Of a DNA stretch of 64,000 nucleotides, positions 1-64,000 are shown piece after piece. Source of the DNA: Hyphomicrobium sp. (GTDB taxonomy: Bacteria > Pseudomonadota > Alphaproteobacteria > Rhizobiales > Hyphomicrobiaceae); NCBI RefSeq assembly GCF_003987855.1, contig NZ_RXIZ01000001.1, positions 90,933-154,932 on the forward strand, written 5' to 3'. The notes beneath the pieces were generated by a model. The model was not told where the DNA came from. It worked only from the letters and a program-made list of their open reading frames with translations, and ran no database searches. The position numbers were made by a program, and so were the translations under genes. The stretch's first letter is position 1, and the number at the start of each line of letters is the position of its first letter.

Positions 1-2
1 TC

Positions 3-1139
<1,137 letters not shown>

Positions 1140-1142
1140 CCC

Positions 1143-2676
1143 ATGCAGCTGACGCTCTGGACATACGAAGGACCACCGCACGTCGGCGCGATGCGCGTCG
1201 CCACTGCGATGAAGGGCGTGCACTTCGTTATCCATGCACCCCAGGGCGACACCTACGCCGATTTGCTTTTCACGATGATTGAACGCAACAGCGCGCGCCC
1301 GCCGGTGACATACACGACGTTCCAGGCGAGAGATCTCGGCGGCGATACCGCGAACCTCTTCAAGACCGCCGCACGCGACGCCTATGAACGCTTCAAGCCA
1401 GACATTCTTCTTGTCGGCGCATCCTGCACTGCTGAGCTTTTGCAGGACGATCCCGGTGGGCTCGCATCGGCCCTCGATTTGCCGGTGCTGGTCGTCCCGC
1501 TCGAATTGCCCGCCTACCAGAAGAAGGAAAATTGGGGCGCCGCCGAAACGTTCTATCGCCTTGTGCGGGCATGTGCGCGGCCGAAGGCAACTCCGACGGA
1601 CAAGCATCCCGACGAAGCGAAACGATCCTCATCCTGCAATATTCTCGGGCCGACCGCCCTTGGCTTCCGGCATCGTGACGACGTCACGGAAATCCGGAAG
1701 CTCATCGAAAGCTTAGGCGTAAAGGTGAATTGCGTCGCACCTCTGGGCGCAACGCGAGATGATTTGGCGAGGCTTTCAGAGGCCGACTTCAACGTTGTTT
1801 TGTATCCCGAAGTCGCAGAAACAGCCGCCCGCTGGCTGCAAAGGACTTTTGGCCAACCGATGCTGCGCATGCCGCCGATCGGAGTTGGGGCCACGCGACA
1901 GTTCATCGAGGAACTCGCTCGTCTGGCAAATATCACGCCGAACGCCATCCGCGCGGCGGAAAATTGCCGACTGCCTTGGTACTCGCAGTCGGTGGACTCG
2001 AATTATCTAACCGGAAAACGTGTCTTCGTTTTCGGCGATGCCACGCACGCCATCGCTGCCGCCCGCATCTGCCATCGAGAGCTCGGTTTCTCTGTCGTGG
2101 GCCTAGGAACCTACAGCCGCGAATTCGCCCGCGAAGTACGCGACGTCGCCGCCGAATTCGGATTAGAGGCCTTGATCACCGACGATTATCTGGAAGTGGA
2201 GACCGCGATCCAGGAACTCCATCCAGAACTCGTCCTCGGCAGCCAGATGGAGCGCCATATCGCCAAACGCTTCGGTATCGCCAGCGCAGTGATCTCGGCC
2301 CCGATGCATGTGCAGGACTTCCCGGCCCGCTACTCGCCGCAGATGGGTTTCGAAGGTGCGAACGTCCTGTTCGACAGCTGGGTTCACCCCTTGATGATGG
2401 GACTGGAAGAGCACCTGCTGACGATGTTCCGCGATGACTTCGAATTCAACGATGCGAGCACGCCGTCGCATCTGGGTCACGCGTCCCCCACGTCAAAACC
2501 TGCGCCCAGGAAGAACGAAGAAAGCCACGCCGGCACGCAATCGCCACTCGCGTGGGAAGCAGACGCGGAGAACGAGCTCAAGAAAATTCCCTTCTTCGTC
2601 CGCGGCAAAGCGCGGCGAAACACGGAGCGCTACGCAGCCGAACGCGGCGTTGCGACGGTAACTCGCGAGACATTGT

Positions 2677-2705
<29 letters not shown>
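1143..2705 (+). CDS. bchB: Light-independent protochlorophyllide reductase subunit B
   Basis: BchB (520 residues, normal family length) carries the substrate site and part of the cluster ligation of the NB protein. The N-terminus [18 protein letters not shown] is the family signature. Asp36 in QGDTYAD is the unusual aspartate ligand known for the NB cluster, and a Cys in [10 protein letters not shown] follows. The C-terminal 60 residues ([16 protein letters not shown]) match the small C-terminal domain of BchB/ChlB. It lies between bchN and bchH; its last codons overlap the start of bchH by 11 to 29 bases depending on which bchH start is used. Confidence 0.97.
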
Positions 2706-7342
<4,637 letters not shown>

Positions 7343-7343
<1 letters not shown>

Positions 7344-8044
7344 TGGAACCGCACTCCTACATTCGACGCCGCAACGAGATCGAAAGCTACTTCGACGGCA
7401 CAGCCTTCGAGGCCTGGAAGCGGCTCACGTCCGAAGCGCCCTTGGGACGCATCCGTCAAACGGTGCGAGCCGGACGCGAGGAAATGCGCAAGACGCTCCT
7501 GAGCTGGCTGCCGGAAGATCTCCGCGGCGTTCGCATCCTCGACGCCGGTTGCGGAACGGGCGTCCTCGCGCAGGAAGCCGCAGCCCGCGGCGCCGACGTC
7601 ACCGCGACCGATCTTTCGAAATCGCTGATCGAGATCGCCCAGAACCGCCGGCCGAAACTGTTCGGCTGCGGTCAACTCGAATTCGTCGTCGGCGACATGC
7701 TGGAGCTCGATGTCGGCACGTTCGATTACGTGGTCGCCATGGATTCGCTGATCCATTACGCCCCGGATCACATGATCGCGGCATTGGCGAAGCTGTCTCA
7801 AAAGGCCCGGCGCGGCGTGCTTTTCACATATGCTCCGAAAACGCCGGCTCTCGCCGTCATGCATGCGATCGGGCGCGCCTTCCCGCGTTCAGACCGTGCC
7901 CCGGCCATCGAGCCGATCAGCTCATTCCAGATGGAGAAGCTGCTCGAATCCGAGCCGAAACTGTCCGGTTGGTACGCATGCCGAACCAAACGAATCGCCA
8001 GCGGTTTCTACAAATCTCAAGCAATGGAGCTCCTCGCCGAATGA
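7343..8044 (+). CDS. bchM: Magnesium protoporphyrin IX methyltransferase
   Basis: BchM transfers a methyl group from S-adenosylmethionine to the C13 propionate of Mg-protoporphyrin IX, making the substrate of AcsF. The 233-residue product starts MEPHSYIRRRNEIESYF and has the SAM motif I ILDAGCGTG near residue 66 and the later ATDLSKSLIEIA and FDYVVAMDSLIHY segments typical of BchM. I chose ATG 7343 because it overlaps the bchL stop (TGATG) and gives the family N-terminus; the frame extends further upstream inside bchL without similarity. The stop overlaps the lhaA ATG by four bases. Confidence 0.95.
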
Positions 8045-9471
8045 GCACCATCAATGACAAATTGGCGCGCAAGTGGCTTTTGCTGAGCCCCAAGCTGCTT
8101 CCGTTTGCAGACGCCGCATCTACCGAGCTGCCGCTCTCGCGCCTCCTCCGGCTGTCCCTCTTCCAGGTCTCGGTCGGCATGGCCCTCGTCCTGCTGAACG
8201 GCACGCTGAACCGGGTGATGATCGTCGAACTCGGCGTCCCGAGCTGGCTCGTCGCGCTGATGGTTTCGCTTCCGCTGGTCTTTGCCCCATTCCGTGCAGT
8301 GATCGGCTTCCGCTCAGACAACCATCGCTCGATACTTGGGTGGCGGCGCGTGCCCTACATCTGGTTCGGCACAATGCTCCAGTTCGGCGGCTTGGCGATC
8401 ATGCCGTTCGCTCTCATCATTCTATCTGGCGACTCGAATGGACCCGTGTGGGCAGGCCACGCCGCATCAGCCTTAGCATTCCTTCTTGTCGGCGCAGGAA
8501 TGCATACGACCCAGACAGCTGGGTTGGCTTTGGCCACAGATCTGGCACCTCCCGCCACGAGACCGCGTGTCGTCGCCTTCCTCTACGTCATGCTCCTGAT
8601 TGGCATGGTCGCCAGCGCCACCGTCTTCGGCCGCGTGCTGACCCAGTTCAACGAGGTCCATCTCATCCAGGTCATCCAGGGAACCGCGCTCCTGACGATG
8701 ATCCTGAACATCATCGCGCTCTGGAAACAGGAAGTTCGCGACCCTTCGCGGGCAGCTGCTTCAGACGATCAACCATCCTTCCGCGAATCGTGGAGATCGT
8801 TCCGCGAAGGCGGCCGCTCGAGCCGTATCCTCCTGGCTGTCGGTTTCGGAACCGCGGGCTTCAGCATGCAGGACATTTTGCTCGAACCCTACGGCGGCGA
8901 AATCCTGCACTTGTCGGTCGGAGCCACAACCGCCCTTACTGCACTTCTCGCATGCGGGACGCTCTGCGCCTTTGCGATCGCCGCACGCGCCCTGAAGCGC
9001 GGAGCTGACCCATATCGCCTTGCGGGATACGGAGCACTCGTCGGCGTCATCGCGTTCTCGGCCGTCATTTTTTCGGCTCCGTTTGAATCGCCCACCCTCT
9101 TTCGCATCGGCGCGACCCTCATCGGATTTGGAGGAGGCCTCTTTGCAGTGGGCACGCTGACGGGTGCCATGGCCCTCGCCGAGAACGGTGCCAGCGGATT
9201 GGCGCTCGGTGCTTGGGGCGCTGTTCAAGCGTCGGCCGCGGGCGTCGCCATCGCCCTCGGTGGCGCAATTCGCGACGCCGTCGCCGGCTTCGCAACTCAA
9301 GGCGCACTTGGACCAGCCTTGACCAGCCGAAGCGTCGGTTACGGCATGGTCTACTATTTCGAGATCATCCTGCTCTTCATCACACTAGCCATCGTTGGAC
9401 CGCTCGTACGTTCCACGGCCACTCTGCCGCGGGAAAAATCGAGGTTTGGTCTAGCTGAATTCCCCGGGTGA
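8041..9471 (+). CDS. lhaA: LH1 assembly factor LhaA (PucC/BCD family)
   Basis: This 476-residue polytopic protein of the PucC/BCD branch of the MFS has about 12 hydrophobic segments. In Rhodobacter, LhaA helps insert bacteriochlorophyll into LH1 subunits and assemble the LH1 ring. The N-terminal LPLSRLLRLSLFQVSVGMA, FRAVIGFRSDNHRS and GWRRVPYIW are family hallmarks. ATG 8041 was chosen because it overlaps the bchM stop in an ATGA pattern; longer upstream frames would run through bchM. Its place directly before puhA is the classic bchM-lhaA-puhA order. Confidence 0.94.
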   Translation: MSTINDKLARKWLLLSPKLLPFADAASTELPLSRLLRLSLFQVSVGMALVLLNGTLNRVMIVELGVPSWLVALMVSLPLVFAPFRAVIGFRSDNHRSILGWRRVPYIWFGTMLQFGGLAIMPFALIILSGDSNGPVWAGHAASALAFLLVGAGMHTTQTAGLALATDLAPPATRPRVVAFLYVMLLIGMVASATVFGRVLTQFNEVHLIQVIQGTALLTMILNIIALWKQEVRDPSRAAASDDQPSFRESWRSFREGGRSSRILLAVGFGTAGFSMQDILLEPYGGEILHLSVGATTALTALLACGTLCAFAIAARALKRGADPYRLAGYGALVGVIAFSAVIFSAPFESPTLFRIGATLIGFGGGLFAVGTLTGAMALAENGASGLALGAWGAVQASAAGVAIALGGAIRDAVAGFATQGALGPALTSRSVGYGMVYYFEIILLFITLAIVGPLVRSTATLPREKSRFGLAEFPG

Positions 9472-9493
9472 GATGCCTTTTGGAGGTTCCACT

Positions 9494-10336
9494 ATGAAAG
9501 GCCAGATTACACAGAACATCGACGTCGCTCAGGTCGTTCTCTACACATTCTGGGCATTCTTCGCGTATCTCATCTTTTGGCTGAGGCGTGAGGACAAGCG
9601 CGAAGGCTATCCGCTGGAGTTCGAACGTCCCGAAACCGCTCCGTATCTGAACTTCCCGCCGATCCCATCGCCTAAAAAATTCTTTCTCGCGAACGGCGAA
9701 GTCGTCCTCGCACCGCGCGGCGCCGAGAGGCGAGAACCAGAGATCCGCGCCGAACCGATCGCCCCATGGCCCGGCGCGCCGCTCGAGCCGACCGGCGACC
9801 CGATGTCATCATTCGCGGGTCCTGGTGCCTACGCGCTCCGCGCCGATGTTCCCGATGTGGCTTTGGACGGGCTTCCCAGGATCGTTCCGCTCCGCGTCGC
9901 GAGCACCGAAAGACCCGTGCATCACGATCTACCGAGAGTGGAAACCGCCGACGGCGAAGCGTCCACCGAATACAAACATTTCGAGCTCGATCCCAACGAT
10001 CCTGATCCGCGCGGAATGGAGATCATCGGCGCGGATGGACTTTCCGGCGGCATCGTTGCGGACGTCTGGATCGACATATCCGAGGTCATCATCCGATACC
10101 TCGAGATCCAGCCGAAAGGCGGCAGCCGCAACGTACTGGTGCCGATCACATTCACGCGCATCGACGGCCGCAAAGGCGCGGTCTACGTCAATGCCGTTCT
10201 GTCTACGCAATTCTTGAATGCGCCGACAACGCGCGATCCGCAGAAGGTGACGCTGCGCGAGGAAGACAGGATCTGCGGCTACTACGGCGGGGGACTTCTC
10301 TACGCCACGCCGCGTCGGAGGGAGGCATTGCTGTGA
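9494..10336 (+). CDS. puhA: Photosynthetic reaction centre H subunit
   Basis: PuhA caps the L-M heterodimer of the reaction centre on the cytoplasmic side and tunes proton delivery to the secondary quinone. The 280-residue product has one N-terminal membrane helix (about residues 12-31, VVLYTFWAFFAYLIFWLRRE), then a PRC-barrel region with EYKHFELDPNDPDPRG and the C-terminal GGGLLYATP. The start at 9494 follows GGAGG at 9482-9486. The stop overlaps the puhB GTG start by three bases. Confidence 0.96.
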   Translation: MKGQITQNIDVAQVVLYTFWAFFAYLIFWLRREDKREGYPLEFERPETAPYLNFPPIPSPKKFFLANGEVVLAPRGAERREPEIRAEPIAPWPGAPLEPTGDPMSSFAGPGAYALRADVPDVALDGLPRIVPLRVASTERPVHHDLPRVETADGEASTEYKHFELDPNDPDPRGMEIIGADGLSGGIVADVWIDISEVIIRYLEIQPKGGSRNVLVPITFTRIDGRKGAVYVNAVLSTQFLNAPTTRDPQKVTLREEDRICGYYGGGLLYATPRRREALL

Positions 10337-11001
10337 GCGACCATACTCAGCGGCCAATCCCTGGCCTGCCAGAACAGCTTCCAAGCGGAGAGCACGTGCT
10401 CTGGCAGGGCTCGCCGAGTTGGTTGGGCATAGCGATGCGCGCCTTGCATGTTCGCGCCGTCGCTATCTACCTCGCACTCATCGTTCTGTGGGGAACGACG
10501 TCGGCGATTGCCAACCAAAAGCCCCCAATGGATGTGTCGATCTTCGCGTTGAAGCTCTTGGCGATATCCGCCTGCGCACTCGGCGGGCTGATGCTCTTCT
10601 CCGTGCTCGTTTCTCGGTCGACCATCTACACGATCACCAACCGCCGCGTTGTAATGCGTATCGGCGTCGCGTTGCCTGTGACGCTGAACATCCCGTTCAA
10701 CACCATCCAGTCGGCCGACCTCCGGCTCTTTTCAAACGGGAGCGGCGACATTCCCTTGCAACTGGCGACTGAGCGCCGACAGCCTTTCGTGGTTCTGTGG
10801 CCGCACGTACGGCCTTGGCATACGGCGAAACCGCAACCCATGATCCGCGCCGTTGCCAATGCCAAGGACGTGGCGGCCATCCTGACGTCTGCTTTGGGCG
10901 CTCCAGCCGCGGCCAAGCCGGCCGTTTTGGTCCGCATGCCACGCACGGTGATCTCAAAACCAAGCGAGCATTCCGCCGGCGAAAAGACCGTGGCCGCGTG
11001 A
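10333..11001 (+). CDS. puhB: Photosynthetic complex assembly protein PuhB
   Basis: PuhB is a membrane protein with a bacterial PH-like domain that assists reaction-centre assembly. It is 222 residues and starts with GTG at 10333, overlapping the puhA stop. The opening (PGLPEQLPSGEHVLWQGSP), two membrane helices (about residues 35-55 and 70-90) and the PH-type segment YTITNRRVVMRIGVALPVT are characteristic. It is followed 13 bases later by puhC. Confidence 0.93.
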   Translation: MSDHTQRPIPGLPEQLPSGEHVLWQGSPSWLGIAMRALHVRAVAIYLALIVLWGTTSAIANQKPPMDVSIFALKLLAISACALGGLMLFSVLVSRSTIYTITNRRVVMRIGVALPVTLNIPFNTIQSADLRLFSNGSGDIPLQLATERRQPFVVLWPHVRPWHTAKPQPMIRAVANAKDVAAILTSALGAPAAAKPAVLVRMPRTVISKPSEHSAGEKTVAA

Positions 11002-11014
11002 GGAGTTCCGTATC

Positions 11015-11476
11015 GTGACGCACAATACCGCCAAAAAGATCGAGCTGCCGCCGGCACCCCTGATGGTCGCATTCACACTGTGTTTTGCAGCGCTGATCAC
11101 GGCCGCTGTAGCGAGCCGCTTCGATATCGGCACGACGCATGTGGAGCACGTGGGCGTCCAGCAGAGTCGTGATCTCCTCTTCGACGATGCAAACACCGGA
11201 TCGGTTCAAATCCGCGATGCCCAGAGCGGCGTCCTCATCGACGAGATCGTACCAGGCAAGGACGGCTTCGTGCGGATGGTCATGCGCGGCCTCGCTCGCG
11301 ACCGCATCATGGCCGGCGGATCAAAAAGCGCGCCCTTCACTCTCGCTCGCTGGGAGGACGGACACCTGACCATTTCCGATCCGTCCACCGGACGACGCGT
11401 CGAACTCGTCGGCTTCGGAACGACCAACGAGAATGCATTTGCGAAATTGCTCGTGCAAAGGAGTAGCCAGCGATGA
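11015..11476 (+). CDS. puhC: Photosynthetic complex assembly protein PuhC
   Basis: PuhC is a single-pass membrane protein needed for full RC-LH1 assembly in Rhodobacter. This 153-residue product starts with GTG at 11015, preceded by AGGAG at 11000-11004. It has one helix near residues 16-36 and a soluble domain with the family segment RDLLFDDANTGSVQIRDA and the C-terminal TNENAFAKLLV. Its stop overlaps the next start in an ATGA arrangement. Confidence 0.92.
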   Translation: MTHNTAKKIELPPAPLMVAFTLCFAALITAAVASRFDIGTTHVEHVGVQQSRDLLFDDANTGSVQIRDAQSGVLIDEIVPGKDGFVRMVMRGLARDRIMAGGSKSAPFTLARWEDGHLTISDPSTGRRVELVGFGTTNENAFAKLLVQRSSQR

Positions 11477-11766
11477 TCTGGAGCAGCCAGTGCATCAACG
11501 TCCCATGCACCATTGAGATCGAAAATACCTTCGAGAGCCTGCACGCACACGTGAGCCTCGACGGCGATCTCGCCATGAACCCCGGCGACGAGGTCCTCGT
11601 CCACGGCGAACCCGTCCGCGTGCCATACGGCCAGAAGCTGACGCTGCGCCGCTTCGCGACGGTAACGCGCGCCAGCCCATTGGAACAGGCCTGGACGCGC
11701 CTGCTTGCACGCTTGGAATTCACGGAACTCTACGAGGTGAGTTTCTCATCTGGGAGGCAGCTATGA
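11473..11766 (+). CDS. Conserved small hypothetical protein between puhC and acsF
   Basis: This 97-residue protein has no domain I can name. It is soluble-looking, with two cysteines near the N-terminus (QCINVPC, residues 6 and 12), a beta-rich middle ([18 protein letters not shown]) and a charged C-terminus. It is tightly coupled on both sides: ATGA overlap with puhC upstream and ATGA overlap with acsF downstream, so it is almost certainly translated with them. The position suggests a role in cyclase function or RC-LH1 assembly, but that is inference from context only. Confidence 0.85.
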
Positions 11767-12827
11767 CGATAGAAACGATCGGACGTACGAACACCGCGAC
11801 CATGGAAGCTCAGAAGGACACCCTTCTCACGCCAAGATTTTACACCACCGACTTCGACGAACTCGACGCGATGAGCATCGAGGGAGTTCGCAGCGAGTGG
11901 GATCCGCTGATTGCGGAAATGCGCGCGGACCCGAACAAGGGCCATTTCCGGCGCAACGCGGAGTGGACCAAGATCGACCTCGAGAGTCTGCCCAAGGGTT
12001 TGCAGAAGGAATTTCTCGACTTCCTCGTCAGCTCCTTGACCGCTGAGTTCTCCGGCTGCGTGCTTTATGCAGAAATGAAAAAGCGCGGAAAGAACCCCGA
12101 CATCGTCGAGCTGTTCCGCTTCATGAGCCGGGACGAAGCACGGCACGCGGGCTTCATCAATGATGCCCTGCGCGATTTCGGCGTGGGGGTTGATCTGGGC
12201 TTCCTGACGAAGACAAAAAAATACACGTTCTTCCGTCCGAAGTTCATCTTCTACGCAACTTATCTCTCGGAAAAGATCGGCTACGCGCGCTACATCACCA
12301 TCTATCGCCATCTAGAGCGGAATCCTGACCGGCGCTTTCACCCGATCTTCAAGTGGTTCGAACAGTGGTGCAACGACGAATTCCGCCACGGCGAAGCATT
12401 CGCCTTGCTGATGCGCGCCAATCCGAAGTTTCTGACCGGCCTTAACAAACTCTGGGTCCGCTTCTTCCTTCTTGCCGTCTACGCGACGATGTACGTCCGG
12501 GATCACGCGCGGCCTGAGTTCCATAAGGCCATCGGCATCGATCCCACCGACTATGACTTCCGCGTCTTCCGGATCACGAATGAAATCTCGCGTCAGGTTT
12601 TCCCTGTCGTGCTGGACATCGATAATCCGAAGTTCTTGGCCGGGCTCGAAAGCCTTCGGGTGATCAACGACAAGCTGTCCGATCTCGAAACGCGCAAGGG
12701 AATTGGCGCGCGCATGAAACGGTCCGGCCTCAAGTGCGCCGCCGCGTTTGCGTTCCTCAAGCTTTTCCTTATTGCGCCGGCCGAGAACGCAATTCCCGAC
12801 ACGAGCCGTATGTCGCCAGCCTGGTAA
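11763..12827 (+). CDS. acsF: Aerobic Mg-protoporphyrin IX monomethyl ester cyclase
   Basis: AcsF is the O2-dependent diiron enzyme that closes the isocyclic E ring of Mg-protoporphyrin monomethyl ester. The 354-residue product has the two ferritin-like iron-binding motifs: one Glu before SGCVLY with [10 protein letters not shown], and a second with [11 protein letters not shown]. The N-terminal [15 protein letters not shown] is family typical. The start overlaps the preceding small gene (ATGA). No bchE (anaerobic cyclase) is visible here, so ring-E formation in this organism can run with oxygen. Confidence 0.96.
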
Positions 12828-12840
12828 GCCGGAGTTTCCG

Positions 12841-13692
12841 TTGGACCACGTGATCGCCATTGCCTTCGCAGTCTTCATCTGGTGGTTCAGCACCGGTGCA
12901 ATTCTCTATTTGCTCCGGATGCCGTCGGAGACCTACGGCTTGAGCGTGGTGACGGCCTCGGCCGTTGCCTTCCTGGGTCTTGTTGGGCTTTGGGTGACAA
13001 GCGACGACACCACGGCCGCGTCGGCGTTCTGCGGCTTCACGTGCGCGCTCGCCGTTTGGGCCTGGCACGAAATCAGCTTCCTGACGGGATACGTCACCGG
13101 CGTGCGCGTGACCCGTTACGTTCCCGGCGACGATGAGTTGCCGCGCTTCATTCAAGCCACTCAGGCGCTCATCTATCACGAGTTGGCCATACTCGTAACC
13201 GCAGCTGCAATCGTCTGGCTGACGTGGGGACAACCAAACCAGGTCGGAACCGCAACCTTCATCATCCTGTGGCTCGCGCGCCTTAGCGCCAAGCTCAACA
13301 TCTATCTCGGCGTACCGAATTTGACCGAGGAATTCCTGCCGCCGCGCATGAGCTACCTCAAGAGCTACTTCCGTTCGCGCTCGATGAACTTGCTGTTTCC
13401 GATATCGGTATCCATCGCGACCATAGTGACATGGCTTTGCATCGATGCCGCGCGCGATCCCAACGCATCGGCCTTCCAAGTTGCGGGCCACTCGCTGCTC
13501 GGCACGCTCATGTTTCTCGTCGTGATCGAGCATTGGTTTCTTGTTCTGCCATTGCCAGTCGCCGCGCTTTGGAATTGGCAATCAAACGCCGAATCGAGCG
13601 CCACGCTTCAGTCGTCGAGCGACCAACCTCTGGCGGCAACCATGCCCAGCAATGATCAACTGCAGATGCTTGCTCGCCGAACTTATCACTGA
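12841..13692 (+). CDS. puhE: Photosynthetic complex assembly protein PuhE (DUF3623)
   Basis: PuhE is a polytopic membrane protein of the puh operon reported to affect bacteriochlorophyll and RC-LH1 levels. This product is 283 residues with six or seven hydrophobic segments and the family stretches HEISFLTGYVTGVR and LWLARLSAKLNIYLGVPNL. I chose the TTG at 12841 because GGAG at 12831-12834 sits 6 bases upstream and the protein then begins with the first helix; the frame is open further upstream inside acsF, which is not needed. The stop is adjacent to the hemA leader. Confidence 0.92.
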   Translation: MDHVIAIAFAVFIWWFSTGAILYLLRMPSETYGLSVVTASAVAFLGLVGLWVTSDDTTAASAFCGFTCALAVWAWHEISFLTGYVTGVRVTRYVPGDDELPRFIQATQALIYHELAILVTAAAIVWLTWGQPNQVGTATFIILWLARLSAKLNIYLGVPNLTEEFLPPRMSYLKSYFRSRSMNLLFPISVSIATIVTWLCIDAARDPNASAFQVAGHSLLGTLMFLVVIEHWFLVLPLPVAALWNWQSNAESSATLQSSSDQPLAATMPSNDQLQMLARRTYH

Positions 13693-13722
13693 ATGACAGA
13701 GATCCACTCCGGGAGGAAAAAG

Positions 13723-14952
13723 ATGTACCAGGCCTCGTTTCAAAAACACCTCGACAAATTGCATTGCGAAGGCCGCTACCGGATATTCGCGGATTTGAAG
13801 CGCCGCCGTGGCGCATATCCGCTCGCCCAACTGCGCAACGCCAGCACCGAGCGCGAGGTGGCCGTTTGGTGCTCGAATGATTATCTCGGCATGAGCCAAC
13901 ATCCACTCGTGCTCGCCGCCATGCACGAGGCGATCGATACGGTCGGCGCCGGCTCGGGGGGAACCCGCAATATCGCCGGCACCACCCACTATCATGTCGA
14001 ACTCGAGGAAGAGCTCGCCGACTTGCATGGCAAGGAAACGGCTCTCGTCTTTACGTCGGCCTACATCGCCAACGACGCGACGCTGTCCACCTTGGTAAAC
14101 CTCCTGCCTGGCCTGGTGATCTTCTCCGACGAGAAAAACCACGCTTCGATGATCGAAGGCATTCGCCGCGGCCAAGGCGAAAAACACATCATTCGTCACA
14201 ACGACCTCGCCGATCTCGAAGCGAAGCTGCGCAAATATCCCAAGAACACGCCCAAGCTCATCGCATTTGAGAGCGTGTATTCGATGGACGGCGATATCGC
14301 GCCCATCGCCGCCATTTGCGATCTGGCGGACAAATACAATGCGATGACTTACCTCGATGAGGTGCACGCCGTCGGCCTTTACGGACCGAGAGGCGGCGGC
14401 ATTGCCGAGCGCGAAGGCGTGATGGATCGCGTCGACATCATAAACGGCACCCTGGCAAAAGGGTTTGGTGTCATGGGCGGCTACATCGCCTCGAGCCGCG
14501 CCTGCTGCGATGCCATCCGGTCTTTCGCGCCTGGCTTCATCTTCACCACGTCGTTAGCCCCGGCGGCCGCGGCTGGCGCCGTCGCCGCGATCCGCCATCT
14601 CAAGGTGAGTACGCTCGAACGTGCACGTCATCAGGAACGGGCAAAAACCTTGAAGCGCCGGCTTACGGAAGAACGGCTGCCGCATATCGAAAACCCGAGC
14701 CATATCGTCCCGGTGATGGTCGGTGATCCCATCCATTGCAAATCGATAACGGACACGCTTCTCGCCGAGCATGGCATCTACGTTCAGCCCATCAACTATC
14801 CGACGGTACCAAGGGGCACCGAGCGGATGCGGTTGACGCCTTCCCCCGTGCACACGGACGAACAAATGTCTCGTCTCATCTCAGCGCTCAAATCTCTGTG
14901 GAGCGCCTGCCCGGTTGCCGAGGGAAAGTACATTCGTCTCGCCGCCGAATGA
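13723..14952 (+). CDS. hemA: 5-aminolevulinate synthase
   Basis: HemA condenses glycine and succinyl-CoA to 5-aminolevulinate, the first tetrapyrrole step of alphaproteobacteria. It is a PLP enzyme of 409 residues with WCSNDYLGM near the N-terminus, [25 protein letters not shown] (PLP aspartate) and [13 protein letters not shown] (Schiff-base lysine). ATG 13723 is preceded by GGGAGG at 13711-13716 and gives [11 protein letters not shown], the usual start; an in-frame ATG at 13693 lacks such a site. Its place at the end of the puh operon links precursor supply to pigment assembly. Confidence 0.94.
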
Positions 14953-15006
14953 TCTCTGCAAAAGGCGCAACAAGTCTCTTCGCGTAGACAAAGGAAAGGT
15001 AATGAA

Positions 15007-15363
15007 ATGCACAGATGGGCTTTGGCGGCTTTGATTGTTGCCGGTCTTCCAAATGCGTCGTTCGCGCAAGATGCGGAAGCCGGAAAGACGGTGTTCCACA
15101 AATGCCAGGTCTGCCATCAGATCGGCAAAGACGCGGTCGGACCCAACCTCGTCGGCGTCGTCGGTCGAAAGGCCGGCACCGAGGGGACCTACAATTATTC
15201 GAATGCGGTCAAGAATTCCGGCATCACGTGGGATGACGCGAACTTGGATTCCTGGCTCCAAGGCCCCAGCAAAAAGATCCCCGGAACGAAGATGTTGTTC
15301 CCCGGCCTCAAAGACGCCACCGACCGCGCCAACGTGATCGCATATCTCAAAACGCTGAAATGA
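15007..15363 (+). CDS. cycA: Cytochrome c2
   Basis: Soluble periplasmic cytochrome c2 carries electrons from the bc1 complex to the photo-oxidised reaction centre. The 118-residue precursor has a Sec signal (residues 1-20, ending NASFA), the haem motif CQVCH (Cys33, Cys36, His37) and the class-I methionine ligand Met96 in GTKMLFPG. The GPNLVGVVGRKAG loop is typical of c2-type cytochromes. A good AAGGAAAGG site precedes the ATG. It is the last gene of the puh block and faces the puf operon tail to tail; no pufC tetrahaem subunit follows pufM, which fits direct donation by c2. Confidence 0.93.
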   Translation: MHRWALAALIVAGLPNASFAQDAEAGKTVFHKCQVCHQIGKDAVGPNLVGVVGRKAGTEGTYNYSNAVKNSGITWDDANLDSWLQGPSKKIPGTKMLFPGLKDATDRANVIAYLKTLK

Positions 15364-15388
15364 TCTAAGCGCCAACCTAAAACAATGA

Positions 15389-15420
15389 AGCACCGCAGGC
15401 CTGGCCTAGCGGTGCTTTTT
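15389..15420 (+). terminator. Rho-independent terminator after cycA
   Basis: AGCACCGC (15389-15396) pairs with GCGGTGCT (15409-15416) and runs into TTTTT; AGGCC/GGCCT inside the loop can lengthen the stem. It begins 26 bases after the cycA stop and ends the bch-puh-hemA-cycA transcript before the convergent puf side. Confidence 0.85.
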
Positions 15421-15457
15421 AGTTTGCGCAGCTCCTTCTAGTGCTACCGAACCTCCG

Positions 15458-15694
15458 TCAAGGATTTGTCGGAGCCGGAGCTGGTGCCGGCGTGGCGGCG
15501 TTCGGGCTCGGCGCTTGAGGTTGGGCTGGTGCAGACACGCTCGGCGACGGCGTCTCGTCTGCGACGGGAGGCCCAGCGCTGTGCCTGCCAATGTAGCTCC
15601 CCACAGCCGCCGCGAAAACGGCGACGAACAAGAAGCCGACCAAAGTCAGGGCAGCGACACCTGCTCCGCTCGGCGAGTTAGTTGCTGGTCTCAT
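15458..15694 (-). CDS. Small single-helix membrane protein downstream of pufM
   Basis: Seventy-eight residues: a short N-terminus, one hydrophobic helix (about residues 11-33, small residues plus Phe) ending in SYIGRH, then a roughly 40-residue Pro/Ala/Ser-rich tail probably exposed outside the membrane core. GGGAG lies 7 bases before the ATG at 15694; a longer in-frame reading from 15805 has no better start. It lies immediately after pufM on the same strand, the position PufX holds in Rhodobacter, and has PufX-like size, but I see no clear sequence match and a terminator separates it from pufM. Function unknown. Confidence 0.7.
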   Translation of the reverse strand: MRPATNSPSGAGVAALTLVGFLFVAVFAAAVGSYIGRHSAGPPVADETPSPSVSAPAQPQAPSPNAATPAPAPAPTNP

Positions 15695-15755
15695 CACTCG
15701 ACTCCCTTTGCTACAATTATCGCTGACCACCAGTCCGAACTCGTGATCCGTACTG

Positions 15756-15794
15756 AAAAAAAGCGAGCGGCTGCCGGATGACCGGAGTCGCTCG
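15756..15794 (-). terminator. Rho-independent terminator after pufM
   Basis: Read on the minus strand, CGAGCG (from 15794) pairs with CGCTCG (to 15764), with an inner CCGG/CCGG stem around TCAT, and is followed by seven T residues (A run 15756-15762 on the plus strand). It lies 42 bases after the pufM stop and should end most puf transcripts. Confidence 0.85.
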
Positions 15795-15835
15795 AGTTGG
15801 GACAACTGCTCAGTGAACCTGTACTTACGTTAGGC

Positions 15836-16765
15836 TTAGGGATACGCGGTCGGAGCCAATCCGTGCCTGATACCCCATTCGAACCAATTATCCACGACCG
15901 TGCCTGTTAGAAGAATTCCGATTCCACCGCACAACGGGCAGAGGACCGCAAACCACCAGGCCCACCTGTGAATGGATTCGACGGTCGCGTTGAAACCCAT
16001 CGTCCATCGCCAGAAGAGAGCCGCGCGTTCCGCTGCAGTTCCGCGGTCCGTGATCTGCTCGATCTCACGCTCGCCGCCATACCGGCCAACCGCAAGGATG
16101 GTCGCCGCATGCATCGCGAACAACAACGCCGATCCATAAAGGAAGGCGATCGAGAGCATGTGGAACGGGTTGTAGAAGAGATTGCCGTGATCGAGAGAAA
16201 ACTGGTTCGTCCAATCCAAGTGCCGGAAAATCCCGAATGGCGGCGCCACGCTCCAGCTCCCCATGAGAATGGGACGGATATAGCCGAGCGACAGGAACAG
16301 CCAGATCGCCGCCGCAAAGGCCCATGCCACGTGCGTTCCCATCTTGAGCTCGCGAGCGCGCTTATACATGCGCACCCACCACAGAAGAATGGAAGTCGTG
16401 AGGAAGAACCCGGCCATCAGCCACCAGCCGCCCTCTTTCAATGGCGGAAAGATCGTGAGGCCCCACTTGGCATCCGGCGGCTCGAGCGACAGCCAGAACA
16501 AGCGTCTGACGAACTCGATCGGATTCCAGTTCACCGATGCGAGCATGTTGAGACCGATGATCTCGATCGCGATGATGCCCGACACGATCGACATAACTCC
16601 GAGCGTGCCGAGGTAGACCGGCCCGACCTGAGCATCACCGATCTTGCCCGCCCAATACGAGAAGAACGGTTGTCCTTGGCGGGGCCAGCCGCGCCGTACG
16701 TGGACCCCGAATTCAGCGGGTCCGCGTACTTGAACTTGAGTGAAGATGTTTTGATACTGCGCCAT
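15836..16765 (-). CDS. pufM: Photosynthetic reaction centre M subunit
   Basis: PufM is one of the two core polypeptides that hold the special pair, accessory bacteriochlorophylls, quinone and iron. The 309-residue product has five membrane helices, the helix-D region [10 protein letters not shown] and [12 protein letters not shown] with conserved His, and the iron-ligand region [17 protein letters not shown] 16765 ([16 protein letters not shown]) is the standard M start and has GAGGTGAAA just upstream; an earlier ATG at 16834 would run into pufL. It follows pufL by 16 bases. Confidence 0.97.
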
Positions 16766-16781
16766 GGCTTTCACCTCTACC

Positions 16782-17624
16782 TCACGCCCAGATCGGGAGC
16801 TTGAGCCACCAATCCCACCAGTCGGCCCATACACTGCCTTCCGCCCAAAGCGGACCGCTGATCACGATGCAGATCGCGCTGAACAGAACGGCCGACAGCG
16901 CGAGGAACAATCCGAGCCGATGAATTCCGAGTGTTCCGATCGAATATCCGATCGTGTCGCGGAAGAACGTGTTCTCATGGTCCGGAGTCTTCACCGGCTC
17001 ATCCTCGGTTTCATGACGGCCGGGATTCACGGCGGAGAGGATCACGCCTCCGTGCAGAGCAAGCGCAAAACACGTCGTGAAGAAGAACGTGATCGCGATC
17101 ATATGCGCGGGGTTGTAGTGGAAATTGCCGTACGCGTAGCCGGTATTCGAAACCCAATCGAGGTGACTCATGATGCCGTACGGAAAGCCGTAGGACCATG
17201 AACCCATCAGTACAGGCCGGATCACCACGAGCGTGGCGTACGCCAGGATCGCGAAGCCGAAGGCAAAGGGCACGTGATACCCGATACCCAGCTTGCGGCA
17301 GATTTCAACTTCGCGCAAAGCCCAGGAGACGAACGACCCGAGCGCGCAAACCGTTACGATTTGCCAGATGCCGCCTTCTTTCAAAGGCGCGAAAGCCAAT
17401 CCGTATTTCGCATCCGGCGGATTGATGCTCAACCTGAAGAGGCTCCAAGTCGGTCCTTGCGAAACGCCATAGAGGATCATAGCGACGCCGACGAGCACGA
17501 ACAGAATCGTCGTAACGCCAAAGAATCCTACGTAGAAGGGCCCGACCCAGAAATCAAAAAGATCCCCGCCTATGAGCGTTCCGCCACGTACGCGATATTT
17601 TCTTTCGAAGCTCAACATAGCCAT
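16782..17624 (-). CDS. pufL: Photosynthetic reaction centre L subunit
   Basis: PufL pairs with PufM in the reaction-centre core and binds the primary quinone branch pigments. It is 280 residues, begins [16 protein letters not shown] and has five helices, with [10 protein letters not shown] and [12 protein letters not shown] containing the special-pair and iron-side histidines. GGGAGGA lies just upstream of the start. It is separated from pufA by a 119-base spacer with a hairpin. Confidence 0.97.
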
Positions 17625-17677
17625 TGCTCGGTCCTCCCGAAGGAAAGCAGTCCAGCGCGCTTAGTGACATCGCGGGA

Positions 17678-17715
17678 GAGGACGGATGTCGGTGCATAGC
17701 CGGCACCTCGTCCTC
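17678..17715 (-). other. Intercistronic hairpin between pufA and pufL
   Basis: GAGGACG (17678-17684 on the plus strand) pairs with CGTCCTC (17709-17715), with further GTGC/GCAC pairing inside. There is no T run. The same position in Rhodobacter puf mRNA holds hairpins that protect the pufBA segment from 3' decay, so LH1 is made in excess over reaction centres. Assigning that role here is inference from position. Confidence 0.6.
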
Positions 17716-17743
17716 CATGATCTGCGCACGTCGAGAAGAATGC

Positions 17744-17938
17744 TCAGGCCGGAGCGCGATCCGGAACTGTTTGCTGGATCTCCGCCTTTGGCGCAGTGCC
17801 GCGATGCGGGCCCTCGAGCCAATTGAAGCGATCCGTGCTGAGCAAGATGAAGTGAATGATCAATGCCAGCGCAAACAGAAACGTGAAGAGTGCGATCAGC
17901 GTGCGGCGCGGATCGAACAAAAGCCAAAGTCGCCACAT
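17744..17938 (-). CDS. pufA: Light-harvesting LH1 alpha polypeptide
   Basis: A 64-residue LH1 alpha chain: the N-terminal [12 protein letters not shown], one membrane helix (about residues 13-35) with His29 in LIIHF as the bacteriochlorophyll ligand, a downstream Trp40, and an Ala/Pro tail. It starts 11 bases after the pufB stop and forms the alpha-beta pair with PufB around the reaction centre. Confidence 0.95.
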
Positions 17939-17949
17939 ATCGACCTCTC

Positions 17950-18213
17950 CTATGCCAACAATGATTTCACAAAGCTCACAGCGTCGGTGACGCCGCCAGC
18001 GGTCGCGTAGTTCACAGCATCGTGGATTCCGTCCAGGGACGCATAGCCGTTAGGACCTGGCAGCCAGGGACGCCACATCCAAACGAGGATGTGAGCGACG
18101 ACCGCGATCGCCGTGAACAGGATGAAGCTAGTCATAAAGATACTGTGGAACTCTTTCGCTTCCTGTTCGGTCAAGCCGGACAATGATCCGCCTCGCCTTT
18201 CGTCTATAGCCAT
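17950..18213 (-). CDS. pufB: Light-harvesting LH1 beta polypeptide, C-terminally extended
   Basis: The LH1 beta chain has the conserved [10 protein letters not shown] segment, one helix, His41 in VVAHILVW as the bacteriochlorophyll ligand and the WRPWLPG end of the beta core. GAGGAG precedes the ATG. The product is 87 residues, longer than the usual 49-70: about 34 residues (54-87) follow the normal end of the core. Some beta chains (for example Rhodospirillum, Blastochloris) are made with a C-terminal extension that is removed; a similar processing may occur here. Confidence 0.94.
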
Positions 18214-18324
18214 TTGTTTTACTCCTCATGCATGCTTCAGATTCCACCGCACTTCTTGCGCGGCAGAGACGACCGCGATGTAAGTCGCGATCTCCGCCCA
18301 GCAGCACCGGGCGAACGTTTTGGC

Positions 18325-18561
18325 CTATCCCATGAAGGCATAGGCCGTGCAGGTACGAGCCGCGCTCCAGGCGCCAGCGATGATCGATTTTTGTGTTTCT
18401 CTTTTTGTCTTCGACATCCAGTTCCACGGCATCAGTCGTTCGAAGACAGCTGCCGCGAGTAAGACAACGAAACTGACAGCGAAGATGAGGTAGTATTCCA
18501 GCGACTGCCTGCCGCCGGCTTTCGCATGCCCATGCGGAACATCCATCGTTGATATCGCCAT
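18325..18561 (-). CDS. pufQ: PufQ, bacteriochlorophyll/puf operon protein
   Basis: A 78-residue membrane protein with an EYYLIFAVSFVVLLAAAVFE helix followed by a basic, Trp-containing segment and a C-terminal AWSAARTCTAYAFMG. Size, helix-then-basic layout and place between bchZ and pufB match PufQ, a protein that influences bacteriochlorophyll formation in Rhodobacter. The start at 18561 has AGGAGG upstream; the longer frame to 18708 overlaps bchZ and is not needed. The 111 bases between pufQ and pufB contain only the pufB ribosome site and a short CGCGA/TCGCG repeat. Confidence 0.85.
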   Translation of the reverse strand: MAISTMDVPHGHAKAGGRQSLEYYLIFAVSFVVLLAAAVFERLMPWNWMSKTKRETQKSIIAGAWSAARTCTAYAFMG

Positions 18562-18613
18562 CTCGTCCTCCTGCGTGCCTTTTGCAGTTACCGCAAATTT
18601 CGTGTGCGAAATC

Positions 18614-20059
18614 TCATGCTCGCTCCGTGAGAGAAGCGTGGCATTCGCGGATACGCCGCGCTGTAATGCTGTCTTCGCCGACGAGTCGCGCTTCGCGTTC
18701 GACGGCATCGCGAATCCGCTTCGCCGCCGAAATCCGAGTCAGAACCGGATGTGATTCCACGATCAGCGTGAGCGCATCCCGCGCCTCGTCATCCCAGGAA
18801 AGTTCTCGATGTGCCTTCACCGGTGTCGCATCGACTTTGTCGAGATCCGTCCCGAGAGGCAGAATATGGAAAAGCGCGTCGAACAGCGCGTTGCAGACTT
18901 CCTGCACGATGTAGGTCGCGCCCGAGTATCCCATGAAGGGCGTACCGGTGTGCCTGCGAATGATGGCGCCCGGGAACGACGCCGGGATATACATCGACCT
19001 GCCGCCGCTTTCGGCCAGATACATGCGTTCGTTGTAGCTTCCGAACAGGATCAGCGGCATCTTCTCTCGGATCTCGCGCCTGACCTGTTCGTTGTCGGAC
19101 TTTGTTCCCTGCTGCCGCGCGACGGCAAACGAGCAAGGAAGTCCCATCTCGGCTTCGAGGAAGTTTCTGACGCCTCGGGCATACGTTTCGTTCGCGACGA
19201 TGCCGAAGTTGGCCGTTCCGAAGAAATCCTGAGTGACCGATCTCCAGAGATCCCAGAGCGGCTTGATCGTCGTGTGCTTTTCGCGCGTGATGAAAGGCTC
19301 TGGATCGAGCCCCAGGAGCTCGCCGAGCGACCGCAGGAATTTCGTCGTGGAATGCAAGCCGATCGGCGCCTGCAGATATGGCCGCTCGAGCGTCTCGCAA
19401 AGCAGCCGGCCGAATTCGCGATAGAGACACACATTCACTTCGGCATCGGCGAGCTTGGCGACGTCCGCCAAATGCGAGCCGAGAGGGAAGACCATGTTGA
19501 CTTCCGCACCGATACCCTCGATGAGCCTCCGGATCTCCGCCAGATCGCTCGGCATGTTGAAGGTGCCGTAAATGGGCCCGATGATATTGACTTTCGGTTT
19601 CTCGCCCTCGGCTCTCGGCTTCACGGCCGGTATTTTCTTCCGCCCGAATTCCGTCCATAGCCAATTGATGGCGCGATTGGCGCTCTGCCACTGATCTTCA
19701 TCGATCGTGCGCGGCAGAAAGCGCTTGATGCTGGTGCCTTCCGGCGTCACGCCGCCGCCGATCATTTCCGCGATAGATCCCGTGACCACAACGGCCGGCA
19801 ACGACGGATCGAGCGCCTTGTGCGCGCGCTTCATCGCCTGCTCGGTCCCGTGTTGCCCAAGTTCATCCTCGGACAAGCCGGTGACCACGATCGGCAACTC
19901 ATGCGGCGGCAGCGCGTCCGTGTAGTGCAGCACCGACGTCACGGGCAGGTTCTCGCACCCGACCGGTCCGTCGATGATCACTTGCAAGCCTTTGATCGCG
20001 GTAAACGCGTAGACCGAACCCCAGTAGCCGCCGGCACGATCGTGATCGGAGATGAGCAT
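18614..20059 (-). CDS. bchZ: Chlorophyllide reductase subunit Z
   Basis: BchZ with BchY forms the catalytic part of chlorophyllide a reductase, which reduces ring B to give the bacteriochlorin. The 481-residue product starts [13 protein letters not shown] and contains [14 protein letters not shown] with a cluster cysteine and the NifDK-type fold. The ATG overlaps the bchY stop by one base. In Rhodobacter this gene leads straight into puf, and the same order is kept here with pufQ 52 bases later. Confidence 0.96.
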
Positions 20060-21669
20060 CAGATCATCTCCTCGGCTTTGCGCTTCTTGGCTTCCTTGTC
20101 GAGCCGCCGCTTGTATTCGGCTCTGAATTGCGGGTTGTCGCGGGGAACGTCTTCCCAGATGCCCGCCGATACGCCGGATCCGACATCCTCGAAGAATTCA
20201 CGCATGGTTTCGAAGCGCGCCTTATTGGCCAGCGCCGCATTGACGACCTGCGCCAGCGACCCAGCCCCCGCAACACCCATGAGAGGCCGTGCCGAAATGA
20301 GATTGGTGAAGTAAAGCGCCGGGATCGCCATCTCCTTGGCTTTCTGCACCACGGGTGTCGTCCCGATCGCAAGATCAGGCTGGAATTCACGCAGGGCCGC
20401 GAGATCCTGATCGAGCGATGCCCGGTAGCTGACGATGATGCCGCGCGCCGATAGCCATTCGCGATCTGCTTCGGACCACGCCGTCCGTGGGCATGCCGTA
20501 CCGACATACCGGACATCGGCACCACTCTCGACGAGCAGCCGCGCGACCAGCGGTTCAGATCCTTCGTATCCCGAGATCGTGATGCGCCCCTTCACGGGCA
20601 TCTTCGCCAAGGCCGCTGCAATGATCGGTAGTACAGTGGCCTTCGTTGCATCGATCTTCGCCGCAGGCACGTTCATTGCTGCGCCGACCGCATCGAGCCA
20701 CGCTGCCGTTCCCTCTCGTCCCACCGGCGCCGAGCCGATGACCGCGCGGCCCGCAGCTTCGAATTCACGGATCGATGCGGTGTAGAATGGATGGATGGCG
20801 GCAACGGCCGAACAATCGAGTGCACCGTAGAGCTCACGCCATTCGCGCGTGGGGACCTGCGGGCCGGCCGCGAGGCCGAGCGGCTCGAGCAGCATGCCGA
20901 TGCCGATCGGATCGGCCGGAAACATCTCACCGAGCAACGCGATCGTCGGCTTCTCATGGCGGCCGGCGCGAGGCGCCTTGACCGGTCCAGATTCGATTTC
21001 CGAGCGCGCATACTTGAGCATCGCACCGGCGAGGACATCCTTTGCCTCAGCGTGTGTAGGAACGCCGAAACCAGGAACATCGATGCCGATGATCCGCACA
21101 CCATTGATCTCCGCCGGCAGAAGCTGAAGGGGAATGCCTGACGCGGTGGGAACGCAAAGATTGATGATGACGACGGCGTCGTACTTTTCAGGATCGGCGA
21201 CCTTGTGAACCGCGTCGCGGATGTCCTCGAAAAGCTTGCCCGTGACGAGCGTTTCCGAATTGAATGGCACATAGCCCACAGTGCGGCGCGCACCATAGAA
21301 GTGCGAAGTAAAGGTCAGCCCATATACGCAGCACGCGGAACCGGAAAGAATAGTTGCCGTTCGCCGCATGCGCAGTCCGACACGCAGCGATCCAAAGGCC
21401 GGGCACATGCTCTGAGGCTGATCGTGCGGCCCCTGCGGGTAATCCTTGGCATATTGCGCGAGCGTTTCGCTCTTGCCGGACGCTTCCGCCATGCGCCGCA
21501 GTTCATCTTTTCCTGAGTGACATCCAACGCCATCATTGAGCGCGACAGGCGCGCATGCCTCAGCTGGCGCCGCCTCTTCGATGACCGACAAAGAAGCGGA
21601 CGACGCCAAGTCGTAGACGACTTCTGACGTCGACCGCAGTGCTGAGCTATCGTGCTCGGAGGAAGTCAT
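20059..21669 (-). CDS. bchY: Chlorophyllide reductase subunit Y
   Basis: BchY, the partner of BchZ, is 536 residues. Family segments with cluster cysteines are [22 protein letters not shown] and [11 protein letters not shown]. The first 60 residues are low in conservation and Ser/Ala-rich, so the exact start is less certain than the rest. It lies 23 bases after bchX. Confidence 0.95.
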
Positions 21670-21692
21670 TGCACACTTCTTTTTAAGCGTTG

Positions 21693-22709
21693 TCAGATCG
21701 TCTCGTAGATGACCTCAAGCGATGGCTTGCTCGCCGCGGAGGCGCCGCACATGTCCTCGGAGGTCGCCGGTTCAAGTACGTAGTCGCGGCCCGTCGCCTC
21801 TCCGGAGAAGAGTCCGAGCAGCTGATCCTGATTCAGGGGCTTTGGCCTTAGCGGCGGGGCATTCGCGACGTTGAACGCCAACTCTTCGAACAGCGGCGCC
21901 CAGCGGCCACCCGGTCGGCCGATGATCTCGTAGCTTGCGCTCTTTCTGCGAATTTCCTCGTGCGCTGGAATGGCAGCAAGCACTGGAATTCCTGCGGCAT
22001 CGCAGAACGCTCCGGCTTCGCCCGTACCGTCGTCCTTGTTGATGACCATGCCCGCGATGCCGACATTGCCGCCAAGCTTGCGGAAATACTCGACAGCCGA
22101 ACAGACGTTGTTCGCGACGTAGAGCGATTGCAGATCGTTCGAGCCAACCACGATCACCTTCTGGCACATGTCTCGTGCAATCGGCAGACCGAAGCCGCCG
22201 CACACGACGTCGCCCAGGAAATCGAGCAGCACATAATCAAAGCCCCACTCGTGGAAGCCGAGTTTTTCCAGAAGCTCGAAGCCATGAATGATGCCGCGAC
22301 CGCCGCACCCGCGGCCCACTTCCGGCCCGCCGAGCTCCATCGCGAAAACGCCGTCGCGCTTGAAGCAGACGTCGCCGATCTTGACGTCCTCTCCGGCAAG
22401 CTTCTTCTTCGATGAGGTCTCGATGATGGTTGGGCATGCGCGGCCGCCGAACAGCAACGACGTCGTATCGCTCTTCGGGTCACAACCGATGAGCAAGGTC
22501 CGCTTGCCTTGCTGCGCCATCATGTAGGACAGGTTCGCAAGGGTGAAGCTTTTGCCGATACCGCCCTTGCCGTAGATCGCAATGATCTGCGTTTCTTTTT
22601 TAGGTGCGTCCGTCGCCACGGGATCGGGCTCGATCTCCGCTTCCGCGCGGAGGAAATCGTGCATGTTTCGCCCCGGCGAATGCTGAGCCCGATTGCCGCA
22701 ATCGCTCAT
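21693..22709 (-). CDS. bchX: Chlorophyllide reductase iron protein BchX
   Basis: BchX is the NifH-like ATPase that reduces BchY-BchZ. The 338-residue product has the P-loop [10 protein letters not shown], the cluster cysteines in GRGCGGRG and GDVVCGGF, and the N-terminal extension typical of BchX over BchL. I chose ATG 22709, which overlaps the bchC stop in an ATGA pattern and has GGAG upstream; an earlier ATG at 22742 would lie inside bchC. Confidence 0.96.
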   Translation of the reverse strand: MSDCGNRAQHSPGRNMHDFLRAEAEIEPDPVATDAPKKETQIIAIYGKGGIGKSFTLANLSYMMAQQGKRTLLIGCDPKSDTTSLLFGGRACPTIIETSSKKKLAGEDVKIGDVCFKRDGVFAMELGGPEVGRGCGGRGIIHGFELLEKLGFHEWGFDYVLLDFLGDVVCGGFGLPIARDMCQKVIVVGSNDLQSLYVANNVCSAVEYFRKLGGNVGIAGMVINKDDGTGEAGAFCDAAGIPVLAAIPAHEEIRRKSASYEIIGRPGGRWAPLFEELAFNVANAPPLRPKPLNQDQLLGLFSGEATGRDYVLEPATSEDMCGASAASKPSLEVIYETI

Positions 22710-23635
22710 GGCTTTCTCCAATCCAGGATCATTTTCAAACACGAAGGGTCTCCGAATGCGGTGCGATACGCCGTATCAGCGTCTCGCGCCGCCATTCGAT
22801 GGGTGATGAGGCCGTCAAGCGACAGGCGGCCGTCTTCAATGAGCTGCGCAACCTGCGCGATGTCTTCCTTGCGCCACTCGGCGGCAACACGAATCCGCGC
22901 CTCTCTCATGAAGGCCGGCGGAAACTTGAACGACAGCGGTTCGGAGTAAAAACCTGCCAGCACGACTTCGCCCGCTGGCGCGAGGCGGCTTATGAGAGTG
23001 TCGAGAAGCCGTGCATCGCCGCTCGCGTCGTAAATCGAACGGAACCCCTTATGAGCTTGGTCCGGCGCCGCGACCTCATAGCCGATCGCACCGTTGCGCC
23101 GCGTATCGTCAACCTCCCAAACAAGCGGGGCCTGATGACCAAGCGCGATCACAATGCGTGCGAGAAGCCGGCCCAGGACCCCGTGCCCGACGATCAAATC
23201 CGGAGCGGTATGACCGCTCACCGCGTGGTAAGCTGTTGCTGCGAGCGCGATAAGTACGCCGCGTTCTCCAAGATCTTCGGAAATCGGGACGACACGCCGG
23301 CCCGGCACGACGACACGCGAAGCGGCGCCTCCGAACAATCCGCGCACATCGCCGTAGCACTGAGCTCCAGGAACGAAGACGCAATGCCCTTCGGTCAAAC
23401 CGGATGCCGATCCGGCAACGCGCACGCGGCCAACGGATTCATAACCAGGCACGAGCGGATAGCCGAGACCCGGGAACGGCGGCATGCGGCCCGACCAGAG
23501 AAGACGCTCGGTGCCTGTGCTGATGCCGCTCCAATCGATATCGACAACGACGTCCTCGTCGCCAGCGGAAGCAAGCGGCAGCGTATCAAGCGCGAGATGC
23601 TCCGGCTTCTGCAAGACTACGGCGAGGGCGTCCAT
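22706..23635 (-). CDS. bchC: Bacteriochlorophyllide a dehydrogenase
   Basis: BchC oxidises the 3-hydroxyethyl group of bacteriochlorophyllide to acetyl. It is a zinc-type medium-chain dehydrogenase relative of 309 residues with WSGISTGTE, GRMPPFPGLGYPLVPGYES and the nucleotide-binding VGHGVLGRL. ATG 23635 (MDALAVVLQKPEHL) matches the usual BchC start; a GTG at 23647 is also in frame. It is the first gene of the bchCXYZ-pufQBALM superoperon, with a double PpsR-type control region just upstream. Confidence 0.95.
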   Translation of the reverse strand: MDALAVVLQKPEHLALDTLPLASAGDEDVVVDIDWSGISTGTERLLWSGRMPPFPGLGYPLVPGYESVGRVRVAGSASGLTEGHCVFVPGAQCYGDVRGLFGGAASRVVVPGRRVVPISEDLGERGVLIALAATAYHAVSGHTAPDLIVGHGVLGRLLARIVIALGHQAPLVWEVDDTRRNGAIGYEVAAPDQAHKGFRSIYDASGDARLLDTLISRLAPAGEVVLAGFYSEPLSFKFPPAFMREARIRVAAEWRKEDIAQVAQLIEDGRLSLDGLITHRMAARDADTAYRTAFGDPSCLKMILDWRKP

Positions 23636-23679
23636 GCGATCACTCACCTTCCGTGGCGGCTGGTCCGCCCAAAAGTTGA

Positions 23680-23723
23680 TGTACTATTTACGCGACAGTT
23701 ATGAGTGTCAACTTAAATATACA
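23680..23723 (-). promoter_or_regulatory. bchC promoter with two PpsR/CrtJ-type sites
   Basis: Two TGT-N12-ACA palindromes lie 8 bases apart: TGTACTATTTACGCGACA (23680-23697) and TGTCAACTTAAATATACA (23706-23723). On the minus strand TTGACA (23711-23706) and AATAGT (23688-23683) sit 17 bases apart, so the distal site covers the -35 and the proximal one the -10. This is the arrangement known for the bchC promoter of Rhodobacter, where PpsR/CrtJ represses under oxygen. Confidence 0.88.
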
Positions 23724-23727
23724 CTTC

Positions 23728-24885
23728 TTAGGCAATCGCGATGACAACGCCCGTCTGAAGTGCCCCTCGGCCATTGCGAAAGCTGACTTTTTGAAAGCCG
23801 GCCTCGCGCAATAATTGTTCAAATTTTTGTCGCGTGCGTACCCGGCCACGCCCCATCGCCATCAGATAGATGCCGAAATAAGCGGAAACCATCGGCGCGT
23901 ATCCAGAGCCAGCCACAGGCTCCGCGATCAAAAGGGTGCCGCCTGCAGGAAGTGCCGCGCGGATCGACTTCAATAGGGTCAGGACTTTTGAGTCGTCGTG
24001 ATCCAATGCAATGCGCACGAGGGAGACAACGTCCGCGCCTCGAGGCAACGAATCGGAAAAGAAATCGCCGCCATAGATGGAGACGCGCTGCGAAATCCCG
24101 GCACGCTCCACGAAAGCGCCCGCACGCTCAACGACCGCGGGCAAATCGAAAACCATCAAGCGCAGATTTGGAAATCTCGCTGCCGCTTCTGCAATGAAGG
24201 CGCCCTCGCCGCCGCCAACATCAAGAAGGCACTGATGAGCATCGAGCGGATAGCAATCCAAAACTTCGTCGGCGACGATCGGCTGTGACGCCGCCATCAG
24301 GGCACTGTAATCCGCGATGTCGTTCTGGCCAAGATCGCGCGCGCTCGCCGTCTCCGCATACGGCCAGTATTTACTCAGTTGGGTATCAGCCGCCTCGTTC
24401 CGCAGAAGCGCCACAGGATCGTTCAGATCAACATACAGGTGGCGATGATGATCGATCATCGCGATAAGGCCCGGGTTTCCCAACACCGCAGCGCCGAGCG
24501 GGCCGAGGCCAAACCTCTCGCCCGAACGCTTCTCAAGAAGACGCAGCGACGATGCTGCTTCGAGAAGGCGCGACGCGGCTTCCGGCGACAGGCCGCATCG
24601 CCTCGCAATGTCCCGAACACTCATCGGGCCATCGCGAACCTGCTGAAAAATTTCGAGCTGGACGCATGCGCTCAAAACCTGTGAATAAACGAAACCGGCA
24701 CACAGGTCGAAGACGTCCCGGGCGCGGCGTCGCGCGATTGCGCGCGTGAGAAAGAACCTCGACGCGCGCCGCTGAAACGCCGGATTTACATAGATTCTGT
24801 CGCGCAAACGCTTCCATTTGTCCGCGAACATTCTGATCGCCGATCCATATTCGTTCGGCGCCAAAAGACGGACCATGTCGCGCAT
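23728..24885 (-). CDS. crtF: Hydroxyneurosporene O-methyltransferase
   Basis: CrtF methylates the tertiary 1-hydroxyl of acyclic carotenoids on the way to spheroidene or spirilloxanthin. The 385-residue product has an N-terminal winged-helix dimerisation region (ARRCGLSPEAASRLLEAA) and a C-terminal SAM domain with LLDVGGGEGAFI. It begins 9 bases after crtE, so the two are one transcript, and ends just before the bchC control region. Confidence 0.93.
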   Translation of the reverse strand: MRDMVRLLAPNEYGSAIRMFADKWKRLRDRIYVNPAFQRRASRFFLTRAIARRRARDVFDLCAGFVYSQVLSACVQLEIFQQVRDGPMSVRDIARRCGLSPEAASRLLEAASSLRLLEKRSGERFGLGPLGAAVLGNPGLIAMIDHHRHLYVDLNDPVALLRNEAADTQLSKYWPYAETASARDLGQNDIADYSALMAASQPIVADEVLDCYPLDAHQCLLDVGGGEGAFIAEAAARFPNLRLMVFDLPAVVERAGAFVERAGISQRVSIYGGDFFSDSLPRGADVVSLVRIALDHDDSKVLTLLKSIRAALPAGGTLLIAEPVAGSGYAPMVSAYFGIYLMAMGRGRVRTRQKFEQLLREAGFQKVSFRNGRGALQTGVVIAIA

Positions 24886-24894
24886 GGCGCCTCG

Positions 24895-25761
24895 CTACGC
24901 CGCAACAAGCAACTCTTTGGGAAGATAAGGCAAAGCCGACCGCTCGATGTGCGCGCGAAGGGCGTCCGCGCCGGGACAATCGGGAACGGCTTCCGTCGCT
25001 TCGGCGAGCAGCGCGCGAAGCCGTCTGACAGCACCGTGCACGCCAAGCTCCTGCGCCGCATTCGGCCTGCCGAGCGCGCTATCCCGCTTCGATGGCTTAC
25101 CTCGCGTCGCGGGATCCGCCACCATGTCGCAAATGTCGTCCGCGATCTGGTAGGCCTCTCCCACAAGATCCCCGAGACGCCGCCACGGCTCCGATTCATA
25201 ACCAGCGGCCTCTGCGCCGGAAACGGTGGCCGCAGAAAATAGCGAGCCTGTCTTCGCCCTGTGATATTCCGACAGGACGACCTGATCCTCGGATTCCCAC
25301 GCCTGCCCCGCAACAATGCCGCTCGGACCGCCCACCGCCGCCGCGACGGCCGTCAGAATGCGAGCGCCATGCAGAGGGGCCATCGGCAGACAAAGACCGA
25401 TCGTTTGAAATGCAGCGACGATCAACGCGTCGCCGGCCAGAACTGCGATAGGCTCGCCAAAAGCCTTGTGAACGGACGGCACGCCGCGCCGTTCATCTGC
25501 ATCGTCGAAACACGGCAAATCATCGTGCACGAGCGATGCGCAATGCAGAAGCTCGATCGCGGCGGCCGCACCGTCGGCAAGATCGGGGTTTTCATCCCCG
25601 CAGGCTGCCGCTACTGCTAGGCACAAACGCGGACGGACGCGCGCTCCGCCTGGAAACACCGCGTGCTGCATGGCGTAGCGCAATCGCGGTGGACAAGGCG
25701 CTTCGCACGCAAACTGAAGGGTGGCCTTCAAAGCAAATTCAATGCGCTGCTGCGTGCTCAT
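24895..25761 (-). CDS. crtE: Geranylgeranyl diphosphate synthase
   Basis: CrtE makes geranylgeranyl diphosphate for carotenoids and for the bacteriochlorophyll tail. The 288-residue product carries the first aspartate motif LVHDDLPCFDDAD and the second in QIADDICDMV, with the FPGGARVRPRL opening. ATG 25761 gives MSTQQRIEFAL, like other CrtE starts, and has AGGA 8 bases upstream; an ATG at 25770 is also in frame. It diverges from crtD across a PpsR-type control region. Confidence 0.94.
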   Translation of the reverse strand: MSTQQRIEFALKATLQFACEAPCPPRLRYAMQHAVFPGGARVRPRLCLAVAAACGDENPDLADGAAAAIELLHCASLVHDDLPCFDDADERRGVPSVHKAFGEPIAVLAGDALIVAAFQTIGLCLPMAPLHGARILTAVAAAVGGPSGIVAGQAWESEDQVVLSEYHRAKTGSLFSAATVSGAEAAGYESEPWRRLGDLVGEAYQIADDICDMVADPATRGKPSKRDSALGRPNAAQELGVHGAVRRLRALLAEATEAVPDCPGADALRAHIERSALPYLPKELLVAA

Positions 25762-25778
25762 GTGGGGCATCCTGTAGT

Positions 25779-25819
25779 ACTATGTGATTGTCATTTACAG
25801 GTGTCAGTTTATATTGACA
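25779..25819 (-). promoter_or_regulatory. crtE/crtD divergent control region with PpsR-type sites
   Basis: TGTCAGTTTATATTGACA (25802-25819) is a perfect TGT-N12-ACA site with symmetric TGTCA/TGACA arms. A second half-pair, TGT-N11-ACA at 25783-25799, is one base short. Toward crtE, CTGACA (25807-25802) and CATAGT (25784-25779) lie 17 bases apart, so the two sites overlay the -35 and most of the -10 as at bchC. No equally good promoter is visible toward crtD. Confidence 0.8.
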
Positions 25820-25857
25820 CTTCAGATCGCCGTACGCAACGCAAATATTGGATCAGC

Positions 25858-27393
25858 ATGAATTCAGGTTCCCGCGCGGTCATCATTGGAGCCGGAATTG
25901 GCGGATTGGTCGCTGCCATCGACCTGGCGATAGAAGGCTTCGACGTGACCGTCCTGGAGCGCTCCGGCAAAGTGGGCGGCAAGATGGGGACGGTCGCAAT
26001 CGGTGCGGATATTCTGGACGCGGGCCCCACCGTTTTCACGATGCGATGGGTTTTCGACAGTATCTTCGAGCGCGCGGGCGCGTCGCTGGAAAGCTACGTC
26101 AGCCTCGCGCCGGTCGATGTGCTTGCACGCCATGCTTGGAACGAGAGATCGTACCTCGATCTCTATGCAGACATGGCAAGATCGTCCGATGCCATCGGCG
26201 ATCTTTTCGGCGCTGCCGACGCTCGCGGCTACTTGCAATTCTGCAAACGTGCGCAGGAGACCTATGAGACGCTGAGGGATTCCTACATCCTTTCAGCCAA
26301 ACCAACCCCCTTATCCCTCGCCGCGGGAGCGGGATTGAAGGGCTTCGGCGCCCTCTGGCGCATATCGCCGTTCACCACGTTGTGGAACGCGCTCGGCGAA
26401 TACTTCCAGGATCAACGTTTGCGGCAGCTGTTCGGGCGCTACGCCACCTATTGCGGCTCGTCCCCTTTCGAAGCGCCTGCAACGCTCATGCTGATCTCCC
26501 ATGTCGAACGCGAAGGCGTTTGGCTCATTGACGGCGGCATGCATCGGCTCGCGGAAGCCTTAATGGCGCTCGCGCAACGTCATTCGGTCACCTTTCGCTT
26601 CGGCGCCGACGTCCGCCAAATTACTGTTCGCGGGGGCCGCGCCTCGGGTGTGACGCTCGCGTCAGGCGAACACATCGAAGCTGACGTCGTCGTCACGAAT
26701 GGAGACGTAGCCGCCCTCACGCAAGGGCTGCTCGGACCGGAGGCGAAAAACAGCATCAAAACTTCGCCCGGAGAGCGCTCCCTTTCGGCGGTGACCTGGG
26801 CGATGTCGGCAAAAGCCTCCGGATTTCCCCTCAAGCGGCACAACGTGTTTTTTTCGAGCGATTACCGCGCTGAATTCGATCAGATCTTCTCAAAACGGCA
26901 GCTCCCGGCGCAACCGACGGTCTACGTCTGCGCCCAAGACCGCGACGGCACATTCGAAGCACAAGGTTCGGAACGAATCTTCGCGCTCGTGAACGCGCCA
27001 GCCATTGGCGATGTCCACCCATTCGATGAGTTGGAGATTCAATCATGCGCGAAAAGCGTATTCGAGCTCTTGCGGAAGTGCGGTCTCGAACTGGATGTCG
27101 AGCCGAACCGGACGGTGATAACCACGCCGAACGAGTTCGCGCAGCGCTTCCCGGCAACGGGCGGCTCACTCTACGGAAGGGCATCGCACGGCTGGGCAGC
27201 GTCGTTCGCCCGGCCTACGGCGAAAACGCTTCTCAAGGGCCTGTATGTGGCGGGGGGGAGCGCTCATCCGGGAGCCGGCGTTCCGATGGCGGCAATATCA
27301 GGACAATTGGCGGCGGCCCAAATCGTCTCGGACACCCGTTTGACGCGGCGGTTCCACCCAACGGTTATGCCTGGTGGTACCTCGACGCGCTGA
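25858..27393 (+). CDS. crtD: Carotenoid 3,4-desaturase (methoxyneurosporene dehydrogenase)
   Basis: CrtD introduces the C3-C4 double bond in 1-hydroxy/methoxy acyclic carotenoids. The 511-residue FAD protein has the N-terminal dinucleotide fold VIIGAGIGGLVAAIDLA, a GGKMGT segment and the C-terminal YVAGGSAHPGAGVPMA. It is told from CrtI (35.6 kb) by sequence and by its pairing with crtC. ATG 25858 is the only ATG near the fold; the ribosome site is weak. Its 3' end overlaps crtC in another frame. Confidence 0.92.
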   Translation: MNSGSRAVIIGAGIGGLVAAIDLAIEGFDVTVLERSGKVGGKMGTVAIGADILDAGPTVFTMRWVFDSIFERAGASLESYVSLAPVDVLARHAWNERSYLDLYADMARSSDAIGDLFGAADARGYLQFCKRAQETYETLRDSYILSAKPTPLSLAAGAGLKGFGALWRISPFTTLWNALGEYFQDQRLRQLFGRYATYCGSSPFEAPATLMLISHVEREGVWLIDGGMHRLAEALMALAQRHSVTFRFGADVRQITVRGGRASGVTLASGEHIEADVVVTNGDVAALTQGLLGPEAKNSIKTSPGERSLSAVTWAMSAKASGFPLKRHNVFFSSDYRAEFDQIFSKRQLPAQPTVYVCAQDRDGTFEAQGSERIFALVNAPAIGDVHPFDELEIQSCAKSVFELLRKCGLELDVEPNRTVITTPNEFAQRFPATGGSLYGRASHGWAASFARPTAKTLLKGLYVAGGSAHPGAGVPMAAISGQLAAAQIVSDTRLTRRFHPTVMPGGTSTR

Positions 27394-28274
27394 GTTCCGA
27401 TGGAGCCCGGGGACTGACGATCATCGCCATGCTGGGCAACGTCTTTTCGCCGTACTATGCGCTTGCCCGGCGGCGAGGCCCCGCCCAGCCCCTCAATCAC
27501 TGCGCGATGAACGTGGCGATCTACGAGCCGCGCGCGAAGCGATGGGCGATGACCGAGCGGCCGAACGGCGACCTTCATCGCACCGCAACCGAACTCCACA
27601 TCGGAAGAAGCTCGGCCAGTTGGGATGGCGATTGCCTGACCTTCAGCCTGCATGAAATGTGCGTCCCGATCCCGTCTCGGATCAAGGGCCAAGTGCGCGT
27701 CTATCCGGACCGCCTTTTCAACGTCGCTTTCCCGCTAGACCCCTCCGGAGCTCATTCATGGATGCCGATCGCGCCGCGCGCGCGAATTGAGGTTGACTTG
27801 GCCGAACCGGACGTTCGCTGGACGGGAGAAGCCTACGTCGATTGCAATTTCGGGTCGGAACCTCTGGAGGCTTCATTCGATCGGTGGAATTGGGCGCGCG
27901 CACACACCGATGCCGGCACCTTGATCGCATACGATACGGAAATGCGCGACGGCAGAAAACAGTCGATCTTCCGTGTCTTCGATACTTCCGGAGCGATATC
28001 GGATGTCCCCGCGCCGCCGTTGCGCGATCTTCCTGTCGGTTCCGTATGGCGCGTCCCGCGTCGTGCGCGTTGCGATGCCGGGGGGATTTTACGCATAAAG
28101 AAGACGCTCGAAGACACGCCCTTTTACACCCGCTCAATTGTAGCAAGCGTCATCGATGGACGGTCGATAACGATGATGCACGAGAGCTTGTCGCTGTCGC
28201 GCTTCTCCAAACCGATCGTGCAGGCGATGCTGCCGTTTCGGATGCCCCGATGGGCAGTCCGAGGCCGCGCATAA
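27045..28274 (+). CDS. crtC: Carotenoid 1,2-hydratase; start uncertain
   Basis: CrtC adds water across the C1-C2 end double bond of neurosporene or lycopene. The recognisable family region begins at FDAAVPPNGYAWWYLDAL (about position 27,339) and runs to the C-terminus with NVFSPYYA, NHCAMNVAIY, RWAMTERP and DCNFGSEPL. The only ATG in frame before it is 27045, which would give 409 residues and a 349-base overlap with crtD; the first about 98 residues read like out-of-frame crtD. Between 27,200 and 27,390 the frame has no ATG, GTG or TTG. The true start may be non-standard. Function is secure, the 5' end is not. Confidence 0.85.
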   Translation: MREKRIRALAEVRSRTGCRAEPDGDNHAERVRAALPGNGRLTLRKGIARLGSVVRPAYGENASQGPVCGGGERSSGSRRSDGGNIRTIGGGPNRLGHPFDAAVPPNGYAWWYLDALSSDGARGLTIIAMLGNVFSPYYALARRRGPAQPLNHCAMNVAIYEPRAKRWAMTERPNGDLHRTATELHIGRSSASWDGDCLTFSLHEMCVPIPSRIKGQVRVYPDRLFNVAFPLDPSGAHSWMPIAPRARIEVDLAEPDVRWTGEAYVDCNFGSEPLEASFDRWNWARAHTDAGTLIAYDTEMRDGRKQSIFRVFDTSGAISDVPAPPLRDLPVGSVWRVPRRARCDAGGILRIKKTLEDTPFYTRSIVASVIDGRSITMMHESLSLSRFSKPIVQAMLPFRMPRWAVRGRA

Positions 28275-28388
28275 CGCCCGCCATGCTGCACTGCAAATTC
28301 AACGCGCTTCAACGTGCGCGAGCCCTTGCCTTCCAATTACATATCTGATTACGCCGACATTGGATCTTCCATCGTCAAGTCCGTCTAC

Positions 28389-28406
28389 TGTCGCAGAGTC
28401 TTGACA
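28389..28406 (+). promoter_or_regulatory. PpsR/CrtJ-type site upstream of bphP
   Basis: TGTCGCAGAGTCTTGACA fits TGT-N12-ACA and ends in TTGACA, which could be a -35 box. It sits 135 bases before the bphP ATG in the 266-base gap after crtC. I see no other feature in that gap. Confidence 0.65.
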
Positions 28407-28540
28407 AAGCAATTCGACATGCGGACGATGCATCAGCCCCGAGAAGAGGGCACTGGTGGAGGAGGACGCCGTGCACCTGCTTGGCTGCGCATTCGGCGGC
28501 TTGCGCGAAATATCGATAGCAGCAATCGCAGGGTTCGGTC

Positions 28541-30823
28541 ATGAACCCGGCTGAAAAGCGCAAAGCGTCGACTATCGTTACTGCGAAGAACGTCGACCTC
28601 TCGAACTGCGATCGCGAGCTGGTTCAATTTCCCGGCGCCGTCCAGCCGCACGGCGTGATGATGATCGTTGACGAGCCCGCCTATGTCATTCGTCAGGTCA
28701 GCGAGAATTGCGTCAAGTTCCTGGGCCGTCCCGCCGAGCAACTCCTCGGCAAATCGATCGAAGAGGTCTTCGATCGCAGCGCGCCGCAAATGCTCAACCG
28801 ATTGCGGCGGGTGTCCCTCGAGAACGGACCCGTTCACGTCGTGCGTGAGTCGTTTGCCGGCTCGACGCGAGGCGTCAATATTTTCGCTCATCGCTGCGAC
28901 GGCGCTCTGATCCTCGAAATCGAGGCGGCCGGCACGCGCGCGGATGCCCCCAATGCACACCTTTATTCCGATGTCCGGGAAGCAGTCACGGCTTTGGAGA
29001 ATACCCACGGGTTGCAGAAGTTTCTCGACCTCGCCGTCGACAGGATCCGAAACTTCACCGGCTATGACCGCGTGATGGCATATAAGTTCGCCGAAGATGG
29101 AAGCGGCCACGTCGTCTCGGAAGCCAAGCGCCAGGATCTCGAACCGTATCTTGGCCTCCACTATCCGGCGTCCGACATACCGGCGCCGGCGCGCCGGCTG
29201 TTTGGCTTGAGCTGGCTGAGACATCTGCCGGACGTCGATTACGTTCCGGTTCGCCTTTACCCGGAATTTCACCCGGCATCCCACAAGCCGGTCGACATGA
29301 GTTTCTCGATCCTTCGCAGCGTCTCGGTGATGTACACCGGATACCTCAAAAACATGGGCGTTCGATCGACGATGGTGATGCCTCTCATGAAAGAGGGGCA
29401 GCTCTGGGGTTTGATTTCCGCGATGCACCATAGCGGTCCACGGCAGGTCGCCTACGAAGCGCGAATGGCCACCGAGTTTCTCTCGCACATGGTCTCGCTC
29501 CTACTCGGAGCCAAGGAAGACGCCGATGGTTACAGCGAACGGTTGCGTATGGCCGCCGTCACCGATCAACTCGTCGAAAAATTGAGCCGCAACAGCGATT
29601 TTCACGATGCTCTGGGGCAAGCAGAACGGTCTCCCAACCTGCTGACGCTGATCCCCGCAACCGGCGCAGCTATCGTCTCGCGCGGGAACATTTCTCAGAT
29701 CGGCTCGACGCCTTCGAAACAGGAACTCGAAGCCCTCGCGACATGGCTCACGGCGCAACCGGAAACAGTGTTCGCAACAAACCGCCTGCCAGAGATCTAT
29801 CCGCCTGCGCTTACGTATAAATCTCTGGCAAGCGGCGTGCTGGCCGTTCAAGTAGCTCCAGAGACGCAAGAATTCCTCATGTGGTTCCGGCCTGAGCACA
29901 TCGAAATCGTCAATTGGGCGGGCGATCCCAAGAAGCCGGTCAAAGTCAGCCAAACCGACGGTGAGCTGCGCCTGCAGCCGAGAAGCTCGTTCGCGCTTTG
30001 GAAGGAAAGTGTCGAAGGTCGCTCCGAGCCGTGGCGCAACGACGAAAAGGAAGTGGCCGCCAACCTCCGCCAGGCCATCAACGAAGTCGTATTGACCCGA
30101 GCCCGGCAGATCGAACGCATCAATCGCGAGTTAGCAGATGCGAATGTCGAGCTCGACAGCTTCGCTTATGTTGCGTCGCACGATTTGAAAGAACCCTTGC
30201 GCGGCGTCCACCTTCTCGCGAGTTTCCTCCAGCGCGGCCTTGAGGGAAAAATTGACGAGCAAGGGCGCGAGCAGCTCGACAACATCCTGAAGCTTACGCG
30301 CCGAATGGACGATCTCATCGAGTCCCTGTTGCAATATTCGCGAACGGGACGCCTGGAGCTGAACCTCACGACGGCCAACATGGACGAGATCGTCGACGAA
30401 GCAATATCGGACTGCCGCCACTCCGCCGGCCAGCAGAACGTCGACATTCGGCGGCCCAAGGCTATTGGCTTCGTCACCTGCGATCGCGTACGAGTACGCG
30501 AAATTTGGGCGAACCTGATTACCAATGCCAAGAAGTATAACGATAAGATAAATCGCTGGATCGAGATCGGATCGGAAGATTCCTCGCCTCCCCGATATTA
30601 CGTGCGCGACAATGGCATTGGTATTCCGGAAGACGCGCGCGAACGCGTGTTCGAAATCTTCCGGCGCATGCATGGCAAGAACGAATACGGCGGCGGCGTT
30701 GGCGCCGGCTTAACGATTGCACGAAGAGCTGTCGAACGCCACGGCGGCAAGATTTGGGTCGAGTCTAAGGTGGGCGAAGGCTCGACATTTTATTTCACAC
30801 TCGCACCGGAGGGCCTGTCATGA
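28541..30823 (+). CDS. bphP: Bacteriophytochrome histidine kinase
   Basis: A red/far-red photoreceptor kinase of 760 residues: PAS (about 20-130) with the biliverdin-binding Cys23 in LSNCDREL, GAF (about 145-320) with GYDRVMAYKF, SDIP (Asp212) and MHHSGPR, PHY (about 330-500) with the tongue motif PRSSF (480-484), HisKA with His547 in SHDLKEPLRG, and an HATPase with DNGIGI and GVGAGLTIA. The conserved chromophore-pocket His equivalent to His260 of Deinococcus BphP appears as Tyr265 (VSVMYTGYL). The stop overlaps the next gene (ATGA), a response regulator and probable phosphoacceptor. In Bradyrhizobium and Rhodopseudomonas, phytochromes beside the PGC act on PpsR. Confidence 0.94.
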   Translation: MNPAEKRKASTIVTAKNVDLSNCDRELVQFPGAVQPHGVMMIVDEPAYVIRQVSENCVKFLGRPAEQLLGKSIEEVFDRSAPQMLNRLRRVSLENGPVHVVRESFAGSTRGVNIFAHRCDGALILEIEAAGTRADAPNAHLYSDVREAVTALENTHGLQKFLDLAVDRIRNFTGYDRVMAYKFAEDGSGHVVSEAKRQDLEPYLGLHYPASDIPAPARRLFGLSWLRHLPDVDYVPVRLYPEFHPASHKPVDMSFSILRSVSVMYTGYLKNMGVRSTMVMPLMKEGQLWGLISAMHHSGPRQVAYEARMATEFLSHMVSLLLGAKEDADGYSERLRMAAVTDQLVEKLSRNSDFHDALGQAERSPNLLTLIPATGAAIVSRGNISQIGSTPSKQELEALATWLTAQPETVFATNRLPEIYPPALTYKSLASGVLAVQVAPETQEFLMWFRPEHIEIVNWAGDPKKPVKVSQTDGELRLQPRSSFALWKESVEGRSEPWRNDEKEVAANLRQAINEVVLTRARQIERINRELADANVELDSFAYVASHDLKEPLRGVHLLASFLQRGLEGKIDEQGREQLDNILKLTRRMDDLIESLLQYSRTGRLELNLTTANMDEIVDEAISDCRHSAGQQNVDIRRPKAIGFVTCDRVRVREIWANLITNAKKYNDKINRWIEIGSEDSSPPRYYVRDNGIGIPEDARERVFEIFRRMHGKNEYGGGVGAGLTIARRAVERHGGKIWVESKVGEGSTFYFTLAPEGLS

Positions 30824-31713
30824 CGCCCGAACTGGGACCTGTTTTATCCATTGAGGACAACGACACGGATTTCATGACGCTCGAGCACGCGTTGCGCTCG
30901 GCGGGCGTGAAAAATCCCGTCAAACGCTGGGAAGATGGCCGCATCGCCATGAATTCATTGTCGGCGGATGCGGGCAATTCCGTAGCCATGAAGGCGGCGC
31001 TCATTCTCCTCGACCTCAATCTTCCGGGCGTCGACGGTCTTCAGTTGCTGAGGGCCCTCCGCGCCCTGGATCGAGACCGCAGGATCCCGGTTCTGATACT
31101 CTCGACATCGTCGCACTCCCGGGACATCGACGCCTGCTACCTCGCCGGCGCCAACGGCTACGTCATCAAGCCGTTGGAACTTAACGCGTGGGAGACAAGG
31201 GTCGGCGACCTCGCCGAAAAATGGCTGCGCCGCAGCCTGAAGTCGCCGGAGGCACAACCCAAAGCCATCCCCACGCCAAAGGCCGAAAAGACACGCGCAA
31301 CCAAGCGCATGCGCGAAAAATTTGCCCGTGACATGCGCCGGGCGCAACTCACCCGCACGATTGAATGCGAGATCATTCCGCGCCTCCTCCTCGCCCATGG
31401 CTGTTCGGCTCAAATGGGCCAAAACATTGCGCCGATCGGAGCTGAGGAGGCGAGAGACGAAGTCGCCGAACTCGTGCAGCTCGTGCTGGCGAGCGAGATG
31501 ACGGTCGCGGCCTCGTACGTTGAGAGCAAGCGCATTCAAGGCGCGACGCTGGAAACGCTGTTCCAGGCCCTTATCGTTCCGGCGGCGAGGTTGATCGGGG
31601 ACATGTGGAAGGCTGACATTTGCAGCTTCCATGAATTTTCAGAAGCGCTGTCCAGGCTGCAGGTCATGTTGGCAGAACTCACCCCCGCAACCGAGAAAGG
31701 CACGCTGCACTGA
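30820..31713 (+). CDS. Response regulator with PpaA/AerR-like helical C-terminal domain
   Basis: A 297-residue protein in two parts. Residues 8-130 are a receiver domain: acidic pocket Glu12/Asp13, phosphoacceptor Asp65 in LLDLNLPG, Ser95/Thr96 and Lys117 in VIKPLE. After a basic linker (140-175), residues 176-287 (IECEIIPRLLLAH, TLETLFQALIVPAARLIGDMW, FHEFSEALSRLQVMLAEL) resemble the helical region that precedes the cobalamin domain of PpaA/AerR antirepressors. The protein ends where the B12-binding domain would begin; no DxHxxG is present. No DNA-binding domain is seen. ATGA overlap with bphP makes it the likely target of that kinase. The receiver is certain; the PpaA/AerR likeness is from memory of family sequence. 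Confidence 0.85.
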   Translation: MTPELGPVLSIEDNDTDFMTLEHALRSAGVKNPVKRWEDGRIAMNSLSADAGNSVAMKAALILLDLNLPGVDGLQLLRALRALDRDRRIPVLILSTSSHSRDIDACYLAGANGYVIKPLELNAWETRVGDLAEKWLRRSLKSPEAQPKAIPTPKAEKTRATKRMREKFARDMRRAQLTRTIECEIIPRLLLAHGCSAQMGQNIAPIGAEEARDEVAELVQLVLASEMTVAASYVESKRIQGATLETLFQALIVPAARLIGDMWKADICSFHEFSEALSRLQVMLAELTPATEKGTLH

Positions 31714-31784
31714 CGACGGGCCTGCCTCTCCGTCAGCGACAGAGCGCAGTTAAGGGAGTACAGGCGTCCACGCTCATATTTAAG

Positions 31785-31816
31785 TTGACGTTTGATGGTG
31801 TCTAATTTCTATTACA
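31785..31816 (+). promoter_or_regulatory. bchI promoter with PpsR/CrtJ-type site
   Basis: TTGACG (31785-31790) and TCTATT (31808-31813) lie 17 bases apart, and TGTCTAATTTCTATTACA (31799-31816, TGT-N12-ACA) covers the -10. The ATG of bchI follows 62 bases later. Binding of PpsR here would block polymerase at the bchIDO operon. Confidence 0.75.
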
Positions 31817-31878
31817 CTCCGTGATTGCCTCACCGCTGCCGGACGGGCAGCGCCTTTTCCGCTTCGAGGGCATGTCGG

Positions 31879-32907
31879 ATGCGTGCGACCTTTCCCTTCA
31901 CCGCCATCCTCGGTCAGGATGAAATGAAGCTTGCGCTTCTCATTTCTGCCGTGGACCCTTCCATCGGTGGCGTGCTCGTATTCGGCGATCGTGGAACCGG
32001 CAAGTCGACCGCCGTTCGGGCGCTCGCCGATCTGCTTCCGCCCATGCGCGTCGTATCGGGGTGTCAATATCATTGCGACCCCGGCGCAAACGGCTCCGGC
32101 TGCGAGGATTGCCAGCGCCGCGGCCGCGAAGAACCCCTGCCGAGCGAGCTTGCCGCCGTACCGGTCGTGGACCTTCCGCTCGGGGCCACGGAAGACCGCA
32201 TCGTCGGCGCGCTCGATATCGAGAGGGCTTTGACGCGCGGAGAAAAGCGTTTTGAACTCGGCCTCTTGGCTCGGGCCCATCGTGGATTTCTATACATCGA
32301 CGAGGTAAACCTGCTCGAGGACCATTTGGTCGACCTCCTGCTCGATGTCGCCGCTTCCGGCGAAAACCTCGTCGAACGCGAAGGCCTGAGCGTCCGGCAC
32401 CCGGCGCGATTTGTCCTGATCGGCAGCGGCAATCCCGAGGAGGGCGAGCTGCGGCCGCAGCTCCTCGATCGCTTTGGCTTATCTGTAGAAGTCAGCGCGC
32501 CGGACGACATTCCAACGCGCGTCGAGATCGTCAAACGCCGGGACGCATTCGAACGCGATCCTGCCGGTTTCATCTCGCAATGGATGCCTGAGACTCAAGC
32601 CCTGCGCGATAGAATCAAGGAAGCGCGCGAAAAACTCGCGTCAGTTACGCTCTCCCAGGACGCGATGGAGCGTATTACCGGCCTCTGCATCAAGATCGGA
32701 ACCGACGGCATGCGTGGCGAACTCACCATGCTGCGCGCGGCACGCGCTCTGGCCGCGCTCGAAGGCTGCGACGTCGTTACGAACCGTCATCTGCGATCGA
32801 TTGCGCCATCGGCCCTTCGCCATCGCTTGCGCCGCAACCCGCTTGACGAAAGCGGTTCCTCCGCACGTATCCATCGGACCATGGAGGATGTCTTTTGTGC
32901 ATGCTGA
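31879..32907 (+). CDS. bchI: Magnesium chelatase ATPase subunit I
   Basis: BchI is the AAA+ motor of Mg chelatase and forms a two-ring complex with BchD. The 342-residue product has FPFTAILGQDEMKLAL, Walker A GDRGTGKST and Walker B FLYIDEVNLL, and the arginine-finger region VLIGSGNPEEGELRPQLLDR. ATG 31879 follows GAGGG by 8 bases; an earlier in-frame codon at 31825 lies too close to the promoter. Its end overlaps the start of bchD. Confidence 0.96.
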   Translation: MRATFPFTAILGQDEMKLALLISAVDPSIGGVLVFGDRGTGKSTAVRALADLLPPMRVVSGCQYHCDPGANGSGCEDCQRRGREEPLPSELAAVPVVDLPLGATEDRIVGALDIERALTRGEKRFELGLLARAHRGFLYIDEVNLLEDHLVDLLLDVAASGENLVEREGLSVRHPARFVLIGSGNPEEGELRPQLLDRFGLSVEVSAPDDIPTRVEIVKRRDAFERDPAGFISQWMPETQALRDRIKEAREKLASVTLSQDAMERITGLCIKIGTDGMRGELTMLRAARALAALEGCDVVTNRHLRSIAPSALRHRLRRNPLDESGSSARIHRTMEDVFCAC

Positions 32908-34672
32908 CGCCGCAGGAGTAGAGGACCTCCCGCGTCACGACGCCATTCTGGCGGCGGAGGTCTTCGCGACCGATCCCGTCAGGTTCGGTGGCATCGTCGT
33001 CCGCGCGCCGGCCGGCCACGCCCGCGACGCCTGGATGAACTATCTCGCTTCGCTTCTATCCGCTGGAACTCCGCTTCGGCGTATCCCCCTTCACATTTCC
33101 GATGAGAGGCTTCTCGGCGGGCTTGATTTGAGCGCGACGCTCGCGGCGGGACGGCCCGTGGCAATGCGGGGCATCCTCGAAGAGGCCAACGGCGGGGTCA
33201 TCGTCCTGCCATGCGCAGAACGGCTGGACCCAGCGCTTGCAAGCCGCATCACGAGCGCCATCGACCTTGGCGCCATCGCCGTTGAGCGCGACGGTTTCGC
33301 CCGAAAGGTGACGACGCGATTTGCATTCATAGCCCTGGATGAAGGTTGCTCCGAGGACGAGCGCCTGCCTTCTGCCATCATGGATCGCGCAGCGCTTCAC
33401 ATAGATCTCGGCGCGGCGGATGCCAAAGATTTTGAAGCCGATCCAGTGTCACGCTCGCGCGTGACCAGCGCGGCATCGAAGGCCATATCGGCGATGATGC
33501 CCCCCGATATCATCGAGGTGCTTGTCGAAACGGCCGCCGCAATCGGCATCTCATCGACAAACGCTCTTCTTCAAGCGCTTCATGTCGCGCGAGCGATCGC
33601 CGCCCTAAATGATCGTGACCTTGTCTCGGAAGCCGACGCTGCGGCCGCAGCCCGGTTGGTCTTTGCCCCGCGCGCAACACAGCTCCCGCAATGCCAAGAA
33701 CCGGCGCCAGACCTGGAGAATTCCCACCCGAACGAGCGAGAAGCACCGGCCGACCATGATCCACAGAACCAGCCTGCGGAGACCCTGACCGCCGCAACGA
33801 AAGCCGCGATCCCTCCGCATCTTCTCGAAACACTGCGCGCGGCGAGCGCAGGCCGAAGCCGTAAACAGTCGTCCGGCAAGGTCGGCGAAAAAAAGAAGTC
33901 CGAGAAGCGCGGGCGACGTGTGGGCGTTCGTTCGGGCGCGATGCGTACCCATTCCCGCTTGAACCTCGTCGAGACACTCCGCGCCGCCGCTCCATGGCAG
34001 CCGATACGAAAAGTCGCGCAGAACTCCACGGACGATGGAACTGGTCGGCGCGTTCTGGTGACCTCCTCAGACTTCCGTCTTTGGAAGCTCAAAGCCCGAA
34101 GCGAGACGATGACGGTATTCGTTGTTGATGCTTCCGGCTCGACGGCGAACCACCGATTGGGCGAAGCGAAGGGCGCGGTCGAACTGCTGCTCGCCGAGTG
34201 CTACAGTCGTCGCGACCAGGTCGCGTTGATCACGTTCGGCGGCCGCGGCGCCAACCTCGTGCTTGCACCAACGCGCTCGCTGACCCGCGCGAAGCGCAAC
34301 CTCGCCGAGATGCCGGGCGGCGGCGGAACCCCGCTCGCATCGGGAATAGATGCAGCGATTTCCGTTTGCGCTGCCGCCAAGCGCAAAGGCCAGACACCGT
34401 GCGTGGTCGTTCTGACGGACGGACGCGCAAACCTCAACCGCGAAGGCAAGTCGGGCCGGTCAATGGCCGAGCAGGATGCCGTCGATGCCTCGCATGATCT
34501 CCGCGCGTTGAACGTCGCAACCCTACTTATCGATACGTCACCGAAGCCGGGCCCTGCCGCCTCGCGATTTGCCGACGCGATGAACGCCAAGTACCTGGCG
34601 CTTCCCTACGCCGACGCCTCGATCCTATCCGGCGCTGTAAAGTCGACGCAATGGCGGAGTCCGGCCTTGTGA
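32897..34672 (+). CDS. bchD: Magnesium chelatase subunit D
   Basis: BchD links the AAA+ ring to the porphyrin-binding H subunit. The 591-residue product has a degenerate AAA+ domain (no intact Walker A), a Pro/Glu-rich and basic linker (about residues 270-360) and a C-terminal von Willebrand A domain with MIDAS VVDASGST, GGGGTPLASG and LTDGRAN. I prefer GTG 32897, which has GGAGG 9 bases upstream; ATG 32888 is in frame but abuts that site. It overlaps bchI at its start and bchO at its end. Confidence 0.95.
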   Translation: MHADAAGVEDLPRHDAILAAEVFATDPVRFGGIVVRAPAGHARDAWMNYLASLLSAGTPLRRIPLHISDERLLGGLDLSATLAAGRPVAMRGILEEANGGVIVLPCAERLDPALASRITSAIDLGAIAVERDGFARKVTTRFAFIALDEGCSEDERLPSAIMDRAALHIDLGAADAKDFEADPVSRSRVTSAASKAISAMMPPDIIEVLVETAAAIGISSTNALLQALHVARAIAALNDRDLVSEADAAAAARLVFAPRATQLPQCQEPAPDLENSHPNEREAPADHDPQNQPAETLTAATKAAIPPHLLETLRAASAGRSRKQSSGKVGEKKKSEKRGRRVGVRSGAMRTHSRLNLVETLRAAAPWQPIRKVAQNSTDDGTGRRVLVTSSDFRLWKLKARSETMTVFVVDASGSTANHRLGEAKGAVELLLAECYSRRDQVALITFGGRGANLVLAPTRSLTRAKRNLAEMPGGGGTPLASGIDAAISVCAAAKRKGQTPCVVVLTDGRANLNREGKSGRSMAEQDAVDASHDLRALNVATLLIDTSPKPGPAASRFADAMNAKYLALPYADASILSGAVKSTQWRSPAL

Positions 34673-35550
34673 GCCAGCGGCTGGATTGGTCCCGAGATGG
34701 CGCCGATTGGCCGAACCGCGAGCTGAGCCGTTTCGTCGAAACACCCCGATTGAGATGGCACGTTCAGATCGGTGGCAGTGGCCCGGTGATCCTCCTCCTT
34801 CACGGCACGGGAGCATCAACCCATTCTTGGGGACCGTTGCTTCCTCACCTGACATCTCGCTTCACCGTGGTTGCGCCCGACCTTCCCGGTCACGCATTCA
34901 CGTCAATGCCGAACTCCGATGGTCTGACACTTGCCGGTATGGCACGCGAAACGACTGCGTTGATGCACAAGCTCGCTCTGGAGCCCCGTCTCATTGTCGG
35001 ACACTCCGCCGGCGCGGCTGTCGCAATCAAGACGGCACTTGATCGGGGGCTAGCGCCCTCCACCATCGTCAGCATCAACGGCGCGCTTGTGCCGTTTGGA
35101 ACAACCGTCAGCCGGTTCTTTTCGCCGCTCGCCAAAATGATCGCGTCCGCGCCATTGCTCACCAATTTCTTTGCCTGGCGCGCCAAAGACCGCAAAGCGG
35201 TTGAACGCGTCATAGAGGGCACAGGCTCACACCTCGGTAGCAAGGAATTGGATTATTATTGGCGGCTGTTTCGCAATCCCGGCCACGTCGAGGGCGCAGT
35301 GAAAATGATGGCGAATTGGGATCTCAGTTCGCTCGATCGCGAACTTCCTTCCCTCGCTGCTCGCCTGGCACTGATCGCAGCGACCGGCGACAGCGCAGTC
35401 CCACCATCCGTGGCCATAAAAATCGCGAGCCTCGCACCCCATGCAACGGTCGTCACACTAACGGGAGCCGGGCACCTCGCACATGAGGAAAAACCCACTG
35501 AAGTTGCGAACATTATCGTAAATGCCGCCGACCAGACCCAGTGCCGTTGA
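34669..35550 (+). CDS. bchO: Mg-chelatase-associated alpha/beta hydrolase BchO
   Basis: BchO is an alpha/beta hydrolase always found with bchID; its exact reaction is not settled, and a role in Mg chelation or product handling is assumed. The 293-residue product has LLLHGTGASTHSW (oxyanion region), the nucleophile elbow VGHSAGAA and a late TGAGHLAHEE His. GTG 34669 overlaps the bchD stop (GTGA) and has GGAG 9 bases upstream, and gives the family start SQRLDWSRDGADWPNR; ATG 34651 is in frame but lacks a ribosome site. Confidence 0.92.
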   Translation: MSQRLDWSRDGADWPNRELSRFVETPRLRWHVQIGGSGPVILLLHGTGASTHSWGPLLPHLTSRFTVVAPDLPGHAFTSMPNSDGLTLAGMARETTALMHKLALEPRLIVGHSAGAAVAIKTALDRGLAPSTIVSINGALVPFGTTVSRFFSPLAKMIASAPLLTNFFAWRAKDRKAVERVIEGTGSHLGSKELDYYWRLFRNPGHVEGAVKMMANWDLSSLDRELPSLAARLALIAATGDSAVPPSVAIKIASLAPHATVVTLTGAGHLAHEEKPTEVANIIVNAADQTQCR

Positions 35551-35609
35551 AAAGAAAATCTGTGTCTGCGCGCGATCGCCCTTGATCTATTTCAATTTAC
35601 GTTATTGTA

Positions 35610-35627
35610 TGTCCAATAATCTGGACA
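35610..35627 (+). promoter_or_regulatory. PpsR/CrtJ-type site upstream of crtI
   Basis: TGTCCAATAATCTGGACA is TGT-N12-ACA with perfectly symmetric TGTCC/GGACA arms. It lies 16 bases before the crtI ATG. A weak promoter TTGATC (35582-35587) - 17 - TTGTAT (35605-35610) would place the site at or just after the -10. Confidence 0.78.
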
Positions 35628-35643
35628 CTAGTGGGCAGGTTGC

Positions 35644-37146
35644 ATGCTGGCTCCGCACCGCGATCGACCTCATGCCGTAGTCATCGGAAGCGGCTTCGGT
35701 GGCCTTGCCGCCGGGGTACGGCTAGGTGCCCGCGGCTATCGCACGACCATTCTCGAAAAACTTGAAGGCCCCGGCGGCAGGGCTAGGGTTTTCCATCAGG
35801 ATGGCTTCACGTTCGATGCCGGTCCGACGATCGTAACCGCTCCGTTCCTTTTCGAAGAGCTGTGGCAGCTCTGCGGACGCAAATTATCCGATGACGTGGA
35901 TCTTAGATCCTTGTCGCCCTTCTATCGCATCAGGTTTGACAGCGGCGAGACGTTCGACTGCAGCGGTGACGCCGATGCGATGCGTGCCGAGGTCGCCCGT
36001 CTTTCGCCCGCTGACGTCGAGGGATACGAGCGCTTCATGCAGCTCGCCGAGAAGATCTATGCCGTCGGCTTCGAGCGGCTCGGCGACGTACCGTTTTCGT
36101 CGATGCAGGACATGATCCGGGTTATTCCCGAGCTGATACGACTGCAGAGCTATCGCAGCGTCCATGGCCTGGTTTCAAAGTACGTGCGCGATCCGCGCAT
36201 TCGCCTGGTTCTAAGCTTCCACTCGCTCTTCATCGGCGGCAATCCCTTCAGCGTGACGTCGATCTACGGGCTCATCTCCTTTTTGGAGCGTCGATGGGGC
36301 GTCCACTTCCCGATCGGCGGAATGGGCAAGCTGGTCGATGGCCTCGTGAGCCTCGTCCAAGGCCAGGGCGGCGAAATTCGATATGGCTGCGAGGTTGAGC
36401 AAATCATCGTCCAGAATGGAGCGGCAAAAGGCGTCCGGCTGGCGAGCGGCGAGATCATCAAGTCTGACATTGTCGTCTCCAATGCCGACTCTGCTTGGAC
36501 CTATCGGCATCTGATTCCGGAGAATGCGCTCAGGCGCTGGACGCCCCGCAAGATCGAGCAAGCGCGCTATTCTATGGGCTTGTTCGTTTGGTATTTCGGA
36601 ACCTCGCGACGCTACCCCAACATTCCCCATCACACGATATTGCTCGGGCCGCGTTATAAAGATCTGCTGCGCGATATCTTCAAGAAAAAGCATCTCGCCG
36701 AGGACATGAGCCTCTACCTGCATCGGCCGACGGCGACGGACCCATCGTTGGCGCCCGAAGGTTGCGATGCATTTTATGTCCTCTCCCCCGTCCCGAACCT
36801 CGACGGCGCAACTGACTGGCGGCAGATGGCCGAGCCATACCGGCAGGCGGTCGCCCGGCGCTTGAGCGAGATCGCTTTGCCGGGCTTCGAGGACCACATC
36901 GTCACGTCCCGTATGATCTCGCCGCTCGATTTCGAAACCAACCTCTTGTCCTTCAAAGGTGCGGGCTTCGGGCTCGAGCCTGTGCTGACCCAAAGCGCTT
37001 GGTTCAGACCTCACAACAAGAGTGAAGACATCGAGAACCTATTCCTCGTCGGTGCGGGAACCCATCCGGGCGCGGGCGTGCCCGGAGTGCTCTCGTCCGC
37101 ACGAATTCTGGAGAAACTGGTGCCGCATGCAGCAACATTTGCCTGA
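35644..37146 (+). CDS. crtI: Phytoene desaturase
   Basis: CrtI carries out the stepwise desaturation of phytoene to neurosporene or lycopene using FAD. The 500-residue product has the N-terminal VVIGSGFGGLAAGVRLGARG fold, GPGGRARVF and the C-terminal VGAGTHPGAGVPGVLSSA signature of bacterial CrtI. The number of desaturations (3 or 4) cannot be read from sequence, but the presence of crtC, crtD and crtF without crtA points to spirilloxanthin-type products. It overlaps crtB by 20 bases. Confidence 0.95.
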   Translation: MLAPHRDRPHAVVIGSGFGGLAAGVRLGARGYRTTILEKLEGPGGRARVFHQDGFTFDAGPTIVTAPFLFEELWQLCGRKLSDDVDLRSLSPFYRIRFDSGETFDCSGDADAMRAEVARLSPADVEGYERFMQLAEKIYAVGFERLGDVPFSSMQDMIRVIPELIRLQSYRSVHGLVSKYVRDPRIRLVLSFHSLFIGGNPFSVTSIYGLISFLERRWGVHFPIGGMGKLVDGLVSLVQGQGGEIRYGCEVEQIIVQNGAAKGVRLASGEIIKSDIVVSNADSAWTYRHLIPENALRRWTPRKIEQARYSMGLFVWYFGTSRRYPNIPHHTILLGPRYKDLLRDIFKKKHLAEDMSLYLHRPTATDPSLAPEGCDAFYVLSPVPNLDGATDWRQMAEPYRQAVARRLSEIALPGFEDHIVTSRMISPLDFETNLLSFKGAGFGLEPVLTQSAWFRPHNKSEDIENLFLVGAGTHPGAGVPGVLSSARILEKLVPHAATFA

Positions 37147-38182
37147 AGAACGATACGAGCGAAAATCGGATATGGCGGATTGCCGAGCGCTCCTGCGCGG
37201 CGGTTCCCGCAGTTTCTATATGGCATCGTTCCTGCTTCCGCGCGAAACCCGCGAGGCGGCCTCGGCACTTTATGCGTTTTGCCGCCTCGCCGATGACGCG
37301 ATCGACGTCGGCGGCGGCAGTCACTCCGCAATCGAGAAGCTTCGCACCCGCCTTGATCTTGCCTACGACGGCCGGCCTCTGCCTGACCCGGTCGACCGCG
37401 CGTTTGCGGCAACGGTGGAGAAATACGAAATCCCCAAGGACTTGCCGAACGGCCTCATAACCGGCCTCGAATGGGACGCAGCATCGCGCACCTACGAAAC
37501 CCTTGCCGATCTCCGCGCCTATGCCACGCGTGTCGCGGGCACGGTCGGAGCAATGATGGCGCTCGTCATGGGCGCGCGCCAAACCGAGATGGTCGCCCGC
37601 GCATGCGACCTGGGCGTCGCCATGCAATTGACCAACATCGCCCGAGACGTCGGCGAGGATGCAAGAATGGGCCGCATCTATCTGCCGCTCTCCTGGATGC
37701 GAGAGGCTGGGATCGATATCGATGCTTGGTCACACAATCCCAGTCACTCTACGGAATTGAAAGGCGTGATCGGCCGGCTTCTCGATGCAGCCGATGAACT
37801 CTACCGCCAATCCGATCCCGCCATTCGGGCATTGCCGCTTACCTGCCGCCCCGGAATCCACGCCGCCCGGCTGATCTATGCGGAGATCGGCCACGAGCTG
37901 CGCCGCAGCGGCTGCGATTCCGTTTCCGCCCGCGCTGTCGTTTCGACCCGCCGTAAACTCCAGCTGTTGCCGGCGTCACTTAACGTCCTGTCGATCCGTC
38001 GACCGAAAATCTCAGGCTCGTGCATGCGCGAAGCACGCTTCCTCGTCGAGGCCATAACCCCCGCAGCGACATCGGCGTCCTTCAGGCGCCTGCCGAAATG
38101 GTGGGATCTCCACGGCCGCGTATTACGCCTCATCCACATCTTCGAACAATTGGAACGCCGGCAACTCGCCGCGCGCACTTAG
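37127..38182 (+). CDS. crtB: Phytoene synthase
   Basis: CrtB joins two geranylgeranyl diphosphates to phytoene. It has both aspartate motifs, [10 protein letters not shown] and [14 protein letters not shown], plus [13 protein letters not shown] and YLPLSWM. ATG 37127 gives 351 residues and overlaps crtI by 20 bases; a second ATG at 37172 ([11 protein letters not shown]) lies nearer the conserved region and could be the true start, as neither has a strong ribosome site. Confidence 0.94.
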
Positions 38183-38229
38183 CTTGCAAGCGGACTACGA
38201 CTCCGGCGAACCGGAGAAAGGTGTCGACA

Positions 38230-40167
38230 ATGAAAACCACCGAGACGCTATCCGGAACATCCGCCACGCCCCTGCTCGATACGGTCGAGATCCCCGCCGA
38301 TTTGCGGCGCTTGCCCCAATCCGTGCTGACGCAGGTCGCTGATGAATTGCGCTACGAAACGATCTCGGCTGTATCTGTTACCGGCGGCCACCTCGGCGCG
38401 GGCTTGGGGGTGGTCGAGCTGACCGTCGCCCTGCACTACGTATTCAACACACCGGAAGACCGCATCATCTGGGATGTCGGTCATCAAGCCTATCCCCACA
38501 AGATCCTGACGGGCCGGCGCGACCGCATACGGACGCTGCGTCAGGCGGGTGGCCTGTCCGGCTTCACCAAACGCAGCGAAAGCGAATACGATCCTTTCGG
38601 AGCTGCGCATTCTTCGACCTCGATCTCAGCCGGACTGGGCATGAGCGTCGCGCGTGATCTGCTAGACAAGAAGAACAATGTCGTCTGCGTGATCGGCGAT
38701 GGCGCCATGAGCGCGGGAATGGCTTACGAAGCCATGAACAATGCCGGCGCGCAGGATGCGCGGCTGATCGTAATTCTCAACGATAACGACATGTCTATCG
38801 CGCCGGCGACCGGCGCGCTTTCGAAGTATCTCGCACGCACGACCTCCAGCGGCACCTACATTCACCTGCGCGATATTGCCAAGCAGCTAGCGAAGAAGTT
38901 GCCGCGTCAATGGGAGCGCCGCGCCGCGCGCCTCGAAGAACTGTCGAGAACCTATTGGACCGGCGGCGCCATATTCGAGGAACTGGGTTTCTATTATGTC
39001 GGCCCCGTCGACGGGCACGACATCAACCAGCTGCTTCCGGTCCTCAAGAACGTCAGGGACACCAAGCAAGGCCCTATTCTGGTGCACGTCGTCACCAAGA
39101 AGGGCAAAGGCTATAAGCCCGCCGAAGCCGCCGCCGACAAATATCATGGCGTGGTCAAGTTCGATATCGTTTCGGGAACTCAGGCAAAGCCTAAGCAGCA
39201 GGCGCCGACGTTCACCCAGGTGTTCGGCGAGAGCCTCTGCGCGGAGGCAAGACGCGATCCTCGCATCGTCGCGATAACTGCTGCGATGCCCGACGGCACC
39301 GGAGTCGATATCTTCGCAAAAGAGTTTCCTCGACGCGCGTTCGACGTTGGAATTGCCGAGCAGCACGCGGTGACCTTTGCGGCGGGACTGGCGTCCGAAG
39401 GCATGAAGCCGTTCGTCGCCATCTACTCGACGTTCCTTCAGCGTGCTTACGACCAGATCGTCCATGACGTGGCGATCCAGCGCTTACCGGTAAGATTCGC
39501 CATCGATCGCGCCGGATATGTCGGCGCTGACGGCCCGACACATGCCGGATCCTTCGACCTCACATACCTCGGCTGTCTCCCCGGCTTTACACTGATGTCG
39601 CCCGCCGACGAGGCCGAACTTCGCCACATGATCGCAACCGCCGTCACGATCGATGATAGCCCCTCCGCTATTCGCTATCCGCGCGGCGAAGGCACCGGCA
39701 TCGCGCTTCCCATCGAAGGTGTCCCGATTGAAATCGGCAAGGGACGGATCATTCGCGAAGGCTCGACCATTGCGCTCCTCTCACTCGGAAGCAGGCTTCA
39801 GGAATGTGAGAGAGCCGCCGACCTGCTGGCGGCGGCTGGATTATCGACGACGGTGGCCGACGCGCGATTTGCCAAGCCCGTCGATAACAACCTCATCCGG
39901 AAATTGGCGCGCCATCACGAGGTGCTCATAACGGTCGAAGAGGGCGCCATCGGCGGTTTTGGCACACAGGTCATGCAGTCTCTCAATGCGGAAGGCCTGC
40001 TCGACGGCAAGTTCCGCATGCGTGCTCTCTTCATGCCCGATCTCTTCCTCGATCAGGACAAGCCAGCGGCGATGTATGCCACGGCTGGACTTGACGCCCG
40101 GACCATTGTTGCGACCGCATTTCAAATGCTGGGACGTGAACCAGCCGCGGCCGTTCTCCGAGCGTGA
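38230..40167 (+). CDS. dxs: 1-deoxy-D-xylulose-5-phosphate synthase
   Basis: DXS condenses pyruvate and glyceraldehyde 3-phosphate, the entry step of the non-mevalonate pathway that feeds carotenoids and the bacteriochlorophyll tail. The 645-residue product has the thiamine-diphosphate motif [29 protein letters not shown] and the second-half [11 protein letters not shown] and [18 protein letters not shown] 38230 follows GGAGAAAGG; the frame runs open back into crtB. Finding dxs at the PGC edge is common in alphaproteobacteria. Confidence 0.95.
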
Positions 40168-40174
40168 TGATGGG

Positions 40175-40351
40175 ATGGGGTCGAACTTCGGATTGATCGA
40201 ACTCGGGCTTGTGTTTGGCGTCGCGTTGGCGTTCGGCATTTGGGATATCTATAGGACACGCAAATCTATGGCTCGAGACTCTGATGCGGCGCACACAACC
40301 CCGCCACCTGAGGTTTCGGATACGTCCCCCAAAAAAGAGGAAGCAGATTGA
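40175..40351 (+). CDS. Small single-helix membrane protein (58 aa)
   Basis: A 58-residue protein starting 7 bases after dxs: one hydrophobic helix (about residues 5-24, LIELGLVFGVALAFGIWDIY), a basic turn (RTRKS) and a charged Pro/Glu/Lys tail. It has no recognisable domain. The ribosome site is weak, so translation may depend on coupling to dxs. Its stop overlaps the TTG start of the next small gene by two bases. Function unknown; the layout suggests an inner-membrane peptide with a cytoplasmic tail. Confidence 0.6.
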   Translation: MGSNFGLIELGLVFGVALAFGIWDIYRTRKSMARDSDAAHTTPPPEVSDTSPKKEEAD

Positions 40352-40509
40352 GATTCTTCGAGCTTTACGTGGTGCTTACGTTCGCGGCCGCTTGGGGCGT
40401 GCTGGAACTCGTCGCCCGGCGGCTCGATAAATCAAAAGCCGAAACGGGAGAGCCGCCATCAAAGCAGCCATCTTGTGCCGGAGACAACCGCCCGGAAATT
40501 GATCAATGA
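40348..40509 (+). CDS. Small single-helix membrane protein (53 aa, TTG start)
   Basis: A 53-residue product from TTG 40348 (MRFFELYVVLTFAAAWGVLE helix, then RRLDKSK and a hydrophilic tail). AGAGGAAG just upstream acts as a ribosome site and the start overlaps the previous stop. It has the same helix-plus-charged-tail plan as its neighbour, so the pair may form a two-component membrane unit. No family recognised. Confidence 0.55.
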   Translation: MRFFELYVVLTFAAAWGVLELVARRLDKSKAETGEPPSKQPSCAGDNRPEIDQ

Positions 40510-40579
40510 GGTATTGACTGACGCGACGTATTCGGACGAGCCTAAGCCAATGCCATTGTCCGTCGCAGGAGTACGCAAC

Positions 40580-41125
40580 ATGACATTTGCTACGACTTAC
40601 AATCTCTGGAGCATCGCGGGCATGGTTTACGCGCTGGCCGGAGCTGCTCTGCTCTGCAATGCGGCCTTTTCTATTCCCTCGGGATTTTCGTTCGCGACGG
40701 CTTCTGCGGATAAGCCGCTCCCCAGGCACGACGCGAGGCGATTGAACGGACGATGGCTCGATTTGCGGACCGGCAGCAGCCTTTTGGTCATCGGCTTTTT
40801 TCTGCAAATGACCGGAGCCGTCGGCACCGCGAGCTTGAATGTGCCCGCCGTATTCGTGCTGCTCGCGCTTGCGCTTTTCGCTGGTTATTACGCATTAACG
40901 AAAGATCTAATTGCGGATCGTCTGGTGGCGGAGTCTGAACCGCAGGTCGACACTCCGCTCTTGGCGCCCCCTGCCCGCACCGCAGCGCCAGAAGCGCAGG
41001 CTGCACCTGCTGAGACACATCCCGCTCCAGCGGCCCCCGAAACTGCGCCGGCAGAGTCCCCTGCAGTAGCGGTCATCGCCCACGTCGTCGAAATTGTCGA
41101 AGCCAAACACGACAGCGCCGCATAA
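40580..41125 (+). CDS. Two-helix membrane protein with Ala/Pro-rich tail
   Basis: A 181-residue protein with hydrophobic segments at about residues 10-33, 70-88 and 93-110, then a roughly 70-residue Ala/Pro/Glu-rich tail ending VEIVEAKHDSAA. AGGAG sits 9 bases before ATG 40580. I do not recognise the family. It continues the series of small membrane proteins after dxs and is followed by a 152-base gap in which I see no feature. Confidence 0.65.
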   Translation: MTFATTYNLWSIAGMVYALAGAALLCNAAFSIPSGFSFATASADKPLPRHDARRLNGRWLDLRTGSSLLVIGFFLQMTGAVGTASLNVPAVFVLLALALFAGYYALTKDLIADRLVAESEPQVDTPLLAPPARTAAPEAQAAPAETHPAPAAPETAPAESPAVAVIAHVVEIVEAKHDSAA

Positions 41126-41277
41126 CCAAACTGAGCGGCTGCCTGCGATGCGTCTTCGATCGAGGCCGTAACAAACATTTGACAGCCCGAGCGTTGCAGG
41201 AGCTTGACGACAGACCTCATTCGTCTCTGACTGTAGGGACCAGAGTGCCCATACGGGTTGCCAATTAGAGAAAGCCG

Positions 41278-41712
41278 ATGAAGGTCGCAGACATTCTGAA
41301 AGTCAAAGGCTCCGACGTCATCTCCGTGAAGCCGAGCGACACTGTTCGGGACGTCGCCCATAAGCTGATGCAGTCAAAGGTCGGCGCTCTGGTCGTGAGC
41401 GCGGACGGATCTTCTCTCGACGGCATTATCTCAGAGCGCGACATCGCAAGGGCCGTTGGCTCGCACCACCGCGATATTGGAATTTTGCATGCCTCCGATC
41501 TGATGACTCGTTCGGTTATCACCTGCGGGCCGGGAGACACGATTAGAGACGTCGCGAAGCTGATGACCGAAAATCGAATTCGTCACGTGCCTGTAAGTGA
41601 CGGAACCAGATTGATCGGCCTCGTAAGCATCGGCGATATCCTGAAGCACCGGCTCGATGAGGTCATGCTCGAGACGCGCGTGCTTCGAGATATCGCCATT
41701 TCAAATCGCTAA
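41278..41712 (+). CDS. CBS-domain protein
   Basis: A 144-residue protein made of two CBS motifs (VSADGSSLDGIISERDIARA and SDGTRLIGLVSIGDILKH), a Bateman module that usually senses adenosine nucleotides. There is no attached enzyme domain. It is a common stand-alone protein in Hyphomicrobiales. It converges with the next gene, with only 3 bases between the stops. Confidence 0.9.
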   Translation: MKVADILKVKGSDVISVKPSDTVRDVAHKLMQSKVGALVVSADGSSLDGIISERDIARAVGSHHRDIGILHASDLMTRSVITCGPGDTIRDVAKLMTENRIRHVPVSDGTRLIGLVSIGDILKHRLDEVMLETRVLRDIAISNR

Positions 41713-41715
41713 TAG

Positions 41716-42390
41716 CTAGTGGCGATCCGCGTAGGTCATCCCGCTGTTGCTCATGGCGCTGGTATCGCCGCCGACGCGGTTGAGGAACAATAGTCCAATC
41801 GCGTTGCCGATCAGGATGAATACCCAGACGTAGAGCCCCAGAGAACTATCGCCGCTGTCGCTCATGCGAGCGTTGGGGGTAGCGCCGTCCGATGACCCCA
41901 ATGGCTCGACGGTTTTGGCGCCCACGATATCACCCTGCGCATCGATAGCGACCGGCTTCTCCTTGCCGTCCGCAAACGCGGTAGCGTGCCAGATGCCCTG
42001 CGCGTCGAGTTGCAAGTTTTGGGGATTCTTGAAGCCGCTCGCCTCGAACTTCTTGCGAGCATCTTCCTCCGTCAACGCGCTCTTGCTCGGCGTCAGATCG
42101 CCTTTGCCGAAATCCTTGGTGTTGGCCGGACTTTCCGTATTCACGTTGGTGATCGAGGCCTTGCAGTACGACAAGAACTCATCGCGCGATGCCTGATCGG
42201 GCTTGACGAGCTGAACGCCACTTTTCTGGATGGCCGAGACATAGCCTTTAGAGTCCTCACTCTTCTCCAGCGCGCCGTTGGCGTTGACGTCGAGGGTCTT
42301 CCAAAGGCTTGCGCATTCCTGATCGGTTGCAGCGAAGCTGGCGGTCGCCGGCAGGAAAGAGATGAGAAACAGTCCCACAGAGAGACGCAT
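41716..42390 (-). CDS. Exported EF-hand-like protein with C-terminal membrane helix
   Basis: The 224-residue product has a signal peptide (residues 1-20), a single EF-hand-like loop DVNANGALEKSE that meets the 12-residue calcium pattern, a middle region with GIWHATAFADGKEKPVAID that looks PepSY-like, and a C-terminal helix (GLYVWVFILIGNAIGLLFL). It is therefore probably a periplasmic domain anchored at its C-terminus. No specific function can be assigned. The 266 bases upstream hold an ECF-type promoter that faces the other way. Confidence 0.7.
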   Translation of the reverse strand: MRLSVGLFLISFLPATASFAATDQECASLWKTLDVNANGALEKSEDSKGYVSAIQKSGVQLVKPDQASRDEFLSYCKASITNVNTESPANTKDFGKGDLTPSKSALTEEDARKKFEASGFKNPQNLQLDAQGIWHATAFADGKEKPVAIDAQGDIVGAKTVEPLGSSDGATPNARMSDSGDSSLGLYVWVFILIGNAIGLLFLNRVGGDTSAMSNSGMTYADRH

Positions 42391-42601
42391 GCGAAAACTC
42401 CTAAATGAAAATGGAATGGATGCACGCCACGCGAGGGACTAAAGCTCCTCGGGTTCCTCATCATTACGCGTTGGCCATTCTTCAGTTCCAAGATCGTTGG
42501 CCCGAAGTCATCAGCAGGCGCCGCGTATTCACCGTGCTGCGGGCGCGAACAAACGCGTCGCGATGCGCGAGCTAGTCACCCATCAAGCCGGTAGCCCCCA
42601 G

Positions 42602-42630
42602 TGATCCAAACGACGGTTCGCCACGTTCAA
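42602..42630 (+). promoter_or_regulatory. ECF-type (RpoE/ChrR-like) promoter 1
   Basis: TGATCC (42602-42607), 16 bases, then CGTTCAA (42624-42630). The start of the glutathione peroxidase gene is 33 bases after the CGT. This is one of four sites in the island with identical -35, spacing and CGT. Confidence 0.7.
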
Positions 42631-42656
42631 TGCTGGAGAATTTCGGGAGAGCGCGC

Positions 42657-43223
42657 ATGTTCAAACAGCTGTTCGGTTTGGCTGCCATCTTGGTCTCGTT
42701 CTGCGCATCGGCTGGGGCAGAGGAACGATCCGCGTTTGGATTCGAATTCACCTCGATCGATGGCAAGCCGCTCCCGCTCAAGCAGTTTGAAGGGCGCGTG
42801 CTGCTCGTGGTGAACACCGCATCATTTTGTGGTTACACCCCCCAATATCAGGGCCTAGAGGAACTTTACAGCCGCTACCAGACACAGGGACTGACTGTCA
42901 TCGGCGTGCCGGCAAACGACTTCGGTCAGCAGGAACCGAAAAAGGAAGCCGAGATTAAGAAATTCTGTCAGGGCGCGTTCGGCGTGACGTTTCCCCTGAC
43001 GAGCAAGCAAGTGGTTGTCGGCGACGGCGCGCACCCGTTTTACCGATGGGCCGCCACGACGCTGGGCAAGGAGAACGTGCCTGCCTGGAATTTTCATAAG
43101 TATCTCGTTGCTCGCGGTGGGCATCTGATTGGTAGCTTCCGGTCGGAAGTTACCCCCGACAGCACCGAATTGCGGGGCGCTATCGAACGCGCGCTGTCCG
43201 ATAAAATGACCGCCGCTAAGTGA
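42657..43223 (+). CDS. Glutathione peroxidase family protein, exported
   Basis: A 188-residue peroxidase with a signal peptide (about 1-20), the catalytic Cys in VVNTASFCGYTPQY, GVPANDFGQQEP and AWNFHKYLV (Trp and Asn of the active tetrad). The Gln of the classic CNQFG motif is Asp here, as in the SNDFG-type subgroup. It removes hydroperoxides in the cell envelope, probably with thiols. ATG 42657 has GGGAGAG upstream. It heads an operon with the next two genes (GTGA overlap, then a 43-base gap). Confidence 0.88.
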   Translation: MFKQLFGLAAILVSFCASAGAEERSAFGFEFTSIDGKPLPLKQFEGRVLLVVNTASFCGYTPQYQGLEELYSRYQTQGLTVIGVPANDFGQQEPKKEAEIKKFCQGAFGVTFPLTSKQVVVGDGAHPFYRWAATTLGKENVPAWNFHKYLVARGGHLIGSFRSEVTPDSTELRGAIERALSDKMTAAK

Positions 43224-43732
43224 AATATCTTGCGCGCACGTGCGCCTTTTTGGCAGCTGCGGTCTTCGCCGGATCGGATGCCGCGGCCACCGGCCCGGCC
43301 CAGCAGATAGCGATCTCACCCATTATCGAAATGCAGGGCGACAACATCATCGCCTGCGGTCAACGCGTGCGTTTCGAACCATCCCATGTGCAAATCGATC
43401 TCGCGCTGAGGAAGGAGGACGCCCGGCCCCTGCTCGCGGTCATCGCGCATCAGGACGGCGAGAGGCTGGAGGGGCTCGCCCTTAAAACCGCGACGATCTC
43501 CGCTTCCGATATTTTTGGCCACGAAATCATCTTGCCCGATGGGGGAGTTAAGCGCGTTGCCGCGCCGACGAGCGATAAGGCCACGGTGTTTCTGCGGGAA
43601 TATTTCGTGTCGGGCTTCGAGCTTGGGCTCCGCGCCAGCGATGGCAAAACCATCGAACTCCAGCTGGATGGTCCGAGCCCGAATTCGGTGCGTGCCGCGT
43701 ACCTCAACTGCGCGGGAGACTTCTTCCGATGA
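43220..43732 (+). CDS. Exported hypothetical protein
   Basis: A 170-residue protein with a signal peptide (about 1-24) and two later cysteines (IIACGQRV and YLNCAGDF) that could form a disulfide. I recognise no domain. GTG 43220 overlaps the peroxidase stop (GTGA). Its place between a peroxidase and a photolyase suggests an envelope stress role, by context only. Confidence 0.7.
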   Translation: MKYLARTCAFLAAAVFAGSDAAATGPAQQIAISPIIEMQGDNIIACGQRVRFEPSHVQIDLALRKEDARPLLAVIAHQDGERLEGLALKTATISASDIFGHEIILPDGGVKRVAAPTSDKATVFLREYFVSGFELGLRASDGKTIELQLDGPSPNSVRAAYLNCAGDFFR

Positions 43733-43775
43733 TTTTCAGGCTGCTTCGCCTTCGATTTCGTACGCGCGGAGAAGC

Positions 43776-45341
43776 ATGACGGTAACCCTGCGCCTCGTAT
43801 TGGGCGATCAGCTGAGCGAGACGATCGCATCGCTCCGCGGTATCGATGCCGCAAACGACGTCGTCTTGATGGCCGAAGTCAAGGCAGAGGGCACGTACGT
43901 TCCGCATCATCCGCAGAAGCTCGTGTTCTTCCTCGCGGCAATGCGATGCTTCGCCCAGTCGCTGCGATCGCGCGGCATCCGCGTCCGCTACGTGACGCTC
44001 GATGACGCGCAGAATACGCATACTCTCATTGGCGAAGTGCGCCGCGCTGTCCACGAGGAAAAGCCGCGCCGTGTGCTAGCGACATGGCCCGGCGAATGGC
44101 GGGTCTTGGACATGCTCACCAAGCTCAAGGCCAGCTTGCATATCCCGTTCGACCTTTTGGAGGACGACCGGTACTTCTGCAGCTTGCCCCAATTTCGCGA
44201 GTGGGCGGGAAACCGCAAGCAATTGCGGATGGAATACTTCTACCGTGAAATGCGCCAGAAGACCGGCCTCCTGATGCGCGGGGTCAAAACACCCGATGGC
44301 GGCCGATGGAATTTCGACGCCTCCAATCGGGAGCCGTTCGCCGGTGGACCGCTTGCCTTGCCCGAAGCACCCCGTGCGCACCACAAGGCGAACACAGCAG
44401 AAGCCGTCGAAACCGTGAAAGAAGCGGTTGCCCGTCACTTCCCCAACCACTTCGGATCGATCGAAGATTTCCGCTGGGCCGTCGACCGCGAGGGAGCGCT
44501 GCGCGCTCTCGACCATTTCATATCCGATCGCCTGCCCGAATTCGGGCGCTATCAGGACGCGATGGTCACCGGATCCGACACGATGTTCCACTCCCTGCTC
44601 TCGCCCTATCTCAATGTCGGCCTGCTTGGCCCCGAGGAAGTCTGCCGCGCCGCCGAGTCCGCCTATCGCGACGGCCGCGCGCCGATCGAATCCGTCGAAG
44701 GCTTCATTCGTCAGATCCTGGGCTGGCGCGAATATGTTCGCGGCATCTACTGGTTGTTTATGCCCGACTACGCCAAGCACAACTTCTTTCACGCCCGGCG
44801 CCGGCTTCCCGACTTCTATTGGGACGAGACGAAGACTGAGATGGCCTGCCTTCGCGAATGTATCGGCGCGACGCGGCGCAATGCCTACGCACACCACATT
44901 CAGCGTCTCATGGTGACGGGAAACTTCGCGCTGCTCTCCGGCGTGCACGTCAAGGAAGTGACCGATTGGTACCTGTCGGTATATGCCGACGCCGTTGAAT
45001 GGGTCGAATTGCCCAATACGCTCGGCATGTCCCTGTTTGCCGACGGCGGGCTGATGGCGAGCAAACCGTACGCCGCTGGCGGGCGTTACATCGACAAGAT
45101 GAGCGATTACTGCACGAATTGCCGTTACCGGCCGGACCGTAGAACAGGAGAAAACGCCTGTCCCTTCACGATGCTGTATTGGGATTTCATGATCCGAAAT
45201 TCCGGTCAGCTCGCCATGATCGCCCGCTTGAAACCCATCCTCGCTCAGATCAAAACGATGTCTCTCGCGACGCGTGCTGAAATCCAATCACAAGCTCAGG
45301 AGTTTCTCGACCGCGTCGCGCCGGTTATGAAGAGCGGATAG
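43776..45341 (+). CDS. Fe-S photolyase/cryptochrome (PhrB/CryB type)
   Basis: A 521-residue member of the bacterial Fe-S cryptochrome/(6-4) photolyase group: the N-terminal LRLVLGDQLSETIASLRG, central GSIEDFRWAVDREGALRAL, antenna- and FAD-domain segments EGFIRQILGWREYVRGIYW and YAHHIQRLMVTGNFALL. Four C-terminal cysteines (in MACLREC and YCTNCRYRPD...NACPF) fit the [4Fe-4S] ligands. Relatives repair (6-4) photoproducts or act as blue-light regulators (Rhodobacter CryB). ATG 43776 has GGAGAAG upstream; a longer open frame starts inside the previous gene. Confidence 0.9.
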   Translation: MTVTLRLVLGDQLSETIASLRGIDAANDVVLMAEVKAEGTYVPHHPQKLVFFLAAMRCFAQSLRSRGIRVRYVTLDDAQNTHTLIGEVRRAVHEEKPRRVLATWPGEWRVLDMLTKLKASLHIPFDLLEDDRYFCSLPQFREWAGNRKQLRMEYFYREMRQKTGLLMRGVKTPDGGRWNFDASNREPFAGGPLALPEAPRAHHKANTAEAVETVKEAVARHFPNHFGSIEDFRWAVDREGALRALDHFISDRLPEFGRYQDAMVTGSDTMFHSLLSPYLNVGLLGPEEVCRAAESAYRDGRAPIESVEGFIRQILGWREYVRGIYWLFMPDYAKHNFFHARRRLPDFYWDETKTEMACLRECIGATRRNAYAHHIQRLMVTGNFALLSGVHVKEVTDWYLSVYADAVEWVELPNTLGMSLFADGGLMASKPYAAGGRYIDKMSDYCTNCRYRPDRRTGENACPFTMLYWDFMIRNSGQLAMIARLKPILAQIKTMSLATRAEIQSQAQEFLDRVAPVMKSG

Positions 45342-45390
45342 AAAGGCTCCACTGAACTTGGCTTCGTCCGGCCTTCAGCCCGATCGACCC

Positions 45391-45834
45391 ATGATCCAAT
45401 CCGCCTTATCCCTCGTATTTCATGTTTGGAGGCCAGCGCATGTCCGTTATCGCCGGGTAATTACCTTCCTCGTGGTCTTTGGTGCGATGGACGCCGTTTG
45501 GCTCAGCATCATGGTGCCGCGCATATACCTTCCGACCATCGGCGACATGGCAGCGAGCCCGATGCGGATTCTTCCCGCGATAATCTTTTATCTGCTTTAC
45601 GCGGCAGGGGCGCTTTTCTTCACGTCGGCGCGCGCCGAACAGACCGGGGCCGCGTTCGTCTACGGTGTACTCTTCGGAGCCGTTGCTTACGCGACCTACG
45701 ACCTCACGAACTACGCCACGCTGCGCAACTGGAATTTGTCCCTCACGCTCATCGATATGTTTTGGGGCGCCACTGCGACCGGCGTCGCCGCAACGGCCGC
45801 CTACATGGTCATGCGCTATGTTGCAGAGCGGTAG
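45391..45834 (+). CDS. DUF2177 membrane protein; 5' end apparently frameshifted
   Basis: A four-helix DUF2177 protein (VFGAMDAVWLSIM, YDLTNYATLRNWNL, TLIDMFWGAT). Open frames start at ATG 45391 or TTG 45358, neither with a ribosome site. GGAGG (45428-45432) followed 7 bases later by ATG 45440 is the best start, but that frame stops after six codons; adding one base near 45,453 would join it to the DUF2177 frame as MSVIA(R)VITF. The ECF-type promoter at 45392 overlaps ATG 45391, which also argues for 45440. Either a real frameshift or a sequence error. RSP-type homologues occur near CryB genes in Rhodobacter. Confidence 0.72.
   Translation: MIQSALSLVFHVWRPAHVRYRRVITFLVVFGAMDAVWLSIMVPRIYLPTIGDMAASPMRILPAIIFYLLYAAGALFFTSARAEQTGAAFVYGVLFGAVAYATYDLTNYATLRNWNLSLTLIDMFWGATATGVAATAAYMVMRYVAER
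45392..45420 (+). promoter_or_regulatory. ECF-type (RpoE/ChrR-like) promoter 2
   Basis: TGATCC (45392-45397), 16 bases, then CGTATTT (45414-45420). GGAGG and ATG 45440 follow at a spacing normal for a short leader. Confidence 0.65.
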
Positions 45835-45942
45835 GTGATCGCGAAAGCGACCATTGAACGCGATTAAATAGCCTCGGGCGCGCTTCTAGCGCGTGCCTTG
45901 GGGAAAAAGTCCATTCGGAACCGATCTTTAGATAGATTTCGG

Positions 45943-45971
45943 TGATCCGATGCCCTTTGCGCGTCGTAGAA
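45943..45971 (+). promoter_or_regulatory. ECF-type (RpoE/ChrR-like) promoter 3
   Basis: TGATCC (45943-45948), 16 bases, then CGTAGAA (45965-45971), close to the TGATC/TAAGA type of RpoE promoter. The flavoprotein ATG is 39 bases after the CGT. Confidence 0.75.
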
Positions 45972-46003
45972 CATCATCAGGGCGTAAAGGGGGGCGCGTA
46001 TCG

Positions 46004-47344
46004 ATGTCACGAGCAGCGGCACCGCTCAAAATAGCAATCATCGGCAGTGGCATAGCCGGCATCTCTGCGGCCTGGCTTTTGAGCCGCCGCCACGACGTTA
46101 CAGTGTTCGAGAAGGACGCCCGGCTCGGCGGGCACGTGAATACCGTTCCCGTCCCTGACCTGCCTCAGACCTGTTTTGTCGACACCGGGTTCATCGTTTA
46201 CAACGAGCCAGCGTATCCGAACCTCACGGCACTGTTCAAGCACCTCTCGGTTCCAACGCAGCCGGCCGACATGTCTCTGGCTGTTTCCCTTCCCCGCAGC
46301 GATCTCGAATATTCCGGCACCAGTTTGCTTGGCCTCTTCGCGCGAGGCAGGAATGTGGTGAGCCCGCGATTTTGGTCGATGCTGCGGGACCTCGTCCGAT
46401 TTTACCGCGAGGCCTCGCGTGATGCCGGTTCGCTCGATGCATCGATAACGCTTGGCGACTACCTCCGCCGGAACCACTATGGCCCGGCATTCATCGACGA
46501 CCACCTCTTGCCGATGGCGAGCGCGATCTGGTCGGCGCCCGTTTCGTCGATCCTCGACTACCCGGCGCGGAGCTTCATCAACTTCAACGTCAACCATGGT
46601 CTGCTGAAGCTTACAGGCCGCCCTATTTGGCGGACGGTGACGGGCGGGTCGCGAAACTACCTCGACGCCATCACCGCCTCGTTCCGCAGCAGCCTCTATC
46701 CTGGCAGGGCAGCTGTAGCGGTCATCGGCTCGGACGACGGCGCTCGCGTTGTCGATGCCGGTGGCGAGACAAGTTCCTTCGACCACGTCGTCCTTGCCAC
46801 GCACGCAGATCAGGCCCTGGCTTTGCTGCGCAATCCCGACGCATCGGCAAGGAAATTGCTCGGCGCCTTCCGCTACAGCGACAATCGCGCGGTCCTGCAT
46901 TCAGACCCCACATTGATGCCGAGACGGCGCCGGGTGTGGGCAAGCTGGAATTTCATCGGCTCAGCCGACGTGCAAAGCCCCCCCACCGTGACATACTGGA
47001 TGAACCGCTTGCAAAGTCTTCCCCAAAGAAGACAATTCTTTCTGACACTGAACCCCTCTACGGCGCCGCGGGCAACCGTATATGAAACAGAATATTCGCA
47101 TCCATTGTTCGATAGCGCCGCTCTGGCCGCTCAGCAGTCGTTATGGGGAATACAAGGCCAGAACGGCCTGTGGTACTGCGGGTCCTACTTCGGATCGGGC
47201 TTTCATGAGGACGCCTTGCAGTCCGGGCTCGCCGTCGCCGAGGCGATCGATCCGCTCTGCCGTAGGCCTTGGAGCGTACCCGATGAATCCGGACGCATCG
47301 TCATGCGCTCTCCGAACGCCGCCGATAACAGGATAGCTGCATGA
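46004..47344 (+). CDS. FAD-dependent amine-oxidase-like oxidoreductase
   Basis: A 446-residue NAD/FAD-fold protein with KIAIIGSGIAGISAAWLLSRR, FEKDARLGGHVNTV and the C-terminal GSYFGSGFHEDALQSG. Such proteins precede DUF1365 and a cyclopropane-synthase-like gene in many bacteria and belong to the singlet-oxygen (RpoE/ChrR) regulon in Rhodobacter, where the group is tied to modified membrane fatty acids. ATG 46004 has a G-rich ribosome site; an earlier ATG (45950) would overlap the promoter. The stop overlaps the next start (ATGA). Confidence 0.86.
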   Translation: MSRAAAPLKIAIIGSGIAGISAAWLLSRRHDVTVFEKDARLGGHVNTVPVPDLPQTCFVDTGFIVYNEPAYPNLTALFKHLSVPTQPADMSLAVSLPRSDLEYSGTSLLGLFARGRNVVSPRFWSMLRDLVRFYREASRDAGSLDASITLGDYLRRNHYGPAFIDDHLLPMASAIWSAPVSSILDYPARSFINFNVNHGLLKLTGRPIWRTVTGGSRNYLDAITASFRSSLYPGRAAVAVIGSDDGARVVDAGGETSSFDHVVLATHADQALALLRNPDASARKLLGAFRYSDNRAVLHSDPTLMPRRRRVWASWNFIGSADVQSPPTVTYWMNRLQSLPQRRQFFLTLNPSTAPRATVYETEYSHPLFDSAALAAQQSLWGIQGQNGLWYCGSYFGSGFHEDALQSGLAVAEAIDPLCRRPWSVPDESGRIVMRSPNAADNRIAA

Positions 47345-48084
47345 GTCTCCACTCCTGCCTATATCTTGGAAACGTCGTGCACCGCCGCCTCCGGCCGAAG
47401 ACGCATGTGCTGCGCTACCGCGTTTTTTGGCTGCTCGTCGATTTGGACGAGATCGAGAAGCTCGCCGGTCGATTTTGGCTGTTCTCGCACAACCGCTTCA
47501 ACGCCATCAGCTTCTACGATGACGATCACGGCTCCGCTGGCGGTCAACTCCGCGCCCAAGTCGAAGGATTGGTCCGTGCCGCGCAGTTGCCCGGCGGCGG
47601 CCCGATCATGCTTCTGACGATGCCGCGCATCTTCAACTACGTGTTCAATCCGCTCAGCGTCTATTTCTGCCACGATCCAAACGGGACGCTCTCGGCAATC
47701 GTCTATGAGGTCCACAACACCTTCGGCGAGCGTCATTGGTATGTGCTTCCCGCGACGTCGGAAAACGGCCATATAGATCACGAGACGGATAAGGCCTTCT
47801 ACGTTTCGCCGTTCCTGGACATGAAAATGCGCTATGCGTTTCGCGTCTTTCCACCGGCACACAATGTGCGTGTCGCCATTCGCGGCTTCGATTCTCTCGG
47901 AGGTATCATCTCGACCGCGCTGAACGGTCAGCGCCAGGAATTGACCGATTTCGCGCTGCTCATGGCGCTTCTGAAATTCCCGTTTCTAACTCTCAAAGTG
48001 ACGGCAGCCATTCACTGGCACGCGCTTCTCCTTTGGCTAAAGGGAATAAGGGTTCGCGCCCATCAACCGCGTCCCGCCCAATAG
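47341..48084 (+). CDS. DUF1365 family protein
   Basis: A 247-residue protein with the DUF1365 features: HRRLRPKTHVLRYRVFWL at the start, LLTMPRIFNYVFNPLSVYF and YEVHNTFGERHWYVL. The biochemical role is not settled; it is found almost always between the flavoprotein and the cyclopropane-synthase-like gene, as here, suggesting a shared lipid-modifying pathway. ATGA overlap upstream; 24 bases to the next gene. Confidence 0.9.
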   Translation: MSLHSCLYLGNVVHRRLRPKTHVLRYRVFWLLVDLDEIEKLAGRFWLFSHNRFNAISFYDDDHGSAGGQLRAQVEGLVRAAQLPGGGPIMLLTMPRIFNYVFNPLSVYFCHDPNGTLSAIVYEVHNTFGERHWYVLPATSENGHIDHETDKAFYVSPFLDMKMRYAFRVFPPAHNVRVAIRGFDSLGGIISTALNGQRQELTDFALLMALLKFPFLTLKVTAAIHWHALLLWLKGIRVRAHQPRPAQ

Positions 48085-48108
48085 CAGCATCGATGCGGAT
48101 AGAAGTTG

Positions 48109-49314
48109 ATGAATGTCCTGACAACGCCTCTTTCGATCACCGACAACCTCCGGCGACGCTTCTTCGCGACTGTCGCAAGGGGAATTCCCTTGCTCGTCGC
48201 CGGAGAACTGATCGTTCGTCTTCCGGACGGCACAGAGATCCGCCGCGGCGGCAGAGCGCCGGGGCCGCATGCTGAGATCGAGTTTCATTCCTGGCGCGCG
48301 ATCCGCCGCATCGTCGTCGACGGCGAAGATGGCTTCGCCGACAGCTACCTCGCTGGAGAATGGTCGTCACCCGATTTGCTCCAGGTATTGGAACTCGCCA
48401 TGTGCCACGAGAGCGCCGTCGCGCGCCGCGGCGAGAGTTCGTGGCTAACGCTCGCTGTCAACAGGCTCCGGCATCGCGCCAGAAGCAACACGCCTCGCGG
48501 AAGCCGCAGAAACATCGCCGCGCACTACGACCTGGGTAATGCGTTCTACGGCGCATGGCTGGATGCCAGCATGAGTTATTCGTCCGGACTATATGCGCCC
48601 GGCGATACGTTGGAGCAGGCCCAAGACCGCAAACTCGATCGGATCATGGATCTCTTGGATCTCGGTGGTGGCGCCCGCGTGCTGGAAATTGGCTGCGGCT
48701 GGGGTGCACTTGCCGAACGCCTCGCGCGTCAAGGGGCCCACGTGACGGGAATTACCCTCTCCTCGGAGCAACTCGCCTTCACGCAATCGCGACTGGCCGC
48801 TGCCCATCCTTCCGCGTCGGCCGACATCAGGCTCGAGGACTATCGCGTCGTCGACGGCAGGTACGATCGTATTGTATCGATCGAAATGCTCGAGGCCGTC
48901 GGTGAACGCTACTGGCCTACGTATTTCCGCAAACTTCGGACTTGCCTCGTGGACGGCGGCATCGCGGTTCTGCAGGCGATAACAATCGACGAAAAGCGGT
49001 TCGAGGACTACCGGAGACGTCCAGACTTCATCCAGCGATACATCTTCCCCGGTGGAATGCTCCCGACCAAAGCTAAAATCGAGGCTTACGCTGCCCAAGC
49101 CGGACTGACGCTCGTCCATCGCCAGGACTTCGGCATGAGCTACGCGCAAACCCTCGCCTCTTGGCGGCACCGGTTCCTCGCGGCATGGCCGAGCATAGAG
49201 GCCATGGGCTTCGACAAGCGCTTCAAGCGCATGTGGGAATATTACCTGGCTTACTGCGAGACAGGATTTCGCACCGGCAGCGTTGACGTGAGCCTTTTCA
49301 AGTTGTCGGGCTGA
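48109..49314 (+). CDS. Cyclopropane-fatty-acyl-phospholipid synthase-like methyltransferase
   Basis: A 401-residue member of the CFA synthase family with VLEIGCGWGALAERLA (SAM motif), the acidic AHYDLGNAFYGAWLD and LEQAQDRKLD segments and YIFPGGMLPT. It methylates unsaturated acyl chains of membrane phospholipids; in Rhodobacter, relatives in this gene set are needed for furan-type fatty acids that scavenge reactive oxygen. I chose ATG 48109; the ribosome site is weak. It is the third gene of the operon. Confidence 0.9.
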   Translation: MNVLTTPLSITDNLRRRFFATVARGIPLLVAGELIVRLPDGTEIRRGGRAPGPHAEIEFHSWRAIRRIVVDGEDGFADSYLAGEWSSPDLLQVLELAMCHESAVARRGESSWLTLAVNRLRHRARSNTPRGSRRNIAAHYDLGNAFYGAWLDASMSYSSGLYAPGDTLEQAQDRKLDRIMDLLDLGGGARVLEIGCGWGALAERLARQGAHVTGITLSSEQLAFTQSRLAAAHPSASADIRLEDYRVVDGRYDRIVSIEMLEAVGERYWPTYFRKLRTCLVDGGIAVLQAITIDEKRFEDYRRRPDFIQRYIFPGGMLPTKAKIEAYAAQAGLTLVHRQDFGMSYAQTLASWRHRFLAAWPSIEAMGFDKRFKRMWEYYLAYCETGFRTGSVDVSLFKLSG

Positions 49315-49321
49315 CGACACC

Positions 49322-50110
49322 CTACTTCCTGGGCCCAGGAAAGAAAGCGTTCGTCCGGCGCTGGTAATCGCGGAAGGCATCCCCGCGCGTCCTCAGCATG
49401 TGCTCTTCGAGCGGCGGTATTCCCGATATGTGCACAAGCAGCCAGTAAATAGTTGCTGGCCCCGCCAGAGCGAGCCAGCCCCAGGGCTCGTTGAGCGAAA
49501 CGGCGAGAAGCGGATACGCGCACCAGCTTAGGAATTCGAAGAAATAATTTGGATGCCGCGAATAGCGCCATAACCCGATGTCGCAAACGCCGTTGCGTTC
49601 GCCTCTGCCACGATAGCGTCGAAGCTGATCGTCCGCGACGGCCTCGCCAATCAACGCAACGGCCATCACCGCCACCGCAAGCACATCGACCCACCGCCAC
49701 AACGCTTGCGGATTGAGGGCGGCAAGAACGATGGATAACACGAGGGGAAGTCCGGCCCAGGCTTGATATTGTAGAAACCAGAACATTTGCCGCGGCGCGT
49801 CCTGGCCCCAATCGGAAATGAGCGCGGCATAGCGCGGGTCGTCTGCTTTTCCCCGCGTGCGCTGCCCAAGATGCACACCGAGCCGCAACGACCAGAGCGC
49901 AGCGAAGGCCGCCACCAACACCGCCCGAGGCGACAAGTCAGCAAACCAAAGGGCGCCTGCCACGCCTGTGATGCCGCATGACAAACTCCATGCGGTATCC
50001 ACCCAGCCCGAGTTACGCGTCCGAAGCCACGCGAGCCAGGCCAGCGTCATGAATAGCGTGAGCGATACGAAGATGTAGCCGACAATTAAGAGGAACGTTT
50101 GCCAAGTCAT
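49322..50110 (-). CDS. DUF1295 membrane protein (steroid-reductase-like)
   Basis: A 262-residue membrane protein with about six helices and the DUF1295 signature WRYSRHPNYFFEFLSWCAYP followed by HISGIPPLEEHMLRTRGDAF. It belongs to the steroid-5-alpha-reductase/ICMT-like fold; the substrate is unknown but probably a lipid. ATG 50110 is used because GGAG lies 5 bases upstream. It follows the MAPEG gene by 28 bases and converges with the CFA-type gene (7-base gap). Confidence 0.88.
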   Translation of the reverse strand: MTWQTFLLIVGYIFVSLTLFMTLAWLAWLRTRNSGWVDTAWSLSCGITGVAGALWFADLSPRAVLVAAFAALWSLRLGVHLGQRTRGKADDPRYAALISDWGQDAPRQMFWFLQYQAWAGLPLVLSIVLAALNPQALWRWVDVLAVAVMAVALIGEAVADDQLRRYRGRGERNGVCDIGLWRYSRHPNYFFEFLSWCAYPLLAVSLNEPWGWLALAGPATIYWLLVHISGIPPLEEHMLRTRGDAFRDYQRRTNAFFPGPRK

Positions 50111-50138
50111 GCCGGCTCCGTTGCGCGTTCGAACGCCG

Positions 50139-50534
50139 CTACACAAACCTGATAGCCAGAAGGATCAAGACGAGCATCCCGAGACAGCTCAGCGTCACCC
50201 CGAGCCCGATAACGCGGGGCGTCATCCAGCGATTTCGCGTTTCGGCGACAAGCAACCCATAGGCATGGCTCAACCGCCCAACGACAAACGCCACCCCAAG
50301 GCCGTGGACGGCCCAGACGGCCAAGCCTTGCAGTTCCGCCATCAAAAGGAGGAGCAGAAAGAACGGCGCATATTCGGCAAAGTTTGCGTGCGCACGTATG
50401 CGTGCCTTCATATCGGCGACATCGCCGTCTCCGAGCGCGACGCTGTGCGTCCTGCGGCCGCGAATGACATTGATCGTGAGGAACATGTAAAGCGCGGCGA
50501 GGAGCGCTGCATAGAGAGATGTCGCAAGTGCCAT
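50139..50534 (-). CDS. MAPEG family membrane protein
   Basis: A 131-residue MAPEG-like protein with four helices and the conserved VIRGRRTHSVALGDGD and RIRAHANFAEYAPFFLLLL segments. Members handle lipid peroxides or eicosanoid-like substrates in the membrane. An ATG at 50558 is in frame, but 50534 fits the distance from the ECF-type promoter (37 bases after CGT, like the others) and begins with the first helix. It is co-transcribed with the DUF1295 gene. Confidence 0.88.
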   Translation of the reverse strand: MALATSLYAALLAALYMFLTINVIRGRRTHSVALGDGDVADMKARIRAHANFAEYAPFFLLLLLMAELQGLAVWAVHGLGVAFVVGRLSHAYGLLVAETRNRWMTPRVIGLGVTLSCLGMLVLILLAIRFV

Positions 50535-50564
50535 CTGATCCGCCCGCAAAACATCCATGCGTCA

Positions 50565-50593
50565 CAATACGTTGAATCGAAAGGCTTGGATCA
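50565..50593 (-). promoter_or_regulatory. ECF-type (RpoE/ChrR-like) promoter 4
   Basis: On the minus strand TGATCC (50593-50588), 16 bases, then CGTATTG (50571-50565), ahead of the MAPEG-DUF1295 pair. The TGA of the box is also the stop codon of the heme oxygenase gene. Confidence 0.65.
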
Positions 50594-51193
50594 GGGCGCG
50601 TCGTCCAGCATGAACTGCTCGAAGGCAGCAGTCGCACCCGCAATGACGATTTCGGGATTGGCCTGCGCCGGGGCCGACGCTTCAAGTCTCGCCAGGAACG
50701 TCTGCCAAAGGGGCTTACCGTGACCGTGCGACAGGTAGCTCGTCGGCCCGCTGAAGCCGGACAGTCCACGCAGGATCATCCGAGCGCCAAGCCGCGATCC
50801 TTCGAGCACATAGAGAGTGCCGAGCTGATACGCTTCATCCCGCAGCAACGCTTGATCCGCAACGGGACGCGGCTCAGGAACGGCGAGCCCCAGCGCTTCC
50901 AGGTCGGCAATCAAAGCCGACGATCGCGCACGATCGGGCCAATCAGGCATAACCTGCGCCACACCGGCCGCCTCGAGTTCTCGTTCCAGCGGCAACAACG
51001 CCGCAGCGCTCGCGAGGAGAAACTGCCCATACCCCTCGTCGCCGGATCGCAGATGCTGTTCCATCGAGCGATCGAGCCGCGCATGCAGCGCCGACGTCGA
51101 CGTGCGAAGCCGATCACGAAGCGTCAGGCGCTCACCTAATCCCGGCCGGAATACTTCGCTCACCAATTCACCCCCGATCGCAATTCGAACCAT
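50591..51193 (-). CDS. bphO: Biliverdin-producing heme oxygenase
   Basis: Opens haem to biliverdin, the chromophore of bacteriophytochromes. The 200-residue product has the proximal His37 in TSTSALHARLD and the distal-helix segment YQLGTLYVLEGSRLGARMILR typical of BphO-type heme oxygenases. The start at 51193 has a weak ribosome site; the first about 20 residues are unconserved. It lies about 20 kb from bphP with no promoter motif shared with it. The only phytochrome in the window is at 28.5 kb. Confidence 0.88.
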   Translation of the reverse strand: MVRIAIGGELVSEVFRPGLGERLTLRDRLRTSTSALHARLDRSMEQHLRSGDEGYGQFLLASAAALLPLERELEAAGVAQVMPDWPDRARSSALIADLEALGLAVPEPRPVADQALLRDEAYQLGTLYVLEGSRLGARMILRGLSGFSGPTSYLSHGHGKPLWQTFLARLEASAPAQANPEIVIAGATAAFEQFMLDDAP

Positions 51194-51380
51194 TCTCTAC
51201 GCTCGCTCGGCAACCGTAAAGGATCGAATTTTGGCTAAGTTGAGGGGCGCTCGAAAACCATGTTTAAGCCCAATGCACGGCCCGGCAGCCGAACTCGGTG
51301 ATTACGCCGTGCCGCATTGCTGGTAAGTTCCTACGGGCAACATGCCGTGCCCAGTTCTCCTGCCTGCCAAAGGAGCCGCA

Positions 51381-53210
51381 ATGAAATCCATCATCGACCC
51401 GCGCAACGGCGATGTCGAGGACGATGGATCGAGCACGAAGCGGCGAACGCTCTTATCGCTCGCAGGGAGCCTTCTTTCCGAAATCAGTCTGCCGAAATTG
51501 CTTGCTGCGTGGGCGGTGCTGATCGTGGTGCCGGCCATCACGCTGGGCGCCGGACCGCTACTTGTTTCGATCTGGCTCGGTACGGTCTCCGCGAAGACGG
51601 CAGCACTCTATACCGGGCTTTTTGCGCCGACGCTGCTCATTGCGCTTCTCCTCCTGGCGTGGTTCGGAGGCAAACCGTTATGGCGTCTCATCGAGACGAA
51701 TTTCTGGTCGCTGAATGCGCTCGCGGTTCAGCCGGCCTATGCGCTCGCACGTGAAGCGCTCAGGCAAATAGCCGAGCTGTTTATTCCTACAGACACCGAC
51801 CAAGCGAAGCGCGGACGAGTACGCGCGTTCAGCGCGGCAGCTGCCGGCCTACTGATTTGCGTCGTTTCCCTCCTGCTCTTCACGCTTGTTTGGCCCCAAA
51901 CGCGGTGGACCGGGTCCGCAAGCGATCTCGCCTCTCCGATCACATTGATGAGGACTGCGCTCTTCAACAGTGTCGCCATCATCACGGCATATCTCGCCGC
52001 GGCCGGATTGATCTGGGCGCTGGCCGACAGCCTTATGGAACAACCGCGAGATGCTCCGATGGCGCCCCCCGCATCAGGCAAGCGTCAGTGGAGAGTCGTC
52101 CATCTATCAGACATTCACACCGTCGGCGAACGGTATGGGTTCCGCATCGAGGGCGGCCGCTCAGGCCCCCGCGGGAATCAGCGCTTAGCGCAATTGCTCG
52201 CCGAGCTTGACAACATCGACGCGCAACGTCCCCTCGATGCCATCATAATCACAGGAGACATCACGGATGCCGGACGCTCGGCCGAATGGGCGGAATTTCT
52301 TGACGCCTTAGCCAAATATCCGCGCTTGGCAGAGCTGATGACCCTGCTTCCGGGCAACCATGACATCAATGTTGTCGACCGGGCCAATCCCGCGCGCCTG
52401 GACCTGCCTTTAAGTCCCAAGAAGCGGCTTCGCGAAATGCGCGCCCTCTGCGCAATTGCCTCGGTTCAGGGCGGGCGCGTGCATATCGCTCAGGCCTCGG
52501 AGGAAAAGCTCGGACCCGCTCTGGAACAGGCGCTCGCGCCATGGTCGGAGAGAATTGCCGAATTCGCCGACACGGGCACTCTCTTTGAATCCTGGCATCT
52601 TGCCGATCTTTGGCCGCAGAGCTTCCCGATGGTGCTGCCGCCGTCCACGCCGGATGGACTTGGAATAATTCTGCTCGATTCAAACGCGGAAACGCATTTC
52701 TCATTCACGAACGCGCTTGGGCTGGTGACAACCGAGCAGACGCGCTCCACTGAGAAAACGATGGCGCTGTTTCCGGACGCCTACTGGATCGTTGCGCTTC
52801 ACCATCACGTCGTCGAATATCCCAAAGCTTCAAAAGCTCTCTCAGAGCGCATCGGCACGGCATTGATCAACGGAAGCTGGTTCGTCCGCCGCATGCAAAG
52901 GTACAGCAGAAAAATCATCGTCATGCACGGGCACCGCCACATTGATTGGCTTGGACGCTGCGGAGACCTACAGATCGTGTCGGCCCCATCACCCGTCATG
53001 GACGTGACCGACGAGAAGGATACCTACTTCTACGTTCACAACCTCGGGCTCGACGCCCACGGAAGACTGACCCTCTACGCCCCCGAAAAAATTGTTCTGC
53101 GCGGAACTGTCAGCCCGGAACCGGATCGTCCTTCGGTCGCGACCCTCCGAGAAGATCGGCGATCCGCCGGGTCGATGGATACGCCTCGCACAACGATAGC
53201 AGAACTATGA
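51381..53210 (+). CDS. Membrane-bound metallophosphoesterase
   Basis: A 609-residue protein: an N-terminal half with four to five hydrophobic segments (about 35-75, 80-100, 155-180, 200-220), then a calcineurin-like phosphoesterase with the metal motifs HLSDIH, GDITDAG, GNHD, HHH and GHRH. The active domain probably faces the cytoplasm. Substrate unknown. AAAGGAG precedes ATG 51381. Its last 101 bases overlap, on the opposite strand, the 3' end of the permease gene. Confidence 0.85.
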   Translation: MKSIIDPRNGDVEDDGSSTKRRTLLSLAGSLLSEISLPKLLAAWAVLIVVPAITLGAGPLLVSIWLGTVSAKTAALYTGLFAPTLLIALLLLAWFGGKPLWRLIETNFWSLNALAVQPAYALAREALRQIAELFIPTDTDQAKRGRVRAFSAAAAGLLICVVSLLLFTLVWPQTRWTGSASDLASPITLMRTALFNSVAIITAYLAAAGLIWALADSLMEQPRDAPMAPPASGKRQWRVVHLSDIHTVGERYGFRIEGGRSGPRGNQRLAQLLAELDNIDAQRPLDAIIITGDITDAGRSAEWAEFLDALAKYPRLAELMTLLPGNHDINVVDRANPARLDLPLSPKKRLREMRALCAIASVQGGRVHIAQASEEKLGPALEQALAPWSERIAEFADTGTLFESWHLADLWPQSFPMVLPPSTPDGLGIILLDSNAETHFSFTNALGLVTTEQTRSTEKTMALFPDAYWIVALHHHVVEYPKASKALSERIGTALINGSWFVRRMQRYSRKIIVMHGHRHIDWLGRCGDLQIVSAPSPVMDVTDEKDTYFYVHNLGLDAHGRLTLYAPEKIVLRGTVSPEPDRPSVATLREDRRSAGSMDTPRTTIAEL

Positions 53211-54171
53211 CGATGGGAACGCCGATGAAAGCGCCCGGCAATCCCCATAGGAACGTCCAGAAAAAGACCGAGAACAAAACGACGATCGGCGACATCGAAA
53301 GAGCGTTGCCGACGAACCGGGGCTCGAGATAGCTTCCGACGACAAACTGGATGATGTTGAGGCACGTAAAGATCGCGACGACTGCAGGCAACGATGCGAA
53401 TTGTGCCGCGGCAAATATCGTTGGAAACAACGTCGCGATGAACGGTCCAATGAACGGGATGAAGTTTAAGCCGAAGGCCAAGACGCCCCATTGAAGCGCG
53501 AGAGGCAGCCCGGCGAGCAGCGCAAACCCATAAACCAAGAGACCCGTGATGATACTCATCTGGGTGCGAACCTGCATGTATCGCCGCAACTTGAATGCCG
53601 CGTTTGCTCCGCCCACCAGCAGCACCGTGCCGAGGCTCCCGTGCCGCCACTCGCGGAGTTTCGCAACCGTGGCATCCACCTCGAGCAAACCGAGCAGCAC
53701 GTAAACAAAGACCACGATCAGAAAACTAAGCAGCGTGTTGAGACGAGACGAGAGCTCTTGTGCCAGTCGGATGAGCCGATTTGAATTGAAGTAGTCGGCC
53801 CATGTTCCCCCGATCTCGATCCCATGACCTTGCAGCCAGGAAGTCGCCGACCCATAGAGCGCCTGCAAACGTTCCGCATCGCCGACGATGAAGCGCCCGA
53901 CCTGCCCCACAGCCCCTGCCAGCAAGAGCGCCAATGCGCATACCGTGACGACGATGGCTCCCGTCGTCAGCGCGAGAGCCGCAAGTTGGGGCATCCTGGT
54001 TTGCAGCGTCTTCTGCAATGGCCATGCGATGGCGATCGTAAACAGTGCGAAAGCCAAAGGGGCAAAGACCGTCTCGGCTGCGGAAAGCGCCGCGCCGACG
54101 AACACTGCGGTGCAGATTGCCAGCATTGCCGTCAGCGTGCGTGATGCGGGCGGCCGATGAGGGATGTTCAT
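53110..54171 (-). CDS. AI-2E (PerM) family transporter
   Basis: A 353-residue membrane protein with about seven to eight helices and the AI-2E/PerM signatures FGLNFIPFIGPFIATLFP and GSYLEPRFVGNALSMSP. Substrates differ between members. It converges on the metallophosphoesterase gene with a 101-base overlap of coding sequence. Confidence 0.9.
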   Translation of the reverse strand: MNIPHRPPASRTLTAMLAICTAVFVGAALSAAETVFAPLAFALFTIAIAWPLQKTLQTRMPQLAALALTTGAIVVTVCALALLLAGAVGQVGRFIVGDAERLQALYGSATSWLQGHGIEIGGTWADYFNSNRLIRLAQELSSRLNTLLSFLIVVFVYVLLGLLEVDATVAKLREWRHGSLGTVLLVGGANAAFKLRRYMQVRTQMSIITGLLVYGFALLAGLPLALQWGVLAFGLNFIPFIGPFIATLFPTIFAAAQFASLPAVVAIFTCLNIIQFVVGSYLEPRFVGNALSMSPIVVLFSVFFWTFLWGLPGAFIGVPIVIVLLSLCEAYPSTRRIADLLGGSRPKDDPVPG

Positions 54172-54486
54172 TTCGAATGTTTTCGGTTCTCAGGACGCCA
54201 TGACTATCGAGCGGAAGTCTAAATTGTTCGCCCAACTCGAGAAACACGATTTCATAACCGCCAACAACAATTGCATAGTTAATAGAGACAATTGAAAGCA
54301 CCGCGGCGTGGCATCGGATGAGAAGCTGCCGCCTGCTGCACACCTTTCACGTAAGCCGAAAATTTGCCGAGCCGCGAGGCGATCCGTTCGCCGTCAGACA
54401 AATTTGGCAGGCGAAAGTCCCCAATATTCTCTATACTGCGCATCAGACGGGGGACACTTGGCATCAACGACCAAGGAGTCCAAGAA
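54172..54486. other. 315-base divergent intergenic region
   Basis: Region between the permease and the small secreted protein gene. It is AT-richer than its flanks (for example AATTGCATAGTTAATAGAG near 54,275). I see an AAGGAG ribosome site for the right gene but no reliable promoter, ECF-type motif or RNA gene. Confidence 0.5.
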
Positions 54487-54780
54487 ATGAAATTCGTTCT
54501 CGCAATAGCCGCTACGGCAGTATCGCTCGCCATCAGCGCATCGCCGTTGTTCGCAGAAGACCAGGCAGATCCCACGCGTCACACGATGGGTGATTCAGGC
54601 AAACTCCCGGCAAGCGGCGCTGTCAGCACGCGCGTGCCCGATATGGGCGCGGGCACCGGCACAAGCACCGGCACCGATGGCACCTCCAAAAGAATGGGTG
54701 ACGAGGGCAAACTCCCAGCCACCAATTCCATGAGCAACGAAGTGCCGAAAATGTCCGCCCCCAGCGGAACGGACAAATAA
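54487..54780 (+). CDS. Small exported protein with two 20-residue repeats
   Basis: A 97-residue protein: signal peptide to about residue 23 (SASPLFAED), then two copies of a 20-residue unit, 34-53 and 70-89, each reading MGD-x-GKLPA...VP-x-M, separated by a Gly/Thr-rich spacer. AAGGAG precedes the ATG. No family is recognised. It resembles small periplasmic proteins of unknown role in related bacteria; the repeat suggests a short binding or structural motif. Confidence 0.75.
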   Translation: MKFVLAIAATAVSLAISASPLFAEDQADPTRHTMGDSGKLPASGAVSTRVPDMGAGTGTSTGTDGTSKRMGDEGKLPATNSMSNEVPKMSAPSGTDK

Positions 54781-54879
54781 GCGCGCATCCATCAGCTACT
54801 CGGAGATGCGTGTTTCGCTTCCGGCGAAGCCTGCGTCTCCCACGAGACCATTCGTTCGAACAGGTTTCTGGAGTTTGCC

Positions 54880-55449
54880 ATGACAGCCAAATCCGTACCC
54901 TTGACCCATGAAGCGGCGGCCGATCCAAGTTGGTGGGGCGCCATGCTTGTTGGTGCCGTCTTCGTTTTCGCAGGCCTCTTTGTGCTTGGCGATGTGGTTG
55001 CCGCCACGGTGATCAGCGCCTTCCTCATCGGCATTTTAATCGCAGTGGCAGGCGTCGCCGAAGTGTTTCAGGCATTTTATGCGCAGCACTGGCGCGGCTT
55101 TGCCCTGCGCATGCTGATCGGCGCGCTGTACATTATCTGCGGGCTCATGCTCATCAGTGATCCGGCACGGGCCTCCGTCGTGTTAGCCCTCGTATTCGCG
55201 CTATCTCTTGTGGCGTCCGGGATAGTCCGGATTTTTCAAGCCATCCAGTATTGGGAATGGTTCGGTCCCCTGCTGCTCGTCTCCGGCATCGTCGGTATCG
55301 CTGCCGGTCTCGTCATTCTCGCAAATTGGCCTATCAGCGGACTTTGGGTGCTGGGACTCGTGGTCGGAGTAGATCTCATCCTTCATGGATTGTGGTGGAT
55401 CTCGCTCGGCGGGCGCTTGCGGCAGGAAAGACGCTCGGCTCCAAGCTGA
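54880..55449 (+). CDS. HdeD/DUF308 family membrane protein
   Basis: A 189-residue protein with six membrane helices in three pairs, as in HdeD (acid-resistance membrane protein) and DUF308. Characteristic segments are FVFAGLFVLGDVVAATVIS and WPISGLWVLGLVVGVDLILHG. The exact role outside enterobacteria is unknown. It stands alone between the repeat protein and the tRNA. Confidence 0.87.
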   Translation: MTAKSVPLTHEAAADPSWWGAMLVGAVFVFAGLFVLGDVVAATVISAFLIGILIAVAGVAEVFQAFYAQHWRGFALRMLIGALYIICGLMLISDPARASVVLALVFALSLVASGIVRIFQAIQYWEWFGPLLLVSGIVGIAAGLVILANWPISGLWVLGLVVGVDLILHGLWWISLGGRLRQERRSAPS

Positions 55450-55662
55450 CCGCGCGAAGCCCTGTTCGACAGTCTACGGCTGACGGCCGAGCTCCTGCTT
55501 CGCCGCCAGCCCTCCTATTGCTGACTTGCCCGACGATACGCCGAGCGAACGCGGCGCGTCCGAGCGCTCGCTGCGAGAAGGAAGTTGTAATTGGCTGGCA
55601 GAATGGCTCCGCGCTCTGCGAAGCCCTGATCATGGCGTCATCTGGCGATGCCTTGATTCTGG

Positions 55663-55737
55663 TGGTGAGCCCGGTTGGGATCGAACCAACGACCCTCTGA
55701 TTAAAAGTCAGATGCTCTACCGCTGAGCTACGGGCCC
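55663..55737 (-). tRNA. tRNA-Lys (anticodon TTT)
   Basis: On the minus strand a full cloverleaf from GGGCCCG to CGGGCTC-A-CCA: acceptor stem with one G-T pair, D arm GCTC/GAGC, anticodon arm TCTGA-CTTTTAA-TCAGA with anticodon TTT, and T arm GTTGG-TTCGATC-CCAAC. The CCA end is encoded. Confidence 0.96.
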
Positions 55738-56020
55738 TTTTATACCACCAAATCAATGGCTTACCAGGAAACCGCCGGCAAGCATGATCTCGGCCCAAAG
55801 CCTCTGCCCGAATGCACCACGGGAGAAGGCACGTTGCGCGCCGAAGCGTGCTTATAGAAACCGTCCCCCGAACCCGCAACCCTCATTCCATGACCCTCCC
55901 TGACTGATGGTCGCAGGCCATGCAGAAACGTGGTTGGTTTGGCATCCGCCGACGCGCTATACCCAGCGCGAATCCTCGGCCCGACAACGCGGGCCAACTC
56001 AAAAGAACACAGGAATGACC

Positions 56021-56218
56021 ATGGCTGACAAGGAACTCCTCGCCGAACTCAATCAGCGGATTGAGATCATTCGCGACAATCTCCGCCAGCTCGTCGAGCA
56101 GGCAGCTGGTTATTCGGGTGCCGAAGACGAGGAGCGCAATGCCGATCGCATCGCCGAGCAGCAGGCCGAGCTCGATGCCCTCCTCGCCAAACGCGACGCA
56201 CTGACGAACCAGAAGTAG
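56021..56218 (+). CDS. Small coiled-coil protein (65 aa)
   Basis: A 65-residue, strongly charged protein (LLAELNQRIEIIRDNLRQL, ADRIAEQQAELDALLAKRD) with a heptad-like pattern, so probably one or two long helices. ATG 56021 has AGGA 6 bases upstream; ATG 56027 is also possible. A similar small protein is common in Hyphomicrobiales but has no known role. The 283 bases between it and the tRNA contain nothing I can name. Confidence 0.78.
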   Translation: MADKELLAELNQRIEIIRDNLRQLVEQAAGYSGAEDEERNADRIAEQQAELDALLAKRDALTNQK

Positions 56219-56230
56219 CTACCCTTCACC

Positions 56231-56252
56231 GTCCCGGCCGCACCGGGACTTT
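56231..56252 (+). terminator. Probable terminator after the coiled-coil gene
   Basis: GTCCCGG (56231-56237) pairs with CCGGGAC (56243-56249) around CCGCA and is followed by TTT. The T run is short. Confidence 0.5.
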
Positions 56253-56331
56253 CCCAGCAGCAGACACGAACCGCACGCGCCCCGTCTCGGCTGCGGCCCG
56301 TCTACCGCATATCGCCGGAAAAGCGTCTCAC

Positions 56332-57246
56332 ATGCCTGATCGCCTCAAGGCCATTTTCCTGGTGTGTGCCGGGGTGACGCTTTTCTCTGTTCTCGATACC
56401 ACCGCCAAATACCTCGGCACGCGGCTGGGCGTGCCCGTTGCGCAAATCGTTTGGATGCGCTTCGCAACGCAGATCTTCTGGATCACGGTGCTCATGAGCC
56501 CGGCAAAGATGCCGGCGCTGATGAAAACCAAGAACTTGAAACTTCAGCTGACACGGTCTGCCCTTATGGCGATGACCACGTTGCTGAACTTCGTCGCCGT
56601 CAAGTATCTGCGCCTCGATCAGACGCTGTCGATAACATTCCTGACGCCCCTCGTCGTCGCCGCGCTCGCCGTGCCATTGCTCGGCGAACACGTCGGCTGG
56701 CACCGCGCGGCCGCAATTGCCGTCGGCTTCATCGGCATTCTTATTGTCGTGCGGCCGGGGGTTACGTCGATCCAGCCGGCTTTCGCCTGGGCGTTCGGAT
56801 CGATGATCTCGTATTCCCTGCTTTTGATCGTGACGCGCAAGCTATCCGCATTCGACCCGCCGATGGTGACGCTGAACTATGGGTCGGTCGTCGGCGTCGT
56901 CGCTTCCCTTCCCTTTATCTTCGCCGATTGGATCTGGTTTCCGAGCGCGGAGATCTGGATCTTGCTCCTGCTGCTCGGCGCTCTCGGCGGCGGCGGCCAC
57001 TTCCTCATGATCCAGGCCTACCGCTTTGCACCAGCCTCAGCCGTGACGCCCTTCATCTACGTCGAGCTGATCAGCATGATCACGCTGAGCTACGTGATCT
57101 TCGGCGACGAGCCCGATCGCTGGAGCTTTATCGGCTCGATGGTCATCGTCGCATCGGGCCTCTACCTCATCCACCGCGAGCGCATCGCGCACCGAGAAGC
57201 CCTGATGGCGATGGAGCCTACCGATCCTGCCGAGGAGAGGCGATGA
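56332..57246 (+). CDS. DMT superfamily (EamA) transporter
   Basis: A 304-residue protein of ten helices with two EamA repeats (first [20 protein letters not shown], second [20 protein letters not shown] and [13 protein letters not shown]-like end). Members export small metabolites; substrate unknown. Its 3' end overlaps tgt by 29 bases on the opposite strand. Confidence 0.9.
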
Positions 57247-58408
57247 TGCGGGCCTTCGTCTCGGCCGCCCAATCATCGAAGCGGCCTTCCGCGATCGCTT
57301 TCCGCATCGCCGCCATCAGGTCCTGATAGAAGACGGTATTGACCCACGACAGGATCATGGCGCCGAGGTATTCGCCCGACTTGATCAGGTGATGGATGTA
57401 AGCGCGCGAAAACTCCCGCGCCGCCGGACATGAGCTGAATTCGTCCAAGGGCCCGGCGTCTTCCGCAAACTTCGCATTGCGCAGATTGAGCGGCCCGCCC
57501 CAGGTGAATGCGTAGCCATGGCGGCCATTGCGCGTCGGCATCACGCAATCGAACATGTCGACCCCGAGACGCACGCTTTCGATCAGATCGAGCGGCGTGC
57601 CGACCCCCATCAAATATCTCGGCTTGTCGACCGGCAGATGCGGCAGCGTCTCGGCCAGCGTCGCGATCATCGCCTCGTGACCTTCGCCGACCGCAAGACC
57701 GCCGACCGCGTACCCCGGAAAATCCATCGCCACGAGCCTGTCCGCCGACCGATGCCGAAGCTCGATATCCGTACCGCCCTGCACGATCGCAAACAGCGCC
57801 TGTCCCGGACCCGCGCCGCCTGACGAAAGTTGCATCTCGAAGGCGCGCTTGGAACGCTCGGCCCAGCGCAACGACAGTTCCATCGCCCGCTCGACTTCCT
57901 TGCGCTCGGCCGGCAATTCGATGCACTCGTCGAACTGCATCTGGATGTCGGAACCGAGCAGGCATTGAATTTCGATCGAGCGCTCGGGCGACAGCATGTG
58001 CCGCGACCCATCGAGATGCGATTGAAACGCGACGCCCTCTTCCGTGATCTTGCGGATCTTGCCGAGACTCATCACCTGGAAGCCGCCCGAGTCCGTCAGG
58101 ATCGGCTTCTCCCATCGCATGAACGTGTGCAGACCGCCGAGTTTCGCGACGCGCTCCGCGCCGGGACGCAGCATCAGGTGATAGGTATTGCCGAGCAGGA
58201 TATCCGCGCCAGCATCGCGGACCTGCTCAGGGTAGAGCGCTTTCACCGTCGCGACCGTGCCGACCGGCATGAAGGCCGGCGTCCGGATCACGCCGCGCGG
58301 TGTCGCGATCTCGCCGAGCCGTGCTTTGCCATCCTGACCATGGAGGCGAAAGGCGAACGCGTCGGCCGCCGAATGCGACGGCGAAGTTGCGAGTGTCTCA
58401 GCGCTCAT
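57218..58408 (-). CDS. tgt: tRNA-guanine transglycosylase
   Basis: Tgt exchanges guanine-34 for the queuosine precursor in Asp/Asn/His/Tyr tRNAs. The 396-residue product has [27 protein letters not shown] (catalytic Asp), [20 protein letters not shown] and [16 protein letters not shown]. In the usual C-x-C-x2-C...H zinc site only one Cys remains ([14 protein letters not shown]), and the His position reads Val ([10 protein letters not shown]), so the structural zinc is probably lost. It pairs with queA 1.3 kb away. Confidence 0.94.
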
Positions 58409-58416
58409 GATGCGTT

Positions 58417-59589
58417 CTATTTTCCGATCTTCTCGACGACGGCTTTGCCCGACTCGACGATCAGGCGCGTGACGTTGGGGGCCGCATCGCTATAGACGAG
58501 ATCAGCTGTCGGCGCGCCCGTGGTGATGAAGGAATGAATATCCTTCGCCACCGTCTCCGCTGCCGACCATTGAATGTTATGGCCGATGTCACTCTCCTGC
58601 GCGCCGGACTGGGGCAGCGGCCGCTTGCCGTATTCCTTCCAGTAGAACGTCAGGCCCGACTTCGCCGCAGCATCCTTCAGGGAGTTTTTGATCTCTTCCT
58701 GATCCTTGGCGAGATAGATGCTGTCCTGCGTCGCCCACATCACCAGCGCCGGCACGGCGAGAGACTTGAGCCGTTCCGTGTTGTCCTGAGCCAGCAAGCC
58801 TTTCGTCGCGCCGATCCACGTGCCGAGGCGAACCTTCGCCGTCTCCGGCGTATAGGGCGCCAGGAATGAAGGTTGCGCGGCGGGATCGAGCGTCCAGTTC
58901 GCGGCGATCCACTCCATCGCTTTCGGATCGGCATCGAGCGGCGTTAGTTCATACACACCGGCGGGGTAGGAATAATGCTTGGCTTCGAGCGCAGGTTTCC
59001 ACGCCCCCTCAATCGTCTGTTTCAGCACGAAGTCTCCGAGCGCCGCGTTGCCGACGCTCTTCGCGCCGGTCGCATCGAGAACGGCGTGCCCGACCATCTC
59101 AGGATGCGTGAGCGCGATCTCCTGCACCACGAACGAACCCATCGAGTGACCGGCCAAATCCGCTTTGCCGATGCCTTTCGCCTTCATGAAGGCAATCACA
59201 TCGCTGGCATGATCGGAAATCCGATAGCAAGTCTCGGGAGCCGCCGCACACGTCTTGGCGTCAGGCATGCTGCTCTGGCCGTGGCCGCGCAAATCGACGG
59301 CGATGATGTGCAGGCTCGGATCGATCTTGTGGAGCGCGTCCATCGTCAGCGACCAGGAACGCACGCTGTCGGTCAAACCATGGATCAGCAGCACCGGCTT
59401 GCCATCCGCCGGTCCGACTTCGATGTAGGCCATTTCGATGCCGGTCGAGAGCTTCTCTTTGCATCGCGGTCCATCCACAGACGTGCAGGCCGTTCCCGCC
59501 CTGGAGGCCGTACCCGATGTCAGCAAGGCAATTGCTGTTGCAATGCCCACGCAGAACTGCCGGACGGTAGACGCGATACGAGATGTCAT
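58417..59589 (-). CDS. Exported alpha/beta hydrolase
   Basis: A 390-residue alpha/beta hydrolase with a signal peptide (about 1-31), [16 protein letters not shown] (oxyanion), the nucleophile [10 protein letters not shown] and a late His in [12 protein letters not shown]. Cysteines near the N-terminus ([11 protein letters not shown]) may form a disulfide. It sits between tgt and queA but its export argues against a role in queuosine; substrate unknown. Confidence 0.85.
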
Positions 59590-59677
59590 GAAAGCCTCAC
59601 ACGGCTAAGAGGAAACGGCTGAGCGCCACCGCCGACCATAGCAAGCGTGCCGAGTATTGAGAAGTTGCGGCTTGTCG

Positions 59678-60784
59678 TCATTCGGACTGGTCTGCCCGCG
59701 CAAGGAGACTTGCATCTCCGTAAGAGTAGAACCGGTATCCGTTACGGATCGCATGCCCGTAAGCCGCGCGCATGGTGCCCAGTCCGGAGAACGCAGCGAC
59801 CAGCATGAAAAGCGTCGAGCGCGGAAGATGGAAGTTCGTCATCAGCAGATCGATCGCCTTGAAGCGATAACCGGGCGTTATGAAGATCGCCGTTTCTCCC
59901 GACCACGGCACGAGGGTGCCGTCTTCCCGCGCTGCACTTTCGAGCAAGCGCAGCGACGTCGTGCCGACCGCCACGATCCGCCCGCCTCGCGCCCGGACCG
60001 CATTCAGCGCGTCCGCCGTTTCGCGCGAAACCGCGCCCCACTCCGAATGCATTTTATGCGCGTCGGTATCCTCCGCCTTCACCGGCAGAAAGGTACCCGC
60101 GCCGACATGCAGCGTCACGAAATGCCGAGAGATGCCGCGCGCATCGAGCGCCGCGAACAGCTCGGGCGTAAAATGCAGCCCGGCGGTCGGCGCCGCCACC
60201 GCGCCCTCCTTCTCGGCATAGATGGTTTGATAGCTATCGCGATCGCGTGCATCGGGCTCGCGCTTGAGCGCGATATAGGGCGGCAGCGGCATTGCGCCGA
60301 CTGCCGATATCGCTTCATCGAGAGCCGCACCGGACAAATCGAACGCCAGCTCGACTTCTCCGGCTTCACCCTTTGCGGCCACCGTCGCATCGAGCGCGCC
60401 CTGCAGGCACACGTCTTCGGAATGTCCGAAGTGCACGCGATCTCCGGCTTCGAGGCGTTTCGCCGGACGTGCGAAAGCGCGCCACGTATTGTCCGAAACT
60501 CGCTTCGTCAGATTGAAGTCGACGTGCGCCCGAGTCTCTCCTCGCATGCGAACGCCGGACAGTGCTGCCGGTATGACCTTCGTGTCGTTGAAAACCAGCG
60601 CATCTCCCGGACGCAGGAGATCCGGTAAATCTCGAACCTGCTTGTCGTCCAGATCGGCATCGTCACGCGCGCAGCCGCCTTTTACCGGATGCACGACGAG
60701 GAGGCGCGCGGTATCGCGCGGCTCGGCGGGGTAAAGCGCAATCGCGCTGTCGGGTAAGACGAAATCGAAAAGATCGGTACGCAT
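59678..60784 (-). CDS. queA: S-adenosylmethionine:tRNA ribosyltransferase-isomerase
   Basis: QueA adds the cyclopentene ring precursor (epoxyqueuosine) from S-adenosylmethionine to preQ1-tRNA. The 368-residue product begins [27 protein letters not shown]-like and has [42 protein letters not shown] and [19 protein letters not shown]. It is on the same strand as tgt. Confidence 0.95.
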
Positions 60785-60903
60785 TTGCGTCGGCTTAGAC
60801 GATCATCACCCGTATAGGAAGGCGGCGAATGCCCCACCCTTAACGCCGCGATCCGCGGCGCTCGCATCCCGGCACAAACCCGAGAGGATTGCTCCTCGAA
60901 GCG

Positions 60904-61308
60904 TCAATTCCCGCCACGGCTCACGAACCCGGCCACCGCGACCAGCAACCAGCTCAAGATCATGCCCGATCCGCCGATCGGCGCGAGAAATTGCAGCGAG
61001 GCGATATCGGTGAAGGTGTGAAACGCGATCTCTCCCGAAAAGAGCGTCGCAGAAAACAGCATCAGCAGCCCGACAGCGCTCCAAAGCCCAGACCGCGCGC
61101 TTCGCAGCGCCAGCGAATAGATCGCGACCGCAGCCACGGCGTGAATCGTCAGGATCGTCGCCGCCGTCGCAAGTGCAGGACTGTCCACTTTGTGAGCGGC
61201 AACGGCCGATAACGCCACGCCCGCGGCTCCGGCCAACCCGGCCCAAACGGGAATGAGAAAAGGCGCACCCGAAAGCGCGCCTCCCTTTTCGTCGCGCGGC
61301 GCTGGCAT
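60904..61308 (-). CDS. DUF423 membrane protein
   Basis: A 134-residue protein with four helices and the DUF423 end VSGEIAF-like LFSGEIAFHTFTD and LAPIGGSGMILSWLLVA. Function unknown. The ATG at 61308 overlaps the ppiB stop by one base; the longer open frame upstream lies inside ppiB. Confidence 0.85.
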   Translation of the reverse strand: MPAPRDEKGGALSGAPFLIPVWAGLAGAAGVALSAVAAHKVDSPALATAATILTIHAVAAVAIYSLALRSARSGLWSAVGLLMLFSATLFSGEIAFHTFTDIASLQFLAPIGGSGMILSWLLVAVAGFVSRGGN

Positions 61309-61784
61309 CAGGCCGCGTCCGCCGCGACCTGGACCTTGATCATCTTGTCCGGGCTCTTTGGCGGCTCGCCCTTGTTGATCTTGTCGACGTTCTCCATGCC
61401 TTCGATGACCTTGCCCCAGACGGTATATTGCTTGTCGAGGAAGCGCGCGTCGTCGAAGCAAATGAAGAACTGGCTGTTGGCCGAATTCGGACTGGACGCC
61501 CGCGCCATCGAGCAGACGCCGCGAACGTGCGGCTCGGCATTGAACTCCGCCGGCAGGTTGCCGTGCGAGGAACCGCCCGTGCCCCGACCGTCAGGGCAGC
61601 CCGTCTGCGCCATGAAACCGTCGATCACGCGATGAAAGACGATGCCGTCGTAGAAGCCTTCGCGGGCCAGTTGCTTGATGCGCTCCACATGCTTTGGCGC
61701 AAGATCCGGACGCAATTCGATGACGACGGGCCCCTTGCTCGTCTCGATGAGCAGCGTGTTCTCGGGATCTTTGTAGTCGGCCAT
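61308..61784 (-). CDS. ppiB: Cytoplasmic cyclophilin-type peptidyl-prolyl isomerase
   Basis: A 158-residue cyclophilin without signal peptide. Catalytic-site segments: YDGIVFHRVIDGFMAQTG (Arg-containing), GRGTGGSSHG, ANSQFFICFDDA and GKVIEGMENVDKI. It is one of two cyclophilins in tandem; the other has an export signal. Confidence 0.93.
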   Translation of the reverse strand: MADYKDPENTLLIETSKGPVVIELRPDLAPKHVERIKQLAREGFYDGIVFHRVIDGFMAQTGCPDGRGTGGSSHGNLPAEFNAEPHVRGVCSMARASSPNSANSQFFICFDDARFLDKQYTVWGKVIEGMENVDKINKGEPPKSPDKMIKVQVAADAA

Positions 61785-61809
61785 ATCGGAAATTTCCTTT
61801 CTTGTTGCT

Positions 61810-61831
61810 CCCTCTCCCCTTCGGGAGAGGG
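61810..61831. repeat. Inverted repeat in the ppiB-ppiA spacer
   Basis: CCCTCTCCC (61810-61818) pairs with GGGAGAGGG (61823-61831) around a 4-base loop. It looks like the palindromic C/G-rich intergenic repeats common in alphaproteobacterial genomes. Confidence 0.6.
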
Positions 61832-61890
61832 CTAGGGCGAGGGGTCGCTTTTCTTCTTTCGACCGCCCCGTTACCGGCGCTTGCAGCGCC

Positions 61891-61915
61891 CGCCTCTCCC
61901 CCCGGGGGAGAGGCG
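61891..61915. repeat. Near-perfect palindrome in the ppiB-ppiA spacer
   Basis: Twelve-base arms CGCCTCTCCCCC (61891-61902) and GGGGGAGAGGCG (61904-61915) around a single C. With the repeat at 61810 it makes a bipartite unit with shared CCTCTCCC cores. A smaller hairpin GGCGC/GCGCC lies between them (61876-61890). Confidence 0.6.
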
Positions 61916-61927
61916 CGATCAGTTAGA

Positions 61928-62467
61928 TTATTGCACGTAGACTTTCTTCATAACGTCGGGATCGGCGACGGTTCCCGAGCCGGGCTCTCCACGCTTGATC
62001 ATGTCGACGTATTGCATGCCGTCGACCACTTCACCGAAGATCGTGTACTGGTTCTTGAGACCGGCGCAGCCGATGCTGTTGAAGCAGATGAAGAACTGGC
62101 TGTTCGCCGAATTGGGATCGGAGGTCCGCGCCATCGCGACGGTGCCGCGCTTGAATTCCTCGTTGGAGAATTCCGCCGGCAGATCGGGCAGCTTCGAGCC
62201 GCCTGTGCCCGTGCCGGTCGGATCGCCCGTTTGCGCCATGAAGTCGTCGATCACGCGATGGAACTTGATGCCGTTGTAGAAGCCCTGGTTGGCCAGCGTC
62301 TTGATCTGCTCGACCGTCTTCGGCGCAAGGTCCGGACGAAGCTGAATGACGACCTTGCCGTTTTTCAGCTCGATCACGAGCTTGTCGCCGTCTGCCCGCG
62401 CAGGCAGGCTTGCAAACACGCTCACGGCCAACAGGGACGCGAAAACAAACGATAGAAGTCGAACCAT
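61928..62467 (-). CDS. ppiA: Exported cyclophilin-type peptidyl-prolyl isomerase
   Basis: A 179-residue cyclophilin with a signal peptide (1-25, ending SLPARA) and the same catalytic segments as ppiB (NGIKFHRVIDDFMAQTG, GTGTGGSKLPDL, ANSQFFICFNSIGC). AGGAG lies 6 bases before ATG 62467; an earlier open frame to 62593 lacks similarity. It folds proline-containing proteins in the periplasm. Confidence 0.92.
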   Translation of the reverse strand: MVRLLSFVFASLLAVSVFASLPARADGDKLVIELKNGKVVIQLRPDLAPKTVEQIKTLANQGFYNGIKFHRVIDDFMAQTGDPTGTGTGGSKLPDLPAEFSNEEFKRGTVAMARTSDPNSANSQFFICFNSIGCAGLKNQYTIFGEVVDGMQYVDMIKRGEPGSGTVADPDVMKKVYVQ

Positions 62468-62625
62468 GGCGCTCCTCGCGAATTGACGATCTTTATCGGC
62501 CGTGCCGGGCTTATCCCGGCCGCCTGACGGTGCGGCGGGCAGTGTTGCCGCCCTTATGGCGATTTGACGGCCCGACCGCAAGGTTCGAGCCACGACGTGC
62601 CGCGCCCGGGCGCCCCATCGCGTGG

Positions 62626-64000
62626 CTACGGGCCGGTTCTGGCGTCCGGCTCGAAAATTCCCGACTTATGGACGCCATCCATCAGCCGGCCGACTTCATC
62701 GTCGTTGATGTTCCAGAGCCGCCACCAGTCCGCAAAGCTTTGCAGGGTCGCGCCGGGATAAAGCCTCTGCATTCGGCGCCACGCGTCGGCGGCGTCCGGC
62801 TTCATGCCAAGCTGACCATAGATCGGAATGATCTCGAGATAGACATAGAACATGTCTTGGATGCCCTGCTTCGCGATCTCAAGGGCCCGCCGGTAGTTGC
62901 CAGCGAGATAGAGCGCCGTATAGACCGTTGAATTGTACCATCCGATCGAAGCGTCGGGATTTATCCTGTTGGCTTTTTCGGCAAGCGCTACTCCGCGATC
63001 GTGATCTCCGGCCGCGGAGATCATGCATCCCAGCGTGGACATGATCTCGGCATCGTATGGCGCAAGATCGAGGGCCTGTGCGGCCTCCGCTCCGAAACGG
63101 TCGAGTTGCTTCGTGAAGAAGTAAGCTGACGCAGCAATCATGCGCGCCCGCGCGTCCGCTGGATCAAGTTCCACGGCCTTGGCCGCCTGTCGGGCGATCT
63201 CATCTGCCGGCACAGGCTTTTCATCGAGACGAAAGACCCAGCCCATTACGGCGATCCATGCGAGTTCGCGCCGCGCCCGTGAATTCTCGGGGTCGAGCGC
63301 GACCGCCTTATTCAGGAAATTACGCGCCGTCTGGAAAATCTCGGGCGTCCAGTTCCATTGCACAATCTCGCGAGCCCGGAGGACAAGGTCATATGATTGA
63401 ATCTGTTCAGGGCTCTTGCGGAGTGCGGACTTGGCCTCGCTGCTTTCAATTGCGCCGTAGCTGCCGGCAACCTTGCCGACGATCTGGTTGACGACTTCGT
63501 CCTGCACGACGAGCAAGTCCGCCATCTCCCGATCATACTTCTCAGCCCAGACGTGCGAGCCCGTTTTGGCATCGATCAGCTGCGTGGTAATGCGCACGTT
63601 GTCACCGACGCGCCGCGCGCTTCCCTGCAGCACGTAGCGGACCTTGAGGTCGCGTCCGATCTTCTGCACGTCGACGGGCTGCCCTTTGAATTGAAACGTC
63701 GAGTTCCTGGCGATCACGCGCAGATCGCGGGAGCGCGCCAGCTCCGTCTGGATGTCCTCCGTCAAGCCATCGCTGAAGTAGTCTTCCTTCGGATCGCCGC
63801 TCAAGTTCGTGAACGGCAGCACCGCCATCGCCGGGACGCTCGCGATATCGGCGGGACCGCCGGCCTCGCCCGCCACAGGCTTCGGCGCAGAGGACCGAAC
63901 AGCCCACCAGCCAGCTGCAGCAATCAAGAGGAAAAAAACTGCGAACGCGGAAAGCGCGACTGGCGATCTCTTGGCTCGTGCAAACCGACCGGATACTCTC
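62626..64000 (-). CDS. TPR protein of adenylate-cyclase type (N-terminus beyond window)
   Basis: The frame is open to the window end: upstream of the first candidate start it encodes a basic stretch and a membrane helix (SPVALSAFAVFFL), so the gene begins outside. Present are the periplasmic AVLPFTNLSGDPKEDYFSDG and TEDIQTELARSRDLRVIARN domain (TolB-N-like) and then tetratricopeptide repeats (about residues 210-400). In many Hyphomicrobiales this C-terminal half follows a class III cyclase catalytic domain or a winged-helix domain; which one applies here cannot be seen. Confidence 0.85.
   Translation of the reverse strand, partial: RVSGRFARAKRSPVALSAFAVFFLLIAAAGWWAVRSSAPKPVAGEAGGPADIASVPAMAVLPFTNLSGDPKEDYFSDGLTEDIQTELARSRDLRVIARNSTFQFKGQPVDVQKIGRDLKVRYVLQGSARRVGDNVRITTQLIDAKTGSHVWAEKYDREMADLLVVQDEVVNQIVGKVAGSYGAIESSEAKSALRKSPEQIQSYDLVLRAREIVQWNWTPEIFQTARNFLNKAVALDPENSRARRELAWIAVMGWVFRLDEKPVPADEIARQAAKAVELDPADARARMIAASAYFFTKQLDRFGAEAAQALDLAPYDAEIMSTLGCMISAAGDHDRGVALAEKANRINPDASIGWYNSTVYTALYLAGNYRRALEIAKQGIQDMFYVYLEIIPIYGQLGMKPDAADAWRRMQRLYPGATLQSFADWWRLWNINDDEVGRLMDGVHKSGIFEPDARTGP

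Follow-up and report, generated by a model that had tools for sequence, protein, structure and literature searches.

The gene that directly follows bphP in the window (the whole stretch of 64,000 nucleotides that was analysed) encodes a response regulator in which an Rcp-type receiver is joined to a helical bundle homologous to that of AerR and PpaA, and from which the B12-binding half of these proteins is absent. The receiver has kept its active-site residues, the gene order is conserved in all seven genomes that carry the regulator, and these genomes share one type of BphP. We propose, with a probability of roughly 60%, that BphP phosphorylates this chromophore-free, AerR-like regulator, which docks on PpsR and alters its hold on photosynthesis promoters. 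The architecture is new and its parts are known. The first-pass annotation knew of no described protein with this layout, and we likewise found no description in the full-text literature searched, which covers only a minority of the subscription papers.

The regulator (P0001, 297 amino acids) is a real gene on the forward strand at positions 30820–31713. As had been noted earlier, it overlaps bphP: its ATG overlaps the bphP stop codon (30821–30823) in the sequence ATGA, and such a start–stop overlap was seen at all six junctions examined. Its parts were delimited on the open reading frame and an alignment of homologues. The receiver (residues 8–138; 30841–31233), with the phosphoacceptor Asp65 at 31012–31014, was identified with Pfam (PF00072) and a profile search of the PDB. 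It is followed by a variable linker (residues 139–176; 31234–31347) with, by eye, many basic residues, which is poorly conserved among the seven homologues and has pLDDT values below 50 at residues 142–162. The AerR/PpaA-type bundle (residues 177–287; 31348–31680), recognised by BLASTP, PDB profile search, alignment and Foldseek, holds the helix IPRLLLAH and the segment W263-x6-F270-x2-F273-S274-x3-S278-x2-Q281. A short tail and the stop codon (31681–31713) close the frame; the tail ends in T-x-H in all seven homologues, and B12-type relatives continue here into their Rossmann half. A full-length AF2 model, based on a two-sequence alignment, was poor (mean pLDDT 58).

Homologues of the regulator are 43–66% identical to the window's protein, and the frame is intact with the same endpoint in all seven carriers. 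In three pairs of bundles dN was 0.21–0.27; dS was 3.2 in one pair and saturated (not computable) in the two others, for which omega was withheld. Because the endpoint is kept at 43–66% identity and dN in the bundle is low relative to a high or saturated dS, the open reading frame is neither a chance frame nor a fresh frameshift.

The Pfam search of the regulator reported the receiver alone (residues 8–123, E 1.4e-15). Residues E12, D13, D65, T96 and K117 are invariant in the seven homologues, including the window's own, in agreement with the earlier assignment of a receiver with Asp65 at the phosphoacceptor position. When the receiver profile was compared with the PDB, the phytochrome regulator RcpB (1k66) came out on top at 5.8e-35, with Rcp1 and RcpA within the first seven rows. 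The first eleven solved relatives comprise ten chains of 140–171 amino acids and one BphP-regulator chain of 938 amino acids. The protein has the receiver and active-site residues of Rcp-type phytochrome regulators, but the receiver-only layout typical of that group does not apply, as the bundle is present in all seven homologues.

By sequence comparison, the C-terminal part of the regulator and the helical half of PpaA/AerR are homologous, and the regulator breaks off at the border between bundle and Rossmann half. BLASTP with residues 166–297 retrieved the two B12-type proteins of the same genome at 1.9e-14 (L003) and 2.1e-10 (L004), and a further B12-type relative (L017) at 6.4e-30. With a profile of the seven bundles, the best PDB match was AerR of Rhodobacter capsulatus (7te2; 1.3e-5), followed by an unrelated one at 0.054. 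The single-sequence PDB search also put AerR first, yet only at an E-value of 0.057; it was the profile search that settled the homology. The model of the bundle had a mean pLDDT of 74, and the 50 Foldseek matches listed were all to CarH/LitR, AerR or a MerR-type B12 domain, at weak E-values of 0.07–0.45. The likeness that the first-pass annotation had read into residues 176–287 was thus recovered by sequence, and the structure prediction that it had put forward as a check points the same way, if weakly. Pfam B12-binding_2 was absent from the regulator's matches at E-values up to 1. Because this family scores just 22.3, 23.2 and 17.5 bits on three B12-type relatives, against a cut-off of 23, family libraries alone would miss the link between the bundle and AerR.

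After the bundle profile match, zero residues follow in the seven receiver-fused proteins, versus 126–144 in all 45 other relatives examined (including L108, whose frame is partial because its contig ends there, and which is left out where 44 are counted). The protein indeed stops at the B12-domain border, as had been claimed. The [ED]xHxxG motif occurs in 41 of the 45 B12-type relatives, and the regulator has the homologous bundle of the PpaA/AerR group without the B12-binding Rossmann half that bears this motif. We inspected the gap between the regulator and bchI for a remnant of the B12 half; it spans about 165 bases here, and the larger gap in three relatives is occupied by an ispH-like gene (named by eye). 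The 28 genomes encode 46 bundle proteins, in which receivers were sought by sequence motif; none was seen to be an intermediate with receiver, bundle and Rossmann half. In an alignment of 51 bundles (seven receiver-fused and 44 B12-type) the seven form one clade.

The bphP gene (28541–30823, forward strand) encodes, according to Pfam, a bacteriophytochrome histidine kinase of 760 amino acids with the domains PAS_2-GAF-PHY-HisKA-HATPase_c. Cys23 is found in all six N-termini present (that of L057 is cut by a contig end) and His547 in all seven proteins. BphP carries HisKA and HATPase_c, and not a PAS9/HOS output. All seven carriers have the order bphP, regulator, and then bchI-bchD-bchO-crtI-crtB, with an ispH-like gene before bchI in three of them. 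In six carriers crtD-crtC precede bphP; the contig of the seventh (G061) begins inside bphP.

The carriers belong to four genera of one family. PpsR is encoded in 28 of the 103 family genomes, all seven carriers among them, and the seven of these 28 genomes with a BphP at at least 66% identity are exactly the seven with the regulator. The proposed coupling of the regulator to bphP is therefore supported by both position and co-occurrence. A search for PF02461 gave no match in the seven carriers, nor in the control genomes, and so is uninformative. The best 23 first-look candidates per genome were scored in the family search, and the best six in searches of the order (397 genomes; thresholds E 1e-16 and 1e-32), class (385 genomes; 1e-28) and phylum (398 genomes; 1e-42), whose samples overlap and each cover part of the group. 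Six of the seven carriers were absent from the order, class and phylum matches. In one of the order searches eight bundle matches lay outside the family, of which five loci were used and three (G229, G219 and G206) were left out.

Position 273 is the only alignment column that is invariant within each group yet different between them, with Phe in the seven receiver-fused bundles versus Val in the 44 B12-type relatives. By ungapped spacing it maps to Glu141 of CarH, which is described as contacting the adenosyl group (PMC10442372). The Phe may reflect drift within one clade. The upper-pocket Trp is kept in all seven bundles and Phe at position 270 in six; the Trp persists without the B12 half, so its role may be structural alone. 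In AerR, Thr105, Ser109 and Gln112 have been proposed to face the linker of PpsR/CrtJ, from a template-guided model of the AerR–CrtJ interface (PMC9144470). Relative to this interface, itself a model, the Thr105 position (S274) has Ser or Thr in six bundles and Glu in one, the Ser109 position (S278) is variable with Ser in two of seven, and the Gln112 position (Q281) has Gln in all seven.

The Q-linker pattern Q..L...Q...E..Y...R is present in all eight PpsR proteins checked (those of the seven carriers and of G084). Predicted PpsR-type palindromes (TGTN12ACA) number 11 in the window, versus 5.0 expected, and 1 of 100 shuffles reached 11. Two of them flank bphP and the regulator, one in the crtC–bphP gap (28389–28406) and one in the gap after the regulator (31799–31816); both are weak candidates, which we set aside as support since they were present in just two of six and two of seven carrier gaps examined, respectively. 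A promoter scan gave one promoter-like site (1.2 expected) and nine terminator-like sites (4.0 expected), which we likewise set aside.

In the proposed mechanism, BphP would sense red/far-red light and phosphorylate Asp65 of the receiver, which would alter receiver dimerisation or free the attached bundle. The fourth helix of the bundle could then dock on the PpsR Q-linker, presumably at the site proposed for AerR, where the SCHIC domain of AppA sits in a crystal structure, and change the grip of PpsR on photosynthesis promoters. We infer phosphotransfer, binding to PpsR and the docking surface, and the sign of the effect would be either relief or strengthening of repression. Judged from sequence features, phosphorylation as a light input to PpsR gains plausibility from the Rcp-type receiver, the kept Trp and Gln, the change from Val to Phe, the kinase and chromophore residues of BphP, and the presence of PpsR in all carriers. 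The first-pass annotation went further and let phosphorylation replace cobalamin as the input. This does not hold for the cell: all seven carriers keep a B12-type PpaA beside ppsR, and the regulator would therefore be a second, parallel input. We consider the chances evenly balanced that AerR lost its B12-sensing half, that the PpsR-docking bundle came under phosphorylation by a phytochrome kinase as a red/far-red input parallel to PpaA, and that the fixed Phe fills the emptied corrin pocket.

With an ordinary PpaA beside ppsR in every carrier, the additional regulator may have a different function. Its bundle might pair with the full-length PpaA rather than with PpsR, as a phosphorylation-controlled decoy or partner through which red light tunes the B12 input. 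The retained pocket Trp and the adjoining PpaA and ppsR genes speak for such a role, but Phe in place of the Val of B12-type relatives makes corrin binding in trans less likely, and the bundle retains the Gln that is thus far proposed as a contact to PpsR; we regard this role as improbable. We also consider it unlikely that the bundle was borrowed for dimerisation or as a scaffold and that the regulator has a target other than PpsR, e.g. another kinase, a pigment-synthesis enzyme, or DNA bound via the basic linker. The variable, basic linker and the unconserved S278 position would fit this, whereas the regulator lies inside the photosynthesis cluster in all carriers, and all of them have PpsR, which only 28 of the 103 family genomes possess. 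The missing Rossmann half could also mark a decaying, non-functional remnant of a receiver–PpaA fusion. This we consider very improbable: none of the seven frames is broken, dN is low relative to dS, the carriers' bundles form one clade, and the receiver–bundle–Rossmann intermediate was not seen in the 46 bundle proteins.

If docking of the phosphorylated regulator on PpsR is correct, the helical half of AerR would by itself be able to influence PpsR, with the B12 half as an input that can be exchanged. The regulator would then separate two functions of the AerR/SCHIC fold, offer a natural test case for the part of AerR that communicates with PpsR, and provide a phosphorylation-driven handle on photosynthesis genes. 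Our results suggest that red light may reach these genes by a new route, one that would stand beside the binding of PpsR2 by BphP1 (PMC6899989) and the putative LhfE/LhfA phosphorelay from phytochrome to photosynthesis genes (PMC6879726).

Compared with AerR and PpaA (LAerR and SAerR of R. capsulatus, PpaA of R. sphaeroides), the regulator has the homologous bundle with its pocket Trp, an IPRL helix like that of the B12-type relatives, and the Gln at the proposed PpsR-facing position, and it too sits in the photosynthesis cluster of a PpsR-bearing genome. In contrast, it has an N-terminal receiver, no Rossmann half with ExHxxG, and Phe for Val. It resembles Rcp1, RcpA, RcpB and bacteriophytochrome regulators in its receiver sequence and in its gene position directly after a phytochrome histidine kinase, but these solved relatives are mostly chains of 140–171 amino acids, and the regulator bears an AerR-type bundle. 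In Rhodopseudomonas palustris, the type-3 BphP1 with PAS9/HOS output complexes PpsR2 directly (PMC6899989); a phytochrome would act on PpsR here as well, but through a histidine kinase and a separate response regulator. CarH/LitR share the four-helix cap fold of the bundle (structure search, weak E-values), whereas they are transcription factors that carry a DNA-binding domain of their own and a full B12-binding domain. In the BLUF-SCHIC protein AppA of R. sphaeroides, a signal-sensing module is likewise joined to an AerR-like domain, which contacts the PpsR linker (PMC9144470). Unlike the regulator, which has no Rossmann half, AppA combines BLUF with a complete heme-binding SCHIC domain and has no receiver.

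The regulator gene (30820-31713, + strand; 297 aa) lies between bphP and bchI inside the photosynthesis gene cluster, its ATG overlapping the bphP stop codon. Upstream are crtD and crtC, and downstream bchD, bchO, crtI and crtB; these names come from our own reading of the translations, without a library, and conservation of the order was assessed by tblastn. The order bphP, regulator, bchI-bchD-bchO-crtI-crtB was found in all seven carriers (i.e. the genomes of this family holding the regulator), and crtD-crtC preceded bphP in six, the contig of G061 beginning within bphP. The regulator is separated from bchI by a gene resembling ispH, an identification made by eye, in G037, G069 and G095 (L058 7946-8920; L059 8106-9089; L060 8111-9073). 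The window contains 11 TGTN12ACA palindromes versus 5.0 expected, of which six sit in gaps of the photosynthesis cluster (23680, 23706, 25802, 28389, 31799 and 35610). A deoxyribodipyrimidine photolyase-related protein (PF04244, 3.7e-75) is encoded near the cluster at 43758-45338.

The first-pass annotation had described the helical region as AerR/PpaA-like, which sequence comparison confirmed. By BLASTP, residues 166-297 matched the B12-type relatives (bundle plus B12-binding half) of the source genome, L003 (1.9e-14) and L004 (2.1e-10), and the best B12-type match reached 3.8e-30. A bundle profile searched against the PDB placed AerR (7te2) on top at 1.3e-5, with the next row at 0.054. A fold check on the bundle was less decisive. 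Modelled by itself from a two-sequence alignment (mean pLDDT 74), the bundle retrieved solely B12-domain proteins (CarH/LitR, a MerR-type B12 domain and AerR) among the 50 matches listed, but with weak E values of 0.07 to 0.45 and TM-scores of 0.45-0.52 over the query. Hence, the argument for bundle identity is carried by sequence homology, not by the model. L003 (1390-2265; 291 aa) is a second B12-type AerR-like protein of the source genome, encoded on a different contig and additional to the protein next to ppsR.

The same annotation had the protein ending where a B12 domain would start, and this held. We compared 52 bundle-bearing frames: 46 from the 28 family genomes that have PpsR, five from outside the family (out of eight found by the order search) and one partial frame (L108). 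Seven were fused to a receiver, and all seven have nothing beyond the bundle, whereas all of the remaining 45 continue for another 126-144 residues, with [ED]xHxxG in 41. Pfam B12-binding scored above cut-off in the three B12-type relatives tested.

In AerR, Trp94 and Phe101 lie above the upper ligand of B12 and His145 beneath it, and a template-guided model proposes that three fourth-helix residues, Thr105, Ser109 and Gln112, are turned towards conserved positions in the Q-linker of CrtJ (accessible text of PMC9144470). In an ungapped alignment, Trp94, Phe101, Thr105, Ser109 and Gln112 correspond to W263, F270, S274, S278 and Q281. Trp at 263 is found in 7/7 regulators and 44/44 B12-type relatives, Phe at 270 in 6/7 and 42/44, and Gln at 281 in 7/7 and 38/44, respectively; among the regulators, six have Ser/Thr at 274 and two have Ser at 278. 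Position 273 corresponds to AerR Val104 and, by ungapped spacing from CarH Trp131, to CarH Glu141; CarH Trp131 and Glu141 contact the adenosyl group (PMC10442372, in part). This is the sole column invariant within both groups yet differing between them (Phe in 7/7 versus Val in 44/44). Column 259 has no residue common to both (Ile/Val versus Leu/Met). Phe at 273 may fill an empty pocket. Since the seven regulators form one clade (support 100/99, with an unsettled bootstrap and several long branches), it may also represent a single inherited change.

On the regulator, Pfam listed Response_reg alone (residues 8-123, E 1.4e-15). A full-length profile of the seven homologues, compared with solved structures, gave RcpB on top (5.8e-35), with Rcp1, RcpA and several BphP response regulators within the first eleven rows. 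Foldseek with a poor full-length model agreed, with AtBRR, a Rhodospirillum receiver and RcpB on top. Receiver residues E12, D13, D65, T96 and K117 are invariant in all seven homologues.

PpsR (TIGR02040) was detected in 28 of the 103 family genomes, 14 of which had a BphP-like match at 1e-60. In seven of these 14 the best BphP is 66-100% identical to that of the window, and these are exactly the seven with the fused regulator; the other seven have matches of 30-39% identity only. Some carriers also have a distant second BphP-like match (G000:C19:125939-127498 in the source genome, 35% identity). The window's BphP comprises PAS_2, GAF, PHY, HisKA and HATPase_c (Pfam); Cys23 is kept in all six N-termini present and His547 in 7/7. 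All seven carriers have PpsR, with a B12-type PpaA within the fetched surrounding stretch. The PpsR pattern Q..L...Q...E..Y...R was found in 8/8 proteins (seven carriers plus G084), all exact although the search tolerated similar residues. A heme oxygenase-like ORF (50594-51193, - strand; PF01126, E 2.4e-5), about 20 kb away, might supply BphP with biliverdin. In G021, L108 1-5253 holds a different BphP beside a heme-oxygenase-like ORF and a LuxR-type response regulator (both by eye) and, where the contig ends, an incomplete B12-type AerR-like gene.

The regulator occurs in seven of the 103 family genomes, across four genera: G000, G053, G060 and G061 (g1), G037 (g10), G069 (g11) and G095 (g20). 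G084, an eighth candidate in the family search, was rejected, its match being an ordinary PpaA. A search of genome contigs returned two loci, one a receiver match only and the other in a SZAS-19 MAG, apparently the G053 contig, judging by place and identical frame. No further full-length regulator was found in the order (397 genomes; 1e-16 and 1e-32), class (385; 1e-28) or phylum (398; 1e-42) samples, which overlap, each cover part of their group, and have six of the seven carriers absent from their matches. These searches scored the best six first-look candidates per genome, and the family search 23. At 1e-32, six of the 397 order genomes matched: the source genome itself, four receiver-only and one bundle-only. 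Of 72,556 plasmid records, 44 matched partially and none over 80%.

In the most likely mechanism, D65 would receive its phosphate from BphP, and the receiver would gate docking of the bundle on PpsR. Dimerisation is known for Rcp-type receivers. The receiver is joined ahead of the IPRLLLAH helix, which may correspond to the LAerR helix; in R. capsulatus, this is the region in which the N-terminal extension of LAerR exerts its action. Binding of AerR to CrtJ is 1:2 (PMC5362033, in part). The effect of docking on PpsR could take either sign, compare the opposite actions of SAerR and LAerR in R. capsulatus (PMC9144470).

A fusion of a receiver with an AerR-type bundle was not described among the full-text literature matches listed, a scope that takes in few subscription papers, nor in the accessible parts of PMC9144470, PMC10734443, PMC6199135, PMC6899989, PMC6879726, PMC4844311, PMC4557120, PMC10442372 and PMC5362033. 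The regulator is probably a new combination built from known parts. In contrast to PpaA/AerR, it does not have the B12 half, and because this half is a defining feature of PpaA/AerR, we do not class the regulator as a member.
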